The notes under the pieces: generated by a model
Database searches by the model: none
What the model was told of the DNA's origin: nothing
The model's input: the letters and a program-made list of their open reading frames with translations, nothing else
Shown: piece by piece, positions 1-64,000 of the stretch
Position numbering within the stretch: position 1 is the stretch's first letter
Layout of the letters: the number at the start of each line of letters is the position of its first letter
From: Chloroflexia bacterium SDU3-3
GTDB taxonomy: Bacteria; Chloroflexota; Chloroflexia; Chloroflexales; Roseiflexaceae
Reading direction: 5' to 3'
NCBI GenBank assembly: GCA_009268125.1
Contig: WBOU01000004.1
Coordinates: forward strand, 344,136 to 408,135
Length of the DNA stretch: 64,000 bases
Translations under genes and position numbers: made by a program

Positions 1-572
1 CAGACAATCGGCAGCGGCACCGCCAGCCAGCCCAGCGTCAGCTCGCCTTGGCCTAGGAACAGGAACGGCGCGGGCAGGCGGCTCACTGGCGCGCCGCCCG
101 TGAGGCTCAGCACTAGGCCGCGCGTGATGCCCATGGTGCCCAGCGTAACCATGAACGGCGGCAGCCGCGTGTGGCCCACCAGCAGCCCGTTGGCCAGGCC
201 GATGGCCGCGCCGCTGAGCAGGCCCAGCAGCAGGGCGGCGGGCACGCCCAGCCCCTGCTGCAGCGCCATCGCGCAGACCATGCCCGACAGCGCGATGGTC
301 GAGCCGACCGAGAGGTCGATGCCGCCCACAATGATCACGATCGCCGCGCCGAAGGCCGCGATCACATACCACGAGAGGCCGAGCGCCACATTCAGCAGGT
401 TGGCGTTGGTGAAGAAGGTGCTGGTGCTCAGGCTCAGCGCGACGCCGATGCCCAGCAGCACCAGCGCGACAAACAGCTCCTGGCGCTGGAGCAGCCGGCC
501 CCAGCCGTAGCGCATCGCCCGCTGGATGCGCGAGCGCGGCTCCTTGGGCGAGAAAACGGCGATGTTTTCCAT
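1..572 (-). CDS. Sugar ABC transporter permease, RbsC/XylH family (partial, 3' end outside window)
   Basis: Integral-membrane permease of the BPD_transp_2 family, which imports monosaccharides through an ABC transporter. The reading frame starts at ATG 570-572 on the minus strand and stays open to position 1, giving about 190 N-terminal residues. After a short cytosolic tail it shows the family hallmark GGIDLSVGS and the LPPFMVTLGTMGITRG segment, with several hydrophobic helices. It lies 93 bp downstream of the xylH-like gene on the same strand. It may be a second permease of the same transporter or the first gene of another sugar operon; the window edge prevents a decision. Confidence 0.9.
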   Translation of the reverse strand, partial: MENIAVFSPKEPRSRIQRAMRYGWGRLLQRQELFVALVLLGIGVALSLSTSTFFTNANLLNVALGLSWYVIAAFGAAIVIIVGGIDLSVGSTIALSGMVCAMALQQGLGVPAALLLGLLSGAAIGLANGLLVGHTRLPPFMVTLGTMGITRGLVLSLTGGAPVSRLPAPFLFLGQGELTLGWLAVPLPIV

Positions 573-665
573 CCTGCTCCCCTGTGTGGCGTGTGCGTTA
601 CGGTGTGCAGCCGCGCTGGCCGATCTGGCAGATCAGATCGACCAGCAGCGTATCTTCAGCAAAAC

Positions 666-1865
666 CTAGCGGCTCTTCTTGAAGTATACATCGGCGTACA
701 CCGCCGCGACAAGCACCGCGCCCTTCAGCAGGTACTGCCAGGCGGGCTGCACGTTCATCATCTGCAAGCCGTTGGTGAGGCTGCTCATGATCAGCGAGCC
801 GATGATCGCGCCCAGGATGGTGCCCGAACCGCCCAGCGTGGATGTGCCGCCCAGCACGCAGCTGGCAATCGCATCCAGCTCGTAGCCCTGGCCTGCGGCG
901 ATGGTGCCATAGCCCACGTACGAGGCCAGCACCGTGCCCGAGATGCCGCACAGGAAGCCCATCAGCACGTAGATCAGGAAGATGTTCTTGCGGATGTTCA
1001 CGCCCGAGAGCCGCGCGGCCTCGCGGTTGCCGCCGATGGCGTAGGCGTAGCGCCCGAAGCGCGTGTTGTCCGACACGTAGCTCATCACCACGGCGGCGAT
1101 GGCCAGCAGCAGCACCGGGGTCTGCACGCCGTTGTACTGGTTCACGATGCCCACGTACAGCAGCACCAGGGCCGCCACCAGGCCGGTCTTCAGCGCGTCC
1201 ATATACATCGGCTCAAGCGTCAGGCCGTAGCGCTGCTTGCGCTGCCTGCCCATCACCATCAGCACGAACAGCACCGCAGCCACTACCACGCCCAGCACCC
1301 AGCCAGCGGCGGGCGGCAGGTAGCCCTGCGCGATCTCGGAGAACAGCGGCTGGTTGGCCGGGATGGTCTTGCCCTCTGTCACCAGCAGCAGCGCGCCGTT
1401 GAGGATCCACATGCCGCCCAGGGTGACGATGAACGACGGCACCTTCAGGTAGGCGATGATCGAGCCCTGCAGCATGCCGAACAGCAGGCCCACGCCGATG
1501 CCTGCCACGATCGAGAGCACGGTGGTCAGCACCTCCTGGTTGGGGAAGACCTGCGGCCAGATACGCGCCTGGAAGAAGGCCACCACCACCGAGACAAAGC
1601 CCGCCAGCTTGCCCACCGACAGGTCGATGTTGCCGGTGACGATGATCAGCACCATGCCCACCGCTAGGAAGCTGGTGACGGTCATCTGGCGGAACAGGTT
1701 CGAGATGTTCTGCGGCGTGGTGTAGTTGCCATTGGTGGCGCTGAAGAAGATGCCCCAGATCGCCACCAGGGCCACCAGCAGCGCATAGGTCTGGACATTT
1801 GCGCGGAACCCCTTGGTGATGCGCTGCACCGGGGTCTGCGGAACGCTTGAAGCAGCAGTGCTCAT
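666..1865 (-). CDS. xylH: Xylose-type ABC transporter permease XylH
   Basis: About 399-residue inner-membrane permease that pairs with the ATPase and binding protein encoded just upstream. It has about ten hydrophobic segments and the family motifs TGNIDLSVGK (near residue 75) and VPSFIVTLGGMWILNG. The C-terminal half carries NTRFGRYAYAIGGN and LGGTSTLGGSGTI, typical of XylH/MmsB permeases. ATG 1865 is chosen because AAAGGT sits about 8 bases upstream; an in-frame ATG nine codons earlier would overlap the xylG stop region. It begins 13 bp after the xylG stop, so the two are surely co-transcribed. Xylose is inferred from similarity; another sugar is possible. Confidence 0.92.
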   Translation of the reverse strand: MSTAASSVPQTPVQRITKGFRANVQTYALLVALVAIWGIFFSATNGNYTTPQNISNLFRQMTVTSFLAVGMVLIIVTGNIDLSVGKLAGFVSVVVAFFQARIWPQVFPNQEVLTTVLSIVAGIGVGLLFGMLQGSIIAYLKVPSFIVTLGGMWILNGALLLVTEGKTIPANQPLFSEIAQGYLPPAAGWVLGVVVAAVLFVLMVMGRQRKQRYGLTLEPMYMDALKTGLVAALVLLYVGIVNQYNGVQTPVLLLAIAAVVMSYVSDNTRFGRYAYAIGGNREAARLSGVNIRKNIFLIYVLMGFLCGISGTVLASYVGYGTIAAGQGYELDAIASCVLGGTSTLGGSGTILGAIIGSLIMSSLTNGLQMMNVQPAWQYLLKGAVLVAAVYADVYFKKSR

Positions 1866-1878
1866 AATCGTATACCTT

Positions 1879-3426
1879 TCATCTCTCCACAATCGGGGCG
1901 GTCTCTAGGCCGGTCGCCAGGGCCATAATCTTCTCCTGCGTGGCCTCGGCCACCGGAAGGATGCCCGCCGAGCGCCCCTCGCACATCACCATGATGCGAT
2001 CGCTCATGCCCAGCACCTCCTCCAGCTCGCTGGAGATCATGATGATCGCCATGCCCTGCTCGGTCAGATCATTCATCAGCTTGTAGATCTCATATTTTGC
2101 GCCCACATCGATGCCGCGCGTGGGGTCATCCATAATCAGCACTTTGGGCTGCGACATCAGCCATTTTGAGATCACAACTTTCTGCTGGTTGCCGCCAGAG
2201 AGCGAGTCGCAGACAGTGTCGAGGTGGGGCGCTTTGATCGACAGGCTCTTGGCGAACTGCCTGCTGGCCACGTGCTCCTCGCTGCTGTTGATCCAGCCGA
2301 AGCCCGAGAAGCGGTCGAGGTTAGCCAGCGAGATATTTTTCAGAATGGACTGCATCAGCACCAGTCCGTGCTGCTTGCGGTCCTCGGGCACCAGGCTCAG
2401 GCCCGCCCGCATGGCCTGCCGCGAGCTGCGGATCGTCACCGGTCTACCGTCGATGCGGATGCGGCCCTGGGTGATGGTGCCGTACTCGCCAAACAGCGTG
2501 GTGACCAGCTCGGTGCGGCCCGAGCCCATCAGGCCCGCGATGCCCAGGATCTCGCCGCGCCGCAGGTTGAAGCTCACGCCCTTCACCACCTCGCGGCTGG
2601 GCGCGGCGGGGTCGCTGGCGCGCAGGCCCTCGACCTCCAGCAGCACCTCGCCGGGGACACGGTTGCCCTTGGGGAAGCGCTCCTTCATCTCGCGGCCCAC
2701 CATATAGCTCACCAGCTTCTCCTTGTTCAGGGTCGCCGTGGGCTGGGTGGTCACCACCTTGCCATCGCGCATGATCGTGATGTTGTCGGTGATGCGGAAA
2801 AACTCGTCGAGCTTGTGGGTGATGTAGAGGCACGTGACGCCCCGAGCCTTCAGGGTGTCCACGATCTCCATCAGCTTGTCGATCTCGGCCTCGGAGAGCG
2901 CGCTGGTCGGCTCATCGAGGATGAGCACCTTGGCGTGCTCGGAGAGCGCCTTGGCGATCTCGGTCATCTGCATCTTGCCCACGCCCAGGTGCCGCACCAG
3001 GGCGCGCGGGTCAATGTCGAGTCGGTAGGTGTCCAGCAGCTGCTGGGTGTCGATGTAGAGTTTGTCCCAGTCGATGCCGCCCAGCGCGTTGCGCGGCTCG
3101 CGGCCCAGGTAGATGTTCTGGCCCACCGTCATGTTGGGCACCAGCGTCAGCTCCTGGTAGACGATGGCGATCCCGGCCTCGCTGGCCTGGCGGATGGAGC
3201 CGCCCTCAAGGCGCAGCTCGCTGCCGTCGTAGAGGATGCTGCCATCGTAGCTGCCGTAGGGGTAGAGTCCGGCGAGGATCTTCATCAGCGTGGATTTGCC
3301 CGCGCCGTTCTCGCCGCACAGGCCGTGCACGCTGCCGCGCCGCACCTGGAAGCTGATGTTGCTGAGCGCCAGCACGCCGGGGAACTGCTTGGTCACACTA
3401 TTTAGATCGAGGATGTTGTCATCCAT
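1879..3426 (-). CDS. xylG: Xylose-type ABC transporter ATP-binding protein XylG (double cassette)
   Basis: 515-residue ATPase with two tandem ABC cassettes, the layout of XylG/RbsA/MglA. Cassette 1 (about 1-245) has Walker A GENGAGKST near residue 37 and Walker B VLILDEPTSAL. Cassette 2 (about 255-505) has the degenerate Walker A GLMGSGRTEL, a full LSGGNQQKV signature and Walker B VLIMDDPTRGID. A degenerate second nucleotide site is normal in this family. The start at 3426 (ATGGATGAC) has GGAGA 6-10 bases upstream; the frame stays open a further 33 codons but has no better ribosome site. It lies between the binding-protein and permease genes of the same operon. Confidence 0.93.
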   Translation of the reverse strand: MDDNILDLNSVTKQFPGVLALSNISFQVRRGSVHGLCGENGAGKSTLMKILAGLYPYGSYDGSILYDGSELRLEGGSIRQASEAGIAIVYQELTLVPNMTVGQNIYLGREPRNALGGIDWDKLYIDTQQLLDTYRLDIDPRALVRHLGVGKMQMTEIAKALSEHAKVLILDEPTSALSEAEIDKLMEIVDTLKARGVTCLYITHKLDEFFRITDNITIMRDGKVVTTQPTATLNKEKLVSYMVGREMKERFPKGNRVPGEVLLEVEGLRASDPAAPSREVVKGVSFNLRRGEILGIAGLMGSGRTELVTTLFGEYGTITQGRIRIDGRPVTIRSSRQAMRAGLSLVPEDRKQHGLVLMQSILKNISLANLDRFSGFGWINSSEEHVASRQFAKSLSIKAPHLDTVCDSLSGGNQQKVVISKWLMSQPKVLIMDDPTRGIDVGAKYEIYKLMNDLTEQGMAIIMISSELEEVLGMSDRIMVMCEGRSAGILPVAEATQEKIMALATGLETAPIVER

Positions 3427-3524
3427 GGGGGTCTCCTTGACAGACCTTGGCGGCGGGGCCGGTGGCCCTGCGGCGCTCGGTGCGCCAGGGGTGCCGCCAT
3501 GTGCTCGGGGATGCGGGCGTGGCA

Positions 3525-3560
3525 CCGCTGCGCCGCGCCCCGTGGGGCGCGGCGCAGCGG
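3525..3560 (-). promoter_or_regulatory. Strong intercistronic hairpin between xylF and xylG
   Basis: A perfect 17-bp GC-rich inverted repeat (3525-3541 with 3544-3560, tiny loop) lies in the 147-bp gap after the binding-protein stop. No U-run follows on the minus strand, so it is more likely an mRNA-stabilising or partially attenuating stem that keeps xylF transcript in excess over xylGH, as known for other binding-protein operons. That role is inference. Confidence 0.6.
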
Positions 3561-3573
3561 CGGGGGGCAGGGC

Positions 3574-4740
3574 CTACGGCTTCGCCGGGCGCTCGCCCTC
3601 GGGGATGTCGCGGTAGACATCGTCGTACGACTGGAAGCTGCTCTTCACGATCTCGTCGTACACGTTGGCCTTGGTCACCTGCTTCACCGGCAGGAACAGC
3701 GCAGGCACGCTGCCCTGCTGGGCGGTGTCGTTGGTCAGCTCGGCCAGGCTCTTGGTCTCCAGGCCCTGCACCGGCTGGCCCTTCAGCAGCGCGTCCACCA
3801 GATCCGCCGCCTTGGGCGCAAGCTGGCGGATGTCCTTATAGATCGTCAGGGTCAGCTCGCCCTTCACGATGCTGTTCGAGCCATCGGCGGTGGCGTCCTG
3901 GCCCGAGATCGGCACCACGCCAGCCAGCTTCTGCGCGCTCAGCGCCTGCAGCGCGCCCAGCGCCGTACCGTCGTTCGAGGCCACCACGGCGTCGATCTTG
4001 TTGCCCTGCGAGGAGAGGATGTTCTCCATGATCTTCACCGCGTTCGCCGGGTCCCAGTTCTCCACCCACTGGTCGGCCACCACGTCGATCTTGTCCGCGT
4101 ACTTCGCCAGCACCTCATCCTGGCCCTTGCGGAACAGGATGGCGTTGTTGTCGGTCGGGCTGCCGCCAAGCTTCACCAGCTTGACCTTGCCCTTGGCGGC
4201 CACGTCCCACTTCTCGATGTCCAGCGCCTTCATGATGCCGTCGGCCTGCTGGCGGCCCACCTCGACATTGTCGAACGACAGGTACGCCGCGATGTCGGGC
4301 GACTTGATCAGGCGGTCGTAGGCCACCACCTTCACGCCCGCCTTGGCCGCCTTGGCCACCGCCGTGGAGGCCGCGTCGCCATCCTGCGGCACCACGATCA
4401 GGGCCTTCACGCCCTGGGCCACCATGTTGTCGATCTGGTCGTTCTGCACCTTCACATCCTGGTCGGCCTGCTGAACGACGACGTTGTAGCCCTTCTCCTT
4501 CAGCAGCTTGGTCAGCAGCTCGGACTCAGGCTTCCAGCGCTCGGTGGCGAAATCGGAGAACGAGAGGCCGACGGTGATCTGGCCGCCAGCGGCGGCGGGG
4601 GCTGCCTCCTGGGTGGCCCCAGCGCCCTGCGCGGGCTGCTGCTGGGTCTGCGCGGCGGGCTGGCCGCACGCGGTGATGCCGACCATCGCGGCGCTGAGCG
4701 CCAGCGTGGGCAGCGAGTAGCGGGAGAACAGGCGGTGCAT
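3574..4740 (-). CDS. xylF: Xylose-type ABC transporter substrate-binding lipoprotein XylF
   Basis: 388-residue extracytoplasmic sugar-binding protein. The N-terminus is a lipoprotein signal: basic MHRLFSRYS, a hydrophobic stretch, then ITACGQ, where Cys would be lipidated (Lgt is encoded in this window at 8697). A Gln/Ala/Pro-rich linker precedes the type-1 periplasmic binding fold, with QADQDVKVQNDQIDNMVAQG and ALIVVPQDGDA typical of XylF. The start at 4740 is preceded by AAAGGAGCT. It is the first gene of the operon, as expected for the most abundant component. Substrate specificity is inferred from family resemblance only. Confidence 0.92.
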   Translation of the reverse strand: MHRLFSRYSLPTLALSAAMVGITACGQPAAQTQQQPAQGAGATQEAAPAAAGGQITVGLSFSDFATERWKPESELLTKLLKEKGYNVVVQQADQDVKVQNDQIDNMVAQGVKALIVVPQDGDAASTAVAKAAKAGVKVVAYDRLIKSPDIAAYLSFDNVEVGRQQADGIMKALDIEKWDVAAKGKVKLVKLGGSPTDNNAILFRKGQDEVLAKYADKIDVVADQWVENWDPANAVKIMENILSSQGNKIDAVVASNDGTALGALQALSAQKLAGVVPISGQDATADGSNSIVKGELTLTIYKDIRQLAPKAADLVDALLKGQPVQGLETKSLAELTNDTAQQGSVPALFLPVKQVTKANVYDEIVKSSFQSYDDVYRDIPEGERPAKP

Positions 4741-5098
4741 TGGTAGCTCCTTTGCTCTGCAATGATCCAGGGCCGTAGAATCTATCTGCGCGGCCACAGG
4801 GCGCACGCTGCCTGGCCCAGGCCATACGATGGCGAGGGCGCGTAGACGCGCGGCTGTGGCGCGGTGCCGCAGCTACATAGGGTGGTGAAGATCGCTAGGT
4901 GGTGCCGAGACAGGCGTGGTTGGCGGTGGGCCGCCTGCCCCATCGGCGCGGTGGGGTGTAGGGCTGTGCATAGAATCTGTCCCCTTAACTGACGCTGTTA
5001 GCGAGGATCTACAGATCGCGTATAGCTCAAATGAGTGCTGATAGCGGATAGTGTACGCCATCGCGTGGGCGCGCTCAACCCCCCGCGACCCTGATTCT
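4741..5098. other. Intergenic region upstream of the xyl operon
   Basis: About 360 bases with no convincing gene. It should hold the minus-strand promoter and any operator for xylF, but no clear -35/-10 pair or palindrome was found. A 62-codon minus-strand frame near 4873-5061 lacks a ribosome site and a recognisable fold and was not accepted. Confidence 0.4.
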
Positions 5099-5120
5099 GA
5101 TTAGGGGATTTCCCCTAATC
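5099..5120 (-). terminator. Hairpin overlapping the stop codon of the response-regulator gene
   Basis: A perfect 10-bp inverted repeat (GATTAGGGGA with TCCCCTAATC, 2-base centre) includes the TAG stop of the minus-strand gene at 5115. There is no clear U-run, so termination efficiency is uncertain. Confidence 0.5.
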
Positions 5121-6155
5121 GCCCAGGTCGTCGATCACCAGGCGGATGGCGGCGGCATCCAGATCCTTTTTGTCCAGAAAGGCGACCGCCCCGCTCTCGA
5201 TGCCGCGCCGGTGGAACTCGCGGTCGGGGTAGGCGCTGATCAGCACCACGCGGGTGGTCGGGGCCGCCGCCTTCAGCTGGCGGGTGCACTCGATGCCGTT
5301 CTCGTCGCCCAGCACCACATCCACAAAGGCCAGCTGCGGCTGGGTGCGGCGGGCCAGCGCCACGGCGGCGCTGATCTGGTCGGCCTCGCCGATCTGGGCG
5401 TGGGGGTAGCTCCTGCCGATCATCTTGCGCATCTGGGTGCGGTAGCGCATGTTGTCATCCACCAGCAGGATACGCAGGCCCGCGTGGGGCGCGGGCGGCT
5501 CGGCGGGGTGGGGCGCGCCGCCGCTGCGGATGGCCGCCGGGTGCTGCGCCAGGTAGTTCACCGCCTCCAGGCGGCTCTGCACGCCCAGCTGGCGGTACAG
5601 CCGCGTCAGGTGGTTCTCGATCGTCTTCACGCTCAGGCCGGTGTGCCGCGCGATCGCCTGGTTGTCCAGCCCCTGCTGCAGGTGGCGCAGCAGATCCTGC
5701 TGGCGCGGGGTCAGCGCCGGGCCGCTGGCCACCGCCTCGTTGTAGTGCAGCAGCTTCTCGACGATCGGCGAGCAGATCCAGCGCTCGCCCGCCAACACGC
5801 GCTGCACGGCCAGCCGCAGGTCGCTCAGCGGCTGATCCTTCAGGTGGTAGCCGTTCACGCCCACGCTCAGCAGTCCCTGCACATACACATCGTCGGCGTA
5901 GGCGCTCACGATCAGGATCTTGAGCAGCGGGTAGCGCTGGCGGATGTGCTGCACGCCCACGATCGGCTCAAAGTTCGGCATGGTCACATCGGTCAGCAGC
6001 AGGTCGGGCTGGTGCTGGGCCAAGGCCCGCTCTAGGGCCTGGCCGTCGCCCACCTCATCCACGATCTGGATGGCGCTCAGGTCGCGCAGGGCGTTGGCGA
6101 TCCCCGAGCGCACCACGGCGTGGTCGTCGGCTAGTACGGCGCGGATGGTGTTCAT
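5115..6155 (-). CDS. Response regulator with receiver-LuxR HTH-receiver architecture
   Basis: 346 residues. Receiver 1 (about 1-125) has the acidic pair DD at 10-11 and phospho-acceptor Asp56 in LLLTDVTMP. A LuxR/NarL HTH follows (about 148-205; LTPRQQDLLRHL, then GLSVKTIENHLTRLYRQLGV). After a Pro/Ala linker comes a complete second receiver (about 225-345) with LLVDDN, LAFVDVVLGD and FLDKKD. Standard NarL proteins end at the HTH, so the C-terminal receiver is an addition. The start at 6155 is chosen where receiver homology begins; an in-frame ATG 18 codons upstream adds nothing conserved. No histidine kinase is adjacent. It is probably a DNA-binding regulator with two phosphorylation inputs. 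Confidence 0.88.
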   Translation of the reverse strand: MNTIRAVLADDHAVVRSGIANALRDLSAIQIVDEVGDGQALERALAQHQPDLLLTDVTMPNFEPIVGVQHIRQRYPLLKILIVSAYADDVYVQGLLSVGVNGYHLKDQPLSDLRLAVQRVLAGERWICSPIVEKLLHYNEAVASGPALTPRQQDLLRHLQQGLDNQAIARHTGLSVKTIENHLTRLYRQLGVQSRLEAVNYLAQHPAAIRSGGAPHPAEPPAPHAGLRILLVDDNMRYRTQMRKMIGRSYPHAQIGEADQISAAVALARRTQPQLAFVDVVLGDENGIECTRQLKAAAPTTRVVLISAYPDREFHRRGIESGAVAFLDKKDLDAAAIRLVIDDLGD

Positions 6156-6220
6156 GCCGTCTGTTATACCGCATCCCGCCGCGCTTTTCAACTGCCGCGC
6201 CACATCCATAGGAACCGTTT

Positions 6221-6360
6221 ACCACCAAGACTCCAAGACACCAAGGGGACAAAAGGGGGCGAATACCACGAAGACACGAAGGCTCTTTACCACCAAGGCT
6301 CCAAGACACCAAGGGGACAAAAGGGGGCGAATACCACGAAGACACGAAGGCACCAAGGGG
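6221..6360 (+). repeat. Intergenic repeat module A, two tandem copies
   Basis: Two nearly identical copies (from 6221 and from about 6288) of ACCACCAAGxCTCCAAGACACC, then AAAAGGGGGCGAATACCACGAAGACACGAAGG. The same module recurs in either orientation near 7141, 11203, 15918, 16397, 46880, 48990, 51421, 52537 and 57804. It is non-coding. Confidence 0.9.
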
Positions 6361-6408
6361 AATAGGGATCAGGGAATAGGTATGAGCAGGCTCCTCTCCT
6401 CATCCCAC

Positions 6409-6685
6409 CTAGCCCATGCGGCGAAGGTGCCACGAGAGTCTTAATAGCCATATGCACGAACACCAGCCACCAGGAGACAGCACGGGAACGCTCAAAATTG
6501 GGGGTTTCGAAGGGGGTTACACCCCCTCGCGGGGTTCCTAGGGGCAGGCCCCTAGGCGCTGCCCGCGTAGGGCATCCACCCACCGAACAAGCACTACGCC
6601 ATCACTTCATGGGGAGCAAGACACTATGTGAGAGCAGGCCCCTAGGTGCCGCCTGCGCAGTGCATCCACCAACCAAGCACCGACG
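6409..6685 (+). repeat. Intergenic repeat module B with a partial second copy
   Basis: Carries CCCATGCGGCGAAGGTG, CATATGCACGAACACCAG, a CCCCTCGCGGGGTTCCTAGG stretch and GGGCATCCACCCACCGAACA. The tail motif (AGGCCCCTAGGxGC... through CATCCACC) is repeated once more at about 6632-6685. It matches the modules at 10978-11165 (inverted), 16213-16345 and 46936-47145. Confidence 0.85.
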
Positions 6686-6941
6686 CTATAGGGGATCGCG
6701 CCCCCAGCTTGGCCCGGCCACCACGACTCCAAGGGGCAAAGACACGACCGTGGGAGCGCAGCACCCCGCAGAGGCACAAGCAGTACAGGAAGAAAAAAAG
6801 CGCCGCCGCACGAGCGCAGCCGTACCGCGCTGGGCGGGATTATGACTAGCTGCCTTGGTCATGCGCCTTCGCTGGATGGGCAAGGCCGCTGGCATGCTGG
6901 CCCTGCCAGCGCGGGGCTGGGCAACACTCCAGCACTGCCGC

Positions 6942-7130
6942 CGAGCGACTCCCCACGCCTCCCAAGCAACTCCCCTCGTCTCCCGAGCAACCCCCCTCGT
7001 CTCCCGAGCAACTCCCCACACCTCCCGAACAACTCCCCACGCCTCCCGAGCGACTCCCCACGCCTCCCGAGCAACTCCCCACGCATCCCAAGCAACTCCC
7101 CACGCCTCCCAAGCCATTGCCCACACCCAG
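6942..7130 (+). repeat. 21-bp tandem repeat array, 8 copies plus one degenerate
   Basis: Unit CGAGCAACTCCCCACGCCTCC in register from 6942 to 7109 with 1-4 differences per copy, then a decayed unit to 7130. The unit length is a multiple of 3, so several frames read as heptapeptide repeats, but no ribosome site or conserved flanking protein supports coding. There are no spacers, so it is not CRISPR. Confidence 0.85.
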
Positions 7131-7140
7131 AAACCCATCC

Positions 7141-7240
7141 CCTTGGTGCCTTGGCGTCTTGGTGGTAAACGGTGCGCTGGATCCCTTCGCGCCCTCGTGT
7201 CTTCGTGGTATTCGTTCCCTTGGTGGGTTGGTGGGAAACA
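7141..7240 (-). repeat. Inverted copy of repeat module A
   Basis: Reads CTTGGTGCCTTGGCGTCTTG, then GTGTCTTCGTGGTATTCG, then another CTTGGTGG stretch: the complement of module A at 6221. With that copy it brackets module B and the 21-bp array. Confidence 0.85.
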
Positions 7241-7335
7241 GTTCTCCTCGCACGAAAGAGAAAAGGCATAGATAATGCACTTGGCCAGCAGGCGCGACGT
7301 GCGCCCGCCCGATGTGTGAGAAGAGGAGATTCCCC

Positions 7336-8556
7336 ATGTGGTCTAGTGCCCTACCCTGGGCAACCCTGCTGATCGTAGCCGCCGCGCTGGCGGGCATCGC
7401 CGTGGGGCGCTGGCCGCTGCTGCGCGCCAACCGCCCCGTGATCGCCCTGCTGGGCACGGCGCTGCTGCTGGCCGTCGGCGCGCTCACCCCGCCCCAGCTC
7501 TACGAGTCGGTGGACTACGGCACCATCCTGCTGCTGTTCAGCATGATGATGCTGAACGGCACCCTGTTCCTCGCCGGGTTCTTCGGCGTGGTCACGCGCC
7601 AGATCCTGCGGGTGGCCAGCGGCCCGCGCACGCTTCTAGCCCTGATCATCGTGGCCTCGGGCCTGCTCTCGGCGCTGTTCCTGAACGACACCGTGGTGCT
7701 GATGCTCACACCGATCGTGCTGGACACCACCAGGGCGCTGAAGCGCAACCCGCTGCCCTACCTGCTGGGGCTGGCCACCGCCGCCAACGTCGGCTCGGCG
7801 GCCACCATCACCGGCAACCCGCAGAACATCGTGATCGGCAGCGCATCCGGCATTCCCTACCTGCGCTTCGCCGCCGCCATCGGCCCCACCTCGCTCATCG
7901 GCCTGGCGATCTGCTGGCTGGTGGTGGTGGCGGTGCACCGCCGCGAGTTTCGCGGCGGCTCCTTCCAGGTGCCGGATGTGTCGCGCAGCGCCGTGCTGCG
8001 GCCCCTGCTGATCAAGGGCGGCCTTGCGGTGGGCGGCATGCTCGTCATGTTCCTGGCGGGCGTGCCGGTGGCCATGGCTGCCTTCCTGGCGGCGGCGGCC
8101 ATGGCGGCCACGCGGCGGCTGCGCCCCAAGCGCGTGTTCGCCACGGTGGACTGGCCGCTGCTGGTGTTCTTCTGCGGGCTGTTCGCGCTCACCCACGGGC
8201 TGGATGTGCAGGGCTGGACCCAGCAGCTGTTTGCGCTGCTGGCCCCGCTGGCCCAGGCCGGGCTGGTGCCGTTTGGCATCGCCACCGTGGTGCTCTCCAA
8301 CCTGATCAGCAATGTGCCCGCCGTGCTGCTGCTGCAGGGCCTGGTGCCCAGCCTGGCCGACCCGCAGCGCGGCTGGCTGATGCTGGCCGCCGCATCCACG
8401 CTGGCGGGCAACCTGACCCTGCTGGGCAGCGTGGCCAACCTGATCGTGGCCGAGCTGGCCGAGCGCTGGGGCGCGCGGGTGAGCTTTATGGACTACCTGC
8501 GGGTGGGGCTGCCGGTCACCCTGCTGACGCTGGCCGTGGCCTTCGCCCTGATCTAA
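7336..8556 (+). CDS. ArsB/NhaD/SLC13-type ion transporter permease
   Basis: 406-residue polytopic membrane protein of the ion-transporter superfamily that includes ArsB, NhaD and CitM/DASS carriers. There are about eleven hydrophobic segments; diagnostic motifs are SALFLNDTVVLMLTPIVL (near residue 115) and NVGSAATITGNPQNI (near residue 150), the substrate/cation-binding TGNPQN signature. A second-half counterpart reads VLSNLISNVPAVLLLQG. The start at 7336 has GAGGAG 9-14 bases upstream. The substrate (arsenite, Na+/H+ or a carboxylate) cannot be told from sequence. No arsR or arsC is adjacent, which makes arsenic resistance less likely. Confidence 0.85.
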   Translation: MWSSALPWATLLIVAAALAGIAVGRWPLLRANRPVIALLGTALLLAVGALTPPQLYESVDYGTILLLFSMMMLNGTLFLAGFFGVVTRQILRVASGPRTLLALIIVASGLLSALFLNDTVVLMLTPIVLDTTRALKRNPLPYLLGLATAANVGSAATITGNPQNIVIGSASGIPYLRFAAAIGPTSLIGLAICWLVVVAVHRREFRGGSFQVPDVSRSAVLRPLLIKGGLAVGGMLVMFLAGVPVAMAAFLAAAAMAATRRLRPKRVFATVDWPLLVFFCGLFALTHGLDVQGWTQQLFALLAPLAQAGLVPFGIATVVLSNLISNVPAVLLLQGLVPSLADPQRGWLMLAAASTLAGNLTLLGSVANLIVAELAERWGARVSFMDYLRVGLPVTLLTLAVAFALI

Positions 8557-8599
8557 TCGGATCTTTAGCTTTATGGCGCGCTGTGGCGCGCTGGCCATT

Positions 8600-8628
8600 T
8601 TGACATGGGCTAGAGCCATACGTACAAT
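8600..8628 (+). promoter_or_regulatory. Consensus sigma70 promoter for lgt
   Basis: TTGACA at 8600-8605, 17-bp spacer, TACAAT at 8623-8628. This matches the housekeeping consensus nearly perfectly and predicts a leader of about 60 nt before the ATG at 8697. Confidence 0.85.
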
Positions 8629-8696
8629 AGGGCCAGCCTCCCAGCCAGATGCAATCGATAGCGCGGCGCACGACGCCGCACACCAGAGGGAACACT

Positions 8697-9707
8697 ATGG
8701 GATTTCTCCCACCAGATGACCCATTTCTGATCAACACCACGATCGGAAACCTGCCCATCCAGCTGCGCTGGTACGGCATCTTCATCGTCGGCGGCGCGAT
8801 GCTGGCGGCGTGGATCGCGTCGCGTCGCGCCGAGCGGCGCGGCTTCGACCCCGAGGACATATGGAACCAGCTGATGATCGGCATGGTCATCAGCATCGCC
8901 TGCGCCCGCGCCTACTACGTGGCCTTCGAGTGGCACCGCTTTGCCGACAAGCCGTTTCTGTACATCATCAACCCGCAGAACGGCGGCATCGCCATCCACG
9001 GCGCGCTGATCGGCGCGATTATCTCGGGCCTGATCTACACGCGCTGGCGCAAGCTGCCCTTCTGGCAGTGGGTGGATATCTGTATGCCCACCGTGCTGGT
9101 GGCCCAGGCCATCGGGCGCTTCGGCAACTTCTTCAACCAGGAGGCGTACGGCCGCGCCATCGAGGGCGGCTTCCCGCCCTTCGGCGTGATCATCAACCGC
9201 CCCGAGCAGCGCCTGCCGCCCTTCGACGACCCGGCCAAGTACCCGCTGGACACCACGCTGTTTCACGCCACCTTCCTCTACGAGGCGGTGTGGAACGTCA
9301 TTGGCTTCGGACTGATCATGTGGCTGGAGCGCAGGCTGCGCGGCTGGCGTCGGGTGGGCGACCTAGGCGCGCTCTACGCCATCTGGTATGGCCTGGGCCG
9401 CTTCTGGGTCGAGTCGTTCCGTACCGACAGCCTATGCACCAACGGCGTGGGCGGCTCGTGCGACGGCTCGTTCCGCGCCGCCCAGATCGCCAGCCTGGCG
9501 CTGGTGGCCATCGGCGCAGCCGGGCTGATCTACAACCATATGCGCCAGGCCCGCCCCGCCGCCGAGGTCGAGAGCGAGTACGCCGAGCAGGCGCGGCTGG
9601 CCGCCGAGCAGGCCCAGGCCCAGCAGCCACCGGTCACAGCCGCAGCCACCGCCGCCCCCGCCGAGGATGCGGCCACCGCCGATCAGTCGGCCACACCGCA
9701 GGGCTAG
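8697..9707 (+). CDS. lgt: Prolipoprotein diacylglyceryl transferase Lgt
   Basis: Transfers diacylglycerol from phosphatidylglycerol to the lipobox Cys of prolipoproteins; membrane-embedded. The 336-residue product shows the Lgt signature GRFGNFFNQEAYG (near residue 139), the HGALIGAIISG segment and the conserved RWYGIFIVGG start of the first helix pair. The catalytic core ends near residue 285; the last 50 residues are an Ala/Gln/Glu-rich tail absent from most homologues. The start at 8697 is preceded by AGAGGG. Clients in the window include XylF (4740) and the VWA protein (62757). Confidence 0.95.
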   Translation: MGFLPPDDPFLINTTIGNLPIQLRWYGIFIVGGAMLAAWIASRRAERRGFDPEDIWNQLMIGMVISIACARAYYVAFEWHRFADKPFLYIINPQNGGIAIHGALIGAIISGLIYTRWRKLPFWQWVDICMPTVLVAQAIGRFGNFFNQEAYGRAIEGGFPPFGVIINRPEQRLPPFDDPAKYPLDTTLFHATFLYEAVWNVIGFGLIMWLERRLRGWRRVGDLGALYAIWYGLGRFWVESFRTDSLCTNGVGGSCDGSFRAAQIASLALVAIGAAGLIYNHMRQARPAAEVESEYAEQARLAAEQAQAQQPPVTAAATAAPAEDAATADQSATPQG

Positions 9708-9725
9708 CGCGGCACCGCAGCAACC

Positions 9726-9760
9726 AGAACGGCCAGGGGAGCACTTCCCCTGGCCGTTCT
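9726..9760 (+). terminator. Strong hairpin after lgt
   Basis: Perfect 15-bp stem (9726-9740 with 9746-9760) and a 5-base loop 19 bases after the lgt stop. It is followed by GCATG rather than a U-run, so it may act as a 3' stabiliser as well as a terminator. Confidence 0.7.
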
Positions 9761-9877
9761 GCATGTGGGCCCCAAAAGTTCGCCAGCTTGCCACAACTTC
9801 TTCACAGGTTCCTAAAAAGTTTGCACTACCATACGCTGCATTGGCAACACGCACAACGTCCGAAAGAGAGCCGAACA

Positions 9878-10396
9878 ATGCAGCAGAGCAAACCCAAGGC
9901 AAACCGAAACCTCATCAACATCGCGCTCGATAGCGCGGTCTTCATCGTCTTCCTGGTCACCACCGCGCCGCACCTGAGCGGCATCGCCATCCACGAGTGG
10001 CTGAGCCTGGCCTTCGGGGCCGCAATCATCGCCCACCTGCTGCTGCACTGGCAGTGGATCGTGGGCATCACCAAGCAGTTTTTCCGCAGCGCCAAGGGGT
10101 CGGCGCGCGCCAACTATGTGCTGAATGTGCTGTTCTTCCTAGCCATGACGATCGTGATCTTCAGCGGGATCATGATCTCCGAGCACGCCCTGCCCGCGCT
10201 AGGCATCGAGATCGGGCGCGACATGTCGTGGCGGCGTATCCACGGGCTGGCCTCGAACGCCTGCGTGCTGCTGCTGGGGCTGCACCTGGCGCTGCACTGG
10301 GGCTGGATGGCCAGCATGGCCAAGAAGTATATCGGCGCGCCCATCCGAGGCCTGCTGGCGCACGGCGGGGCCAGCAAGCAGACGAAGGGGGCCTAG
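9878..10396 (+). CDS. DUF4405 four-helix membrane protein (possible b-type cytochrome)
   Basis: 172-residue membrane protein with four hydrophobic helices and family-typical histidines: AIHEWL, HLLLHWQWIVG, RRIHGLASNA and LHLALHWGWM. Paired helix histidines resemble the haem-ligating arrangement of small cytochrome b proteins; DUF4405 has no settled function, so haem binding is inference. The start at 9878 has GAAAGAGA about 9 bases upstream. The next gene starts one base after its stop, so the two are co-transcribed and probably translationally coupled. In other genomes such proteins often accompany FMN-binding or redox membrane proteins; the partner here is not recognised. Confidence 0.8.
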   Translation: MQQSKPKANRNLINIALDSAVFIVFLVTTAPHLSGIAIHEWLSLAFGAAIIAHLLLHWQWIVGITKQFFRSAKGSARANYVLNVLFFLAMTIVIFSGIMISEHALPALGIEIGRDMSWRRIHGLASNACVLLLGLHLALHWGWMASMAKKYIGAPIRGLLAHGGASKQTKGA

Positions 10397-10397
10397 C

Positions 10398-10790
10398 ATG
10401 AAAAGCACACTTCAGATCCTTCTGCGGGTCGTGATCATCCTCGCGGCGGCGGCGGTCGTCAGCTTCGGCGGGCAGACGCTCATCCACTCGACGTTCGGCC
10501 AGTCGCTCACCGGCATGCCCTCGGGCGGCCAGGGCGGCCCGCCTGCGGGCGAGCAAGGCGAGGGCCAGGGCAGCGCCCAACCCAGCGCCGACGCGGCCAC
10601 CACCAGCGCCGGGCAGGGCCAGCAGCGCGGCGGGCGCGGCGGCGAGCGCGGCGGAAACGCCATCATGGAGCTGTTCAAGAACCTCGCGATCGTGCTGGTG
10701 CTCACGGCCATCGGCGGGCTGATCACCACCGTGGCCCAGCGCATTCTGCGCAGGCGGGGCAAGCCCGCGCTGTCCGGGGCCAGCGATTAG
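10398..10790 (+). CDS. Unknown two-helix membrane protein with Gly/Gln-rich linker
   Basis: 130 residues, not recognised. An N-terminal helix (about 7-25) is followed by a low-complexity Gly/Gln/Ala/Ser/Arg segment (about 40-88, including GQQRGGRGGERGG) and a second helix (about 92-113) with a short basic tail. The start is one base after the stop of the DUF4405 gene, implying a shared operon and perhaps a complex. The linker would lie on one side of the membrane between the two anchors. Confidence 0.7.
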   Translation: MKSTLQILLRVVIILAAAAVVSFGGQTLIHSTFGQSLTGMPSGGQGGPPAGEQGEGQGSAQPSADAATTSAGQGQQRGGRGGERGGNAIMELFKNLAIVLVLTAIGGLITTVAQRILRRRGKPALSGASD

Positions 10791-10812
10791 TTCGGCAGCA
10801 CATGCGGGGGCG

Positions 10813-10837
10813 AAAGGGGGCGCGCTGCCCCCTTTTT
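10813..10837 (+). terminator. Intrinsic terminator of the DUF4405 operon
   Basis: Stem 10813-10821 with 10827-10835, 5-base loop, ending in TTTTT at 10833-10837; 22 bases after the stop codon. Confidence 0.85.
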
Positions 10838-10977
10838 GCATGCCCCACGCGGGCGGCAGCCAGGGGGCACTGCACCTCACATGATGTCACTTTGTGCGGG
10901 TTTCCGCCACATTTTTGGTAAAAATATACGTTGTGGTTGATTCGGCCAGGGTGTGCCTTCGTTTACAGCGGTGGTGG

Positions 10978-11165
10978 TTGGCTACTGGGTGGATGCCCTG
11001 CGCGGGCCGCACCTAGGGGCTAGCCCCTAGGAACCCCACCAGAGGGCATCGCCCCCTTGGAACCCCCAATGTGAGGCGTTCCAATACTCCCAGCGCACGG
11101 CTGATGTTCGTGCATATGGCCATCAAAACATGAGCAGCACCTTCGCCGCATGGGCCGGGTGGGTA
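10978..11165 (-). repeat. Repeat module B, inverted
   Basis: Reads GGGTGGATGCCCTGCGCGGG, then CCTAGGGGCTAGCCCCTAGG, then GTTCGTGCATATGGCCATC and CACCTTCGCCGCATGGGCC: the complement of module B near 6409 and 46936. Confidence 0.85.
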
Positions 11166-11202
11166 GGGCTGGCCTCTCGCCACTTCCTCGCACCTTTTGT
11201 AT

Positions 11203-11280
11203 TCTTGGAGCCTTCGCGTCTTCGTGGTATTCGTTCTCTTGGTGCCGTGGTGTCTTGGTGGTAAAAATCTTCGCGGTGAA
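11203..11280 (-). repeat. Repeat module A, inverted, immediately upstream of mutM
   Basis: Reads CCTTCGCGTCTTCGTGGTAT, then CTTGGTGCC and GTGTCTTGGTGGTAAAAA. Together with 10978-11165 it reproduces the A-B composite in reverse orientation. Confidence 0.85.
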
Positions 11281-11299
11281 AAATGCAGCGCGGCGACGC

Positions 11300-11305
11300 T
11301 ATAAT
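11300..11305 (+). promoter_or_regulatory. -10 element of mutM, predicting a leaderless transcript
   Basis: TATAAT ends 6 bases before the mutM ATG (11312), so transcription would start at or next to the A of ATG. The -35 region is weak (TGAAAA at 11277-11282). No Shine-Dalgarno site can fit, consistent with leaderless translation. Confidence 0.6.
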
Positions 11306-11311
11306 ACAGCT

Positions 11312-12142
11312 ATGCCAGAATTACCTGAAGTAGAGCACGTGGCGCGCGGACTCGGCGCGCAAGTATGCGGCAGAACCATCGCCCATGTCAGCAAGCTGGA
11401 TTGGGAGCCGATGGTCGAGACGCCTGACCCCACCAGCTTCCGGGCGCTGCTGGAAGGGCGGCGGTTCGAGGCGGTGGGGCGGCGGGCCAAGTGGATCGTG
11501 GCGACGCTGGATGGCGGGTGGACGCTGGCCCTGCACCTGCGGATGTCGGGCTATATCACCGTGCAGCGCGGCGGCGAGCCGGACAAGCACACCCACCTAG
11601 TGATCGACCTGACCGACGGGCGGCAGATCTTCTTCCACGACACGCGCAAGTTTGGCCGCGCGCGCCTGCTGGATGCGCAGGGCCTGCTGGCCCTCGACGC
11701 CGCCCACGGCATCGAGCCGCTCGGCCCCGCCTTCACCCCCGAGGCGCTGGGAACGATCGTCGGGCGGCGCACCACCAAGATCAAGCCGCTGCTGCTGGAC
11801 CAGAGCCTGATCGCGGGCGTGGGCAACATCTACGCCGACGAGGCGCTGTGGCGGGCCAAGATCCACCCACGCCGCGCCGCCTGCACGCTCAGCGCCGCCG
11901 AGGTGGGGGCGCTGCACGCGGGCATCCAGGCCGCGCTCGGCTCGGGGCTGGAGCACGGCGGCAGCACGCTGCGCGACTACCGCAACAGCTACGGCGAGGC
12001 CGGGGAGAATCAGAAGCACTTTCTGGTGTACGATCAGCAGGGGAAGGCGTGCCAGCGGTGCGGGGCGCAGATCGAGAAGCTGGTGGTGGCGCAGCGCGGC
12101 ACCCACGTGTGCCCGCACTGCCAGCCCGAGCCCGAGGGCTAG
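11312..12142 (+). CDS. mutM: Formamidopyrimidine-DNA glycosylase MutM/Fpg
   Basis: Base-excision repair glycosylase/AP-lyase that removes 8-oxoguanine and formamidopyrimidines. The 276-residue product begins MPELPEVE, placing the catalytic Pro2 and Glu3 correctly and fixing the start at 11312. It carries the helix-two-turn-helix segment with [12 protein letters not shown] and a C-terminal zinc finger (CxxC near 247 and CPHC near 266). The stop overlaps the stop of the convergent gene by three bases. The frame is open 54 codons further upstream through repeat sequence, which is not part of the protein. Confidence 0.97.
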
Positions 12143-12552
12143 GCCGCGCCGCCCAGCGCCGCGCGCTCGACCACCACGCCCTCGGGCAGGCGGCCCCGCT
12201 GGGGGTCGCTACTGTCGGGCACGAACAGCAGGGCGCGGATGTTGGGGCCGACGGCCATGGCCAGCAGCAGGCGGGGGATGGGCACCGCGCGCAGGCGGGG
12301 CGGGGTCTGGTCTTTGATCAGGCCGTTGCGCTGGGCGAACAGCAGCGCCACATCGGGCGAGGCGAAGGCCAGCAGGGTGCGCGGCTTGCCCGTGCCGCCG
12401 CTGCCGCCCGCGCCGGTGGCGCTGCCCGCCTGAAAGACGTAGAACACCTCGCCCGGCAGCTGCGGGCGCAGGCTGGCCAGCAGCGCCGCGATGTGCTCGG
12501 GGGCGATGCCGTAGGCCGCGAAGGTCTCCATGGTGTTGTCTGGCTCGCTCAT
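12139..12552 (-). CDS. Unknown protein, second gene of a coupled pair
   Basis: 137 residues, not recognised. No signal peptide or membrane segment is evident. It contains a Gly-rich stretch ([12 protein letters not shown]) near residue 48 and a mixed alpha/beta pattern. Its ATG overlaps the stop of the upstream gene (ATGA), so translation is probably coupled to the membrane-anchored repeat protein. The 3' end overlaps the mutM stop convergently. Confidence 0.65.
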
Positions 12553-13526
12553 GGCGCTACCACCGGCACCGGCGTGGGCTTGGCCGCCGACACGATGTTG
12601 GGCGCGCTATCCTGGAAGTAGAGCGCGTGGCCCAGCAGGCCGATCAGGATCTGGCTGCCGTCGCCCGCGTCAGGGTGGTACTCCAGGCGGGCGCGCTGGA
12701 AGTACTGCACGGTGTACATCTTCTCGCCAAAGCGCTCCTGCAGCTCGTCGCTCAGCGGGTAGCCGAACACATCCAGCCCGCCGTTCTGCTCCCAGAAGGT
12801 GTAGAAGCGATCGCTCACGCCGTGGTTGGTGATCGGCGAGTAGACCACCTCGGGGTTGCTGGGGAAGAACTGCTGGTTGGGAAAGGGCACGTTCTGCGTG
12901 AACTCGACGCCCACCAGAGCGGGCTGGACCTCGTAGGCCGTGCCCTTGTGCTCGGGCCAGTACTCCAGGCGCGAGCGCTCGAACCACTGGGCCTCGCGGC
13001 CACCCACCTGCACCAGCCCGCTGATCGGCCTGCCGAACACGCGCTCGCCGCTGTGGGCCTGGTAGTAGTCGCGGAACACCGGCGCGACCTCGTAGGATGT
13101 GGTGATGGCCGCGCCGCGCGTGCCCGCCTGGCCCGTGCCGCCCAGCGCCGCCGTGAGCGGCGCTGGGCTATCGGCGGCGCGGGTGCCGGGGAACGAGATG
13201 ATGCCAGCGTGGCCGGTGGCCGCCGCGATCAGGTAGCAGATCAGGAAGATCAGCAGCAGCAGCAGGATGTGCCCCGGCGCGCGGGCGCGGGCCTCGGCGC
13301 GCTCCTCCGCCGGGGTCTTGCGGGCGATCTCCTGGCGGATGCGGTCGGCCTCGGTATCCAGCGCCGCCGTCTCGCTGGCCACCAGCTCGGTCTTGCCCTG
13401 CTCAAGGGCGGCGGCCTCGCGGGCGGCGCGCTCGCGCTGGATCTTCTCGTCGGCCTCGCGGCGGGCAGCCGCTACGGCATCGCTGGAGGTGGCGGCGGTA
13501 GTGGTGCGGTTATCTTTATCGCTCAT
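12549..13526 (-). CDS. Membrane-anchored protein with two W/FG-type surface repeats
   Basis: 325 residues of unknown function. A charged Ala/Glu/Arg-rich cytosolic region (about 15-85, probably coiled coil) precedes one transmembrane helix (about 87-108; HILLLLLIFLICYLIAAATG). The exterior part has two related modules, each with a G(x)FG(Y/R)P(I/L)S core followed by (W/Y)FxRxRLEY and P: one near 150-205 (RVFGRPISG), one near 230-300 (FWEQNGGLDVFGYPLS, YTVQYFQRARLEYHP). The same module occurs twice in the glycosidase at 24162. The family is reminiscent of LGFP-type wall-binding repeats, but this is inference. ATG 13526 is chosen over the ATG two codons upstream. Confidence 0.75.
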   Translation of the reverse strand: MSDKDNRTTTAATSSDAVAAARREADEKIQRERAAREAAALEQGKTELVASETAALDTEADRIRQEIARKTPAEERAEARARAPGHILLLLLIFLICYLIAAATGHAGIISFPGTRAADSPAPLTAALGGTGQAGTRGAAITTSYEVAPVFRDYYQAHSGERVFGRPISGLVQVGGREAQWFERSRLEYWPEHKGTAYEVQPALVGVEFTQNVPFPNQQFFPSNPEVVYSPITNHGVSDRFYTFWEQNGGLDVFGYPLSDELQERFGEKMYTVQYFQRARLEYHPDAGDGSQILIGLLGHALYFQDSAPNIVSAAKPTPVPVVAP

Positions 13527-13601
13527 ATGCACCCATTGATGAGAGAGGTGGCAAGGCCAGAGAACACCAGCAGGCCCGACACCCCATGGCGGTAGAACGG
13601 C

Positions 13602-14009
13602 CTAGAGATGCTGGCGGATGCTGGCGGCGATGGCGCTCAGCTCATCCTGCTCGAACTGCTGGGTCTTCCAGGGCAGCATGGCGCGGTCGCCATCCCAGCG
13701 GGGGATGAGGTGGACATGGAAGTGGAACACGGTCTGCCCCGCCGCCGCGCCGTTGTTCTGCACGATGTTCAGGCCATCGGGGTGCAGCGACTGGCTGATG
13801 GCTGTCGCCACGCGCTGGACCGAGGCCATCACGGCGGCCAGCACATCCGGCGGGATGCTGTAGATGTCGGGGTACTCCTGCTTGGGCACCACCAGGGTAT
13901 GCCCGCGCGAGGCCGGGCCGATGTCGAGGAAGGCGTAGGTGTGCGCATCCTCGTAGACCTTGGTCGAGGGGATCTCGCCGCTGATAATTTTCGAGAAGAT
14001 CGAGGCCAT
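13602..14009 (-). CDS. HIT family nucleotide-binding hydrolase (HINT-like)
   Basis: 135-residue cytosolic protein of the histidine-triad family, which hydrolyses nucleoside phosphoramidates or related nucleotides. It begins IFSKIISGEIPSTKVYED, typical of HINT proteins, has RGHTLVVPK near residue 36 and the catalytic triad motif HFHVHLIP near residue 95, and an NNGAAAGQ loop before it. Length is normal. AGGTGATC precedes ATG 14009. It stands alone between the repeat-protein pair and polX. Confidence 0.95.
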   Translation of the reverse strand: MASIFSKIISGEIPSTKVYEDAHTYAFLDIGPASRGHTLVVPKQEYPDIYSIPPDVLAAVMASVQRVATAISQSLHPDGLNIVQNNGAAAGQTVFHFHVHLIPRWDGDRAMLPWKTQQFEQDELSAIAASIRQHL

Positions 14010-14082
14010 TGATCACCTGCTTCTATACGCTCGGGCGCGGCGGGGCCATAGCACCGCCGCAAAAGGGTGCGGGGGAAGGCCC

Positions 14083-15828
14083 CTAGCGCCGCTCGGGCTT
14101 GGGGGCGGCCAGCCACGCCAGCAGGCGCGGCAGATCCCACGTGTTGGCCAGCTGGTCGGCGGCGGCCCAGCCGCGCCGCGCCGTGACCACGCCCAGCCTG
14201 ATCCAGGCCAGGTTATCGGTGTGGTGGGCATCGCTGTCGGTCACCAGCAGCGCGCCCAGCTCCAGCGCGCGCCGCGCGTGCGCCGCCGAGAGATCGAGCC
14301 GGTCGGGGCCGCTGTTCACCTCCAGCAGGGTGTTGGTCTCGGCGGCGGCGCGGGCCACCGCGTCGATGTCCAGCTCGGCCCCGGCCCTGCCGCCGATCAG
14401 CCGCCCGGTGGGGTGGCCGATGATGTCCACATGCGGGTTGCGGATGGCCTTCAGGATGCGCTCGGTGGCCTGCTCGGCGGGCTGGCGCAGCTGCACGTGG
14501 GGCGAGGCCACCACGATATCCAGCTCGGCCAGCACCTCGTCGGGCAGGGCCAGCCCACCGTCGGGGGTGATGTCCACCTCCACGCCGCGCAGGATGCGGA
14601 AGCCGCCCAGCTCGGCGTTCAGCGCGCGGATCTCCTCGGCCTGGGCCTTCAGCCGTGCGGCGTCCAGCCCGTTTACAATGCCCAGGTAGGCGCTGTGGTC
14701 GGTGATGGCCATGTGGCTGTAGCCACGGGCCATGGCGGCCTCGGCCATGGCGCGGATGCTGTGCTTGCCATCACTCCATGTGCTGTGCATGTGCAGGTCG
14801 GCGCGGATGTCGGCCAGCTCGACCAGGCGGGGCAGCGCGCCAGCCTGGGCCGCCTCGAACTCGCCCGCGTCCTCGCGCAGCTCGGGGGCGATCCAGGGCA
14901 GGCCCACCGTGGCGTAGACCTGCTGCTCGGTGGCGCAGGGCACGGTCTCGCCGCTCTCAAGGCGCTTAAAGCCGTGCTCGCTGAAGCTCATACCCTGGGC
15001 CAGGGCCAGCTCGCGGAAGCGGATGTTGTGCGCGCGGCTGCCGGTGAAGTGGTGCAGCGCCGCGCCCCACACGGCGGGGTCTACCGCGTAGAGATCGACC
15101 TGCATGCCGCTGTGCAGGTAGGCGGTGGCCTTAGCATCGCCGGATGAGTCGACGTAGGCGATCATGGGCAGCGCGGTGAAGGCGCGCACCACGGAGGCGG
15201 TGTCCTCGGCGGCGGCCAGGATGTCGAGGTCGCCGGTGGTCTCGCGGCCACGGCGCAGGCTGCCCGCGTAGGCCGCCTCGCGCAGCGGCACGGCCTCGCG
15301 CAGCGCGGCCAGCAGCTGCTCGGCCATGGCCAGGGCCTCGCCCATCAGCACGCGGGTGTCGGCCTGCTCGGCGGCGGTGATGCCTGCGGAGATGCCCGCG
15401 ATGGTCTTCGCGCCGAAGCCCTTCACCCCGGCCAGCTTGCCGGTGTCGGCGGCCTGCTTCAGCGCGGCCAGGCTGTCGATGCCCAGCTCTTTGTAGAGCT
15501 TCCCGGCGGTGCGCGGGCCGATGCTGGGCACCTTCATCAGGTCGAGCACGCCGGGCGGCACCTGCTGCTTCAGCTTCTCGTAGAACTGCAGCTGGCCGGT
15601 GTCCAACAGCTCGATGATCTTGTCGGCCAGAGTTTTGCCGATGTTGGGGATCGCCTCTAGCTCGCCGCGCTCGCGGTAGGTGGCGAGCGCCGCGGGCAGC
15701 TCGCCGATCGAGTCGGCGGCGCGCTGGTAGGCCTGGAAGCGGTAGCGGCTCTCGCCCGCGACCTCAAGGCTCAGGGCGATCTTGGCAAACACCTCGGCGA
15801 TATCGTGGTTTGTCAGCGTGGCGGGCAT
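14083..15828 (-). CDS. polX: DNA polymerase X family protein PolX (Pol beta + PHP)
   Basis: 581 residues. Residues 1-330 form a Pol beta-like part with helix-hairpin-helix segments (IPNIGKTLADKI; VPSIGPRTAGKL; VKGFGAKTIAGI) and the nucleotidyltransferase motif TGDLDILA. Residues about 340-575 form a PHP phosphoesterase with ADLHMHSTWSDG, AITDHS and VTDSDAHH, which in bacterial PolX acts as a Mn2+-dependent 3'-5' exonuclease. It is a gap-filling repair polymerase. The start at 15828 matches the usual N-terminus (NHDIAEVFAKIALSLEVAGE). An inverted module A lies upstream. Confidence 0.95.
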   Translation of the reverse strand: MPATLTNHDIAEVFAKIALSLEVAGESRYRFQAYQRAADSIGELPAALATYRERGELEAIPNIGKTLADKIIELLDTGQLQFYEKLKQQVPPGVLDLMKVPSIGPRTAGKLYKELGIDSLAALKQAADTGKLAGVKGFGAKTIAGISAGITAAEQADTRVLMGEALAMAEQLLAALREAVPLREAAYAGSLRRGRETTGDLDILAAAEDTASVVRAFTALPMIAYVDSSGDAKATAYLHSGMQVDLYAVDPAVWGAALHHFTGSRAHNIRFRELALAQGMSFSEHGFKRLESGETVPCATEQQVYATVGLPWIAPELREDAGEFEAAQAGALPRLVELADIRADLHMHSTWSDGKHSIRAMAEAAMARGYSHMAITDHSAYLGIVNGLDAARLKAQAEEIRALNAELGGFRILRGVEVDITPDGGLALPDEVLAELDIVVASPHVQLRQPAEQATERILKAIRNPHVDIIGHPTGRLIGGRAGAELDIDAVARAAAETNTLLEVNSGPDRLDLSAAHARRALELGALLVTDSDAHHTDNLAWIRLGVVTARRGWAAADQLANTWDLPRLLAWLAAPKPERR

Positions 15829-15917
15829 AGCCTATGCACCATCTTTCTCTTTCGCTCACTGGCAATTATAGCATCGCAAGCAAGCCTCGTGCCCAGCTAC
15901 GGGGCCACTGCGTTCTC

Positions 15918-16210
15918 ACCACCACGGCACCAAGACAGCGAGGGAACGCAAAAGAACGGATACCACGAAGACGCGAAGGCTCGAAGGGGGACGATTCACC
16001 ACCAAGACACCAAGACACCAAGGAACGCAAGAAACGAATACCCAAAGACGCGAAGGAATAATGGTCAAAGAAGGGATGGGCGTAACGCCAACCTTGAAGA
16101 CGCGGACGATTCACCACCAAGACGCCAAGACACCAAGGAACGCAAGAAACGAATATCCAAAGACGCGAAGGAATAATGGTCAAAGAAGGAATGGGCGTAA
16201 CGCCAACCTT
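15918..16210 (+). repeat. Repeat module A, including a 105-bp direct duplication
   Basis: A degenerate module A (15918-15980) is followed by two 105-bp units, 15991-16095 and 16106-16210, that differ at only a few positions. Each unit begins ACGATTCACCACCAAGAC and ends AACGCCAACCTT. The small divergence suggests recent duplication. Confidence 0.9.
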
Positions 16211-16212
16211 CC

Positions 16213-16345
16213 CCACTCGGCCCATGCGGCGAAGGTGTCGCTCCTGCAAACTGGCCATATGCACGAACACCAGCTGCCTGATGGCCGCGCAGGGCATCCA
16301 CCCACCGAACAACCATCACCGCCAGCACTCATGGGAAATACGCCC
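16213..16345 (+). repeat. Repeat module B
   Basis: Carries CGGCCCATGCGGCGAAGGTG, CTGGCCATATGCACGAACAC and GGGCATCCACCCACCGAACA as at 6409-6600, but lacks the central GC-rich stretch. Confidence 0.85.
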
Positions 16346-16396
16346 GCCGCCGACCAGACAACACCAGAAACCCAGAAAAATAACGGCGTTTCTTCA

Positions 16397-16430
16397 CCCC
16401 TTGGTGTCTTGGAGTCTTGGTGGTAGAACG
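16397..16430 (-). repeat. Inverted module A end closing the composite
   Basis: CCTTGGTGTCTTGGAGTCTT followed by GGTGGTAGAACG is complementary to the start of module A. With 15918-16345 it gives an A-B-inverted-A structure of about 510 bp. Its flank GTAGAACGTTCTGCCGAAC is matched, inverted, at about 57789-57810. Confidence 0.8.
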
Positions 16431-16570
16431 TTCTGCCGAACGAAAGCACAGCGGCCCTGCCACAGGCCAGATCTGCCAGCTTTCGCCTGCGCCGTATATG
16501 GTATTATTATCGGTACATCAGCAGCTGGCACCAACACGCTCAGTACAACGAGAAGAGGAAGAGGAGAGCG

Positions 16571-16822
16571 ATGAAGAACGTCCTGCTAATCGCCCTGATT
16601 ATTGTTGCGACCATTTTCCCCTACGCGGCCACGGCGGTCGAGCTGACCCGCGATATGACGGCGGCGCTGGCCCTGGTGGGCATGTCGGTGCTCACCATCG
16701 TGATCGCGCTGGCGGCCATGTTCTACCGCCCCAAGCCCACCGCCGACACCGAGACCCCGCTGCAGGCCATCCCCAGCATGCCGGGGGCCAGGCGGGCAGC
16801 CGCAGGCGGCAAGAAGCACTAG
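16571..16822 (+). CDS. Small unknown membrane protein
   Basis: 83 residues, not recognised. Two hydrophobic helices (about 3-22 and 31-51) are followed by a Pro/Ala-rich basic cytosolic tail. AGAGGAAGAGGAGAG ends 4 bases before the ATG, a strong ribosome site. It lies 21 bp before the STAS gene on the same strand, so it may be the first gene of the signalling cluster, although its own role is unknown. Confidence 0.65.
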   Translation: MKNVLLIALIIVATIFPYAATAVELTRDMTAALALVGMSVLTIVIALAAMFYRPKPTADTETPLQAIPSMPGARRAAAGGKKH

Positions 16823-16843
16823 CCAGGCACCGAGTTTGAAGGT

Positions 16844-17218
16844 ATGACAGTGAATGTTGGAGGCGCTATGGTCATCACACACAAGGCGTATAATCGAGTC
16901 GATCTCCTCTCGATCGAGGGCCGCATGGATGCGGCCAGCGCACCGCAGTTCAAGCAGCAGATCGACGAGCTGTTCGAGCAGGGGCGCTACCGGATCGTCA
17001 TCGATATGGCCAAGCTCGCCTATATCGCCAGCCCCGGCCTGCGTGTGCTGATCGAGGCACGCAAGCGGGCGCGCGATCTGAAGCTGCCGGACCTGGATGG
17101 CGGCGACATCCGGATCGTGAACCTGCCCGGCAACATCAAAGAGGTGTTCGACCTCACCGGGTTCACCTCGCTGTTCGAGATCTACGACGACGTGACCGAA
17201 GCAGTTGGATCGTTCTAG
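16844..17218 (+). CDS. STAS-domain anti-sigma factor antagonist (SpoIIAA/RsbV type)
   Basis: 124 residues, or 116 from the in-frame ATG at 16868, which fits RsbV-type proteins better because GGAGG lies about 5 bases before it. A single STAS domain has the phospho-acceptor region YIASPGLRVL and VFDLTGF near the end. In partner switching the unphosphorylated form binds the anti-sigma kinase and frees the sigma factor. The kinase-STAS fusion follows 21 bp later and a PP2C-type phosphatase after that, so all three steps of the switch are encoded together. The target sigma factor is not nearby. Confidence 0.88.
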   Translation: MTVNVGGAMVITHKAYNRVDLLSIEGRMDAASAPQFKQQIDELFEQGRYRIVIDMAKLAYIASPGLRVLIEARKRARDLKLPDLDGGDIRIVNLPGNIKEVFDLTGFTSLFEIYDDVTEAVGSF

Positions 17219-17239
17219 GATCAAAAGGCGGCGCGAGCG

Positions 17240-18031
17240 ATGTTTGACACCACCACCCACCAAGGATTCGCATCGCTCGCGTTCCACCCCCAACATACTA
17301 TGGAATCGCTGATCGTTCCCGCAACGCTCGACTCGCTCGAGTCCATCAGCCAGTTCGTCTCGCGCGCCACTGGCCAGGTGGGCTTCGACGATCACGCCGC
17401 GTGGCAGGTGCAGCTGGCCGTGGACGAGGCCGCCACCAACATCATCCAGCACGGCTATGATGGCGAGTCGCGGGGGACCATCGAGCTAGAGTGGCGGCTG
17501 ATCGACGGCTGCACGCTCGAGATCAGCCTGCGCGACCACGGGCGGCGCTTCGACCCCAACCAGGTGCCCTCGCCCAACATCACCGCCCCACTTGAGGAGC
17601 GCGCCCCAGGCGGCCTGGGCATCTTCCTGATGAACCAGCTGATGGACACGGTGGAGTACACCCACAGCGCCACCTACGGCAACACGCTGGTGATGACCAA
17701 GCGGCTGGCGAACACCGGCGCGAACGTGCAGGTGTTCGCGCTCAGCGGGCGCCTGGATGCGGTGGCCAGCCAGCACGCGCTGGAGCGACCGCTGGCGGCG
17801 ATCGCCTCGGGGGCCAACCGCGTGCTGCTCGACATGGCCGAGGTCACCTTTATGTCCAGCAGCGGGCTGCGGGCGCTGCTGCTGCTGCGCAAAGATCTGC
17901 TGGCCCACGGCGGCGAGCTGCGGCTGTGCGAGATGCGCGACCATGTGTACGAGGTCTTCCTCCTGACCGGCTTCACCCAGGTCTTCACCATCCACCAGAC
18001 CCGCGAGGAGGCCCTGGCGGCATTTAGATAG
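17240..18031 (+). CDS. Fused anti-sigma kinase (RsbW/SpoIIAB type) and STAS antagonist
   Basis: 263 residues. Residues about 20-155 are a GHKL ATPase with N-box VDEAATNIIQHGYD, RDHGRRFDP and G-box PGGLGIFLMNQLMD. Residues about 162-262 are a STAS domain with acceptor region TFMSSSGLRALL. A serine kinase and its usual protein substrate on one chain would allow cis phosphorylation or act as a built-in decoy. The start may be 17240 or the in-frame ATG at 17300 (MESLIVPA), where kinase similarity begins. The GTG of the phosphatase gene follows 8 bp after the stop, so the three genes form one operon. Confidence 0.87.
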   Translation: MFDTTTHQGFASLAFHPQHTMESLIVPATLDSLESISQFVSRATGQVGFDDHAAWQVQLAVDEAATNIIQHGYDGESRGTIELEWRLIDGCTLEISLRDHGRRFDPNQVPSPNITAPLEERAPGGLGIFLMNQLMDTVEYTHSATYGNTLVMTKRLANTGANVQVFALSGRLDAVASQHALERPLAAIASGANRVLLDMAEVTFMSSSGLRALLLLRKDLLAHGGELRLCEMRDHVYEVFLLTGFTQVFTIHQTREEALAAFR

Positions 18032-18039
18032 GGGTTGCT

Positions 18040-21000
18040 GTGCGGCGCGAGAGCTGGCTGATCATCTACTGCGTATGCGCTGGCGCACTGGGCTGGGTGC
18101 TGCTGCTGGCCCAGCCCCTCCACCCCACCTCACCCCAGCTGCTCTGGCTGCTGGCCCTGGCGCTGCTGGTGGAGAGCACCGGGTTCCGCGCCCCGCCCGC
18201 CGACTCGGTGAGCCTGGTGGGCGTGGTGCTGCTGACCGCCGCGCTGGTGCTCGGCCCCGCCGATGGCGCGCTGCTGGCGGCGCTCTCGGGCCTGGTGTTC
18301 GGCACGGCCGCCCCGCTGTTCTACCGCCGCGCCAAGACGCCCTTCTACATCTTCGCCAGGCCCTTCCTGCGCAGCGGCGTGCGCGCCCTGGGCGTGCTGG
18401 GCAGCTACGGCGCGGCCAGCGCGCTGGCCGGCCCCGCGCCCAGCCTGCTGGCCCAGCTGGTGGCACTGCTGGTCTGCTACCCCGCGATCATCCACCTCAA
18501 CCGCGTGATCCGCGAGTACATCCAGGGCGGCCCCACCGGCGTGGGCATCTGGTGGCGCTCGACATGGCGCTCCTCGCTCAGCACCGAGCTGCTGCCGCTG
18601 CCGATCGCATGGCTGGGCGCGGCGATCTACCTGCGGCTGGGCAGCCTCTACATGCTGCTGGCGGGCGCGGGCCTGTTCGTGGTGGGGCTGACGGTGCGCC
18701 GCGCCACCCGCCAGGTGCAGAGCCAGCGCCGCTCGGTGCAGGAGCTGGCCCTGCTGAACCAGGTGAGCCGCGCGATCATCCGCGCCGACATGGACGTGGG
18801 CGAGCTGTGCGAGCTGATCTACCGCGAGGCTTCCAAGCTCGTCGACACATCCTCATTCCACCTGGGCCTGTTCGCGGCCCAGGGCGACCAATATACCCTG
18901 GTGGTGCGCGTGCAGCAGCGGGTGCGGCTCGATCCGATCAGCATGGATCTGCCTATGGGCGACGGGATCGTGGGCTGGATGCGCGAGACCGGGCAGTCGC
19001 TGCTGGTGGAGGATTTCGAGCTGGAGATGGAGAAGCTGCCCGCCCGCCCGCGCTACCAGAGCGATCACCCGCCGCGCTCGGGCATCTACGTGCCGCTGAG
19101 CGATGGCGAGCACGTGATCGGCACCATCTCCATCCAGAGCTACCGGCCCCGCGCCTTTGACATCAACGACATGCGCATGCTCTCGCTGATCGCCGACCAG
19201 GCGGCGGTGGCCATCTCCAAGGCCCGCGTGTTCGACCAGGCCTCCAAGCGCGCGCGCCAGCTGCAGGCCATCCACAGCGTTGGCGAGCAGATCACCGCCA
19301 TCCTCGACATGGATGAGCTGCTGCCCTCGGTGGTGAGCCTCATCCGCGAGCGCTTCGGCTACCACCCCGTCCACATCTTCTCGATCGAGCCAGATGGCCG
19401 CCTGCTATTCCGCGCCTCCACCGCCGAGTCCGAGGGCCGCAGCCGCCTGACCATGCTGCACACCGGCCAGGGCCTGATCGGCGTGGCCGCGCAGAGCAGC
19501 ATGCCGCTGCTGGTGAACGACGTGGCCGCCGACCCGCGCTACATCAGCGACGACCCGAACACATGCGCCGAGCTGGCCGTGCCGCTGCGCTTCGGCGCGC
19601 AGAACCTGGGCGTGCTGGATGTGCAGAGCGACACCGCCAACGCCTTCACCAACGACGACATGTTCATCATGCAGACGCTGGCTGGCCAGATCGCGGTGGC
19701 GATCGAGAGCGCCCGCGCCTTCCAGGCCCAGCGCGAGGAGGCCTGGACGCTCAACGCGCTGCTGCAGGTGGCCGAGAATCTGGCCCGCGCATCCACGCTG
19801 GAAGATCTGCTGCCCACGATCGTGCGGCTGCCCCCGCTGCTGCTGGGCTGCACCCGCTGCTACTGCTGGGAGTGGGATGCCGCCCACGGCCACTTCGCGC
19901 CGCTGGCCGCCTACGGCCTAGCCGACGACCAGCGCAAGCGCTTCTTCGCCACGCTGCTCGACGATGCCTCGGCCCCCATGCTGGCCGAGGCCCGCGACAG
20001 CGCGGGGCTGGTGGCCGCATGCAACGTCGAGGCCGACATGCGCCGCCTGCCCTCGGTGGTGGAGCTGGGCGGCGGCACTCTGGTGGCCCACGCGCTGATG
20101 GCCCGCAACCTGCCGCTGGGCGCGCTGGTGCTCGACTACGAAAGCCCCCGCCACGATCTGCCGCCGCGCACCCAGGCCATGATCACCGGCATCGCCAACC
20201 AGATCGCCTCGGCGCTGGAGGCCGCCTTCCTAGCCATCGACGCCGCCCAGGCCGCCCACCTGGAGGAGGAGCTGCGCGTGGCCCGCGAGATCCAGACCGC
20301 GCTGCTGCCCTCCGAGGTGCCGCACATCCCCGGCTGGGGCATCGCCGCCGACTGGCGCTCGGCGCGGCTGGTGGGCGGCGACTTCTACGACTTCTGGCCG
20401 CTGCACGGCCCCGACCACCAGCCCCAGATCGAACAGGCCGCGCCCATCCTGGGCCAGAGCGAGAAGCTGGGCTTTGTGATCGCCGATGTGTCGGACAAAG
20501 GCGTGCCCGCCGCCATGTTCATGGCGCTCTCGCGCAGCCTGGTGCGTGCCGCCGCCCTGGATGGATCCTCGGCCAGCACCGCGCTGATGCGCGCCAACCG
20601 CTGGATCACCCGCGACTCCGACTCGGCCATGTTTGTGACCCTGTTCTACGGCATCTTGGAGCTGCAGACCGGCTGCATGCGCTTCTCGTGCGCGGGGCAC
20701 AACCCGCCGCTGCTGGTGCGCGCCGACGGCAGTGTGGAGGAGCTGAAGACGCCCGGCATCGCCCTGGGTGTGCTGGAGGAGGCGCGGCTCTATGAGACGG
20801 CGGTCGACTTCCACCCCGGCGATGTGCTGGTGTGCTACACCGACGGCATCACCGAGGCGATCAACAACGCCGACGAAGAGTTCGGCGTGCCCCGGCTCAC
20901 CGAGGTCATCCGCCAGCAGCGCGAGGCCAGTGCCGACGCCATCCGCCGCGCCATCGGCGAGGCCCTGGGCCGCTTCACCGAGGGCCGCCCGCCCTTCGAC

Positions 21001-21042
21001 GACATCACAATGGTGATCATCAAGCGCGAGCCTACGGCCTAG
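18040..21042 (+). CDS. Membrane GAF-GAF-GAF-SpoIIE (PP2C) phosphatase
   Basis: 1000 residues from a GTG start. About 1-220 is a polytopic membrane region. About 235-390, 405-560 and 575-730 look like three GAF domains. A coiled segment (LEEELRVAREIQTALLP) leads into the SpoIIE/RsbU-type PP2C phosphatase (about 760-1000) with VGGDFYDF, FVIADVSDKGVPAAMFMALSR, CAGHNPPLL, CYTDGITEA and DDITMVII, so all metal-binding acidic residues are visible. It would dephosphorylate the upstream STAS proteins in response to membrane and ligand signals. There is only 8 bp between it and the kinase-STAS gene. Confidence 0.9.
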   Translation: MRRESWLIIYCVCAGALGWVLLLAQPLHPTSPQLLWLLALALLVESTGFRAPPADSVSLVGVVLLTAALVLGPADGALLAALSGLVFGTAAPLFYRRAKTPFYIFARPFLRSGVRALGVLGSYGAASALAGPAPSLLAQLVALLVCYPAIIHLNRVIREYIQGGPTGVGIWWRSTWRSSLSTELLPLPIAWLGAAIYLRLGSLYMLLAGAGLFVVGLTVRRATRQVQSQRRSVQELALLNQVSRAIIRADMDVGELCELIYREASKLVDTSSFHLGLFAAQGDQYTLVVRVQQRVRLDPISMDLPMGDGIVGWMRETGQSLLVEDFELEMEKLPARPRYQSDHPPRSGIYVPLSDGEHVIGTISIQSYRPRAFDINDMRMLSLIADQAAVAISKARVFDQASKRARQLQAIHSVGEQITAILDMDELLPSVVSLIRERFGYHPVHIFSIEPDGRLLFRASTAESEGRSRLTMLHTGQGLIGVAAQSSMPLLVNDVAADPRYISDDPNTCAELAVPLRFGAQNLGVLDVQSDTANAFTNDDMFIMQTLAGQIAVAIESARAFQAQREEAWTLNALLQVAENLARASTLEDLLPTIVRLPPLLLGCTRCYCWEWDAAHGHFAPLAAYGLADDQRKRFFATLLDDASAPMLAEARDSAGLVAACNVEADMRRLPSVVELGGGTLVAHALMARNLPLGALVLDYESPRHDLPPRTQAMITGIANQIASALEAAFLAIDAAQAAHLEEELRVAREIQTALLPSEVPHIPGWGIAADWRSARLVGGDFYDFWPLHGPDHQPQIEQAAPILGQSEKLGFVIADVSDKGVPAAMFMALSRSLVRAAALDGSSASTALMRANRWITRDSDSAMFVTLFYGILELQTGCMRFSCAGHNPPLLVRADGSVEELKTPGIALGVLEEARLYETAVDFHPGDVLVCYTDGITEAINNADEEFGVPRLTEVIRQQREASADAIRRAIGEALGRFTEGRPPFDDITMVIIKREPTA

Positions 21043-21054
21043 CCCCGCACCACC

Positions 21055-21579
21055 ATGCACACGATCAAAAAATACGCCAACCGCAAGCTCTACCACACCG
21101 CGCTGAAGCAGTACATCACACTCGATGGGATCTCGACGCTGGTGCGTCGAGGCGAGCCGGTGGAAATTATTGACAATGAGACTGGCCAGAACATCACCGC
21201 GCAGATCCTGGCCCAGGTGGCGCTGGGCGGGCCTAGCCCGCTGCCCATCGCGGTGCTCACCAGCCTGATCCAGGCCGGAAACGACACGCTCAGCGGGCTG
21301 CGCCGTACCCTGGCCAGCGCCATCGGCGGCGGCGACGAGGTGGATGAGGAGATCGCGCGGCGTCTGGATGCGCTAGTGCACAGCGGCGCGATCGCCCCCG
21401 ACGAGCACGAGCGCATGCTGGCCCTGCTGGCCCCGCACCGCGCGCCCGCCGCCAGCCCGCCGTCCATGCTGCCCAGCGCCAGCGACATCGAGCGCCTGCG
21501 CGAGCAGATCGACGCCCTGGCCGCGCTGGTCGGCCAGCTGCAGGCCGAGCGCGGGCGCAGGCAGCCGCCCGAGGTGTAA
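21055..21579 (+). CDS. PHB/PHA-accumulation regulator-type DNA-binding protein (PhaR N-domain)
   Basis: 174 residues. The first 60 match the PHB/PHA accumulation regulator DNA-binding domain: IKKYANRKLYHTALKQYITL, then GEPVEIIDNETGQNITAQIL. The middle and the Pro/Ala linker are not recognisable, and the C-terminus (about 140-170) looks like a short coiled coil. It starts 12 bp after the phosphatase gene and is probably in the same transcript. No PHA synthase is in the window, so a polymer-storage role is not supported locally; a link to the sigma switch is equally possible. Confidence 0.83.
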   Translation: MHTIKKYANRKLYHTALKQYITLDGISTLVRRGEPVEIIDNETGQNITAQILAQVALGGPSPLPIAVLTSLIQAGNDTLSGLRRTLASAIGGGDEVDEEIARRLDALVHSGAIAPDEHERMLALLAPHRAPAASPPSMLPSASDIERLREQIDALAALVGQLQAERGRRQPPEV

Positions 21580-21587
21580 AACAAAAA

Positions 21588-21614
21588 GGGCGTGGGGCAG
21601 CTTGCCCCACGCCC
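21588..21614. terminator. Bidirectional terminator between convergent genes
   Basis: Perfect 12-bp stem (21588-21599 with 21603-21614), 3-base loop, with AAAAA just left of it that serves as a U-run for the minus-strand gene. Confidence 0.8.
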
Positions 21615-21630
21615 GCTGCGACCCCAGCGA

Positions 21631-23592
21631 CTAGTTGCGCGAGCGCGTGAACTGGGCCAGCCCGCCCATCTGCCGCTCGCGGTACACGATCTGCCCGCCC
21701 ACCTTCTGGATGGCGTAGGCGAAGCCGCTCTCCAGATCAGCGTAGGTCGAGACCCCCGCCATCACCACACCCAGCTGCACGATCGTCTGCGCCACGGCGG
21801 GCGTGATGCCCACCACGATCACCTCGGCCCCCAGCAGCTGCGCCGCCTGGGCCGCCTGCAGGATATGGTTGGCCACGCTGGTGTCCACCACCGTCACGCC
21901 GGTGATGTCAATGATCACCACGCGGGCGTGGCGCTCGCTGATCGCGCCCAGCATCGTCTCCACGAACTCGGCGGCGCGCTGGGTGTCCATCGTGCCCACC
22001 AGCGGTACGATCAGGATCTCGCGCGCGATCGGGATGACGGTGCTCGACAGCTCGCTGATCGTGCGCAGCATCTGCTCCTGGCGCTGGTAGGCCTCCTCGA
22101 TCTCCTTGGCGCGGCGCTCCAGCTGGCTGAACAGGCGGGCGTTCTCGATCACCATGGCCATGGCCCCGGCGATCCGCTCGATCAGCGAGAGGTCGTGGCG
22201 GCTGCAGGCGTCGGGCTGCGGGCTGGCCAGGCGGATGGCCCCAAACACGGTACCGTGGATGAGCAGCGGCACCAGCACGCTGGTCTGCACCTCGCCGCTC
22301 TCGCGCTGCACCAGCGTGCGCCCGGTGTTGAACACCTGGGCCAGCGGCGAGGCCGCATCGAGGGTGGCGCGCCGCTCGACCACGCCCTCATCGCCAGCAT
22401 CAGCCATGCCGATCATGGTCAGCACCAGCTTCTTGCCGCGCGCCCGGATGCGCTCGCGCAGGCTGATGTCGGGCTTCTGCCGGTCGGTGTCGTGCAGGTA
22501 GTCGGCCAGGGCGATCGACCAGTCGGTCGGCTCCAGCGTCACCACATCCACGCCGGTGTTCAGCACGCGGTCGTCGGGCAGCGTATCCAGCGCGCGCTCC
22601 TCGCCATCGGTCAGGATGCGGGCCAGCAGCTCGATGCACTGGTAGCCCATCGAGAACTCGCGCTGGGCGATGGTGGCCTGGATGGTGCCCTCGCGCAGCA
22701 TGTAGATGGTGTCGGCAGTCACATCGAAGCAGACGATCTTAAACGACTCGTCTTTGCCCGCATGCAGGGCCGCCATGCCCCAGTTCGGGCCGTTCGAGCC
22801 GCACGCGCCAAACGCCCCGGCCAGCATCGGGTAGTCTGCCAGGGTCTGGCACGAGCGCTGGAGCCCCAGGTGGGCGTCGTGCTCCTCCTCGAAGGGCGGC
22901 AGGATGCGGATGGGCACGCCGGCGATCCCAGCCTCTAGCCCCATCATGCGGTCGATCGAGTTCTCGGTCATGGCCGAGTCGATCGACGCGCCGATCAGGC
23001 CGCCCTTGGGCAGCAGCCGGGCCAGCACATCGCCCGCCAGCACGCCCGCCTGGTAGTTGTCGGTGCCCACGTAGGCCAGGGCGGCGCTCTTGGGCAGCGG
23101 CGGGGTGTCGAAGGCGATCGCGGGCACGCGGCGGGCGGCAGCGGCGGAGAACTTCGGCTCGGCCAGGGCCGCGTCGATCGGCGCGATCGCCACGCCGTGC
23201 GAGCCATCGGCCAGCGCCGCGTCGAACAGGCGCAGCTGATCGTCGCTGCTGCCCGCCACATAGCGCAGCTCCACACCTAGGTCGCGAGCCGCCGTCGCCG
23301 CGCCGCGCCGCACATTGCTCCAGTAGCGGCTGCTCACCGTGCCAGTCACGCGAAAATCACGCAGCTGCCCGCCCTCATCCAGCAGCGAAAGCTCGATAGC
23401 GCTCCAGTGGGTGGCGGGAAGCACGCTTTTGATGCCGCCCTCAAGAATCCGTACGACATCCTCAATACTGGCCGATGCGGTGACAACATCTAGCACATCG
23501 GTGAGCAGGCGGATCTCCTGCGCGGCGTGGGCAAGGTCGCGGTACAGCTCCGAACGCTCAGTGGTGGTGGCAAAGGCAAGTGCGGCTTCCAT
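21631..23592 (-). CDS. Cytosolic sensor: periplasmic-binding-protein-like domain + GAF + RsbR-type STAS
   Basis: 653 residues from ATG 23592. After a helical N-terminus (1-45) comes a type-1 periplasmic binding fold (about 75-355; AGSSDDQLRLFDAALADG, VGTDNYQAGVLAGDVL, GLEAGIAG) of the kind used by sugar ABC transporters, yet no signal peptide is present. A GAF-like domain (about 375-485) follows, then a coiled linker (RRAKEIEEAYQRQEQML) and a STAS domain (about 520-630). The STAS segment has VVDTSVANHILQAAQAAQLLGA and PAVAQTIVQLG, the RsbR pattern with both threonines (about 571 and 603) that RsbT-type kinases phosphorylate. It is probably a stressosome-like scaffold with a small-molecule sensor. 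The frame extends 61 codons further upstream, through poorly conserved sequence. Confidence 0.88.
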   Translation of the reverse strand: MEAALAFATTTERSELYRDLAHAAQEIRLLTDVLDVVTASASIEDVVRILEGGIKSVLPATHWSAIELSLLDEGGQLRDFRVTGTVSSRYWSNVRRGAATAARDLGVELRYVAGSSDDQLRLFDAALADGSHGVAIAPIDAALAEPKFSAAAARRVPAIAFDTPPLPKSAALAYVGTDNYQAGVLAGDVLARLLPKGGLIGASIDSAMTENSIDRMMGLEAGIAGVPIRILPPFEEEHDAHLGLQRSCQTLADYPMLAGAFGACGSNGPNWGMAALHAGKDESFKIVCFDVTADTIYMLREGTIQATIAQREFSMGYQCIELLARILTDGEERALDTLPDDRVLNTGVDVVTLEPTDWSIALADYLHDTDRQKPDISLRERIRARGKKLVLTMIGMADAGDEGVVERRATLDAASPLAQVFNTGRTLVQRESGEVQTSVLVPLLIHGTVFGAIRLASPQPDACSRHDLSLIERIAGAMAMVIENARLFSQLERRAKEIEEAYQRQEQMLRTISELSSTVIPIAREILIVPLVGTMDTQRAAEFVETMLGAISERHARVVIIDITGVTVVDTSVANHILQAAQAAQLLGAEVIVVGITPAVAQTIVQLGVVMAGVSTYADLESGFAYAIQKVGGQIVYRERQMGGLAQFTRSRN

Positions 23593-24110
23593 AGCAGTGT
23601 TTTGTTTTCCTATGCTACTGGTTGATCGCGGGTGATCGGCGCGCTGATGCGCAGGTGCACTCAGCGCACGCCCGGCGTGGGCGAGCCACAGGCGGGCGCA
23701 ACGGGCAGCCAGCAGCCGCAGGCGCAGCGATACGGCGGGGGAAAAAGGTAGGTGGCAAAGTCCGTCGTTGGGCATACGAACGCCCAGGTGGCGCGATGGC
23801 GGCTTCGTGCTGGAATAGTATGTCTATGTTCCATAGCCAACAGACATGGTCGCTATATAGTGGAGCGCGTCTATTGTAGCACAATCGCTAGAGCATGAGA
23901 ACAGCTGTATTCGCTATCATTTCTACGAGCGCGCGCAATAGATCGCTTCCCAGCGCACAATCCGCAGGTACAGTGAGGCACAGGCCAGCAAGTGCGCGGT
24001 AGCATTTTGTTAACATTCGAGGCTCGGGGGCAGTGGCCGCTAGGCACCGCCAAGAGGCCCATGGCTATGGTATGCGCCAGATGCCCGATTGACTGCAGAG
24101 CACGCAAAAA
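23593..24110. other. Intergenic region
   Basis: About 520 bases between two minus-strand genes. The right part (about 23800-24010) is less GC-rich than its surroundings and should contain the promoter of the sensor gene. No RNA gene, repeat or conserved open frame could be supported. Confidence 0.4.
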
Positions 24111-24143
24111 AGCGGCCCGATCCGTTCTGGATCGAGCCGCTTG
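24111..24143 (-). terminator. Intrinsic terminator of the glycosidase gene
   Basis: Inverted repeat AAGCGGC...GCCGCTT with an inner GATCC/GGATC pairing. On the minus strand it is followed by TTTTTT (24105-24112 region), 18 bases after the stop. Confidence 0.85.
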
Positions 24144-24161
24144 GCAGGTTCGCCATCTTCG

Positions 24162-26159
24162 TTAGGTGCCGCCCCAGCGCGTCAGGATCTCGCGGCCCAG
24201 CAGGCCAAACTGCACCTCGTAGTCGGTGCCAGCTTTGTCGGGGTGGAACTCGAAGCGGGCGCGCTCGAAATACTGCACTGTGTAGCTCTGCCCTGTGCTC
24301 GGGTCGGTGGCGGGGAACGGCTCGGTGATCGGCAGGCCCACAAACTCTAGCCCGCCCAGCTGCTGCCAGCGCGACAGGAACGGCGGGCAGATGCTATGGC
24401 CGCTCTCGGGGAACAGCTGGCACTCGGGCGGCGCGCTCTCCACCTTGGGCAGCGTGGTCCAGTCGATGCCAAACTGCTTGAGCACCGCCGTGCCCAGGTG
24501 GCCCAGCTGCACCGCGTAGGATGTGCCCGCCAGATCGGGGAAGTACTCCAGGCGGGCGCGCTCGAAGTACTGCACGGTCTTGGGTCGCCCGCTGCCTGCG
24601 GCAGGCTCGGTCACCTCCTCGGTCAGGGGGTAGCCAAAGCGCTGCAGGCCGCCGTTGCTCTGCCAGAAGCTGAGGAAGCCGCCGCGCACCGAGTGACCGG
24701 TCTCGGCGAAGTAGCGCCCGCCGCTCTGCACCGCCGGGTCGAACTCCAGATAGGTCGGCGAGCCTTGCTCATCCAGCTTCAGCGACAGCACACCGTTCAC
24801 CGGGTAGATCACATAGCGGATCTCGCCGTTCCAGCGCCGCACCATGGCCTCGCGGCAGTTGCAGGGGATATTCACCACCTGATCGGCGCGGTCGGTGTTC
24901 CAGAGCACATCCACCCGGCGCTCGCCCTCGAAGCGGAACCAGTAGGTGGCTGGCAGATCGGGCTGGCGTCCGTTGGCGAAGGTAGACTTCAGGTAGCTGC
25001 CGCGCAGCAGCTCGGCCATGGTGCGGTAGGCCAGGAAGGCTGGCTTGCGCAGGTTGGGGTCGGCCACATTCAGCGGGAAGGTGCGCCGGATCAGGCCGTA
25101 GTGAAACTCTGGCTCGTTGGAGTTATAGTTGGGCTGATCGTAGACCGACGAGCTCATGTCGTTGCGGAAGTCGTACCAGAAGATCTTCTCGACGCTGGGG
25201 TGGGCGATCGCCAGCACATACAGCCGCACCATGAACTGGGCCTGCTGATCTAGCCCCACGCCCACATTCCAGCCGCTGGATGGAAAGCCCACCTCGGTGA
25301 GCCAGACCGGCTTCGCGCCGTACTTGCGCATCATGGCGTCCAGATGCTCCATCTCGTCGGGGAAGGTCTGGCCAGTGTCGCGACGCCATGGCGAGCCTTC
25401 GGGGGCGTCGGGGCGGTAGGGGTGGATGGCCAGCACATCGAACAGCTGCCACGCGCCCAGCTTGCCCAGCTGGTCGAGATAGTCGAAGTAGTCGTAGGTA
25501 TAGGGCGAGGGCGGCTCGCTCCACACGCTGGCTAGGCCGCTCAGCACAATCACCGCGTTGGGATCGGCGGCCTTGGCCGCATCGCGGGCCACATTCAGCA
25601 CCCGCACGTAGTCGGCGATGGTGTACAGGCCGCTCTCGTAGCCAAAATGCTTGAGGTTCGGCTCGTTCCAGATCTCCCAGTAGCGGATCTGGCCGGTGCG
25701 ACCGTAGCGCGCCACGGTCTGGTACACATAGTCGCCCCACGCGCCGATCCACTCGTTGATATTGGGCGCGGTGCCCTTGGTCCATGCCGGGTTGTAGTCC
25801 AGCAGGCCCAAGATGCTGATATTGGCGTTGTGCAGGGCGCCAATGCTCATGTCATAGTCGTACAGCCCGGCGTCGTTGCCGCCCCAGCGAAACTCGCCGC
25901 CCGGCGAGAACTGCACCTCGTGCCAGAAGATCTCCTCGCGCACCCACTGGACATTCGCCTCCTGCAGCAGCTGGATGTAGGAGGACATCTCGTCGCGGCG
26001 CACGCGGTTGGCCACATTAGCCACCATGCCGAAGGGGGTGCTCTTGTCCCGCCAGGGCAGGTCTTCCGCCTGGGCCTCGTGCGGCGGCACCAGGGCGACC
26101 GTCAGCAGGATGGGGATGAAAAGGGCTACCAGCAGACGGCGTACATTGCATCGATCCAA
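24162..26159 (-). CDS. Secreted glycoside hydrolase (clan A-like TIM barrel) with two C-terminal W/FG repeats
   Basis: 665 residues from a proposed TTG start at 26159, which has GAGGTGG 4-10 bases upstream and places a classical signal peptide (RRLLVALFIPILLTVALV, cleavage near AQA-ED) at the N-terminus. In-frame ATGs lie further upstream without such a site. The barrel (about 45-400) has the acid/base motif WEIWNEPN (Glu about 166) and the nucleophile motif WLTEVGF (Glu about 289), as in GH39/GH5-like retaining enzymes. A beta-rich region follows, then two repeats (about 505-575 and 595-660) with FWQSNGGLQRFGYPL / RWQQLGGLEFVGLPI and TVQYFERARxExxPD. The same module is in the protein at 12549. 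The substrate is unknown. Confidence 0.85.
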   Translation of the reverse strand: MDRCNVRRLLVALFIPILLTVALVPPHEAQAEDLPWRDKSTPFGMVANVANRVRRDEMSSYIQLLQEANVQWVREEIFWHEVQFSPGGEFRWGGNDAGLYDYDMSIGALHNANISILGLLDYNPAWTKGTAPNINEWIGAWGDYVYQTVARYGRTGQIRYWEIWNEPNLKHFGYESGLYTIADYVRVLNVARDAAKAADPNAVIVLSGLASVWSEPPSPYTYDYFDYLDQLGKLGAWQLFDVLAIHPYRPDAPEGSPWRRDTGQTFPDEMEHLDAMMRKYGAKPVWLTEVGFPSSGWNVGVGLDQQAQFMVRLYVLAIAHPSVEKIFWYDFRNDMSSSVYDQPNYNSNEPEFHYGLIRRTFPLNVADPNLRKPAFLAYRTMAELLRGSYLKSTFANGRQPDLPATYWFRFEGERRVDVLWNTDRADQVVNIPCNCREAMVRRWNGEIRYVIYPVNGVLSLKLDEQGSPTYLEFDPAVQSGGRYFAETGHSVRGGFLSFWQSNGGLQRFGYPLTEEVTEPAAGSGRPKTVQYFERARLEYFPDLAGTSYAVQLGHLGTAVLKQFGIDWTTLPKVESAPPECQLFPESGHSICPPFLSRWQQLGGLEFVGLPITEPFPATDPSTGQSYTVQYFERARFEFHPDKAGTDYEVQFGLLGREILTRWGGT

Positions 26160-26460
26160 GGGCCACCTCAAAGATGTGTTACAGCATGCGTATAGGTGAA
26201 GTGTGGCTCGGTATAGCCAAAACATGGCATCACAGAGGGCGCGCCGCAGCATAGATGCAGCACGCCAAAGCCGCTTCGCTTGACCCGCCGACGCCACGGC
26301 AGCGCAGGATACGCGACCGTCGGCGTGATGTTAAACGAGAAAACAGGCTGTTCTTTCCACATGTAGGGGCGCTACCGATGCGCGTAGGAGCACGGTCGGG
26401 GTGTCCGTAGTAGGGCGGCGCGAGGGCGCTGCCTGCCGCGCGAGGGTGGAGGTACGATGG
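26160..26460. other. Intergenic region
   Basis: About 300 bases between two minus-strand genes; no repeat module, RNA or conserved frame recognised. It presumably holds the glycosidase promoter. Confidence 0.35.
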
Positions 26461-26829
26461 TTAGGAAAGCAGGTCGCGCACCAGATGCAGCACCTGATCG
26501 ATCTCAAAGGGCTTCTGGATGATAACCGCGCCATCGGCCTCTAGATCCGCAAACCAGGGCTTGCGGCTCAGCGCTGTCATGATGAACACGGGGATGCCCT
26601 CATCCTGCAGCGTCTCTTTCATGCGCTGGAAGGTCTCGACGCCGTCGAGCTGGGGCATCATAATATCGCTCATCACCAGGTTGGGCTTGAGCGTGTGCAG
26701 CTTCTCGATGCCCTCTTCGCCATTATTCGCCAGCACCACCTCGTAGCCGGCATCGCGCAGAGCTATCTCAAGAACCGTCTGGAGCGCGAGATCATCATCG
26801 ATGATTAGGACGGTCTGCTTTGCGGTCAT
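26461..26829 (-). CDS. Single-domain response regulator (CheY-like)
   Basis: 122 residues, a stand-alone receiver with the acidic triplet DDD at 11-13, phospho-acceptor Asp55 in LVMSDIMMP, Thr in FIMTALS and Lys in IIQKPFE. There is no output domain, so it acts through protein partners. The start at 26829 is fixed by GAGAAGG 4-10 bases upstream. No kinase is adjacent; it lies 70 bp downstream of rqcH on the same strand and could be co-transcribed with it. Confidence 0.92.
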   Translation of the reverse strand: MTAKQTVLIIDDDLALQTVLEIALRDAGYEVVLANNGEEGIEKLHTLKPNLVMSDIMMPQLDGVETFQRMKETLQDEGIPVFIMTALSRKPWFADLEADGAVIIQKPFEIDQVLHLVRDLLS

Positions 26830-26899
26830 ATCCTTCTCCCATTGTCGTGCCGTCACGTTCATCGGCTGGGCTATTATAGCAGAAGAATAGACGCGGGCT

Positions 26900-28627
26900 T
26901 CAGCGCGGCAGCTGGGGCGCGGCGCGCACGCTACGCTCGGAACGGTAGGTGACCAGGCCGGTGGGGCCGCCGGGCACGCGCCGCACATGCTTGCGCCGCG
27001 CCACCTCCACATCGGCGGCGGCCTCGCCGCGCGCGCTGCTGAAGTAGGCGGCCAGCGCGGCGGCCTCGTGGATGGTGCGCTCGGGCACGCCGTCGCCGCC
27101 CTTGATCACCACGTGGGCGCCGGGGATGCCGCGCACGTGCAGCCACAGGTCGTCGGGGGCGGCCACGTGGAAGGTGACGTGCTCGTTCTGGCTGGCGCTG
27201 CGCCCCACATAGATGGTGTAGCCATCGCTGGATGTGGTGCGCAGCGGCGGCTGGCGGCGCAGCTTCAGGCGCTTCTTGCCGCTGGGCTTCAGGTAGTCCT
27301 GGTCCTCGGCCTCGCGGGCGATCTCCTCGATCTGGTCGAAGCTGTCGGCGATGGCCAGCAGGGCCAGCCGCTCGTCCAGCCCGGCGATGCGGGCCTCGGT
27401 GGCGGCCAGCAGCTCGGGCACGTGGGCCAGCGCGCCCTTGGCCTTGTCGTAGGTGCGAAAGCGGGCCTGGGCGTTCTCCACTGGCGTTAGGCCGGGGTTC
27501 AGCGCAATCTTCTCGCCCTCCACCTCCAGCTCGATCTGGCCGGGGCGGATGCTGTGCAGGAAGGCGTAGATCATCTCGCCCTCCCAGCGGGTGCGGTCGA
27601 GCGTGCTGGCCTGCTGCATCTGTTCGGCCAGCTGGCGGCGCTGGCGGTCCAGGCGCTCGCGGGTCTCGCCCAGGGCCACGGCCAGGGCCGCGCGCCGCTG
27701 CGCGTGCGAGGTGAGCTGCTCGCGGGCGGCGTAGAAGGCCTCCAGCGCGGCACTCATGCTGGGCTGCGGCTCGCCCCCGCCCAGGTGGGCCAGCGGGTAG
27801 GGCGCGTAGGCCAGCGGCGCGCCCTCGGGGCCGCGCGCCAGGGTGGGCTGCCAGGGGCCAGCCAGGATCTGGTGCAGCGCGGCCACGATCGGCTCGAAGG
27901 GCAGGTCGGGCGCGGGCGCGGCCTTGGCGGCACCGGTGGCGCGGAACACCACCTCGCGCGCCACCTGCGGCGAGAGGCCGCTGTAGGCGCTCACCAGGGC
28001 GCGGGCGAAATCGGCCTCGGCGGTGGTCTCGGCCAGGTGCTGCAGGCCAGCGGCGGTGGCGCGGCGCGGGTTCAGCTTGTCCTGGCGGGGCGGCAGCTCG
28101 TACGGCTCGCGCGGCTGCACTGGGCGGCGGCTCATCAGCGGCGAGACGTGGCGCACGCTCTCTTTAATGATGTTGTCGTCGCCGACCAGGATGATGTTGC
28201 TGCGCCGATCCATGGCCTCCACCACCAGCTCGGTGCGGTGCAGCTCATCCAGCTGCTCCTCCGGCTCGTCGGGGGCGGGGTCGCCCGTGTTGCGCGCAGC
28301 GGGGCCTTTGGCTATACTAAGCAGAATAATCCGCTCTAGGTCGGGCTGCTCGATGCCCAGAATATGCCCGCCGAGCACATATTTGCGCATCAGCAGCAGC
28401 ATGGGCGTCTCGCCCTCCACCCCGCGCGAGGCGCGCGCGCCCAGCAGGTGCACGCGGGCGTGCTGGGGGTGGGCCGACATCAGCAGGTGGTGGCGGCGGC
28501 CACGGTTGTAGATCTCCAGCGCGATGCTGAGTGCATTGGGGCGCACCACGCGCTGCACGCGCCCGCCCACGATCGTGGCGCGCAGCTCGTCGGCCACGGC
28601 GGCCAGGGTCAGAGTGTCAAAATACAT
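26900..28627 (-). CDS. rqcH: Ribosome quality control protein RqcH (NFACT family)
   Basis: 575 residues. It binds the tRNA-obstructed 50S subunit and directs alanine tailing of stalled nascent chains. The N-terminal NFACT-N domain opens FDTLTLAAVADELRATIVGGRVQRV, helix-hairpin-helix and coiled-coil middle segments follow, and the C-terminal NFACT-R domain has VGRSASQNEHVTFH and DLWLHVRGIPGAHVVIK near 470-500. Length agrees with bacterial homologues. It is divergent from gmk, with an intergenic region of 78 bp that must contain both promoters. Confidence 0.94.
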   Translation of the reverse strand: MYFDTLTLAAVADELRATIVGGRVQRVVRPNALSIALEIYNRGRRHHLLMSAHPQHARVHLLGARASRGVEGETPMLLLMRKYVLGGHILGIEQPDLERIILLSIAKGPAARNTGDPAPDEPEEQLDELHRTELVVEAMDRRSNIILVGDDNIIKESVRHVSPLMSRRPVQPREPYELPPRQDKLNPRRATAAGLQHLAETTAEADFARALVSAYSGLSPQVAREVVFRATGAAKAAPAPDLPFEPIVAALHQILAGPWQPTLARGPEGAPLAYAPYPLAHLGGGEPQPSMSAALEAFYAAREQLTSHAQRRAALAVALGETRERLDRQRRQLAEQMQQASTLDRTRWEGEMIYAFLHSIRPGQIELEVEGEKIALNPGLTPVENAQARFRTYDKAKGALAHVPELLAATEARIAGLDERLALLAIADSFDQIEEIAREAEDQDYLKPSGKKRLKLRRQPPLRTTSSDGYTIYVGRSASQNEHVTFHVAAPDDLWLHVRGIPGAHVVIKGGDGVPERTIHEAAALAAYFSSARGEAAADVEVARRKHVRRVPGGPTGLVTYRSERSVRAAPQLPR

Positions 28628-28705
28628 AGATTATTGTGAGGCGTCAGAGACGCTAAATAGGTGATTTTCCGATTAACAAGTATAGCATGAGGGATCAAGA
28701 GCGCG

Positions 28706-29338
28706 ATGTCATTTGAAGATCTTAACCCGGTGCTCTCCGGCCAGCCGCCGCTGCCGCTGCTGGTCGTCATCTCTGGCCCGTCGGGCGTGGGCAAAGACAC
28801 GGTGCTCATGCGCATGCGCGAGCTGGGCTTCCCCTTCCACTTTGTGGTCACGGCCACCAGCCGCGCCCGCCGCCCCAGCGAGCGCGACGGCTACGACTAC
28901 CACTTTGTGAGCGAGGAGCGCTTCCGCGACATGATCGCGGGCGACGAGCTACTGGAGTGGGCCGAGGTCTACGGCCACTACAAGGGTATCCCCAAATCCG
29001 AGATCCGCCAGGCTCACGCCAGCGGGCGCGATGTCATCCTGCGCATCGACGTGCAGGGCGCGGCCACCATGCGCCAGCTGGTGCCCGGGGCGATCTTCAT
29101 CTTCATCGCCCCGGCCAGCATCGACGAGCTGCGCAACCGCCTGCGCTGGCGGCGCACCGAGACCGACGACGAGATGGAGCGCCGCCTGGGCGTGGCCATG
29201 GCCGAGATGGAGCAGGTGCGCAACTTCGACTACGTGGTGGTGAACCGCGAGGACAAGCTGGATGAGGCGGTGGGCCAGATCCGCTCGATCATCCACGCCG
29301 AGCGCCTGCGCGTGGTGCCCCAGAAGGTGACGCTCTAG
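28706..29338 (+). CDS. gmk: Guanylate kinase
   Basis: 210 residues. Phosphorylates GMP to GDP. The P-loop GPSGVGKDT is near residue 27 and the GMP-binding region TSRARRPSERDGYDYHFVS follows near 52. IDVQGAATMRQL and the lid RRTETDDEMERRL are present. A short non-conserved N-terminal extension (about 18 residues) precedes the usual start of the fold. It heads a set of housekeeping genes on the plus strand, though the next gene is 206 bp away and has its own TACAAT box at 29505-29510. Confidence 0.96.
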   Translation: MSFEDLNPVLSGQPPLPLLVVISGPSGVGKDTVLMRMRELGFPFHFVVTATSRARRPSERDGYDYHFVSEERFRDMIAGDELLEWAEVYGHYKGIPKSEIRQAHASGRDVILRIDVQGAATMRQLVPGAIFIFIAPASIDELRNRLRWRRTETDDEMERRLGVAMAEMEQVRNFDYVVVNREDKLDEAVGQIRSIIHAERLRVVPQKVTL

Positions 29339-29544
29339 GCGGGTGGCACGCGCTTTGCCCTTCCCAGAGCGACACACGCGCAGCATGCGCACCGCCAAAA
29401 CCATGGCGTCGCAGGGGTAAGCCGGTTTCCCCCATAGCGCTCGGGTGCCGGCAGCGCATCGGGCTGGGCACACCCATAAATAAGGATGGCGGCGACGAGT
29501 GTGCTACAATACCGCCAAATATCTAGTGAGAAAGTGATAGGGAT

Positions 29545-30057
29545 ATGGCTCTGCAAGAGCAACTGCAAAACGATCTAAAGGCGGCCATGCGCTCGGGCGA
29601 CAAGCGCCGCGTTGAGGTTATCCGCATGGCGATGGCGGCAATCAAGAACGCCCACATCGCCCAGCTGAAGCAGGCGTACGACGCCAGCGCCGCCGCCGCC
29701 ACCGACGAGTCGACAATCGAGCTCGACCACACAGCCATGAGCGACGAGGCCGCGCTGGATGTGCTGAAGAAAGAGTCGAAGCGCCGCCGCGAGGCCGCCG
29801 AGGTCTACCGTAGCGCGAACCGCGCCGACTTGGCCGAGGCCGAGGAGGCCGAGGGCGCGATCCTCGACTCGTACCTGCCCCGCCAGCTCACCGCCGACGA
29901 GCTGCGCCCGCTGGTGGCCGAGTTCATCGCGGGCCTGGGCGTGGCCAGCCCCAGCGAGATGGGCAAGATCATGCCCGCGCTGATGAAAGAGTTCAAGACC
30001 AAGGCCGATGGCCGCGTGATCAACCAGGTCGCGCGCGAGGTGCTCTCCTCCAAATAG
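29545..30057 (+). CDS. yqeY: GatB/YqeY domain protein
   Basis: 170 residues. YqeY-type protein resembling the tRNA-interacting C-terminal domain of the amidotransferase subunit GatB, though its own role is not settled. It starts LQEQLQNDLKAAMRSGDKRRVEVIRM and ends with EMGKIMPALMKEFKTKADGRVINQVAREVL, both characteristic. An insertion around 45-75 is Ala/Asp-rich. It lies upstream of pgpH and ybeY. Confidence 0.93.
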   Translation: MALQEQLQNDLKAAMRSGDKRRVEVIRMAMAAIKNAHIAQLKQAYDASAAAATDESTIELDHTAMSDEAALDVLKKESKRRREAAEVYRSANRADLAEAEEAEGAILDSYLPRQLTADELRPLVAEFIAGLGVASPSEMGKIMPALMKEFKTKADGRVINQVAREVLSSK

Positions 30058-30125
30058 CACGGGCCAGGGGTGCGGGCGCACGCCCCACCCCGGCCCTGCC
30101 CACACCTTCACACGAATAGATACCT

Positions 30126-32300
30126 ATGCGGCGGCGATGGAGTTTCTGGCATAATAGGCGCACCACGCCCGCGCCTGCCATAGCAGAAAGCGTACTGTAC
30201 GCCGAGCGCATGTTCTGGCTGCTCACCTTCAGCTTCGGCCTGATCGCCTGGCTTATTCTGGTTGTGCGCGCCCCGCTCGACCCCAACCTGCAGGTCGGCA
30301 AGCCCAGCCCGGTGACCATCCAGGCCAGCCACGACGCGCGTTACTACAGCGCCACCCGCACCGAGGAGGCCCGCACCCGCGCCGAGAGCGACCCCAGCAC
30401 CGTCGTCTATACCCGCGACACCGCCGTGCCCACCCAGCAGCGCAACCTGCTCAGCGAGCTGCTCACCACCGCCACGCAGATCCGCGACGACCCCACGCTC
30501 AGCGCCAACGACCAGCGCGTGCGGCTCACCGAGCTGCCAAATAGCACCCTGGTGATCACCGCCACCATGGCCGACACGATCGTGACGCTCAGCGAGGACC
30601 AGTGGAAGAGCGTGCGCCAGCTCGGCACCGACCTCTACGACATGGCCATGCGCGAGTACAACTTCGCGCTGACCGACCAGGATGTGAAAAACCTGCGCGA
30701 GCGCTCGCTGCCCTACTGGGCCGCCGAGCGCGCCGACGGGGCCATGCGCGATCTGGTCATCTCGCTCACCACGCCCTTCCTCAAGGCCAACCAGCTGGTG
30801 GATGAGGACGCCACGCGCAAGCGCAAACAGGAGGCCCGCGAGGCCATCCAGCCGGTGGATGTGCAGCTGCTGCAGGGCGAGAGCATCGTGCGCGCCGGCG
30901 ACCTGATCACCCCCGACGTGCTGGAGAAGCTGGAGGCCCTAGGCGAGCTTGAGGGCGAGCTGAACATTATGAGGGTGCTGGGGCGCGGCATCTTCGCCTG
31001 GCTGGCGGCCAGCATCCTGGGTGGCTATCTGGCCACCACCCGCAAGCACGTGCGCCGCAGCCGCCGCTACACCCTGGTGATCTATAGCCTCACCCTGATC
31101 ACGCTGGCCCTGGCCCGCATGCTGGTCGGGCTGCCGCTGGGCGACACCTGGCCCTACGCCTTCCCGCTGGGCGCGGCGGTGCTGCTGATCGCGGCGCTGT
31201 TTGACAGCGGCATCGCGCTGCTGGTGGCGATCGTGCTCAGCTTCCTGATCGCCTTTATCGACGGCAGCAGCTTTGGGCTGAATGCGGCGCTGCTGCTCAG
31301 CTCGACCGCTGGCGTGTTCGCGCTGGGCCGCGCCAATCGCTCGCTGCGCTTCCTGATCGCCGGGCTGGCCCTCACCGCTGTGGTGGCGCTGGTGCAGATC
31401 GCCCTGTGGACCACCAGCGCCAGCCAGATCTCGCCGCAGCAGCTGCCCATGATCCTGGCCATGAGCCTGGTCAACGGCACGCTGGCCTCCATCCTAGCCC
31501 TAGGGCTGTACAACCTGCTGGGCCAGCTGGCCGGGGTGGTCACGCCCTTTCAGCTGATGGAGCTTTCCAACCCGACCCAGCCGCTGCTGCGCAAGCTCAT
31601 CCGCGAGGCCCCCGGCACCTACTACCACAGCGTCACCGTGGGCAACCTGGCCGAGAGCGCCGCCGAGCTGATCGGGGCCGACGCGCTGCTGCTGCGTGTG
31701 GCCGCCTACTACCACGATGTCGGCAAGTCGGCGCGGCCCTACTTCTACACCGACAACCAGAACGACCGCGAGAACGTGCACAACGAGCTGGACCCGCGCA
31801 CCAGCGCCCAGATCATCGCCGACCACGTGCGCGAGGGCGTCAATATGGCCCGCGCCGCCCACCTGCCCATCCAGATCATCGAGTTCATCCAGACCCACCA
31901 CGGCACCAGCATCATCCAGCACTTCTACCAGATGGCTCTGCGCGAGCAGGACAGCGTGGATGTGGCCGACTTTCGCTACCCCGGCCCCAAGCCGCAGACG
32001 CGCGAGCACGCCATCCTGATGCTGGCCGACTCGGTCGAGGCCACGGTGCGCTCGAAATCGCAGCACGGCAAGCTGGTGACACCGCGCCAGCGCGCCAGCG
32101 GCCAGGGCCAGCCCGGCGCGCAGACGCTGGAGGAGATGGTCTCGTTCATCATCGACGAGCGCATCCGCAGCGGCCAGCTGGATGAGAGCCCGCTGACCCT
32201 GCACGAGCTGGCCTGCATCCGGCAGGCCTTTATCACCACGCTCCAGGGCATCTACCACCCGCGCGTCGAGTACGCGCCCCAGCTGGTGAAGACCACATAG
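30126..32300 (+). CDS. 7TM-HD family cyclic-di-AMP phosphodiesterase PgpH-like
   Basis: 724 residues. An N-terminal helix (about 30-48) is followed by a large extracytoplasmic 7TMR-HDED-type domain (about 50-295), seven predicted helices (about 295-480) and a cytosolic HD domain (about 500-690) with YYHSVTVGNLAES, AAYYHDVGKSARP, ADHVREG and TREHAILMLADSVEA. This is the architecture of PgpH/YqfF, which degrades c-di-AMP. Its location just before ybeY and dgkA matches the gene order in many bacteria. Activity is inferred from family membership. Confidence 0.92.
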   Translation: MRRRWSFWHNRRTTPAPAIAESVLYAERMFWLLTFSFGLIAWLILVVRAPLDPNLQVGKPSPVTIQASHDARYYSATRTEEARTRAESDPSTVVYTRDTAVPTQQRNLLSELLTTATQIRDDPTLSANDQRVRLTELPNSTLVITATMADTIVTLSEDQWKSVRQLGTDLYDMAMREYNFALTDQDVKNLRERSLPYWAAERADGAMRDLVISLTTPFLKANQLVDEDATRKRKQEAREAIQPVDVQLLQGESIVRAGDLITPDVLEKLEALGELEGELNIMRVLGRGIFAWLAASILGGYLATTRKHVRRSRRYTLVIYSLTLITLALARMLVGLPLGDTWPYAFPLGAAVLLIAALFDSGIALLVAIVLSFLIAFIDGSSFGLNAALLLSSTAGVFALGRANRSLRFLIAGLALTAVVALVQIALWTTSASQISPQQLPMILAMSLVNGTLASILALGLYNLLGQLAGVVTPFQLMELSNPTQPLLRKLIREAPGTYYHSVTVGNLAESAAELIGADALLLRVAAYYHDVGKSARPYFYTDNQNDRENVHNELDPRTSAQIIADHVREGVNMARAAHLPIQIIEFIQTHHGTSIIQHFYQMALREQDSVDVADFRYPGPKPQTREHAILMLADSVEATVRSKSQHGKLVTPRQRASGQGQPGAQTLEEMVSFIIDERIRSGQLDESPLTLHELACIRQAFITTLQGIYHPRVEYAPQLVKTT

Positions 32301-32329
32301 CCACAATAATATGGATACGGTGAGAACCT

Positions 32330-32806
32330 ATGCAGATTGATATTGAGATCGACGAGGCGTTCGAGGGCAAGGTCGACCAGAGCCTGATCGAGCGCGCGGT
32401 GGCCGCTGTGCTGGCGGGCGAGGGCATCGACGAGGAGATCGAGCTGAGCATCCTGATCACCGGCGACGAGGAGCTGCACCGCCTGAACCGCGACTACCGT
32501 GGCGTGGACCGCCCCACCGATGTGCTCTCGTTCGCCAGCGAGGAGGAGCCGGACGATGCCCCGGTGGCCTTCGTGCGCCCCGATGAGGAGCCGCGCTTCT
32601 TGGGCGACCTGGCGATCTCCTACGAGCGCGTGCTCGACCAGGCCGAGGAGTACGGCCACAGCCCCGCGCGCGAGCTGGCCTACCTGGTGGCCCACGGCCT
32701 GCTGCACCTGCTGGGCTACGACCACGAGCTGGGGCCAGACGAGGCCGCCGACATGCGCGCCCGCGAGGAGGCCGCCATGGCCCAGATCGGCCTGACCCGC
32801 GAGTAA
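32330..32806 (+). CDS. ybeY: Endoribonuclease YbeY (16S rRNA maturation)
   Basis: 158 residues. Metal-dependent single-strand RNase for rRNA maturation and ribosome quality control. It shows RGVDRPTDVLSFA and the zinc site HGLLHLLGYDHE (HxxxHxxxxDH). The start at 32330 is 29 bp after pgpH. The C-terminus is acidic/Ala-rich. Operon with pgpH upstream and dgkA downstream. Confidence 0.96.
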   Translation: MQIDIEIDEAFEGKVDQSLIERAVAAVLAGEGIDEEIELSILITGDEELHRLNRDYRGVDRPTDVLSFASEEEPDDAPVAFVRPDEEPRFLGDLAISYERVLDQAEEYGHSPARELAYLVAHGLLHLLGYDHELGPDEAADMRAREEAAMAQIGLTRE

Positions 32807-32825
32807 CCAGAAAAAACAGGCACCC

Positions 32826-33242
32826 ATGCACCTTGCTTCAAAATCGCAGGCCAAGGCCGCCGCCAAGCCCCACAAGCGGGCCGAGTCGGTGCTGGCCTCG
32901 TTCCGCTACGCCTTCGCTGGGCTGGCCCACCTGATCGCCACCCAGCGCAACGCCCAGATCCACTGCGCCGCGATCGCGCTGGTGGTGGCGCTGGGGGCGG
33001 CGCTGGGCATCAGCCGCGTAGAGTGGGCCATCCTGGCGGTCACGTGCACCCTGGTGATCGCCGCCGAGGGCGTGAACACCGCCGTCGAGGCCGTGGTCGA
33101 TCTGGCCTCGCCCGACTTCCACCCCCTGGCCAAAGTGGCCAAGGATGTGGCGGCGGGCACCGTGCTGCTCACCGCGATCGGCGCGGTGGCTGTCGGCCTG
33201 CTTGTGTTTGGTCCGCCGCTGCTGAGCTTTGTGATACGTTAA
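32826..33242 (+). CDS. dgkA: Diacylglycerol/undecaprenol kinase DgkA
   Basis: 138-residue membrane kinase. The core has SFRYAFAGLAHLIATQRNAQIH, EWAILAVTCTLVIAAEGVNTAVEAVVDL and a third helix near the end; the EGxNTAxE motif is the active-site signature. Gram-positive-type relatives phosphorylate undecaprenol for wall lipid recycling. An Ala/Lys-rich N-terminal extension of about 20 residues precedes the core. It follows ybeY by 19 bp. Confidence 0.94.
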   Translation: MHLASKSQAKAAAKPHKRAESVLASFRYAFAGLAHLIATQRNAQIHCAAIALVVALGAALGISRVEWAILAVTCTLVIAAEGVNTAVEAVVDLASPDFHPLAKVAKDVAAGTVLLTAIGAVAVGLLVFGPPLLSFVIR

Positions 33243-33246
33243 ACCC

Positions 33247-34509
33247 ATGAATATTCTGCTGCTCTCGCCCTACGCCCCCTACCCACCCTACGGCGGCGGT
33301 ACGATGCGCATCTACCAGATCGCCCGCGGGCTGGCCCGCCGCCACCGGGTCACATGCCTCACCTTCGCCGCCGACGCGCGGGCCGAGCGCGGCCTCGCGC
33401 CCTTCCGCGATGTCTGCCGTACCCTGGTGGTGCGCGGCCCCGATGATCGTAGCCTAGCCCGCCGCGCTGTCTCCACCGCGCTCTCGCCCCTGCCCGACAT
33501 GGCGCTGCGCAACGCATCGGCCAGCTACGCCCAGGCCCTGCGCGACCTGCTGGCCCGCGAGCACTTCGACATCGTGCAGGCCGAGAGCATCGAGATGGCC
33601 CCCTACCTCGACATCGTGCGCCAGGTGGCCGATGCCGCAGGCCACCGCCGCCCGATCTGCGCCTTCGACCAGTTCAACGCCGAGTACGTCATCCAGAAGC
33701 GCGCCGCCATCACCAGCTTCGACGCGCTGCGGCGCGGCGCGCTCTCGCCGCGCAACCTGGCCGGTGCCGCCTACTCCACGGTGCAGTGGGCCAAGCTGGC
33801 CCGCTACGAGCGCCGCGCTATCGCCCAGGCCGATGTGGTGTTCGCTGTCTCCGACGACGACCGCGCCACTATGCAGGCGCTCGCGCCCCACAGCACCATC
33901 CAGGTCGCGCCCAACGGCGTGGACACCACGGTCTTCAGCCGCGCCCAGCTCGAGCACGACCGCGCGGGCGCGCTCTCGTTCGGGCCGCCCACCCTGGTGT
34001 TCAGCGGCACGCTCGACTATCGGCCCAATGTGGATGCGGCGCTGTGGTTTGTGCGCCAGGTGCTGCCCCGCATCCACGCCCAGCGCCCCGACGTGCGGCT
34101 GGTGCTCATAGGGCGGCGGCCCGCGCCCGCGCTGCAGGCCCTGCCGCCCCAGCTGGTGACGCTGGTGGGCGAGGTGGCCGACGCGCGGCCCTACATCGCC
34201 GGGGCCAGCGTATACATCGTGCCGATGCGCATCGGCGGCGGCGTGCGCCTCAAGCTGCTGGAGGCGCTGGCCCTGGCCGCGCCAGTGGTGAGCACCGCCA
34301 TGGGTGCCGAGGGCGTGGCCGGGCTGGTGGGCGGCGAGCACTGCCTGCTGGCCGACAGCCCCGACGAGTTCGCCCAGGCCACCCTGCGCCTGCTCGATGA
34401 CCCACTGCTGGGCAGGTGCCTGGGGGCCGAGGGCCGCCGCCTGGTCTGCGAGACCTACGACTGGGAGGCGATCATCCCGCAATTCGAGGCGGGCTACCGG
34501 CAGCTATAG
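33247..34509 (+). CDS. Glycosyltransferase, GT-B fold (family 4-like)
   Basis: 420 residues. The N-domain opens NILLLSPYAPYPPYGGGTMRIY, typical of sugar transferases acting on lipid or exopolysaccharide acceptors. The C-domain has IQVAPNGVDTTVFS, LVFSGTLDYRPNVDAALWF, LIGRRP and the nucleotide-sugar site VPMRIGGGVRLKLLEALA. It begins 4 bp after the dgkA stop, so it belongs to the same transcript. Donor and acceptor are unknown. Confidence 0.9.
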   Translation: MNILLLSPYAPYPPYGGGTMRIYQIARGLARRHRVTCLTFAADARAERGLAPFRDVCRTLVVRGPDDRSLARRAVSTALSPLPDMALRNASASYAQALRDLLAREHFDIVQAESIEMAPYLDIVRQVADAAGHRRPICAFDQFNAEYVIQKRAAITSFDALRRGALSPRNLAGAAYSTVQWAKLARYERRAIAQADVVFAVSDDDRATMQALAPHSTIQVAPNGVDTTVFSRAQLEHDRAGALSFGPPTLVFSGTLDYRPNVDAALWFVRQVLPRIHAQRPDVRLVLIGRRPAPALQALPPQLVTLVGEVADARPYIAGASVYIVPMRIGGGVRLKLLEALALAAPVVSTAMGAEGVAGLVGGEHCLLADSPDEFAQATLRLLDDPLLGRCLGAEGRRLVCETYDWEAIIPQFEAGYRQL

Positions 34510-34585
34510 TACAATACGAGAATGGAGCCACCCGCCCAACGAGCGACCCACGCGGTAGCACATGGTCTTAGCGAAAGGCGAGCCG

Positions 34586-35227
34586 ATGCCAGACAACGAG
34601 CGCCAGCAGGAGATGATCGAGCGGCTGCAGGAGGATGAGCGCCTGCGCGGCGACCTGGGCGACGAGGCCGCCGCAGCCCTGCTGGCCTGGGCCGAGGCCC
34701 AGGTGCGCGCCCTCACCGACGACCCCGCGCGCCCCGATGCCGAGGTCGAGCCTGCCGTGCTCCAGGTGCGCTCGGCAGCGCGCCGCGCCGCCAAGAGCGG
34801 TGCCGACGACCCGCAGGCCATCGCCGCCCAGGCCGATGCCGAGCTGGCCAGCCTGCGCGGCGCGGCCCAGGCCCCCAGCCCAGCGCCTGAGCCACAGCCC
34901 ATCGAGGCCGTGCTCGCGCCAGCCCAGCCTACCACGCTCGCGCCTGCCCAGCCCGAGCAGCCCGCGCCTGAGCCGCAGCCTACCGAGGCCACGCTCGCGC
35001 CAGCCCAGCCCGAGCAGCCCACGCCTGAGCCGCAGCCTACCAAGGCCACGCTCGCGCCAGCCCAACCCGAGCAGCCCACGCCTGAGCCGCAGCCTACCCA
35101 GGCCACGCTCGCGCCAGCCCAACCCGAACAGCCCGCCGCACCGGCCAACGCCACCACGCCTGCGCCAGCCGAAAGCGACGCCCTCCAGCAGTGGCGCGAG
35201 CGCCTGCGCCGCTGGCTCGGCAGATAG
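34586..35227 (+). CDS. Unknown protein with 19-residue Pro/Ala/Gln repeats
   Basis: 213 residues from ATG 34586 (AAAGGCGAG upstream); an ATG eight codons earlier lacks a ribosome site. The first 95 residues are helical and acidic (ERQQEMIERLQEDERLRGDL...). The middle consists of low-complexity repeats LAPAQPEQPxPEPQPTxAT and the last 15 residues are basic (QQWRERLRRWLGR). It resembles a two-ended linker or tether; no function is recognised. A TACAAT box lies at 34510-34515. Confidence 0.75.
   Translation: MPDNERQQEMIERLQEDERLRGDLGDEAAAALLAWAEAQVRALTDDPARPDAEVEPAVLQVRSAARRAAKSGADDPQAIAAQADAELASLRGAAQAPSPAPEPQPIEAVLAPAQPTTLAPAQPEQPAPEPQPTEATLAPAQPEQPTPEPQPTKATLAPAQPEQPTPEPQPTQATLAPAQPEQPAAPANATTPAPAESDALQQWRERLRRWLGR
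34934..35135 (+). repeat. 57-bp coding tandem repeat, three units plus partial
   Basis: Units start at 34934, 34991, 35048 and 35105 with exact 57-bp spacing and a few substitutions; each encodes 19 Pro-rich residues. Copy number is likely variable between strains. Confidence 0.9.
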
Positions 35228-35320
35228 CCCACACTCGCAGCAGCATCCCTTCTGGTCGCCCCGCAGCGCTTGCGCCCCAGGCGACCTCTTTTATCCCTTG
35301 CCCACGAAAGGAGCAGAGCT

Positions 35321-36529
35321 ATGCCCCGGCGTTCATCCTCCAGCAAGTCCTCGCACAGACGCACATCCAGCAGCAAAACCTCGCCGCTGGCGGTGATCGG
35401 GGTGATTCTGCTGCTCATCCTCGGCTACCTCTACGAGAGCGGCAGGCTCAGTGGGGTGCTCGGCACGCCCCCAGTGGGCAACGGGCCAGGCGTCACCGAC
35501 GAGGCCCAGCCGCCCACCACCGCCCCCGGCCAGCCCGCCGCCGACGGCGCGATCACGCCCTACTTCACCACCACCGCGCTGGTCTACCCCGACAAGCAGA
35601 GCACGCGCGGCAAGGCCCCGCTGCTTGAGGCCTTTCTGGCCGACATCAACGCCGCCAGCAAGCGCATCGACCTCGCTACCTTCGACTTTGACATCCCCGA
35701 GGTCACCGACGCGCTGATCGCAGCCAAAAAGCGCGGCGTCGAGGTGCGGCTGATCGTCGATAGCGAGAATCTGGAGACCGAGGAGGTGGCGCAGGAGACC
35801 GGAAGGCTAAAGTCGGCGGGGATTCCTGTGCATTTCGACGATCGCGAACCATTTATGCATAATAAGTTCGCCTCGATCGACGATAAGATCGCATGGATGG
35901 GATCGTGGAACGTCACCACCAATGATACATTTCGCAACAATAACAACTTTATACGCTTTGTGAATGATCAGCTGGCCGCTGACTACCGCAACGAGTTCGA
36001 GCAGATGTTTGGCGGCGCATTTGGCACCGCAAAGAAAAGTGGCACGCCCTACCCCACCGTACAGATCGGCGATGCGACGATCTCTGTTTTTTATTCGCCA
36101 GAAGATGGCGTAGCCAAACATGTGCTAGAGTCGCTCAACCAAGCCAAAAAGAGCATTCGATTTATGGCGTTCTCGTACACCGCCGACCCGATCGCCGACG
36201 CGATGATATCGAAGCACAAGGCCGGGCTTACCGTCGATGGTGTCTTCGAGGCGCAGAACGCCAAGGGAACTGGTGCCGACTTTAGCAAGCTGCAGAATGG
36301 CGGGGTGAATATCCTTACCGATGGCAACTGCTATATTATGCATCATAAAACAATCATCATCGATGACCATATTGTCATCACCGGCTCGTACAACTTCACC
36401 GCGAGCGCAGAGCGCAGCAACGATGAAAACCTCGTGATCATCGACAGCCCTACGATAGCCAGCATCTACCTCGATGAGTTCAGCCGGGTCTTCGGCCAGG
36501 CGCAAAATCCCACACGTTGCGGCTCGTAG
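35321..36529 (+). CDS. Membrane-anchored phospholipase D-family protein
   Basis: 402 residues. A Ser/Lys/Arg-rich N-terminus is followed by one helix (about 23-38) and a Pro/Gly-rich linker, so the catalytic part is probably exported but tethered. It has two HKD motifs: HNKFASIDD with GSWN, and HHKTIIIDD with GSYN. This HxK(x)4D pair with GSxN is typical of PLD nucleases and phospholipases; substrate unknown. GAAAGGAGCAG precedes the ATG. From about 35780 onward the DNA is clearly less GC-rich than its neighbours (many AT-ending codons), suggesting a different history. Confidence 0.88.
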   Translation: MPRRSSSSKSSHRRTSSSKTSPLAVIGVILLLILGYLYESGRLSGVLGTPPVGNGPGVTDEAQPPTTAPGQPAADGAITPYFTTTALVYPDKQSTRGKAPLLEAFLADINAASKRIDLATFDFDIPEVTDALIAAKKRGVEVRLIVDSENLETEEVAQETGRLKSAGIPVHFDDREPFMHNKFASIDDKIAWMGSWNVTTNDTFRNNNNFIRFVNDQLAADYRNEFEQMFGGAFGTAKKSGTPYPTVQIGDATISVFYSPEDGVAKHVLESLNQAKKSIRFMAFSYTADPIADAMISKHKAGLTVDGVFEAQNAKGTGADFSKLQNGGVNILTDGNCYIMHHKTIIIDDHIVITGSYNFTASAERSNDENLVIIDSPTIASIYLDEFSRVFGQAQNPTRCGS

Positions 36530-36537
36530 CATGCAAA

Positions 36538-36574
36538 AAAGCGGCTCTGTTTCTTTAGAAAACAGAGCCGCTTT
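36538..36574. terminator. Strong bidirectional terminator
   Basis: Perfect 15-bp stem (36538-36552 with 36560-36574), A-run on the left and T-rich right flank (TTTCTTTTG), between convergent genes. Confidence 0.9.
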
Positions 36575-36614
36575 CTTTTGTAGAGTTTCCTAACAGAAAT
36601 TGCCGAAGCGCTGA

Positions 36615-36992
36615 CTATACCTCGGATTTCTTGCGCCGACCGCGGCGCTTTGGCGTTATGGGCGGAAGCGTGGCGGCAGCGACGCGCGCGACTTCCTCAT
36701 CCTCGTCATCGCTATTATCGATGTCGCTCAGTTCGATCACGCGGAAACGCAGCGTATCGCCCTTTGTACGCCGAAACTCGAGATTGACCTGTCGGCGGGC
36801 GGCGGCGGCTTTCAGGCGGTTTCGCACGGTTATGCGCTTTTCGCCCGATTCCAGCTCCGCTTCGCCATAATCGCCCACATTATAGCCATCAAGGAAGGTA
36901 TCGTAGAGTTCCTCGACAACCTTGCGCTGGCCCTTGTTCTTGTGCTCAATGGTTCGTACTTCGTCGACACTGAGCTTGCGCACCTTTGGCAT
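36615..36992 (-). CDS. Unknown small basic-tailed protein
   Basis: 125 residues from ATG 36992, with AAAGGAGA 4-11 bases upstream. Not recognised. Residues 5-75 are mixed charged (KLSVDEVRTIEHKNKGQR; RITVRNRLKAAAARRQ), an acidic cluster (DNSDDEDEE) lies near 95 and the tail is strongly basic (PKRRGRRKKSEV). The pattern of a folded core plus basic tail suggests nucleic-acid contact, but this is only a guess. Codon usage is less GC-rich than average here. A TATAAT box lies on the minus strand at 37025-37030. Confidence 0.72.
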   Translation of the reverse strand: MPKVRKLSVDEVRTIEHKNKGQRKVVEELYDTFLDGYNVGDYGEAELESGEKRITVRNRLKAAAARRQVNLEFRRTKGDTLRFRVIELSDIDNSDDEDEEVARVAAATLPPITPKRRGRRKKSEV

Positions 36993-37532
36993 ATATTTCT
37001 CCTTTGCTACGTAAGCCTCTACCAATTATACTACTCTAAGAAACTATTTTTTGCAAATACGATTCTATAGATTTTTGTTACCATTTCTGCTACATACTCG
37101 TACATCTACCAGATTCTTGCTTAATAGCCTGTTGCACCATGCTCGCTGGCCGAATATATATGGGTGTGTTCTGCCAGCAAACATCGATTATTTCCAACAT
37201 CACTTCTAGTTGCAGTCCCTATTAGGATGCCGTACGTTCAAAAACTATTCACAGCAATGATACGACGTAGAACGCTTTTTTAACCTGGATCGAAGCGCTT
37301 CGAGCGCCGAACTATCGGAACAGATTCAAAGCAGCTCTTTTCGTCATATTCTGGCCATGTTTGTATACACACCGAGCCACCACAGTGCACAGCGCCGCAA
37401 AGCCATCGCAAAACCACGCTAAGCATGGGCCAGCGAGCCTTTGTGCTATAATCCCTAGCACAACCGCACGGCATACTCGCGCGCTCACACTCGCGATTTC
37501 CATGCCCTCACAGCACGCAGGAGGATTTGGCG
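36993..37532. other. Low-GC intergenic region between divergent genes
   Basis: 540 bases, visibly AT-richer than the rest of the window. It holds the minus-strand -10 box (37025-37030) and a plus-strand TATAAT at 37447-37452 about 80 bases before fabF. No repeat module, tRNA or conserved frame was found; a small RNA cannot be excluded. Confidence 0.5.
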
Positions 37533-38960
37533 ATGCGGCCCATTTCCAGGGATACGCAGCAGCGGCGTGCGCTCCTGCGTCGCCGTCTTCTCGACCTAGC
37601 GGCGACACACGACGCCACCACAATAGAACAGCAGATCGACGCCCTGATCGAAGACATTGGCCTGGCCGACCTCGACCCGCTGCCCATGCGCTCCCCACAA
37701 GAGAGCTGGGATGAAGACCAGCGGATCGTCGTGACCGGCATGGGCGTGGTCACGCCGCTCGGCATCGGCCTCGATCCGTTCTGGCAGAACCTGACCGCCG
37801 GCAAGAGCGGCATCCACCGCGTCGAGAGCTTCAACATCAGCACCCTGGCCAGCCAGATCGCCGGCGAGGTGCCCGGCTTCGACCCCAAGAGCTATATGGA
37901 TGCCAAGGATGCCCGCCGGATCAGCCGCGCCAGCCAGTTCGCGGTGGCGGCGGCGCGCATGGCCCTAGAGGACGCCGACCTGACGGTGGACGCCAGCAAC
38001 AGCCACCAGATCGGCGCGCTGATCGGCAACGGCAGCTCATCGCCGCCCGACACCGAGGCGGCGGCCTATACCCTGATCGAGCGCGGCCTGAACAAGGTCA
38101 ACCCCTTCTACATCACCGGCTCGCTGCCCAACATGCCATCGTGCCAGGTCTCCATCCAGCTGGGCCTGCGCGGCTACAACACCAGCATCGCCACCGCATG
38201 CGCGGCCAGCGCCCAGGCCATCGGCGAGGCCGCCGAGATCATCCGGCGCGGCGACGCCACGGTGATGCTGGCGGGCGGCTCGGAGGCACCGGTGTGCAAG
38301 TTCACCCTGGCCTGCTTCAGCGCGGCGCGGGCGCTCTCCACCCGCAACGACGACCCCGAGCACGCCTCCCGCCCGTTCGACGCCCAGCGCGATGGCTTTA
38401 TTGTCTCCGAGGGCGCGGGCGTGCTGGTGCTGGAAAGCCTGGCCCACGCGCGGCGGCGCGGCGCGCGCATCTACGCCGAGCTGATCGGCTACGCATCCAC
38501 CTCCGACGCCTTCCACGTGACCGCGCCCCACCCCGACGGCGATGGCGCGGCCCGCGCGATGATCCGCGCCATGCAGAAGGCCGAGATCACACCACAGCAG
38601 GTAGACTACATCAATGCCCATGCCACCAGCACCGCCGCTGGCGACCTGGCCGAGACCCTGGCGATCAAGCAGGCGTTTGGCGAGTACGCCTACAGCGTGC
38701 CGATCAGCGCGTCGAAATCCATGCTGGGCCACCTGACCAGCGCGGCAGGCGCGGTGGAGGCCAGCGCGGCCATCCTGGCCATGCGCCATAGCCTCATCCC
38801 GCCCACCACCAACCTGTTCGACCCCGACCCGCGCTGCGACCTCGACTATGTGCCACACACGGCGCGGCGGGCGTCGCTGCAGGTTGTTATGTCGAACTCG
38901 TTCGGGTTCGGCGGGGTCAACGCGGTGCTGATCTTCCAGCAGCCGCCGCCCACGATCTAG
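37533..38960 (+). CDS. fabF: Beta-ketoacyl-ACP synthase II FabF-type, with N-terminal extension
   Basis: 475 residues. Condensing enzyme of type II fatty acid synthesis. The KAS fold begins at about residue 65 (RIVVTGMGVVTPLGIG). The active-site triad is complete: Cys in IATACAASAQAIG, His in NAHATSTAAGD and His in SMLGHLTSAAG. The preceding 60 or so residues are an Arg/Asp-rich helical extension not found in E. coli FabF. ATG 37533 is chosen because AGGAGG ends about 9 bases before it; a TTG two codons upstream is also in frame. No other fab gene is adjacent, so it may serve a specialised acyl product. Confidence 0.93.
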   Translation: MRPISRDTQQRRALLRRRLLDLAATHDATTIEQQIDALIEDIGLADLDPLPMRSPQESWDEDQRIVVTGMGVVTPLGIGLDPFWQNLTAGKSGIHRVESFNISTLASQIAGEVPGFDPKSYMDAKDARRISRASQFAVAAARMALEDADLTVDASNSHQIGALIGNGSSSPPDTEAAAYTLIERGLNKVNPFYITGSLPNMPSCQVSIQLGLRGYNTSIATACAASAQAIGEAAEIIRRGDATVMLAGGSEAPVCKFTLACFSAARALSTRNDDPEHASRPFDAQRDGFIVSEGAGVLVLESLAHARRRGARIYAELIGYASTSDAFHVTAPHPDGDGAARAMIRAMQKAEITPQQVDYINAHATSTAAGDLAETLAIKQAFGEYAYSVPISASKSMLGHLTSAAGAVEASAAILAMRHSLIPPTTNLFDPDPRCDLDYVPHTARRASLQVVMSNSFGFGGVNAVLIFQQPPPTI

Positions 38961-38974
38961 GCCGCCGGGCCGCC

Positions 38975-39027
38975 AGCGCACAAGAACGCCGCCCCTGAAA
39001 TGTTCAGGGGCGGCGTTCTTGTGCGCT
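38975..39027. terminator. 25-bp perfect-stem terminator between convergent genes
   Basis: 38975-38999 pairs with 39003-39027 without mismatch around a 3-base loop; it lies 14 bases after the fabF stop and just before the stop of the minus-strand receiver gene. Confidence 0.85.
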
Positions 39028-39034
39028 CCATGCG

Positions 39035-39424
39035 CTAGCCAGCCGAAGAGGCGGGCAGCAGCCGACCGATATGGTAGAGCAGGTTATCGAAGTCGAAGGG
39101 CTTCTCGATCAGATCGGCGCAGCCTAGGTCGCGCACGCGCGAGGATGGCAGCAGCGTGCCGTACACCGTGGTGCCCAGGATGGGCGTGTGCGACAGCTGG
39201 GGCCGCGCGTGCAGCCGCCGCGCCGTCTCCCAGGCCAGCTGGCCGGGCAGCGACAGCGCGGTGATGATCAGGTCGGGCATCACCACATCGGCAGATGCCA
39301 GCGCCTCGTGGCCCGAGGCCGCCGCCACCACGCGGTAGCCCGCCGACAGCAGGAATCGCCGCACCACCTCAAGATGATCGGGGGTGTCATCGATCAGCAG
39401 GATCGTAGGCTGTAGGATGCTCAT
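39035..39424 (-). CDS. Degenerate (pseudo-)receiver domain protein
   Basis: 129 residues with the CheY fold pattern: acidic pair DD at 12-13 (ILLIDDTPDH) and conserved Lys in IEKPFDFDN. The phospho-acceptor position reads DLIITALSLP, putting Ala56 where Asp is expected (compare Asp56 in the regulator at 5115). It therefore cannot be phosphorylated normally and probably acts as a constitutive or protein-binding adaptor. No output domain or kinase neighbour. Start at 39424 follows the family N-terminus. Confidence 0.85.
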   Translation of the reverse strand: MSILQPTILLIDDTPDHLEVVRRFLLSAGYRVVAAASGHEALASADVVMPDLIITALSLPGQLAWETARRLHARPQLSHTPILGTTVYGTLLPSSRVRDLGCADLIEKPFDFDNLLYHIGRLLPASSAG

Positions 39425-39515
39425 AGGCCACCCTCGTTAAAAATCCGTATGCTACAATTATATGACGTTTGTCGGGAGAATAATACGCTGTGCGCGTAAC
39501 CGAGGTACTATCGCC

Positions 39516-40559
39516 ATGAGCAACTGGGGCATCGTGGGGCACGAGTGGGCCATCCAATTTCTGCGGCAGTCGCTGGCTGGCGGGCGGGCTAGCCACGCCT
39601 ACCTGCTCAGCGGGCCAGCCCAGGTGGGCAAGGCGCTGCTGGCGCTGCGGCTGGCGCAGGTGCTCAACTGCGAGCGCGGCGAGATCGACCCGTGCATGGA
39701 ATGCCGATCGTGCAGGCGGATCGAGCGCGGCAACCACCCGGATGTGCGGATCTCGGGGATGGCGGTGCAGACGATCGGCATGAAGGCCGAGGACGCGGCC
39801 AAGCAGCGCGACCTGAAGATCGACACCGTGCGCGAGTGGCTGAGCGACGTGAACCTGAAGCCCTACGAGGGCCGCCGCCGCGTCTTCATCCTGCACGACG
39901 CCGAGCGGCTGAACGAGGCCGCCGCCAACGCCATGCTCAAGACGCTGGAGGAGCCGCCGCCCTACGCCACGCTCATCCTGGTGGCCAACACCTCGGGCGA
40001 TCTGCTGCCCACCATCGTCTCGCGCTGCCAGCCGCTGAAGCTACGCCCGGTGCCGCGCGCGCAGATCGCCCAGGCCCTGGTCGAACGCCGCCAGCTCGCC
40101 CAGGAGGATGCCGAGCTGCTGGCGGCGTGGAGCGGCGGGCGCTTCGGCTGGGCCGCACACATGGTGGACAGCCCCGACGATCTGGCCGCGCGCCAGGAGC
40201 AGCTGGAGCAGCTGGTGGCCCTGGCCAGCCAGCCCCGCGCCGAGGGCTTCCGCTGGGCCGAGGAGTGCGCCAAGGCCTACCGTGGCGGCGAGCAGGCCAC
40301 AGTGATCGACGCGCTGCGGCTGTGGCAGAGCTGGTGGCGCGATGTGATGCTGACGGCGGGCGGCTGCCCCGAGTCCGTCACCCACATCGACCAGCGCGAG
40401 GCCCTGGGCGCCCTGGCCAGCAGCTACAGCATCGCCGAGGTGAGCGGCTTCATCGCGCGGCTGGACATGGCGGCCCAGCAGCTGCGCGAGAACGTGAACC
40501 CCCAGCTGGTGATGGAGAACACCCTGCTGCATCTGCCGCAGCCGGGCGGGGCGCGCTAG
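39516..40559 (+). CDS. holB: DNA polymerase III subunit delta'
   Basis: 347 residues. Clamp-loader subunit of the AAA+ type. WGIVGHEWAIQFLRQSL opens the fold; a degenerate P-loop GPAQVGKAL is near residue 36. A four-Cys zinc module (CERGEIDPCMECRSC) is near 55-70, and HDAERLNEAAANAMLKTLEEPP and the SRC sensor (IVSRCQPLKL) follow. Gene choice between delta' and gamma/tau rests on length and the absence of tau-specific regions. GAGG lies about 10 bases before ATG 39516; an earlier ATG at 39462 falls only 3 bases after a TACAAT box, too close to be on the transcript. Confidence 0.92.
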   Translation: MSNWGIVGHEWAIQFLRQSLAGGRASHAYLLSGPAQVGKALLALRLAQVLNCERGEIDPCMECRSCRRIERGNHPDVRISGMAVQTIGMKAEDAAKQRDLKIDTVREWLSDVNLKPYEGRRRVFILHDAERLNEAAANAMLKTLEEPPPYATLILVANTSGDLLPTIVSRCQPLKLRPVPRAQIAQALVERRQLAQEDAELLAAWSGGRFGWAAHMVDSPDDLAARQEQLEQLVALASQPRAEGFRWAEECAKAYRGGEQATVIDALRLWQSWWRDVMLTAGGCPESVTHIDQREALGALASSYSIAEVSGFIARLDMAAQQLRENVNPQLVMENTLLHLPQPGGAR

Positions 40560-40568
40560 CGCCGCGCG

Positions 40569-41279
40569 CTACTCGTAGAAATCCGGGGCCTTACGCACAC
40601 CCGGCCACCGCCGCTCGTCGTGGCCAAAGATAGTGAGCGCCACACGCTCGCGCTCGATCAGCTCGCGCAGCTTGGCGATGCTGCGGGCGGACTGCTGCGG
40701 ATCCACATCCATGGTTGCCTGCGGGCCGCCCGGCTCCAGCATCGCCGCGTCGGGAATGGCGTCGATGGCCAGCAGCACCGCGCCGGTGCGCGGCAGCCGC
40801 ACCAGCACCGACTGGTGGCCAGGAACATGCCCGCCGGTCTCGATCACGCGCACGCCGGGGGCCACGTCGGCATCGCCATCCAGCAGCTCGTAGCGCAGGC
40901 TGGGGTGATCCCAGGCGGCGCGGGTGGCAGCGTAGCGCGCGGCTCCGGGGGCGCGGGCGGCCTGGTGGTGGGCGCGCTGCACCAGCAGGCGGGCGTGGGC
41001 AAACAGATCGTGCGCGCCCGAGTGATCGGGGTCGAAGTGGGTGCAGATCAGCACATCCACATCGGCGGGGGCAAGGCCTGCGCGGGCCAGCTGGGCCACC
41101 ACGTGATCATCCTCGCCAACCCACAGCCCAGGCAGCACCGGCGGGCCACCCACCGCCTCGCGGGAGAAGCCCGTGTCCACCAAGATATTCCGCCCGTCGT
41201 CAGTCTGGATGAGGTACCCCGGCACAGGAACGCCAACATCCCGCACGAGGCCATACTGCAGCACATAGAGACGCATCAC
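40569..41279 (-). CDS. Metallo-beta-lactamase-fold hydrolase (AHL-lactonase-like)
   Basis: 236 residues. N-terminal VPGYLIQTDDGRNILVDTGFS, metal motif THFDPDHSGAHD (HxDxDH), later His in TGGHVPGHQSVLVRL, Asp in LLAIDAI and His in IFGHDERRWP, so the dinuclear metal site looks complete. This subgroup includes N-acyl-homoserine lactonases and other lactone or ester hydrolases; quorum-quenching activity is possible but not shown. It is convergent with holB and ends 9 bp from it. Confidence 0.87.
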   Translation of the reverse strand: MMRLYVLQYGLVRDVGVPVPGYLIQTDDGRNILVDTGFSREAVGGPPVLPGLWVGEDDHVVAQLARAGLAPADVDVLICTHFDPDHSGAHDLFAHARLLVQRAHHQAARAPGAARYAATRAAWDHPSLRYELLDGDADVAPGVRVIETGGHVPGHQSVLVRLPRTGAVLLAIDAIPDAAMLEPGGPQATMDVDPQQSARSIAKLRELIERERVALTIFGHDERRWPGVRKAPDFYE

Positions 41280-41386
41280 TTCATCCTTGTCTGTTGCGGA
41301 TGCCCCAACGATACTACCGCCTGGCCCAGCGCGAAACCGCCGCCAGAACGAGCGCCGCCCTTTAATCTTCCCTTAAAAAAGTTCTA

Positions 41387-41415
41387 TTGCGCTGGGCCGC
41401 GCAGCATAGTACAAT
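41387..41415 (+). promoter_or_regulatory. Promoter of hpf
   Basis: TTGCGC (41387-41392), 17-bp spacer, TACAAT (41410-41415). It predicts a leader of about 195 nt before the hpf start codon. Confidence 0.75.
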
Positions 41416-41421
41416 GGAAGG

Positions 41422-41617
41422 TAATAGGAGCCTCTTATCAAAAGGCTAGTGCATGCGACAGAACGTTTGCAGCCGATACGCCAATCAGAACCGCTCCTTT
41501 CCTGTGTGCTAAATTCCGGCCCTTGGATCACGTGTGATCCGAGGGCCGTTCGTATCCCGCGCGATAACGGTGTCGCGGCAGGGGGTACACGGGTACCTGA
41601 ACGTGAGGAGGAACGCT
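41422..41617 (+). ncRNA. Structured 5' leader of hpf
   Basis: The predicted leader contains an AGCCT/AGGCT stem near 41430-41447, a 14-bp stem with one G-U pair and a CGTG loop (41517-41530 with 41535-41548), a CCGCG/CGCGG pairing near 41557-41580 and a GGTAC/GTACC hairpin (41584-41588 with 41593-41597) just before the ribosome site. None is followed by a U-run. The density of stems suggests a cis-regulatory RNA or small RNA. The raiA motif RNA occupies the same position upstream of raiA/hpf in other phyla; homology to it is not established. Confidence 0.5.
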
Positions 41618-42193
41618 ATGGAGCTTGTTGTCAAAAGCCGCAACGGTAAGATCACGCAGCGCCAGCAGAACTACATCTCCGAAAAACTGGCCAAGCTTGA
41701 GCGGTATCTCGATCTGATCGACAAGGCGACGATCGAGGTGGCCGAGGAGCAGCGCAAGACCGAGGGTAGCGTTCACCGTGTGCAGGTGACTCTGGTGGGG
41801 AACCGTGGGGTGCTGCTGCGCGCCGAGGAGCGCGCGCCCGACCTGTACGCCGCCGTCGATGGCGTGCAGCACTCGCTCCAGCGCCAGATCGAACGATACA
41901 AGGACAAATACTGGCGGCGGGGCAAGCTGCGCCGTCAGGCGGGCGAGATCGTCGAGATCGAGCAGCCCACCCCCGCGCCTATCGAGGTCGATCCGACCGA
42001 GCCGCCACGCCTGGTGAGGACCAAAGAGGTCTACACCAAGCCAATGTTCAGCGACGAGGCCGTAGAGCAGATGGAGCTGCTGGGGCACGACTTCTTCATG
42101 TTCCGCGACGCCGACACCGACCAGATCAACGTGGTCTACCGCCGCCGCGACGGCAACTATGGCGTGCTGGTGCCGGTGGATAGCGAGCAATAG
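41618..42193 (+). CDS. hpf: Ribosome hibernation promoting factor, long form
   Basis: 191 residues. The N-terminal domain (1-100; ELVVKSRNGKITQRQQNYISEKLAKLERYL) binds the 30S subunit; the linker (about 103-130) is Pro/Glu-rich; the C-terminal domain (about 133-190; VRTKEVYTKPMFSDEAVEQMELLGHDFFMF) mediates 70S dimerisation to 100S particles. That makes it the long HPF class. GAGGAGGAA lies 5-13 bases before ATG 41618; the frame extends upstream through the structured leader but without a start that would preserve the family N-terminus. Confidence 0.95.
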   Translation: MELVVKSRNGKITQRQQNYISEKLAKLERYLDLIDKATIEVAEEQRKTEGSVHRVQVTLVGNRGVLLRAEERAPDLYAAVDGVQHSLQRQIERYKDKYWRRGKLRRQAGEIVEIEQPTPAPIEVDPTEPPRLVRTKEVYTKPMFSDEAVEQMELLGHDFFMFRDADTDQINVVYRRRDGNYGVLVPVDSEQ

Positions 42194-42213
42194 CCAGAGC
42201 TGTGGCATAGATC

Positions 42214-42251
42214 GCGGCGGGCGGGGCCAGTGGCCCCGCCCGCCGCTTTTT
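42214..42251 (+). terminator. Intrinsic terminator of hpf
   Basis: Perfect 15-bp GC-rich stem (42214-42228 with 42232-42246), 3-base loop, then TTTTT at 42247-42251. Confidence 0.95.
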
Positions 42252-42261
42252 GCGCATATGG

Positions 42262-42267
42262 TACCAT
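42262..42267 (+). promoter_or_regulatory. -10-like element just before the Trx/PD-(D/E)XK gene
   Basis: TACCAT ends 6 bases before ATG 42274, the same spacing as the TATAAT of mutM, suggesting leaderless transcription right after the hpf terminator. No good -35 was seen. Confidence 0.4.
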
Positions 42268-42273
42268 AGCGCC

Positions 42274-43011
42274 ATGCCGAACATGCTGACCGCCGACGAG
42301 ACCACCTTCCGTAGCCGCGTGCTGCGCGCGCCGCTGCCCGCGCTGGTGTGCTTCAGCGCGCCGGGCTGCCCGGCCACACAGGCCATGCGCCCCGCGCTTG
42401 AGCGCCAGGCCGCGCGCATGGGCGGCCTGCTGGCCGTGGTGGATGCCCCCGACGCCCAGTCCATCGCCGAGCAGTACGGGGTGGCCAGCTCGCCCACGCT
42501 GCTGGCCTTCCGCCACGGGGCCGAGGTGCTGCGCTCGGTGGGCTTCCTGCCCGAGCCGCTGCTGGCGCTGCTGTGCGACGCCGCCGCCCGCGCCCATGGT
42601 GAATACTCCCGGATCTGGATGCCGCTGGAGGAGGCCTTTGAGGATGTGGCGCTGCTGCCGCTGCTGGGTGCGCTGGGGCTGGGCTACACCCGCCAGCAGC
42701 GCTGCGTGAACTGGCCCAGCGCGCGCGGCGGGCGGATCGACGTGCTGATCCACGACGAGCGCGGCGCGGTAAGCCTGGTGGAGAGCAAGCGGATCATCCG
42801 CTCGCCCGCCGAGCTGGCCAAGGCCGCCCAGCAGGCCCACAGCTACGCCCGCGCCATGGGGCTGCCCTCGTTCGTGGTGGCAGCGCCCGGCGGGCTGTGG
42901 GTCTACGCCCTGCGCGGCCAGAGCGCCGCGCTCTACCGCAGCCTCAGCTGGATCGAGCTAGAGGCCGACGCCCAGCCGCTGCGCGAGGCGCTCTTCGCAC
43001 TGCAACCCTAA
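42274..43011 (+). CDS. Thioredoxin-fold / PD-(D/E)XK nuclease-like fusion protein
   Basis: 245 residues. The N-domain (1-110) follows the thioredoxin pattern: LPALVCFSAPGCPATQAMRP places one Cys (32) where the first redox Cys lies, with Thr at the second position, and cis-Pro is in ASSPTLLAF (Pro74). The C-domain (about 120-245) fits a PD-(D/E)XK fold: Asp156 in RIDVLI, Glu170-x-Lys172 in LVESKR, then QxxxY (Gln187-Tyr191), as in RecB-like nucleases. All four key residues are present. ATG 42274 is preferred for the leaderless promoter; ATG 42283 is possible. The next gene starts 18 bases after its stop. No described family with this fusion is known to me; function is inferred only from fold motifs. 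Confidence 0.75.
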   Translation: MPNMLTADETTFRSRVLRAPLPALVCFSAPGCPATQAMRPALERQAARMGGLLAVVDAPDAQSIAEQYGVASSPTLLAFRHGAEVLRSVGFLPEPLLALLCDAAARAHGEYSRIWMPLEEAFEDVALLPLLGALGLGYTRQQRCVNWPSARGGRIDVLIHDERGAVSLVESKRIIRSPAELAKAAQQAHSYARAMGLPSFVVAAPGGLWVYALRGQSAALYRSLSWIELEADAQPLREALFALQP

Positions 43012-43028
43012 CACATGAAAGACCGACG

Positions 43029-43979
43029 ATGACTGCCAACCCGCTTCCCACCCGCAGCCTGGGCGAGGCCACCGAGGGCCAGGTCTACGACAGCCTGCCG
43101 ATCGACCTCGACAGCCCGCTGGTGCTCGACAAGGCCACCCGCGACAAGCTCGTGCTGCTCGACCCAAGCTGCGCCCCCTTCATCCGCCAGGCCATCGGCC
43201 CCCAGGCCATCCGGCGCTGGCACTACGCCCGCCCCGAGCACTGGCTGATCGCCATACCGCGCGGCTGGACAGCGGCCACCCTCGGGCGCGAGCTGACGCC
43301 CGCGCAGGCGCTGGAGGCGCTGGGCCAGCGCCATGCGGCCCTGGCCGCCCACCTTGCCCGCCACGAGCAGCCCTTGCGCGAGCGCGCTGCCAGCCCGCTC
43401 TGGTGGGAGCTGCCGCCCTACCCGGTGGATTTCTTCGCGGCCCAGTCGATCATCTGGGCCGCCGAGGCCCCGCTGCGGGCCGCGCCATCGCTGGCGGGCG
43501 TGTATCTGCTGGCGGGCATCACGCTCACCACCGCGCCCACCACCTTCCTGCTGGGCGCGCTGGGCAGCCGCCGCGTGGAGGCCGCCGCCGCCGCGCTGCC
43601 CTCGCTCGGGTCGGATGATAGCTTTAGGCTGCCCATCCCCCAGCCATCCGAGCAGGCCCAGGCCCGCATCGGCGATCTGGCCGAGCAGCTGGTCATCCAG
43701 GCCCGCGACCGCGCCGAGCTAGAGCGCGACACCCTGCGCAAGATCATGCGCGACCTGACGCCCGCCGGGGCCACGCCGGGGCCGCGCATGGCCCGCTGGT
43801 GGGATCTGAGCTTCGCCGACTTCGAGGCCGAGCTGGTGGCGCGCTTCGCCAGCCAGCTGCCCTTCCGCTACCGCGATGGCTGGGCCAAGCTGCTGAACGA
43901 GCGCCGCGTGCAGCACCAGGTGCACGACGCCACCATGGCCGGGCTAGAGGCCGAGCTAGAGGCCTGCATGGCGGGCTGA
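43029..43979 (+). CDS. Stand-alone TaqI-like target-recognition domain protein
   Basis: 316 residues. The region about 50-260 resembles the C-terminal specificity half of type IIG/Eco57I-type restriction-modification enzymes: RRWHYARPEHWLIAIPRGWT, then LAAHLARHEQPLRER, LWWELPPYP, SIIWAAE, FLLGALGSRRV and a FRLPIPQPSEQAQ end motif. No methyltransferase motifs (FxGxG, NPPY) precede it, so it is either an orphan DNA-binding module or a remnant. The start is 18 bases after the Trx/nuclease gene, on the same strand, implying one operon. Together they could form a nuclease plus DNA-recognition pair. Confidence 0.72.
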   Translation: MTANPLPTRSLGEATEGQVYDSLPIDLDSPLVLDKATRDKLVLLDPSCAPFIRQAIGPQAIRRWHYARPEHWLIAIPRGWTAATLGRELTPAQALEALGQRHAALAAHLARHEQPLRERAASPLWWELPPYPVDFFAAQSIIWAAEAPLRAAPSLAGVYLLAGITLTTAPTTFLLGALGSRRVEAAAAALPSLGSDDSFRLPIPQPSEQAQARIGDLAEQLVIQARDRAELERDTLRKIMRDLTPAGATPGPRMARWWDLSFADFEAELVARFASQLPFRYRDGWAKLLNERRVQHQVHDATMAGLEAELEACMAG

Positions 43980-43984
43980 TACGC

Positions 43985-44761
43985 CTAGATCGCCCCGAAC
44001 GTGCGGCGCAAAAAGGCCACCGCCTGCTCGGCCTCCGGCTCGTGGCCAGCGGCCACCGGGATCATCAGCGTGTAGGGCAGCGCCCGCCGCTTGCCCATGG
44101 CGTAGCTCAGGTCGATGCGCAGCAGCGATGGCTCCGTTGGGATGACATACGCCTTCTGGATCGTCATGCGCGGCTGCTGAAACACGATCCCCTGCATGCC
44201 GACCACCGCGCCACCAGCGGTGATAATCACATCCGGCGGCTCGACTACCATGCCGAAGGGGTAGCGCAGGCTGTGCCGCACACGGTAGGCCGAGCGCAGC
44301 ATCAGCCCGAACAGGCCAAGCGCCACCAAAAATGCGCCGAAAACGCCCACAAAATCCTGCTCGTACAGATTCAGCAGGCCAAGCATCACAAACATCGCCA
44401 CGCTCACGATCAGCGCATTGCGCGTCAGCGAGGGCTGCCACTGCGCCAGCTGCTCATCCAGCGCCCGCTGCACCTGGGCAAGGCCGCCAAACTGCGCCCA
44501 CTCCTCGGCGGAGAGCCGCCACGTGGCCACCGGTGCCTGCGCCAGAATCGCGGCGCGCTGCTTCAGCGCCTTGCGCGTGTTCACCACATACATCGCGATC
44601 ATGCACAGCAGCAGCACGCAGAGCGTGCCCGCCACCACAAGCGCCAGCTGCTGCACGGCGGGCGGCCCAAACGCTATCGCGATGCCCGCCAGCAGCACCA
44701 ATATAATCATAATCTGCACATCTTGCCAAATAAAGCGCCACATCTGTCGAGTGATATGCAT
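43985..44761 (-). CDS. Unknown membrane protein with four helices
   Basis: 258 residues, not recognised. Two hydrophobic segments near 15-60, two more near 115-155, then a soluble C-terminal part (about 160-258) that looks beta-rich (PPDVIITAGGAVVGMQGIVF), resembling the cytosolic part of PH-like membrane proteins but without a firm match. It is convergent with the specificity-domain gene and separated by 5 bp. Confidence 0.68.
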   Translation of the reverse strand: MHITRQMWRFIWQDVQIMIILVLLAGIAIAFGPPAVQQLALVVAGTLCVLLLCMIAMYVVNTRKALKQRAAILAQAPVATWRLSAEEWAQFGGLAQVQRALDEQLAQWQPSLTRNALIVSVAMFVMLGLLNLYEQDFVGVFGAFLVALGLFGLMLRSAYRVRHSLRYPFGMVVEPPDVIITAGGAVVGMQGIVFQQPRMTIQKAYVIPTEPSLLRIDLSYAMGKRRALPYTLMIPVAAGHEPEAEQAVAFLRRTFGAI

Positions 44762-44853
44762 CTCCTACGATCTTTCTGTTGCTCGCGTATGAATCTGCAT
44801 ATCATACATGGTTTTGCGGCATGGCAAAAAAAGATACGGTGGCGCTTTTTTAT

Positions 44854-46062
44854 CTACCCAGCGATGCACTTGGCGCGCTTGAGCTGAAAGATGCGCTCGA
44901 CGGCGTAGGAATAGCCGCCCGCCTCGTCAAACGACTGGCGAATCTTGGCGATGCTGGCGCGGTAGCTCGGCTGCTCCAGCACGCGGCGCACCGCCTCGGC
45001 CAGGGCCTGGGGTGTGGCGCTGGCCGCATCCACCACCACGGTCGCACCCAGTTCCGCCGCGCGCCGGGCCAGGTAGAACTGGTCGGCCCCCAGCGGGATA
45101 GACACGAACGGCACGCCGTGGCCGATCAGGTCGCCCATGCTGTTCATACCCGCGTGGGTGATGGCCACGGCGGCGTGCTTGAGCAGATCGAGCTGCGGCA
45201 CGTAGTCGCGAATAATGAAGTTGCTGGGGATCTCCACCCCCGCCGTGTCCACGTGGTGTGCGGCCATCACCACCGTAAACTCGCTGCCGCCAAAGGCCTC
45301 GAAGAACATACGGTTGAGCGCGGGCGCGGCGCTGCCAAACACCGTGCCGAGCGAGATATACAGCACCTTTTTGCCCGCAATCGCATCGAATGGAAAATCG
45401 ACAGTATATTTCTTTTCGTATATCGGCGGGCCGATAAAGATAAATCGCTCGTCGTAGCTGCCCAGATCGCCCATAAAGTATTTTGATGTGTAGATGATGT
45501 TGAGATCGCTGGTGTTGTGCATCTGCTCCATCATGTCGCTGGATAGCGTGATATGGTAGCGATCTGCGATCTTCTTGCAAATCGCTTGGTATGCGCTGTC
45601 ATACTGCGTCATCATGTCGCGCATGCCTGTACCCTGTGCCTGGGAAAACATTTTTTCCATCGGCGCGAAGACGGCGCGCGAGTAGATCGCGGGGATGCCT
45701 AGCGCGTGCGCCACCACGCTGGCGTAGGGGTAGGCCGACGAGGCGACCATATAGTCGAAGCGCCTGCCCGCGACCAGGGCCAGCACGTCGTCGATAAACC
45801 GCTCGGGCGCGAGCAGCGCGCTGGCAAACCCCGGCACGCCCTTTTTCTTACCGCCGGATGCTGGTTTTTTTTGCTTGCCAAAGATGTTTAGGTCGCTCGT
45901 GTAGCATTGGAAGTCGGCCCCTGCCGCCTCGATCACGCCTTTGAACTCCGGCGAGCTGAAGAAGGTGACGCGCTCGCCCTGGCCGATCAGCGCGCTGGCC
46001 AGGCCCAGCATGGGGTTGACGTGGCCGTGGGATGGGATGCAGAGAAACAGAACATGCGACAT
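44854..46062 (-). CDS. MGT-family (macrolide-type) glycosyltransferase
   Basis: 402 residues, GT-B fold of family GT1. It opens HVLFLCIPSHGHVNPMLGLA; the C-domain has KKVLYISLGTVFGS, FIIRDYVPQLDLLKHAAVAI, THAGMNSMGDLIGHGVP and IPLGADQFYLARR, the UDP-sugar signature of macrolide/oleandomycin glycosyltransferases. A Lys-rich insertion (KQKKPASGGKKK) lies near residue 66. AAGGAGGAAT precedes ATG 46062. The middle of the gene is AT-richer than its surroundings, hinting at transfer. Divergent from a TetR repressor with a palindromic operator between them, so probably induced by its small-molecule substrate. Confidence 0.9.
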   Translation of the reverse strand: MSHVLFLCIPSHGHVNPMLGLASALIGQGERVTFFSSPEFKGVIEAAGADFQCYTSDLNIFGKQKKPASGGKKKGVPGFASALLAPERFIDDVLALVAGRRFDYMVASSAYPYASVVAHALGIPAIYSRAVFAPMEKMFSQAQGTGMRDMMTQYDSAYQAICKKIADRYHITLSSDMMEQMHNTSDLNIIYTSKYFMGDLGSYDERFIFIGPPIYEKKYTVDFPFDAIAGKKVLYISLGTVFGSAAPALNRMFFEAFGGSEFTVVMAAHHVDTAGVEIPSNFIIRDYVPQLDLLKHAAVAITHAGMNSMGDLIGHGVPFVSIPLGADQFYLARRAAELGATVVVDAASATPQALAEAVRRVLEQPSYRASIAKIRQSFDEAGGYSYAVERIFQLKRAKCIAG

Positions 46063-46161
46063 AGGGATTCCTCCTTGTGTAAGGCATAGCAATGCGGCGC
46101 GGTCTGCGGGCAGTTGCGCTGCGCTCGCGCCGCCAGTATGATGGCAGCCAGCATGGTGAGC

Positions 46162-46194
46162 ACTCTAACAGTGTTAGACTAACACTGTTAGAGT
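46162..46194. promoter_or_regulatory. 33-bp palindromic TetR operator
   Basis: A perfect 16-1-16 inverted repeat, itself built of two near-identical palindromes CTAACAGTGTTAG (46165-46177) and CTAACACTGTTAG (46179-46191). It lies between the divergent glycosyltransferase and tetR genes, where repressor binding would block both promoters. Confidence 0.85.
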
Positions 46195-46229
46195 ACAACC
46201 CGATATATCGTTTGTCAAGGGGCCAAGCT

Positions 46230-46868
46230 ATGTCATTACAGAAAGATCAGATCATCCAGACCGCGCTCGCAATCCTCGACCGCGACGGGCTAGAGGGGGT
46301 GACGCTGCGCCGCCTCGCCAGCGAGCTTGGCGTGCGGGCCGCTTCGCTCTACTGGCATATCCCCAACAAAGATGCGCTGATGGACGAGATGGCCGAGCGC
46401 ATCCTGGCCGCACATTTCGCCAGCGTGGATCTGGCCGACGAGCGGAGCGGCTGGGCCGCGTGGCTGGGCGGCATGACCAGCGAGCTGCGCCGCGCCATGC
46501 TCTCCCGCCGCGAGGGCGCGCGGGTGGTGGCCGGGGCGCACCTCGGCATCGCCGTGACGCTGACAGCGCTGATGGAGCGCACCGTGGCGGTGCTGCGCCG
46601 CGCCGGGCTGAGCACCGGCGACGCCGCCACCGCAACCATGACGATGCTGACCTTCGCGTTCGGCTTTGTGATCGAGGAGCAGGCCTCACCGCCGCTGGGG
46701 TGGCTAGATGCCGATGCGGGGCGGCCAGCGACCAGCCCAAGCAGCATCGGCGCGGCGCTGCGCGAGTGGCAGCAGCGCGGGCAGGACGCCGAGCAACGCT
46801 TTGAGACGGGGGTGCGGATCATCATCGCAGGGGTGCGGGCGGAGTACGCGCTGCCGCCCGCGCCCTAG
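46230..46868 (+). CDS. TetR-family repressor (TetR_C_1 type)
   Basis: 212 residues. The HTH domain (about 5-50) has QIIQTALAILDRDGLEGVTL, LASELGVRAASLYWHI and NKDALMDEMAE. The C-terminal ligand domain (about 70-205) follows the tetracycline-repressor-like pattern. ATG 46230 has AAGGGGCCAAG upstream and starts the HTH at the usual place. It likely autoregulates and controls the divergent glycosyltransferase through the palindrome at 46162. Confidence 0.92.
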   Translation: MSLQKDQIIQTALAILDRDGLEGVTLRRLASELGVRAASLYWHIPNKDALMDEMAERILAAHFASVDLADERSGWAAWLGGMTSELRRAMLSRREGARVVAGAHLGIAVTLTALMERTVAVLRRAGLSTGDAATATMTMLTFAFGFVIEEQASPPLGWLDADAGRPATSPSSIGAALREWQQRGQDAEQRFETGVRIIIAGVRAEYALPPAP

Positions 46869-46879
46869 CGAGGATTCTT

Positions 46880-46907
46880 TACCACCAAGACGCCAAAACA
46901 CAAAGGG
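46880..46907 (+). repeat. Short repeat module A
   Basis: TACCACCAAGACGCCAAAAC followed by ACAAAGGG, the left end of module A, 11 bases after the tetR stop. Confidence 0.75.
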
Positions 46908-46935
46908 AAGAGAAGAGGGTGAAATAGCGAGAGGC

Positions 46936-47145
46936 CAGCCCCATCCGGCCCATGCGGCGAAGGTGCCGCTACGGTTTTGATGGCCATATGCACGAACACC
47001 GGCAGTTTGGGAACAGCATAGGAACGCTCAAAATAGGGGTTCCAAGGGGGCGTAGCCCCATGGCGGTGTTCTTAAGGGCTGGCCCCTCGTCGCCCGCGCA
47101 GGGCACGCACCTACGAAACAAGCACCACTACCATCATCAAAGTCA
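46936..47145 (+). repeat. Repeat module B, full length
   Basis: Contains GGCCCATGCGGCGAAGGTGC, TGATGGCCATATGCACGAAC, GGAACGCTCAAAATAGGGGT, the GGGCTGGCCCCTCG stretch and a GCGCAGGGCACGCACC end. It is close in length and order to the copies at 6409 and 10978, and follows a module A as they do. Confidence 0.85.
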
Positions 47146-47203
47146 GGGCAGGTCGGCCCGACGCGGAAGCACCAGGAAAGGGCGGCCAGCGCCGCAGCCC
47201 CGC

Positions 47204-48007
47204 TCAGCGCTGGCGTCCAGCGCCACCCCGGCGGCGGATGGTACGCTCGTAGTCCTCGTAGCGCAGCTTGGCGATGGTGGCGCGGTCAAGGGTGCGCAGC
47301 ACGATGCCCTCGGGCTGGCCGCCCGCGCCCTCGTCCAGCGCGCTGAGGCTGCGCGGCAGACGCTCGCGCAGCAGGGCCAGCGCCGCGTCGATGCTCTGCG
47401 GCAGCTCGCCCGGCTCGATGCTGAACAGGCGCGGCGTCACCGGCAGGCCGGCGTCCGCCGCCAGCTGCTGCAACGCCTCCTCGGGCAGGAAGGGCTGGCC
47501 GCCCTGCTCGCGCCACTGCGCGATCTGCTGCGGCTCCCAGGCCAGCAGCTCCTGGTAGCTGGCCAGCGGCAGCCGCACCACGTCGAACACGCGGTAGCCC
47601 ACGCGGCGCTCGCCGGTGTACTGCTTGCTGGCCCCGGTCACCTTGCCGCCGTACAGCTCGCCGTAGACCACGGTGATGGCGTCGGCGCTGGCGAGCTGGC
47701 CGACCAGCCGCTCGGCATCGGCCCGCAGCGCATCCACGATGCCCAGCGCGGGGTTGCCGATCAGGTCGCCGCGCGCATACAGCAGCTCCTCGCGGCTGCC
47801 CAGCAGGTAGCTCTGGTCGGGCAGGAAGATCATGCGGGCGTTGGTGCCGTCGATCTTCTCGGTGGCCAGCGCCGCCTGCGCGTAGGGCGTGGCGATCTCC
47901 AACAGGCCGCCGTTGGCCGGGTCGAGCTGGTGGTAGGTGGCGATCGAGGGGTACTTGGTGGCGGAGTTGAGCCGCCCGAGGTCGGTGTCACGCAGTGCAA
48001 AAGCCAT
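47204..48007 (-). CDS. RNA ligase family protein
   Basis: 267 residues. Nucleotidyltransferase-type ligase with motif I EKIDGTNAR (adenylated Lys near residue 51), motif III-like region VVYGELYGG, motif IV EGIVLRT and motif V AKLRYEDYERT. This order matches T4 Rnl2/DraRnl-like RNA ligases, which seal 3'-OH/5'-phosphate nicks in RNA. The N-terminus (RLNSATKYPSIATYH) is also like this group. AAGGAGCA precedes the ATG. It lies 28 bp after a methyltransferase gene on the same strand, so an RNA repair or modification operon is possible. Confidence 0.87.
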   Translation of the reverse strand: MAFALRDTDLGRLNSATKYPSIATYHQLDPANGGLLEIATPYAQAALATEKIDGTNARMIFLPDQSYLLGSREELLYARGDLIGNPALGIVDALRADAERLVGQLASADAITVVYGELYGGKVTGASKQYTGERRVGYRVFDVVRLPLASYQELLAWEPQQIAQWREQGGQPFLPEEALQQLAADAGLPVTPRLFSIEPGELPQSIDAALALLRERLPRSLSALDEGAGGQPEGIVLRTLDRATIAKLRYEDYERTIRRRGGAGRQR

Positions 48008-48035
48008 TGGGTGCTCCTTTCAGGCAGAAAAAAAC

Positions 48036-48674
48036 CTAGGCATCCCGCCGCGCCAGCACATAGCCGCGCTGGCTGGGGTGCTCCACCCCAGCGTAGGGCG
48101 CGCGCTGGATAGTGGCCGCGATGCTGAACCCGGCCTGGCGCAGCCGCTCGGCCACATCTTCCATCGCCAGAAAGTGGAAGTCGAGATCGACCGGCTGCTC
48201 CCACCAGCGGTCGAGGTGCAGCACATCCGCGCCAATATGGAAGGCTACCAGCGCCAGCCCGCCGGGGCGCAGTGCGCGGTGCCAGGTCGCGAAGGTGGGC
48301 AGCAGATCCTCGGGGGCCAAGTGGATGATGCTATAGAACGCGGCGATACCGCCCAGCGAGGCGTCGGCTAGATCTGGGCTGCGCATGTCGCCCTGGCGGA
48401 AGGGGATGCTGGGGAAGCGCTGGCGGGCCTGATCGACCATGCCCGGCGAGAGGTCGACGCCCTCGGCCTGCGCCCCCGCCGAGGCCAGGAAGGCGGCCAC
48501 GTGCCCTGGGCCGCAGCCCATGTCGCAGATCGGGCCGACGGCCCCGGCCTGCTCGGCGAAGGCCAGCAGCAGCGCGCGGTCGAGCGGCTTTCCGGCAAGC
48601 TCGTCGGCGATATTGGCGGTGTACTCGGCGGCCACACGGTCGTAGCTGGCGGCGGTGGGGTCGGCTGAAGCCAT
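48036..48674 (-). CDS. Class I SAM-dependent methyltransferase
   Basis: 212 residues. Rossmann-fold methyltransferase with SAM motif I ICDMGCGPGHVAAFLA (near 50), acidic loop EGVDLSPGMVDQARQ, motif II FRQGDMRSPDL, and GGIAAFYSIIHLAPED. It resembles small-molecule methyltransferases of the UbiE/Tam type; the substrate is unknown. AAAAGGAGCTATTCC precedes ATG 48674. It is transcribed immediately before the RNA ligase gene. Confidence 0.9.
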   Translation of the reverse strand: MASADPTAASYDRVAAEYTANIADELAGKPLDRALLLAFAEQAGAVGPICDMGCGPGHVAAFLASAGAQAEGVDLSPGMVDQARQRFPSIPFRQGDMRSPDLADASLGGIAAFYSIIHLAPEDLLPTFATWHRALRPGGLALVAFHIGADVLHLDRWWEQPVDLDFHFLAMEDVAERLRQAGFSIAATIQRAPYAGVEHPSQRGYVLARRDA

Positions 48675-48772
48675 GGAATAGCTCCTTTTGGTATGCGAAA
48701 ACACCCTCACATCATAGATTCAACCGATGCGCAGGAACCAGCGACTATTGGATGACACTGGGGAGGAAACAT

Positions 48773-48928
48773 ATGGACATAGCGACCGATGCGCAGGCCC
48801 AGCGGCTCGCCCGCGCGCTCGGCATCGCCACGCTGCCACAAGTGGAGGCCGTGGCCGAGTAGCTGTCGACCATCCTAAGGGGCCTGCTGGATCGCCTCGA
48901 TGCGCTGCTGGATGCCGAGGTGCACTAG
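48773..48928 (+). pseudogene. Small reading frame interrupted by an in-frame amber codon
   Basis: GGGGAGGAAAC ends just before ATG 48773, an excellent ribosome site. The frame encodes 29 residues (MDIATDAQAQRLARALGI...) to TAG at 48860-48862, then continues open for 21 more codons (LSTILRGLLDRLDALLDAEV) to TAG 48926-48928. Both halves are amphipathic helix-like, so this may be a 51-codon gene broken by one point mutation, or a genuine 29-residue peptide. Confidence 0.45.
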
Positions 48929-48989
48929 ATGAGCGGCGCAGGCGTTTTGGCATGTGGCGCACGCTCGATTTTTGATAGCGCTGTTGGAA

Positions 48990-49096
48990 TCTTCGCGCCT
49001 TCGTGGTATTCGTTTCTCGTCCTCCCTTGGCTTGGTGGTAAAGAATCTTCACGCCTTCGTGGTATTTATCCCCCCTTGGTCGCCTAGTGGTAAAGC
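48990..49096 (-). repeat. Two inverted copies of module A upstream of recD2
   Basis: CCTTCGTGGTATTCG ... CCTTGGCTTGGTGGTAAAGA followed by a second CCTTCGTGGTATTTA ... CTTGGTCGCCTAGTGGTAAA. Confidence 0.85.
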
Positions 49097-49105
49097 TGCT
49101 ATACT
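49076..49105 (+). promoter_or_regulatory. Promoter of recD2, -35 inside repeat module A
   Basis: TTGGTC (49076-49081), 18-bp spacer, TATACT (49100-49105). The -35 hexamer is part of the module A end, so the repeat may supply promoter sequence. Confidence 0.55.
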
Positions 49106-49144
49106 GTCGGCATTCAGAAGCCCACCGTAGCCCGCAGAACGCCT

Positions 49145-51307
49145 ATGCCAACCCTCGAAGGAACGCTCGAACGGATCACCTTCCACAGCCCCGCCGACGG
49201 CTACATGATCGCGCGGCTGCAGCCCCGCGACAAGAAGCACCTTGTCACCATCGTGGGCAGGCTGCTGGGCGTACAGGTGGGCGAGTCGCTGGAGCTGGAG
49301 GGGCGCTGGGCCGACCACCCCGAGCACGGCAGGCAGTTTGTGGTCGAGCGCTACCGCACGCTGCTGCCCGCCACCGTCGAGGGCATCCGCCGCTACCTCG
49401 GCTCGGGGCTGATCAAGGGCATCGGCCCAGCCACCGCCAAGCGCATCGCCGAGACCTTCGGCGCGTACACGCTGCACGTGATCGAGCACGAGTCGCACCG
49501 CCTGACCGAGGTGCCCGGCCTGGGCAGCAAGCGCGCCGACCTGATCGCCCGCGCCTGGCAGGAGCAGCAGGAGATCAAGGCGATCATGCTGTTCCTGCAG
49601 GAGCTGGACATCACCCCAGGGCTGGCCATCCGCATCTTCAAGCAGTACGGCGCGCAGTCGCTGGGGGTGGTGCAGGCCACACCCTACCGCCTGGCCGACG
49701 ACATCTACGGCATCGGCTTCCTGACCGCCGACACCATCGCCCAGTCCATGGGCATCCCCGCCGACTCGCCGCAGCGCATCGGCGCGGGGCTGCGCTACGC
49801 GCTCTCGCAGGCGGCGGACGACGGCCACTGCTACCTGCCCTGGGATGAGCTGGTGCGGCGCGGCGCGAAGCTGCTGGGCTGCGAGGATGCGGCGGTGGCC
49901 GCCACGCTGGAGGCGATCGCGATCACGCGCGAGGTGGCGGTGAAGACCTGGGACGGCGAGCGCTGCGTGTACCTGCTGCCCTTCGATAGGGCCGAGCACG
50001 GCGTGGCCGAGCGGCTGCGCGCGCTCCAGCGCGCCCCATCCGAGATCGTGCCGTTCTTCCGGCGGGTGAGCTGGGAGCGGGTGTTCTCGTTCCTGTCCGA
50101 GAAGCGCGGGATCGAGCTGGCCGAGAAGCAGCGCGAGGCGGTGAAGATGGCGCTCACCAGCAAGGTGGCCATCCTCACCGGCGGGCCGGGCACGGGCAAG
50201 ACCACCACGCTGCGCACGATCATCGCGGCGCTGCGCCAGCGTGGCGAGAAGGTGGTGCTGGCCTCGCCCACCGGGCGGGCCGCCAAGCGCCTGGCCGAGG
50301 CCAGCGGCGGCGAGGCCAAGACCATCCACCGGCTGCTGGAGTACTCGATGGCGGGCGGGGGCCACTTCAGCCGCAACGAGGAGAACCCGCTAGACACCAG
50401 CTTTGTGGTGGTGGATGAGGTGAGCATGCTGGATGTGCTGCTGGCCAACAACCTGCTGAAGGCTATACCGCCGCAGGCCCACCTGCTGCTGGTGGGCGAC
50501 GCCGACCAGCTGCCTAGCGTCGGCCCTGGCCGCGTGCTGCGCGACCTGCTGGACAGCATGGCGGTGCCCAGCGTGCACCTCGACACGATCTTCCGCCAGG
50601 CCGCCGACAGCGGGATCATCACCAACGCCCACCGCATCAACCACGGCGAAATGCCCGAGCTGCAGGGCATGCCCGACTTCTTCTTCTTCAACGCGGCCCA
50701 GGCCGAGCCGTGCGCCGAGCTGGTGGTCGAGCTAGTGGCCAGCCGCATCCCGAACAAGTTCGGGCTGGACCCGCGCCGCGACATCCAGGTGCTCTCGCCC
50801 ATGCACCGTGGCCCGGCGGGCGTGGCCAACCTGAACGCCCAGCTGCAGGCCGCGCTCAACCCGCCCGCCAAGGGCCGCCCCGAGAAAACCTTTGGCAGCA
50901 CCACCTTCCGCCTGGGCGACCGCGTGATGCAGCTGCGCAACAACTACGACCTGGATGTGTACAACGGCGATATCGGCGAGGTGCTGGGGATCGACTTCGA
51001 GGCCCAGGAGCTGACGGTGCGCTACGATGCCGCGCGCGATGTGGCCTACGACTTCGGGCTGCTGGACGAGCTGACGCTGGCCTACGCCATCTCCATCCAC
51101 AAGGCCCAGGGGGCCGAGTACCCCTGCGTGGTGGTGCCGCTGCTGATGCAGCACTACAACCTGCTGCAGCGCAACCTGATCTACACCGGCATCACCCGCG
51201 CCAAGCGGCTGGTGGTGCTGGCGGGCGATCGGCGCGCGCTGGCCCGCGCGGTGCAGAACAACGAGGTGGCCGCGCGCTACACCGGCCTGGCGCGGCGCAT
51301 GGGCTAG
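49145..51307 (+). CDS. recD2: RecD2-type SF1B DNA helicase
   Basis: 720 residues. 5'-3' helicase of the RecD/TraA family not associated with RecBC. The N-terminal OB-like region (GTLERITFHSPADGYMIARL) is followed by a helix-hairpin-helix region (about 85-200; GLIKGIGPATAKRIAE, VPGLGSKRADLI), Walker A GGPGTGKTT (near 345), motif II VVDEVSML, LVGDADQLPSVGPG, and C-terminal AISIHKAQGAEYPCVVVPL with YTGITRAKRLVVL. Length is typical. The start at 49145 gives the family N-terminus. Confidence 0.96.
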   Translation: MPTLEGTLERITFHSPADGYMIARLQPRDKKHLVTIVGRLLGVQVGESLELEGRWADHPEHGRQFVVERYRTLLPATVEGIRRYLGSGLIKGIGPATAKRIAETFGAYTLHVIEHESHRLTEVPGLGSKRADLIARAWQEQQEIKAIMLFLQELDITPGLAIRIFKQYGAQSLGVVQATPYRLADDIYGIGFLTADTIAQSMGIPADSPQRIGAGLRYALSQAADDGHCYLPWDELVRRGAKLLGCEDAAVAATLEAIAITREVAVKTWDGERCVYLLPFDRAEHGVAERLRALQRAPSEIVPFFRRVSWERVFSFLSEKRGIELAEKQREAVKMALTSKVAILTGGPGTGKTTTLRTIIAALRQRGEKVVLASPTGRAAKRLAEASGGEAKTIHRLLEYSMAGGGHFSRNEENPLDTSFVVVDEVSMLDVLLANNLLKAIPPQAHLLLVGDADQLPSVGPGRVLRDLLDSMAVPSVHLDTIFRQAADSGIITNAHRINHGEMPELQGMPDFFFFNAAQAEPCAELVVELVASRIPNKFGLDPRRDIQVLSPMHRGPAGVANLNAQLQAALNPPAKGRPEKTFGSTTFRLGDRVMQLRNNYDLDVYNGDIGEVLGIDFEAQELTVRYDAARDVAYDFGLLDELTLAYAISIHKAQGAEYPCVVVPLLMQHYNLLQRNLIYTGITRAKRLVVLAGDRRALARAVQNNEVAARYTGLARRMG

Positions 51308-51420
51308 GGTGGCGCAGGAGTAGACGGGTGGGCGTACTGGGCGGGCATAAAGCCCGCCCGCATCGTGTGCTGGGCCTCGCCACATAGGGTCTATACGTGC
51401 TCGACAGGGCACCGATGCTT

Positions 51421-51537
51421 TCACCACCAAGACTCCAAGAAGCCAAGCAAGAAAGCGAACAATACGAAAGTACGAAGACGCGAACAAAAAAGGAAGAGCA
51501 ACCTTCGCGTCTTCGCGTCTTCGTGGTAAAAAACCTT
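51421..51537. repeat. Module A followed by inverted module A
   Basis: Starts CACCACCAAGACTCCAAGAA and ends CTTCGCGTCTTCGTGGTAAA; the two ends can pair through CGAAGACGCGAA / TTCGCGTCTTCG. It sits between recD2 and the ECF41 gene. Confidence 0.8.
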
Positions 51538-51598
51538 CAGTCTGCCGAGAACGCATAGGCCCTGCTCGCCACAAGGCAGAGGGGTGCAGAGAGGAACT

Positions 51599-52522
51599 AT
51601 GGAGCTACCGCCGCACGACGACGCGCTGGCCGCCTTCGAGCGGGCGCGCCCGAGGCTGTTCGGCATCGCCTACCGCATGCTGGGCAGCGCCGCCGAGGCC
51701 GAGGATATTGTGCAGGAGACCTGGGTGCGCTGGCAGACCGCCGACCGCAGCGCGGTGCGCGACGCCCAGGCCTTCCTGGCCACCGCCGCCACGCGGCTGG
51801 CGATCAACGCCGCGCAGTCGGCCCGCGCCCGCCGCGAGACCTACGTGGGGCCGTGGCTGCCCGAGCCGGTGGACACCAGCGCCGACCCCGCGCTGGGGGC
51901 CGAGCGCGGCGAGGCGCTGGAGCTGGCGGTGCTGCGCCTGCTGGAGCAGCTGCCGCCGCGCGAGCGCGCCGCCTACGTGCTGCGCGAGGCCTTCGACTAC
52001 CCCTACCCCCAGATCGCCAGCGTGCTGCAGGTGGGCGAGGCCAACACGCGCCAGATCGTCACCCGCGCGCGCCGGCACCTGGCCGAGGCCCGCCCCGCGC
52101 CCGTGAGCAATGCCGAGCACCGCAGGCTGCTGGCGGCCTTCATCGCGGCGGCGCAGCAGGGCGACCTGGCCGCGCTGGAGCGGCTGTTTGTGGATGACAT
52201 CGTCTCGTACTCGGATGGCAACGGCAGGGCTGGGGTGGCCCGGCTGCCGGTGGTCGGGCGCGAGCTGGTGGCCCGCTTCGTGGCCAACATCGCCACGCGG
52301 CAGTGGGCTGCGGTGCAGTTCACATGGGTGGAGGCCAACGGCCAGGCGGGCCTGCTGATCACGGGTGGCGAGCCGCCCGTGGTCTTTGCCACGATCAGCG
52401 CCTCGGCCCAGGGCATCGAGCAGCTGCTGTGGGTGGTGGGCGAGGAGAAGCTGGGGGCGATGATGGCGGCGCTGGGCGGCAGCGACGGCCCGCCCAGCGC
52501 ATCAGAGCCTCTGCGTTCTTGA
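51599..52522 (+). CDS. ECF41-group sigma factor with fused SnoaL-like C-domain
   Basis: 307 residues. Sigma region 2 (about 10-80; FGIAYRMLGSAAEAEDIVQETWVRW) and region 4 (about 115-165; LPPRERAAYVLREAFDYPYPQIASVL) are joined by a linker with WLPEP, and a SnoaL/NTF2-like extension follows (about 180-300; DDIVSYSDGNGR, PVVGRELVARFV). WLPEP and the DGxGR motif mark group ECF41, in which the extension replaces a separate anti-sigma factor. AGAGAGGA precedes ATG 51599. The convergent NmrA-type gene is a typical ECF41 partner (epimerase/oxidoreductase class) and carries matching promoters at 53498-53580. Confidence 0.93.
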   Translation: MELPPHDDALAAFERARPRLFGIAYRMLGSAAEAEDIVQETWVRWQTADRSAVRDAQAFLATAATRLAINAAQSARARRETYVGPWLPEPVDTSADPALGAERGEALELAVLRLLEQLPPRERAAYVLREAFDYPYPQIASVLQVGEANTRQIVTRARRHLAEARPAPVSNAEHRRLLAAFIAAAQQGDLAALERLFVDDIVSYSDGNGRAGVARLPVVGRELVARFVANIATRQWAAVQFTWVEANGQAGLLITGGEPPVVFATISASAQGIEQLLWVVGEEKLGAMMAALGGSDGPPSASEPLRS

Positions 52523-52536
52523 TCAGCCGGGGATTT

Positions 52537-52634
52537 CCCACGAAGACGCGAAGGTCTTATTTTTCGAATCTTCGCGTCTTCGTGGGTAGTGTTTCCCGTT
52601 GTTCCTTGGTGTCTTGGGGTCTTGGTGGTAAAGG
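52537..52634. repeat. Module A inverted pair forming a 17-bp hairpin
   Basis: 52537-52553 pairs perfectly with 52570-52586 (CCCACGAAGACGCGAAG and complement), followed by an inverted module A end (CTTGGTGTCTTGGGGTCTTG). It sits between the convergent ECF41 and epimerase genes, so it can act as a shared terminator-like structure. Confidence 0.8.
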
Positions 52635-52679
52635 AATCAGCGCGCTGCCGAAAAGGCAGAACCCAGCGCCTAGGCTGAC

Positions 52680-53426
52680 CTAGCGGCGCAGCCACTCGGC
52701 AAAGCGCGTGGGCGCGATGCGTGCGCCGCTGCCCTCGGCGGGGATGATCGAGCGCTCGCCCAGCGGCGCGCCGAAGTAGCTCGCCTGCGGGTCGCCCACC
52801 ACGGCCCGCGCATCGCCGCGCGCGGCCAGCAGATCGCGCACGAACGCGTCGAGGCCGCGCGCCTCGGGGCCAGCCACCTCGACGATGCCGCCAGCAGGCG
52901 CGGCGAGCGCCACCTCGGCCAGCGCCGCCGCCACATCATCCGCCGCGATCGGCTGGGCCAAGCCGGTGGAGACAATCACCTGCTGCCCGACCGTGCTGGC
53001 GTCGGCGATGCCGCCCAGGAACTCGAAGAACTGGGTGGCGCGCACGATGGTGTAGGGGGTGGATGCCGCGCGGATCAGCTCCTCCTGCGCGACCTTGGCG
53101 GCGAAGTAGCTGTTGCCGGGCAGGCCATCCACGCCCACGATCGAGAGCGCGATGTGGTGGCGCACGCCCGCCGCCGCCTCGGCGGCCAGCAGGTGCTGGC
53201 TGGTGGTGGTGAAGAACTCCTTGAGCGCCTGTGGCTCATACACTTGGGTGTCCATCACATCCACCACTACCTGCGCGCCATCCAGCGCGGCGGCCAGGCC
53301 CTCGCCGGTCAGCGCGTTCACGCCGCTGGCGCGCGAGGCGGCCAGCACCTCGTGGCCCTGCTGCCGCAGGATGCCCGCCAGCCGCGACCCGATCAGGCCT
53401 GTGCCGCCGATAATCACAATCTTCAT
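52680..53426 (-). CDS. NmrA/atypical SDR NAD(P)-binding epimerase-like protein
   Basis: 248 residues. Rossmann fold with KIVIIGGTGLIGSRLAGIL (GxxGxxG) at the N-terminus, then ALDGAQVVVDVMD, HHIALSIVGVDGLPGNSYFAAKVAQEE (an atypical-SDR active-site region with YxxxK) and IVRATQFFEF. Such NmrA-like proteins act as NAD(P)-dependent isomerases/oxidoreductases or redox sensors. ATG 53426 is preceded by GGAGGTTACT. Control by the neighbouring ECF41 sigma factor is inferred from the two promoters upstream. Confidence 0.88.
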   Translation of the reverse strand: MKIVIIGGTGLIGSRLAGILRQQGHEVLAASRASGVNALTGEGLAAALDGAQVVVDVMDTQVYEPQALKEFFTTTSQHLLAAEAAAGVRHHIALSIVGVDGLPGNSYFAAKVAQEELIRAASTPYTIVRATQFFEFLGGIADASTVGQQVIVSTGLAQPIAADDVAAALAEVALAAPAGGIVEVAGPEARGLDAFVRDLLAARGDARAVVGDPQASYFGAPLGERSIIPAEGSGARIAPTRFAEWLRR

Positions 53427-53497
53427 AGTAACCTCCAGTAGTGGCCACATGGCCAGCTGCGTGTCTCTTTGGGAGGAAAAAGCCTCTTGCTAGCTAT

Positions 53498-53524
53498 GAC
53501 CAGCGAGCAGCCCATGCTGTGACA
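53498..53524 (-). promoter_or_regulatory. ECF41-type promoter, proximal copy
   Basis: On the minus strand: TGTCACA (53524-53518), 16-bp spacer, GGTC (53501-53498), followed by ATAGCT. The ECF41 consensus known from other bacteria is TGTCACA with CGTC about 16 bp downstream. It lies about 70 bp before the epimerase ATG. Confidence 0.75.
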
Positions 53525-53553
53525 CTGCGCTGTTTTTTCCTCTCGCCAGCTAT

Positions 53554-53580
53554 GACCAGCTCGGTGCCAATTCTGTGACA
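53554..53580 (-). promoter_or_regulatory. ECF41-type promoter, distal copy
   Basis: On the minus strand: TGTCACA (53580-53574), 16-bp spacer, GGTC (53557-53554), again followed by ATAGCT. The spacing is identical to the proximal copy and the spacers differ in sequence. Confidence 0.72.
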
Positions 53581-53603
53581 CCGCTCGCAAGCTGATTTCA
53601 AAA

Positions 53604-53681
53604 GGGGGTTCACCGCCCAGGCAGGGGGGTTCACCGCCCAGGCAGGGGGGTCACCGCTCGGGCAGGGGGGGCACCGCCCAT
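53604..53681 (+). repeat. 20-21-bp tandem repeat, four copies
   Basis: Unit GGGGGTTCACCGCCCAGGCA in copies beginning near 53604, 53625, 53646 and 53666. Non-coding; it lies between the ECF41-type promoters and the FHA gene. A weak module B fragment (CCCATCCGGCGAAGGCG) follows at about 53690. Confidence 0.75.
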
Positions 53682-53826
53682 GCGGCCTCGCCCATCCGGC
53701 GAAGGCGCTGCGCTAGGCACGCTGGCCATAATCCCCACCAGCGCGGCGCGGCCCCGCCCGCAGCGGCAGCCCATTTTTTCCCTGTCTTTATTTCTGATCG
53801 CCGCACGCGCAGCACCTACGAGTCGG

Positions 53827-53854
53827 TTGCGTTTTCGCCAAAGCGGCCTATACT
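53827..53854 (+). promoter_or_regulatory. Promoter of the FHA-domain gene
   Basis: TTGCGT (53827-53832), 16-bp spacer, TATACT (53849-53854), 18 bases before ATG 53872. Confidence 0.6.
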
Positions 53855-53871
53855 GCACCCAGCAAGCGCTG

Positions 53872-54762
53872 ATGGAAAAGAGGCCGACCGTGCTCCCGCA
53901 GATCTTTCTCGCCCAGCCCCCCGCCACCGCCCAGGCGCGGCGCACCCTGCGCGCCCACGCGCTGGAGCTGGCCGCCCAGCTCGTGCGGGTGGCCGAGGGG
54001 CCGTGCTACGCCATCCTCAACATCGAGCCAGCCGAGTCCGAGCCGATCGACATGCTGCTGCTGCGCCCGCGCTCGGCGCTGGTGGCCCTGGTGCGCCAGG
54101 CCGAGGGGCCGCTGCGCGTGCAGGGCGGCCACCCCTGGCTGGCCCAGGCCCGGCAGGCCCGCGCCGACGCGCTGGCCATGCTGGGCGGCCTGGCCCCGGC
54201 GCTGGGCACGGCGGTGGCCGCCGTGGTGGCCGCGCCGCGCATCCCTGAGGGCAGCAGCATCGCGCTGGATGTGGAGGATCACCGCCAGCGCGTGAAGCTG
54301 CTGGGATTCGACGAGCTGGCCGCGCTGGCATCCATGCTGCAGGCGGGCGCGCAGCTGGATGAGGCGGCTATGCGCGGCGCGGCCCAGGCGCTGGATGCCC
54401 AGCTCTGGCACAATGGCGAGCGGCTGCTGTTCGAGATCGGGCTGGCCCCCTACGTGCTGCGCCGAGGCGACGGCGCGACCCTGCCGCTGCTGGAGGGCGC
54501 GAGCGTGGTGGGGCGGCGCAAGCAGGCCATCCAGCACGAGTACCGCCTGACGATCGAGGGTGACGACGCCGTGTCCGCCGACCACGCGATCATCGTGTGC
54601 GCGCCCAGCGGGCGGCTGCTGCTGCGCGACACCAGCACCAACGGCACCTACATCCGCGCGCCCGGCGGCAGCGAGCAGCGCATCCACCACGCCGAGCAGG
54701 CCATCGCGCCCGACACCATCATCCGCCTGGGCGAGACCGAGCTGGCGCTGGTGCGGGCATAG
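53872..54762 (+). CDS. FHA-domain protein with an unusual N-terminal domain
   Basis: 296 residues. The C-terminal 100 (about 195-296) form an FHA phosphothreonine-binding domain: SVVGRRKQ (GR at the first loop), VSADHAII (SxxH-like), LRDTSTNGTYIR (NG motif) and IRLGETELAL. The first 190 residues are not recognised; a stretch near 45-80 (YAILNIEPAESEPIDMLLLRP) vaguely recalls NERD-type nuclease cores but lacks enough motifs to name. No Ser/Thr kinase is adjacent. Start ATG 53872 fits the promoter just upstream. Confidence 0.8.
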   Translation: MEKRPTVLPQIFLAQPPATAQARRTLRAHALELAAQLVRVAEGPCYAILNIEPAESEPIDMLLLRPRSALVALVRQAEGPLRVQGGHPWLAQARQARADALAMLGGLAPALGTAVAAVVAAPRIPEGSSIALDVEDHRQRVKLLGFDELAALASMLQAGAQLDEAAMRGAAQALDAQLWHNGERLLFEIGLAPYVLRRGDGATLPLLEGASVVGRRKQAIQHEYRLTIEGDDAVSADHAIIVCAPSGRLLLRDTSTNGTYIRAPGGSEQRIHHAEQAIAPDTIIRLGETELALVRA

Positions 54763-54819
54763 GGCGGGCGCTGGGAAGAATACGTGGGGAGCACGGACAA
54801 AAAAACAAAAGAGGAGAAA

Positions 54820-55242
54820 ATGCCAAACTACTGGCTGCTGAAGACCGAGCCGGATGACTACGCCTTCGCCGACCTAGTGCGCGACGGCGGCGCGGTGTGG
54901 GATGGCGTGGCCAACAACGCCGCGCTCAAGCACATGCGCGCGATGCGCCCCGGCGACCTGGCCCTGATCTACCACACCGGCGACGAGCGCCGCGCCGTGG
55001 GCCTGGCAGAGATCACCAGCGAGGCCTACCCCGACCCCGCCGAGGCCGACCCCAAGCTGCTGGTGGTGGGCGTGCGCCCGCTGCGGCCCCTGGCCCGACC
55101 GGTGTCGCTGGCCGAGGTGAAGGCCCAGCCTGCCTTCGCCGACTTCGCCCTGGTGCGGCAGGCCCGGCTCTCGGTGGTGCCCGCCAGCGCCGAGCAGTGG
55201 GCCATGCTGCTGGCCATGGCCGGGGAGGACGCGCATGGATGA
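54820..55242 (+). CDS. EVE-domain protein
   Basis: 140 residues, a PUA-like fold that reads modified bases. NYWLLKTEPDDYAFADL opens the domain, followed by VWDGVANNAALKHMRAMRPGDLALIYHTG, the conserved binding-pocket region, and VGLAEITSEAYPD. GAGGAGA lies 3-9 bases before ATG 54820. The stop overlaps the start of the next gene by 8 bases (ATGGATGA), so translation is coupled to the carbonic-anhydrase-like gene. Confidence 0.93.
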   Translation: MPNYWLLKTEPDDYAFADLVRDGGAVWDGVANNAALKHMRAMRPGDLALIYHTGDERRAVGLAEITSEAYPDPAEADPKLLVVGVRPLRPLARPVSLAEVKAQPAFADFALVRQARLSVVPASAEQWAMLLAMAGEDAHG

Positions 55243-55771
55243 GGAGATCGTGTTCCCCTGCGTGGATGACCGGCTGGAGCTGGGCGCGGGGGTGTACCTA
55301 GCCCCGCAGACCTACGTGCACGGCGCGGTGCGGATCGGCGACGACAGCAGCATCTGGCCTATGAGCGTGGTGCGCGGCGACAAGGGCCGCATCCAGATCG
55401 GCGCACGGGTGAACATCCAGGATGGCTGCGTGCTGCACGCCGACCCCGACGCCTGGCTCAGCATCGGCGACGACGTGAGCGTGGGGCACGGCGCGATCGT
55501 GCACGGCTGCACCGTGGAGGACGAGGTACTGATCGGCATGGGCGCGGTGGTGCTGAACCAAGCCCGCATCGGGCGCGGCTCACTGATCGCGGCGCGGGCG
55601 CTGGTGACGGAGGGTATGGTGGTGCCGCCCGGCTCGCTGGTGGTGGGTATCCCCGGCAAGCTGCGCCCGCTGGGCGAGGGCCACCAGGGGCGCATCCTGC
55701 GCACCGCCCAGAACTATGTGGCGCTCAAGAACGCCTACTTGGCAAAGAATGCATCGTATCGTCAGGCATAA
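55235..55771 (+). CDS. Gamma-class carbonic anhydrase-like hexapeptide protein
   Basis: 178 residues, left-handed beta-helix of the CamH/PaaY/YrdA type. Repeats include YVHGAVRIGDDSSIWPMSVVRGD, VNIQDGCVLHAD, VSVGHGAIVHGCTVED and VLIGMGAVVLNQARIG; three His (VLHAD, VGHGA, VHGC) can ligate the catalytic metal. Many relatives lack proven CO2 hydratase activity, so function is tentative. It overlaps the EVE gene by 8 bases. Confidence 0.93.
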   Translation: MDEEIVFPCVDDRLELGAGVYLAPQTYVHGAVRIGDDSSIWPMSVVRGDKGRIQIGARVNIQDGCVLHADPDAWLSIGDDVSVGHGAIVHGCTVEDEVLIGMGAVVLNQARIGRGSLIAARALVTEGMVVPPGSLVVGIPGKLRPLGEGHQGRILRTAQNYVALKNAYLAKNASYRQA

Positions 55772-55814
55772 AGACAGGCGCGCCGATCTGCTAGAGATCG
55801 GCGCGCCTGTCTTT
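55770..55814. terminator. 20-bp perfect-stem terminator between convergent genes
   Basis: 55770-55789 pairs with 55795-55814 around a 5-base loop, overlapping the stop of the carbonic-anhydrase-like gene and ending in TTTT on the plus strand. Confidence 0.88.
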
Positions 55815-55829
55815 TCCCCAGCGATCAGG

Positions 55830-56762
55830 CTAGTTGTAGGCTCCCTTGCGCGGCTGGTCGCCGCCGCCGCGCTCGATCGCGCGGCGCGCGCGGCGCAGGT
55901 CGCTCTCGTACTTCAGCAGCACCGAGAGCGTGGTGTCGAGCGTGTCGCGGTCAAGCGACTTGGCGTTCAGCGCCACCAGCGCCCTGGCCCAGTCGATCGT
56001 CTCGGAGACGCTGGGGTGCTTCTTCAGATCCATGCCGCGCAGGCTCTGCACCAGCTTCACCGCCTCCTGGGCCAGCTTGGGCGACAGGCCGGGCACGCGC
56101 AGGTTCACGATCTTCAGCTCGGACTCCAGCGTGGGGTAGTCGACGTAGATGTAGAGGCAGCGCCGCTTCAGGGCCTCGGAAAGCTCGCGGGTATTGTTGG
56201 ATGTGAGCAGCACCGTGGGCTGATGCTTGGCCTTCAGCGTGCCAAGCTCGGGCACGCTCACCTGGAAGTCGGAGAGCACCTCCAGCAGAAATGCCTCGAA
56301 CTCGGCGTCGGCGCGGTCGATCTCGTCGATCAGCAGCGTCACCGGCTTGTCGCTGGTGATGGCGCGCAGCAGCGGGCGGGCCAGCAGGAAGCGCTGCGAG
56401 AAGAACACGTCCTCCTCGGCGGCCAGCCGGTCGGCGGCCTCGGCCAGCGTGCCCGCGCCCGACAGCAGGTCGCCCAGCTTGTCGCGCAGCAGCTGGGTGT
56501 AGAGCAGCTGCTTGGAGTACTCCCACTCGTAGAGCGCCTTGGTCTCATCCAGGCCCTCGTAGCACTGCAGGCGGATCAGCTCGGTGCCAGTGGCGCTGGC
56601 CCATGCCTTGGCCAGCTCGGTCTTGCCCACGCCCGCCGGGCCTTCGGCCAGCACCGGCTTGCCCAGCTGCTGGGCCAGGAACATCACGGTGCCGATCTCG
56701 TCGGATGCGATATAGCTCTGCGTACCAAGCGCCTGCCTCACCTCGTGGATATCGCGATACAT
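55830..56762 (-). CDS. MoxR-family AAA+ ATPase
   Basis: 310 residues. AAA+ chaperone-like ATPase with Walker A AEGPAGVGKTELAKA (near 45), Walker B TLLIDEIDRADAEFEAFLLEVL, sensor 1 VLLTSNNTRELSEAL and RRCLYIYVDYP. Members usually work with a VWA-domain partner in metal insertion or complex remodelling; none is adjacent here, although a VWA lipoprotein lies at 61414. ATG 56762 follows GGAGGAGAGAAG. Confidence 0.93.
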   Translation of the reverse strand: MYRDIHEVRQALGTQSYIASDEIGTVMFLAQQLGKPVLAEGPAGVGKTELAKAWASATGTELIRLQCYEGLDETKALYEWEYSKQLLYTQLLRDKLGDLLSGAGTLAEAADRLAAEEDVFFSQRFLLARPLLRAITSDKPVTLLIDEIDRADAEFEAFLLEVLSDFQVSVPELGTLKAKHQPTVLLTSNNTRELSEALKRRCLYIYVDYPTLESELKIVNLRVPGLSPKLAQEAVKLVQSLRGMDLKKHPSVSETIDWARALVALNAKSLDRDTLDTTLSVLLKYESDLRRARRAIERGGGDQPRKGAYN

Positions 56763-56809
56763 CCTCTTCTCTCCTCCTGCGCTGGTGCCATGAGCTAGGG
56801 GCAGCTCGG

Positions 56810-57685
56810 TCAGGCACCGCGCTTCAGCTTCCCGTAGACGGTATGCTCAATCGTCCCGGCGACATCGGCGGTGTCGAGCGCAATGGCGTAGAAGGCGCGC
56901 GGGTCGTGGCCTGGGTTGGCCGCCCATGTCGCGCCAAGCTGGGCGGCGAACTGCCCGCTCTGCTGGGGGGCCTCGTGGATGTGGCCGTGCAGGGTGAGCA
57001 GCGGCTGGCGCTGGGCGATGAAGGCCGCCAGGGCCTTGCTGCCAGTATGCCTGCCGCGCGGCATCAGGTCGAGCGGCGTATCGAAGGGCGGCGTGTGGCA
57101 CACGTAGATGGTGCGGGCCGGGTCGCTCTTCTGGGCCAGGGTGGCCATGGCCGCGCCGATGGTGGGCAGCGCCACAATGTCGCGGGCGGTGGCCGGGCGG
57201 ATCTTGCCGCTGGCGCTCATAAAGGCCATGCCGAAGCTATAGGGCGGCAGCGGGCCATCGTCGGCGCGCTCGTAGTCCTTAATGCTAAAAGGCGTGAGCG
57301 GCACGCAGGCGTAGCCGGCCAGCCACAGCGGGGCGTCGCTCAGGCCCATGGCCTGCAGGTCGTAGACTCGCTCGTGCAGCGGGTAGACCAGGCCCTCGGA
57401 TTCCAGCGGGCCGAGCGCGGCGGCGGCGGCGGCCCAGTCATCGTTGCCGGGCAGCAGGAAAACCGCCACCTCGGGGTGATCGTTGCGCAGCGCCTGCAGC
57501 ATGGGCCGGATGTGGTCGTGGATGAACGCCCGCTGCAGGTCGAGCGCGCTCTCGGTGCGGATGGCGTGGGGAAACAGGTCGCCCCCCACAATCGCGGCGC
57601 GCGCGCCACGAGCCACCGCTAGGTCGAACAGGCTCTGGTATGAGGCAGCGACGCCATGCAGGTCGGCGGTATAGACAAGCCGCAT
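56810..57685 (-). CDS. Calcineurin-type metallophosphoesterase
   Basis: 291 residues. Motifs in order: YTADLHG (DxH-type), VGGDLFPHA (GDxx), LLPGNDDW (GNxD), a VCHTP segment and LHGHIHEAP (GHxH), so a binuclear metal centre is expected. The substrate is unknown. GAGAGGAACC lies before ATG 57685. It is downstream of module A and followed 47 bp later by the MoxR gene on the same strand. Confidence 0.9.
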   Translation of the reverse strand: MRLVYTADLHGVAASYQSLFDLAVARGARAAIVGGDLFPHAIRTESALDLQRAFIHDHIRPMLQALRNDHPEVAVFLLPGNDDWAAAAAALGPLESEGLVYPLHERVYDLQAMGLSDAPLWLAGYACVPLTPFSIKDYERADDGPLPPYSFGMAFMSASGKIRPATARDIVALPTIGAAMATLAQKSDPARTIYVCHTPPFDTPLDLMPRGRHTGSKALAAFIAQRQPLLTLHGHIHEAPQQSGQFAAQLGATWAANPGHDPRAFYAIALDTADVAGTIEHTVYGKLKRGA

Positions 57686-57803
57686 GGGGGTTCCTCTCTC
57701 CGTGGTCGGCGGGGACGGCGGTATTATAGCACGCGGGCTGGCGCTTCGCTGGCTGGCCACGGTCGGCCTCGGGGCCGCCGCATTCTGGTTCGGCAGAACG
57801 TTT

Positions 57804-57870
57804 CTACCACCAAGACTCTAGGGAATAAAAAGAAGCGACCGCCACGAAGACCACCGAAGATGCGAAGGGA
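57804..57870 (+). repeat. Repeat module A, diverged
   Basis: CTACCACCAAGACTCTAGGG ... CCACGAAGACCACCGAAGAT; lies 5' of the phosphoesterase gene. Its left flank GTTCGGCAGAACGTTTCTAC matches the flank of the inverted copy at 16397-16450. Confidence 0.75.
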
Positions 57871-57921
57871 AGAAGGCGCGAGGGAAAACACACGAATGCG
57901 GCGAGGGCCGCCCCACGGCAT

Positions 57922-57981
57922 TTGTGAAATAAGTACAGAAGATTCTTGACAATCTTCTTTAGGTAGTGCTACACTTCACAA
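57922..57981 (+). promoter_or_regulatory. rex promoter bracketed by Rex-like half-sites
   Basis: TTGACA (57946-57951), 18-bp spacer, TACACT (57970-57975). TTGTGAA (57922-57928) and TTCACAA (57975-57981), the two halves of the classic Rex box TTGTGAA-N6-TTCACAA, flank it on opposite sides 46 bp apart. A further inverted repeat AGAAGATT/AATCTTCT (57937-57944 and 57951-57958) overlaps the -35. Autoregulation by Rex is likely but the geometry is unusual. Confidence 0.65.
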
Positions 57982-58032
57982 AACCACTTTTGATACTCGA
58001 TAATCGCGCCAAAAATGGCTTTGGAGGTGTGT

Positions 58033-58671
58033 GTGGAGCACACAGATTCGCCGCCTGACGTCGTCATCAAACGGCTGCCGCTCTACGCGCGCAGCCTTCG
58101 CTACCTTTTACAGGAAGGCGTCACATCTGTCTCGTCGCAGGAGCTAGGTGAGCGCATTAACGTCACCGCAGCACAGATCCGCAAGGATCTCTCGTACTTT
58201 GGCGAGTTTGGCAAGCAGGGCATCGGCTACGACGTCGAGAAGCTGCTGAGCCAGATCGAGCGTATCCTCGGCCTCACCCAAGAGTGGCCTGCAGCGCTGG
58301 TGGGCATCGGCCACCTCGGCGGCGCGATCGCCCGCTACGAGGGCTTCCGCTCCCAGGGCATCCGCATCACCGCGATGTTCGACAGCGACCCCGACAAGAT
58401 CGGCACCACCCTCACCGATGTGCCTATCTACGACGACAAGCATATCACGCATATCGTGCGCGATCTTGGCATCCGCCTCGCGATCATCGCGGTGCCCGCC
58501 GCCCGCGCCCAAGAGGTCGCCGACGCCCTGGTGGCAGGCGGCATCCGCGCCATCCTCAGCTACGCGCCGATCGTGCTGCAGGTGCCCGAGAACGTGTGGG
58601 TGCGCTACATCGACCCCGTGGCCGTCGTCCACAGCATGACCTACTACCTGGCGAAGGAAGACGAGTCCTAG
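58033..58671 (+). CDS. rex: Redox-sensing transcriptional repressor Rex
   Basis: 212 residues from GTG 58033. NADH/NAD+-responsive repressor: a winged helix (about 10-75; [55 protein letters not shown]) and a Rossmann domain (about 80-205; [27 protein letters not shown]). GTG 58033 is chosen because GGAGG (58023-58027) sits 5 bases upstream and gives the usual length; an in-frame ATG at 58015 would put that site inside the gene. Confidence 0.95.
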
Positions 58672-58691
58672 CCCCGCCAGGCTGGCAGTCG

Positions 58692-59279
58692 CTACCCGCC
58701 AGCCCGCTGTCGACCTCGGCTGGCCCGCCGCTGTGCCAGCCGACGCAGCAGCACCACCACCCCAAGTGCCAGCACCACCACGCCCAGCGCCGCCAGCGCC
58801 GGGGCCAGCATCGCCAGCGCCGACAGCACCGCCGACAGCACATCCTCGGCCAGGCTCAGCGCGGGGTTGGCCAGCCCGCCCGTGCCCACCGTGGCCGCAG
58901 GGCGCACCGTGGCCCGCGCCGCGTGCGCGCCGCCCGCCAGCACTAGCCCGCAGGCCGCCAGCAGCAGCGGGTTTACCTCGCCGCCACCGTTCGCGGCCAG
59001 CGCCACCACCGCGCCCGCCACCGGAGCGACCACCACGCCCACCGCGTGCAGCACATGGTCCACCGCCGGAACCTTGTCGCCGATAAAGTCGAGGATGGCC
59101 AGCAGGCCCAGCGCCAGCAGCACCCATGGGTTGGCCAGCAGATCGTAGGGCGCGCTCAGCCGCACCAGCGCGGGCGCGTAGTGGGCCGTGGCGCCCAGGG
59201 CCAGCAGCGGAATATAGGCGTTAAAGCCCGCCGCAGTAGAGAACCCCAGGGCCGAAAACAGCGTAGACAGCTCGTTCAT
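58692..59279 (-). CDS. DUF4126 membrane protein
   Basis: 195 residues. Opens LSTLFSALGFSTAAGFNAYIPLLALG, the DUF4126 signature, followed by FIGDKVPAVDHVLHAVGVVVAPVAGA. There are about five hydrophobic segments and a short Arg-rich C-terminal tail. Function unknown in the family. Convergent with rex, 20 bp apart. Confidence 0.88.
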   Translation of the reverse strand: MNELSTLFSALGFSTAAGFNAYIPLLALGATAHYAPALVRLSAPYDLLANPWVLLALGLLAILDFIGDKVPAVDHVLHAVGVVVAPVAGAVVALAANGGGEVNPLLLAACGLVLAGGAHAARATVRPAATVGTGGLANPALSLAEDVLSAVLSALAMLAPALAALGVVVLALGVVVLLRRLAQRRASRGRQRAGG

Positions 59280-59576
59280 GGATGTGCCCCCCTTTTTTCA
59301 CGCTGGCCGACGACTCTGCACGAATCATGCCATATGCATGGTGATTTGGGAACCTTGGGAAAGAACGCGTGAGAAGACCTTCCAGCCAAGTCAGCACACA
59401 TGGTAACTTTCTAGGCAGCAGTGCGTATAATGGTAGGGGGACATTTTCTGAAGTATAGGCCGTGCTTGATCCGTCAAGCCAGTGCTCGATCAGATCACCT
59501 CTAATCCAGCTGTTGGCCAAGTCCACGCTGGAACGTTCATCTTTCGAGAAAAGACCTTTGAAGAGGAGGCGTCTCC
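59280..59576. other. Intergenic region with a candidate promoter
   Basis: About 300 bases between divergent genes. TATAAT at 59426-59431 is a plausible -10 for the plus-strand Yip1-like gene, giving a leader of about 140 nt; no clear -35. No repeat module. Confidence 0.45.
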
Positions 59577-60182
59577 ATGATCGTCCAGGGCGTTTCGATC
59601 AGCGCTATGCTGAACCAGAGCATCGTCGTGCTCACCAAGCCGAGCGTGCAGTCGTTTGAGCAGTTCGAGCGGGCGGGTGGCCAGCGCGAGGGCCTGATCT
59701 ATGTGGCGGTCGCGGCAGTTTTCAGCCTGCTCGGCGGCCTGCTCGGCGGCCTCGTGTATGGGGTTATCCCCATGATTATTGGGGCGGTGTTTGGGATTAT
59801 CACCCCGATCATTTTATACTTCACCTTCAGCTACGTGCTGAACTGGATCGGCAAGCAGCAGGGCAGCACAGGCACGCAGAGTGAGGTTTTCTACACCACC
59901 GCGCTCTACGTCGCGCCGCTGCTGGCGGTGAACGGCCTGTTCGCTGGCATCACCGGCCTTCTCCCGATCCTGGCCTGCGCAACCGCCCCTGTCTCGCTGG
60001 TGCTAGGCATCTACCAGCTGTATCTGGCCTACCTCGCCACCCGCTCTAGCATGAACCTCGACCAGAACAAGGCAATCATCTCCGTGGTGGTTGCGATCGT
60101 GGCACAGTTTATCGTCGCGGCAATCATCGGCAGCATCAACGCGGCGCTGCTCGCCCCCTTCATCTTCGCTGCAACAAACTAA
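59577..60182 (+). CDS. Yip1-family-like membrane protein
   Basis: 201 residues with about five hydrophobic segments. VLTKPSVQSFEQFERAGGQREGLIY at the N-terminus and EVFYTTALYVAPLLAVNGLF in the middle fit bacterial Yip1-domain proteins. Function unknown. AAGAGGAGGCG lies 4-14 bases before ATG 59577. It ends in a very strong terminator shared with the convergent transferase gene. Confidence 0.82.
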   Translation: MIVQGVSISAMLNQSIVVLTKPSVQSFEQFERAGGQREGLIYVAVAAVFSLLGGLLGGLVYGVIPMIIGAVFGIITPIILYFTFSYVLNWIGKQQGSTGTQSEVFYTTALYVAPLLAVNGLFAGITGLLPILACATAPVSLVLGIYQLYLAYLATRSSMNLDQNKAIISVVVAIVAQFIVAAIIGSINAALLAPFIFAATN

Positions 60183-60199
60183 GCACGACATCCCCCAGC

Positions 60200-60253
60200 G
60201 TACAAACAAGCGAGGCCAGGGCATCCTAATGCCCTGGCCTCGCTTGTTTGTAC
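60200..60253. terminator. 25-bp perfect-stem terminator between convergent genes
   Basis: 60200-60224 pairs with 60229-60253 around a 4-base loop, between the Yip1-like gene and the WecA/MraY-type gene. Confidence 0.85.
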
Positions 60254-60263
60254 GGAGAAGCGA

Positions 60264-61283
60264 CTAGCCGCGCGGCCTTGGCACCCCGGCGGGGCAGCGC
60301 AGCTCCAGCCAGATAATCGCCAGCACCGCGCCCAGGGCCAGCAGGGCGCTGGCGATATAGCCATCGGGCGACTTCGACTGCGACACGAACACCGCCACCA
60401 TGCCGCACGCGCCGCTGGCTAGGTAGCACACCAGCACCGCCTCGCGCTTGGTCAGGCCCAGGGCCACCAGCCGATGCGACAGGTGATCTTTGCCGGGGGT
60501 GGTCAGCGGGTTCTTGCCGCGCCGCAGCCGCGAGACAAACACCAGGCTGGTGTCGAAGATCGGCAGCGCCAGCACGCACAGCGGCACCAGCCATGTGATC
60601 CAGGGCACATTGGAGGGAAAGCGCAGCTTGATGCCCAGCGCCGCCAGCACAAAGCCCAGAAACAGGCTGCCGGTGTCGCCCATGAAGATAGTGGCGGGGT
60701 TCAGGTTGTAGCGCAGGAAGCCGACGCACGCGCCCACCAGCGCCGCCGCCATCGCGCCCACCAGGGCCTGCCCGCTGAGCGCGGCCAGCAGCAGGAAGAA
60801 CGCCGCCGCCACCGTGGTGATGCCCGCCGACAGCCCATCCATGTTGTCCAGCAGATTCATGGCGTTGGTGATGCCCACCACCCACACGATCGTGATCGCC
60901 CAGTTCTGCCAGGCCTCGGCGAACAGCCGCACCTGCACCCCCGAGATGATCAGGATGCACCCGGCCAGCACCTGGATGCCCAGCTTGAGGTAGGCGTGCA
61001 GGCCCCAGCGGTCATCCATCAGCCCGAACAGCGAGACCAGCGTGGCCCCGAGCAGGATGGAGACCAGCTCGCGGATGTAGAAGCGCTCGCCGAAGATCAG
61101 CAGGGCCAGCAGGAAGCCGACGTAGATGGCCGCGCCGCCCAGCAGCGGCACAGGGCTGGTGTGCACCTTGCGGGCGTTGGGCGCATCCACCACGCCGGTG
61201 TGCAGCGCCACCCTGCGGGCCAGCGGCGTGCCGACAATAGAGAACAGCAGCGCGGTGAAGAGGATCAGGAGCATCTGGATCAT
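60264..61283 (-). CDS. WecA/MraY-type polyprenyl-phosphate sugar-1-phosphate transferase
   Basis: 339 residues with about ten helices. It transfers a HexNAc-1-phosphate to undecaprenyl phosphate to start wall teichoic acid-like or polysaccharide synthesis. [28 protein letters not shown] (DD motif), [15 protein letters not shown] and [12 protein letters not shown] are the catalytic signatures; the C-terminal loop has GKDHLSHRL, closer to WecA/TagO than to MraY. Start ATG 61283 gives a hydrophobic first helix. Confidence 0.93.
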
Positions 61284-61358
61284 CGGAACGGCCCCTCGAT
61301 GACAAAATAAGACGGATGGTAGCACGCGGCGCTGGCAGCGTCAAACGGCATTCCGACA

Positions 61359-61404
61359 GCGCAATACGGCCCTGGCCTTTCACAAGGCCAGGGCCGTATT
61401 GCGC
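61359..61404. terminator. 21-bp perfect-stem hairpin after the VWA gene
   Basis: 61359-61379 pairs with 61384-61404; it lies 9 bases beyond the stop of the minus-strand VWA gene and upstream of the transferase gene. Confidence 0.82.
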
Positions 61405-61413
61405 CCGCGTGCG

Positions 61414-62757
61414 CTACGCCGCGCCCCAGGCTTCGCTCACCTCGCGCTTGACCGCTTCGACCACGATCGCATCCAGCTGATCGACCGTAAACGCCTGCGG
61501 GTCCACGTGCATCTCGGTGCTGTCGCCAGGGGTGCCCTCGCTCTTGCCCTCCTGGTAGGTCAAGAAGATAAAGCGCCCCAGCGTCTGCTGGGCCATCTGG
61601 CGGAACACATACTCGGCCTGATCGCTAGTATTGCTGGCCGCGATCGGGTAGAACTTCACGCCGTGGGCGGCGGCGCTGCGGATCTCGGCCAGGTAGCTAG
61701 GCGACTGCTGGCCGATGTGGGGCGGCGCGTCGGCCACCAGGAAGGTGAGGCGCACCGCATCCGCCGACCAGCTCACCTCGTTCACCGCCGCGCGCATGGC
61801 CTCGGTCAGCGCCTCTGGCTCGTCGCCGCCGCCGTCGGCCTGAATATCATTCAGGTTGGTGCGAAAGGCCTCGACATCGGATGTGAAGTCGTACACCTTG
61901 GTCACATAGTCGTCGCTATAGTCGCGGTAGGCCACCAGGCCCAGCCGCAGCTCGGGCCTGGGCGAGAGATCGGAGATCTGCGCGGCGATCGAGCGGATGG
62001 TGCGCTGGATCTTGGCGATCTCGTCGCCCATGCTGCCAGTCGCATCAAGCAGAAACAGCACCTCTAGCCTGCGGGCCTGGGGCTGCGCCGCGCCATCCAG
62101 CACCACACCCAGCGTGGAATCTTGGCCGCGCGGTAGCGGCACCTCCACCTGGGCGTTGGCCTGGGCCACCTGCACCGTCAGCGCGCCGCCGTCGCTGGCC
62201 CCCAGCGCCTTGGGGAAGACGATAGCCTTGCCGCCCGCCAGGGTGCGGCCCTCGAACAGCAGCTTGTCGCCCTCGCGCAGGCGCACGGTGGCGTCGGCCA
62301 CGGGCCGCTTCTGGGCGTCGGTGACGCTGATCACATAGCGCTCGCTCACCTCCATCGGTTCTGCCGCCGGGCCGCTGTAGGTACGCAGGTAGGTCTGATA
62401 GTCGGCAAAATCACGGTTGTCGTCGATCTCGCCCGCACGCAGCGCGATCTCCTGGCCCTGCTGGCTGTGGCTGGTGCGGTTGTCCCCTATCGCGCCACCT
62501 GCGGTAGAACCGGCGGCATCGGGCTTGGCCTCGCCGCTGGCTGGCGCGCCCGCCTCGCCGCCAGATGGGGCGCTGCTGGTGCCACTGCTATCGCGCGAGG
62601 TGGATGAGTTCTGCGACGCGGGCGGCACGCCGCTGCCGCTGGATGGGGCAGACACCGGCGCGGATGTGCCGCCGCATGCCGCCAGCAGCGCTGCCAGCGC
62701 GGTAGTGAGGAGCAATCTGGATACCGGGCGTGCCAAGGAGGGGTCGTTTTTGCGCAT
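61414..62757 (-). CDS. VWA-domain lipoprotein
   Basis: 447 residues. The lipoprotein signal ends LAALLAACGG, followed by a Ser/Gly/Ala-rich linker to about residue 110. A beta-rich domain (about 130-225; RYVISVTDAQKRPVADATVRL) precedes the von Willebrand A domain (about 230-420) with MIDAS motif FLLDATGSMGDEI and Thr/Asp further on (YRDYSDD). It is probably an extracellular surface protein binding a partner through a metal ion. Start ATG 62757 is the first giving a signal peptide. Confidence 0.9.
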   Translation of the reverse strand: MRKNDPSLARPVSRLLLTTALAALLAACGGTSAPVSAPSSGSGVPPASQNSSTSRDSSGTSSAPSGGEAGAPASGEAKPDAAGSTAGGAIGDNRTSHSQQGQEIALRAGEIDDNRDFADYQTYLRTYSGPAAEPMEVSERYVISVTDAQKRPVADATVRLREGDKLLFEGRTLAGGKAIVFPKALGASDGGALTVQVAQANAQVEVPLPRGQDSTLGVVLDGAAQPQARRLEVLFLLDATGSMGDEIAKIQRTIRSIAAQISDLSPRPELRLGLVAYRDYSDDYVTKVYDFTSDVEAFRTNLNDIQADGGGDEPEALTEAMRAAVNEVSWSADAVRLTFLVADAPPHIGQQSPSYLAEIRSAAAHGVKFYPIAASNTSDQAEYVFRQMAQQTLGRFIFLTYQEGKSEGTPGDSTEMHVDPQAFTVDQLDAIVVEAVKREVSEAWGAA

Positions 62758-62835
62758 AGTCGGCCTCCTGCCGTGAGGGAATCTGATATCGTCTGCGGTC
62801 ATGACGGATGCTGCAGCCCGCGAGTTCCCAAAAAA

Positions 62836-62862
62836 ACGGGGAGGCCTGGGAGGCCTCCCCGT
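62836..62862 (-). terminator. Intrinsic terminator of the murT-like gene
   Basis: 12-bp perfect stem (62836-62847 with 62851-62862), followed on the minus strand by TTTTTT. Confidence 0.88.
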
Positions 62863-62878
62863 GCGCCGCATCGGGCGG

Positions 62879-64000
62879 CTAGTCCTCCCAGAAGGGCTTC
62901 ACCCAGCCGCGCTGGGCCAGGTTCTGGCGCAGCTCCAGCATGGCCGTGTAGGTGGGCAGGGCATAGAGCGTCGCGCCCTGGGGCAGCGCGGCCAGCGCTG
63001 CATCCAGGGCCTGCGGCAGCTCGGGAACTACCGTGACGCGGGCGGGGTCGACCCCGGCGTACTTCAGGCGCACGGCCATGTCGTCGGCGCGTGTGCCGCT
63101 CACCACCGCGCGGGCCACGTGGTCGGCCAGCCGCTCAAAGTCGGCGTCCCACAGCCACGAGACATCGGTGCCATCGGCGTAGCGGTCGTTGATCGCGATC
63201 ATCAGGTCGATCTGCTGCGCGGCGGGCAGGCCGCCCACCAGCATGCGCACCGTCTCGCTCGCGCCCACCGGGTTCTTGATCAGCGCCATGAACAGCGGCC
63301 TGCCCGCCGCGTCGATCCGCTCGATCCGCCCAAACGCCGCGCTGAACTGCTCCAGCGTGGCGCGCACCACGGCGGGCTGCACCCCCATCTCCAGCGTGGC
63401 GGCGGCGGCGGCCAGCGCGTTGAGCGCGTTGTAGAGGCCGGGGATGGGCAGGCCCAGCTCCAGCGCGCCGCCGGGGTAGCGCATGAACAGGCGGCTCGGC
63501 TCGGTGCCGTGCAGATCTAGGCGGTCGAGCGTGTAGTGGGGCGTGGGGCGCGTGTTGCCGCAGCTGGGGCAGGTGTAGTGGCCCACATGGGCGTAGAAGA
63601 TCGCGCTGTAGCTGAAGGGCGTGCCGCAGCGCTGGCAGAACTGCGAGTCGGCCATGTTGGTGGCCCCGCCAGCGTGGCTGGTGTCCTCTAGGCCATAGAA
63701 GCGCACCTGGGCGGCCAGGCCCTGGCCCAGCGCCGCGATCGCGGGGTCGTCGGCATTCAGCAGCACCAGCGACGAGGCGGGCAGGCGCTCCAGGGCCGCG
63801 CGCCAACGCTTGGCGATCGTATCCACCTCGCCGTAGCGATCGAGCTGGTCGCGGAACAGGTTGTGCAGCAGCACCACGCGCGGCCTCGTCTCATCGAGGG
63901 CATCGGGCAGGGCGGCCTCGTCGGTCTCGAACAGGCCCACAGTGGCGCGCGGCACGCCGCCCAACGATGAGCCAGCCAGGGCGGTGGCGGTGAGGCCGGA
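62879..64000 (-). CDS. murT: MurT-type Mur ligase (lipid II isoglutaminyl synthase subunit), partial
   Basis: 374 residues are in the window; the N-terminus lies beyond position 64000. With GatD, MurT amidates the D-Glu of lipid II. Visible are the central Mur ligase region (LLHNLFRDQLDRYGEVDT, LVLLNADDP), a four-Cys zinc-ribbon insertion (CQRCG and CPSCG) diagnostic of MurT, GLYNALNALAAAAATLEMG, and the C-terminal domain with ALIKNPVGASE and WLWDADFE. The P-loop part is outside. The partner gatD is expected next to it but downstream of this gene there is only the VWA lipoprotein, so it would have to lie beyond the right edge. Confidence 0.92.
   Translation of the reverse strand, partial: SGLTATALAGSSLGGVPRATVGLFETDEAALPDALDETRPRVVLLHNLFRDQLDRYGEVDTIAKRWRAALERLPASSLVLLNADDPAIAALGQGLAAQVRFYGLEDTSHAGGATNMADSQFCQRCGTPFSYSAIFYAHVGHYTCPSCGNTRPTPHYTLDRLDLHGTEPSRLFMRYPGGALELGLPIPGLYNALNALAAAAATLEMGVQPAVVRATLEQFSAAFGRIERIDAAGRPLFMALIKNPVGASETVRMLVGGLPAAQQIDLMIAINDRYADGTDVSWLWDADFERLADHVARAVVSGTRADDMAVRLKYAGVDPARVTVVPELPQALDAALAALPQGATLYALPTYTAMLELRQNLAQRGWVKPFWED

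Follow-up and report, generated by a model that had tools for sequence, protein, structure and literature searches.

Two adjoining genes of a Roseiflexaceae genome, here called gene A and gene B, are best explained as a defence-associated nuclease and a domesticated recognition domain (TRD) of separate origins, brought together as one transcription unit in a single lineage of that family, a reading to which we give a probability of about 0.6. Each part is a variant of a kind already known, and the items of interest are the stand-alone TRD family to which gene B belongs and the thioredoxin-fused nuclease, found elsewhere in defence islands, that is encoded by gene A.

The window, i.e. the whole stretch of 64,000 nucleotides that was analysed (G000:C4:344136-408135), comes from a source genome of 6.76 Mb, and the two open reading frames that a sequence-only reading had claimed are both there, on the same strand and separated by a short stop-to-start gap (Table 1). 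Since both have diverged relatives under purifying selection, they are not chance open reading frames. A perfect hairpin of 15 G-C pairs lies directly 3' of the upstream gene and leaves ∼27 bases before the start of gene A; its terminator-like form suggests that genes A and B are transcribed separately from that gene, or else by read-through. The co-directional run stops at gene B because the following gene is convergent. No NPP(Y/F/W) methyltransferase motif is present in any frame between 38 and 48 kb of the window, gene B included, and no clear defence island surrounds gene A here. Further out, an RNA ligase family protein (PF09414, 2.3e-15; 47204-48007, minus strand) is encoded amid an otherwise ordinary stretch, and a protein encoded at 35270-36529 (plus strand) contains two DrmC-like stretches (best 2.4e-18); it is probably no DISARM component, but an enzyme of the PLD family.

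Table 1. Features of the gene A and gene B locus, in positions of the window unless given as residues (aa).
Feature	Position	Strand	Details
Ribosome hibernation promoting factor (HPF, S30AE) gene, upstream neighbour	41534..42193	+	
Terminator-like hairpin between HPF and gene A	42214..42246	+	15 G-C pairs, then TTTTT; z -5.8
Gene A, thioredoxin (Trx)-like domain and PD-(D/E)XK nuclease	42274..43011	+	ORF, 245 aa
Gene A, Trx-like domain	aa 1-107		CPAT
Gene A, nuclease domain	aa 115-245		D156, E170, K172, Q187, Y191
A-B intergenic junction	43012..43028	+	17 bases, stop to start
Gene B, stand-alone TRD and two-helix spacer of the type IIG / CamA type, without methyltransferase	43029..43979	+	ORF, 316 aa
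Convergent gene downstream of gene B	43985-44761	-	

Residues 5-93 of gene A match the Pfam Thioredoxin family (PF00085, 2.5e-9, above the cut-off of that family), and a fold search with the AlphaFold2 model of the protein (pLDDT 84.6, pTM 0.81) gave a thioredoxin fold at Z 17. The active site reads CPAT (C32...T35), with C, C and T at Escherichia coli thioredoxin positions 26, 32 and 35, which bears out the monothiol, thioredoxin-like domain first recognized in the sequence. Its equivalents in relatives are CTAS, CPAR and SPAS, and none of the nine aligned members carries the CXXC dithiol pair, the first cysteine also being gone in some. For this reason the redox gating that had been suggested is unlikely as a property of the family, and the absence of CXXC rules out gene A as a dithiol redox enzyme or a CXXC redox gate. 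Given the loss of the dithiol site, the domain would most likely have a part in binding proteins or in stability, and not in redox chemistry.

The nuclease signature reported from the sequence, D156-x13-E170-x-K172 followed by Q187-x3-Y191, is present, and all five residues are kept in eight of the nine aligned members; E170, K172, Q187 and Y191 show no exception among the nine, and the one departure, at D156, is a locus (L094) with E instead. In the model, the thioredoxin domain is followed by a helix (118-133), three strands (137-143, 154-161 and 164-171), a second helix (178-195) and two more strands (199-204 and 207-214), and this order of secondary structure is that expected of the PD-(D/E)XK core (alpha-beta-beta-beta-alpha-beta). 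The nuclease halves of three of five relatives match HSDR_N (best 5e-4) and two of five match HSDR_N_2, all weakly (E-values of 5e-4 and 4e-3 against PF04313/PF13588). The window protein itself gives no match to these profiles, whose curated cut-off was not reached, and beyond the thioredoxin domain it matches no family; a sequence search of the PDB returned nothing useful for either gene. The Foldseek and VIA lists obtained with the complete gene A model are taken up by thioredoxins, so that a nuclease fold is suggested by the motifs, the weak profile matches and the topology. Gene A would be a DNase-type effector whose PD-(D/E)XK nuclease is distantly like the N-terminus of HsdR.

The gene A family is sporadic and almost confined to the Chloroflexales. 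A search with the nuclease half matched 10 of the 82 genomes of the order, and we count nine, having left out one weak match that runs through three stops. Among 400 genomes sampled across the phylum, clear matches came from the Chloroflexales only, and a scan of GTDB species genomes placed the family in Roseiflexaceae, Kouleothrix, Chloroploca and Oscillochloris. Outside these groups the scan gave one match in a metagenome-assembled genome (MAG) binned as Gracilibacteria and one on a Scytonema scaffold, as well as two Myxococcales proteins that have the nuclease half without a detectable thioredoxin domain. The Scytonema copy (S. tolypothrichoides VB-61278, L124) is a Trx-nuclease gene on a scaffold with masked stretches, and is possibly contamination from a Chloroflexota bacterium.

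The neighbourhoods of gene A outside the window's family support the association with defence that the sequence-only reading had raised. Its neighbours include the DISARM protein DrmD (1443 bits) with DrmMI; at another locus a BrxHII-like helicase, a type IV-like DUF262 protein and a DrmMI/IIG methyltransferase; and elsewhere HerA with a PsyrT-like helicase, or broken DrmMI/IIG methyltransferases. As a control, ten genes near gene B homologues in three genera were scanned, and the only defence match among them was a generic Ser/Thr kinase. At the four Chloroploca loci (L086, L087, L088 and L089) gene A stands in defence islands, with an intact tyrosine recombinase gene beside two of the four. 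Chloroploca mongolica has two copies of gene A, 95% identical, at separate places of its genome, and in C. asiatica and strain Khr17 a gene of the phage-integrase family adjoins the gene A copy; the duplicate copies together with the adjoining integrase genes suggest that gene A is mobile. Carriage by phages or plasmids was considered and dropped, as viral contigs hold no relative of either the gene A nuclease half or gene B (phage matches to gene A are limited to its thioredoxin half), and a plasmid search found no match to the gene A nuclease half and only remote ones to gene B (about 22-31% identity, one of them an insertion-split methylase locus). From the catalytic residues and the defence-island location outside the window's family we infer the activity and target of gene A, which is probably an anti-phage nuclease; what speaks against this is that the window copy stands in no obvious defence island and that HSDR_N matches are weak in relatives and lacking for the window's own sequence.

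Gene B, read beforehand as the recognition half of a type IIG enzyme without its methyltransferase, proved to be just that. The PADLOC type IIG models match it weakly (4e-5), its counterpart in type IIG relatives of ∼1250-1400 aa is their final ∼310 residues, and in all six of those relatives that were checked NPPY lies upstream of the homologous part. Its homologues are accordingly of two kinds, the C-termini of type IIG proteins and stand-alone proteins of ∼290-350 aa. The predicted fold of gene B (pLDDT 88.5) matches residues 324-573 of CamA at Z 16.5, followed by the TRDs of M.BseCI (Z 15.8), BrxX (14.8) and MmeI (14.3). The stand-alone proteins keep a core of P46, P77, W125, W126, L217, W257, F262 and W285, while several motifs that are invariant or almost invariant in the type IIG relatives (TG-x-N near the start, C-x-YYxxF, an R/G-rich loop and the C-terminal tail) are gone. 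Because these motifs are lost, gene B would no longer serve a methyltransferase in the usual way; keeping the TRD core and the two-helix spacer, it probably works on its own, as a binder of DNA or protein.

The fold of gene B is also like that of HsdS proteins (Z about 8-10, with 1ydx at 10.1 and PacII S at 10.2), consisting of one TRD and long spacer helices, and N6-methyltransferase-type genes occur in 15/15 genomes tested. Both observations would suit a gene B that works in the manner of a half-HsdS, giving specificity to an N6-methyltransferase, HsdM-like or other, whose gene lies elsewhere, its adjoining nuclease being incidental. We regard such a role as unlikely, as gene B is retained in two genomes (G198 and G222) with a single weak Eco57I-type match each, and none of the gene B contexts examined has an adjacent methyltransferase.

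Stand-alone copies of gene B are present in 38 of the 82 Chloroflexales genomes, and 36 of them look intact, the remaining two being one with an in-frame TAG and one partial copy. By family, counted by hand, they are found in 17 of 26 genomes of the window's family, in 21 of 41 of a second family and in none of the other two. The in-frame TAG (L013, G094:C103:15650-16492) marks either a pseudogene or a sequencing error, the relatives of that genome in the same genus being intact. A phylogeny built from 23 stand-alone proteins and 14 type IIG sequences separates the former from the type IIG C-termini at 100/100 support, with the stand-alone proteins monophyletic and grouped by genus. Values of dN/dS within genera are mostly 0.07-0.32, indicating purifying selection. 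Neighbourhoods vary by genus and are ordinary, mostly of a housekeeping character without the gene A nuclease; they include YigZ with a BTAD/MalT-type regulator, recF, hemL, glycosyltransferases, a PBP and a baeRF protein. On plasmid pP13_h of Phaeobacter piscinae (L144), an IS1380-family transposase gene lies between genes for an N-6 DNA methylase and a 'TaqI-like C-terminal specificity domain', an example of a route by which a TRD fragment can arise.

That locus, together with the confinement of homology to the C-terminal part of type IIG proteins and the in-frame TAG of the one relative, is what could be said for gene B as the 3' end left over from a type IIG gene, decaying and without function. 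The single origin of the 23 stand-alone proteins, the purifying selection seen within several genera and the lack of a methyltransferase motif nearby largely refute a broken remnant, and we hold it to be highly improbable. Gene B is thus not the recent 3' fragment of a broken methyltransferase gene, though it shares its ancestry with the type IIG C-terminus. We infer instead an old TRD-only family, kin by descent to type IIG enzymes and not working in that frame today, which would have split from such an enzyme probably before the divergence of Roseiflexaceae and Chloroflexaceae and been inherited mostly vertically since.

The arrangement of HPF, gene A and gene B is repeated in only one other of the genomes searched, the Roseiflexaceae MAG ES-bin-105 (G246, L084/L118), which belongs to another genus. 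Gene A is 59% and gene B 50% identical between the two, and the junction of A and B in ES-bin-105 is a TGATG overlap in the same place as the gap of the window. The gene upstream of HPF is not the same in the two genomes, and HPF-A-B is therefore a surviving three-gene block. The order has thus outlasted the fall of A and B to these identities and a change of the gene upstream of HPF, and this, together with the overlap of stop and start, favours a functional link within the lineage, in which A and B, co-directional and tightly spaced, are probably co-expressed. Elsewhere, three Chloroploca genomes have both genes on separate contigs and a Kouleothrix genome (G248) has gene A without gene B, so that linked cases number two among the 82 genomes (38 with the TRD protein, nine with the nuclease). 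Co-occurrence stands at the level of chance (observed 5/9, expected 4.2, p = 0.41). A general pairing of A and B is not supported by these counts, homologues lying apart in nearly all genomes.

The two genes had been proposed to form a two-subunit system, and the part of this proposal that stood is the tight arrangement, kept in a second genus with a TGATG overlap; as a general association it did not. Its fullest form would be a two-component, methylase-free restriction-like system of the Roseiflexaceae, with B attached to a DNA sequence and A docked on B through the thioredoxin domain, where it would cut foreign DNA. Such a system would agree with the order and close spacing in two genera, with the TRD fold of gene B, and with the defence islands in which members of the nuclease family are found, several of these members being near type IIG-like methyltransferases. 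We nevertheless think it unlikely, since homologues of the two genes are almost never neighbours and do not co-occur more often than chance predicts, the linked lineage is a single one, no means of protecting the host's own sites is known, and gene B has lost the TRD motifs invariant in type IIG enzymes. About as unlikely is the combined proposition that Roseiflexaceae use a domesticated stand-alone TRD to bring the Trx-PD-(D/E)XK nuclease to particular sites on DNA, with no methylase partner in the operon, and that the same nuclease family is an unrecognized anti-phage effector in other Chloroflexales.

Two protein types emerge from this analysis. One is the stand-alone TRD, which selection has maintained in phototrophic Chloroflexales and their relatives and which prompts one to ask what function a recognition domain can have without a methyltransferase. 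The other, a candidate anti-phage effector, is the Trx-fused nuclease, whose defence islands have DISARM, BREX-like and type IIG genes close by. If A and B do cooperate in the Roseiflexaceae, they would form a restriction-like device whose reading and cutting parts are separate and exchangeable. Searches of open-access literature in partial libraries gave no account of either protein type in Chloroflexota, neither the Trx-PD-(D/E)XK fusion nor a TaqI_C/TRD family that stands alone, nor a described system that joins such a fusion with a TRD-only protein; two recent surveys, of BREX and of Dnd, do not mention thioredoxin.

Compared with known systems, gene A retains the fold and the cis-proline of the thioredoxin family (thioredoxins and degenerate thioredoxin domains), but the resolving cysteine and the buried Asp26 are gone, as is the first cysteine in some members. 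With the HSDR_N and other PD-(D/E)XK nucleases it has the core residues in common, and its relatives give weak profile matches; it differs from them in having no helicase and a fused thioredoxin-fold domain, and the window protein itself is unmatched. Gene B resembles HsdS of type I systems in being a separate recognition protein with a TRD and long helices, but has one TRD where HsdS has two, shows no sequence relation to it in our comparisons and has no hsdM or hsdR neighbour. Its TRD and spacer match those of type IIG and type IIL enzymes (MmeI, BpuSI and the TaqI_C type) and of DrmMI/PglX in both sequence and predicted fold, whereas its chain is without methyltransferase or nuclease and the TG-x-N, C-x-YYxxF and C-terminal motifs of those enzymes have disappeared. 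The adenine methyltransferases CamA and M.BseCI are its best structural matches, and they are whole methyltransferases, whereas gene B is the recognition half alone.
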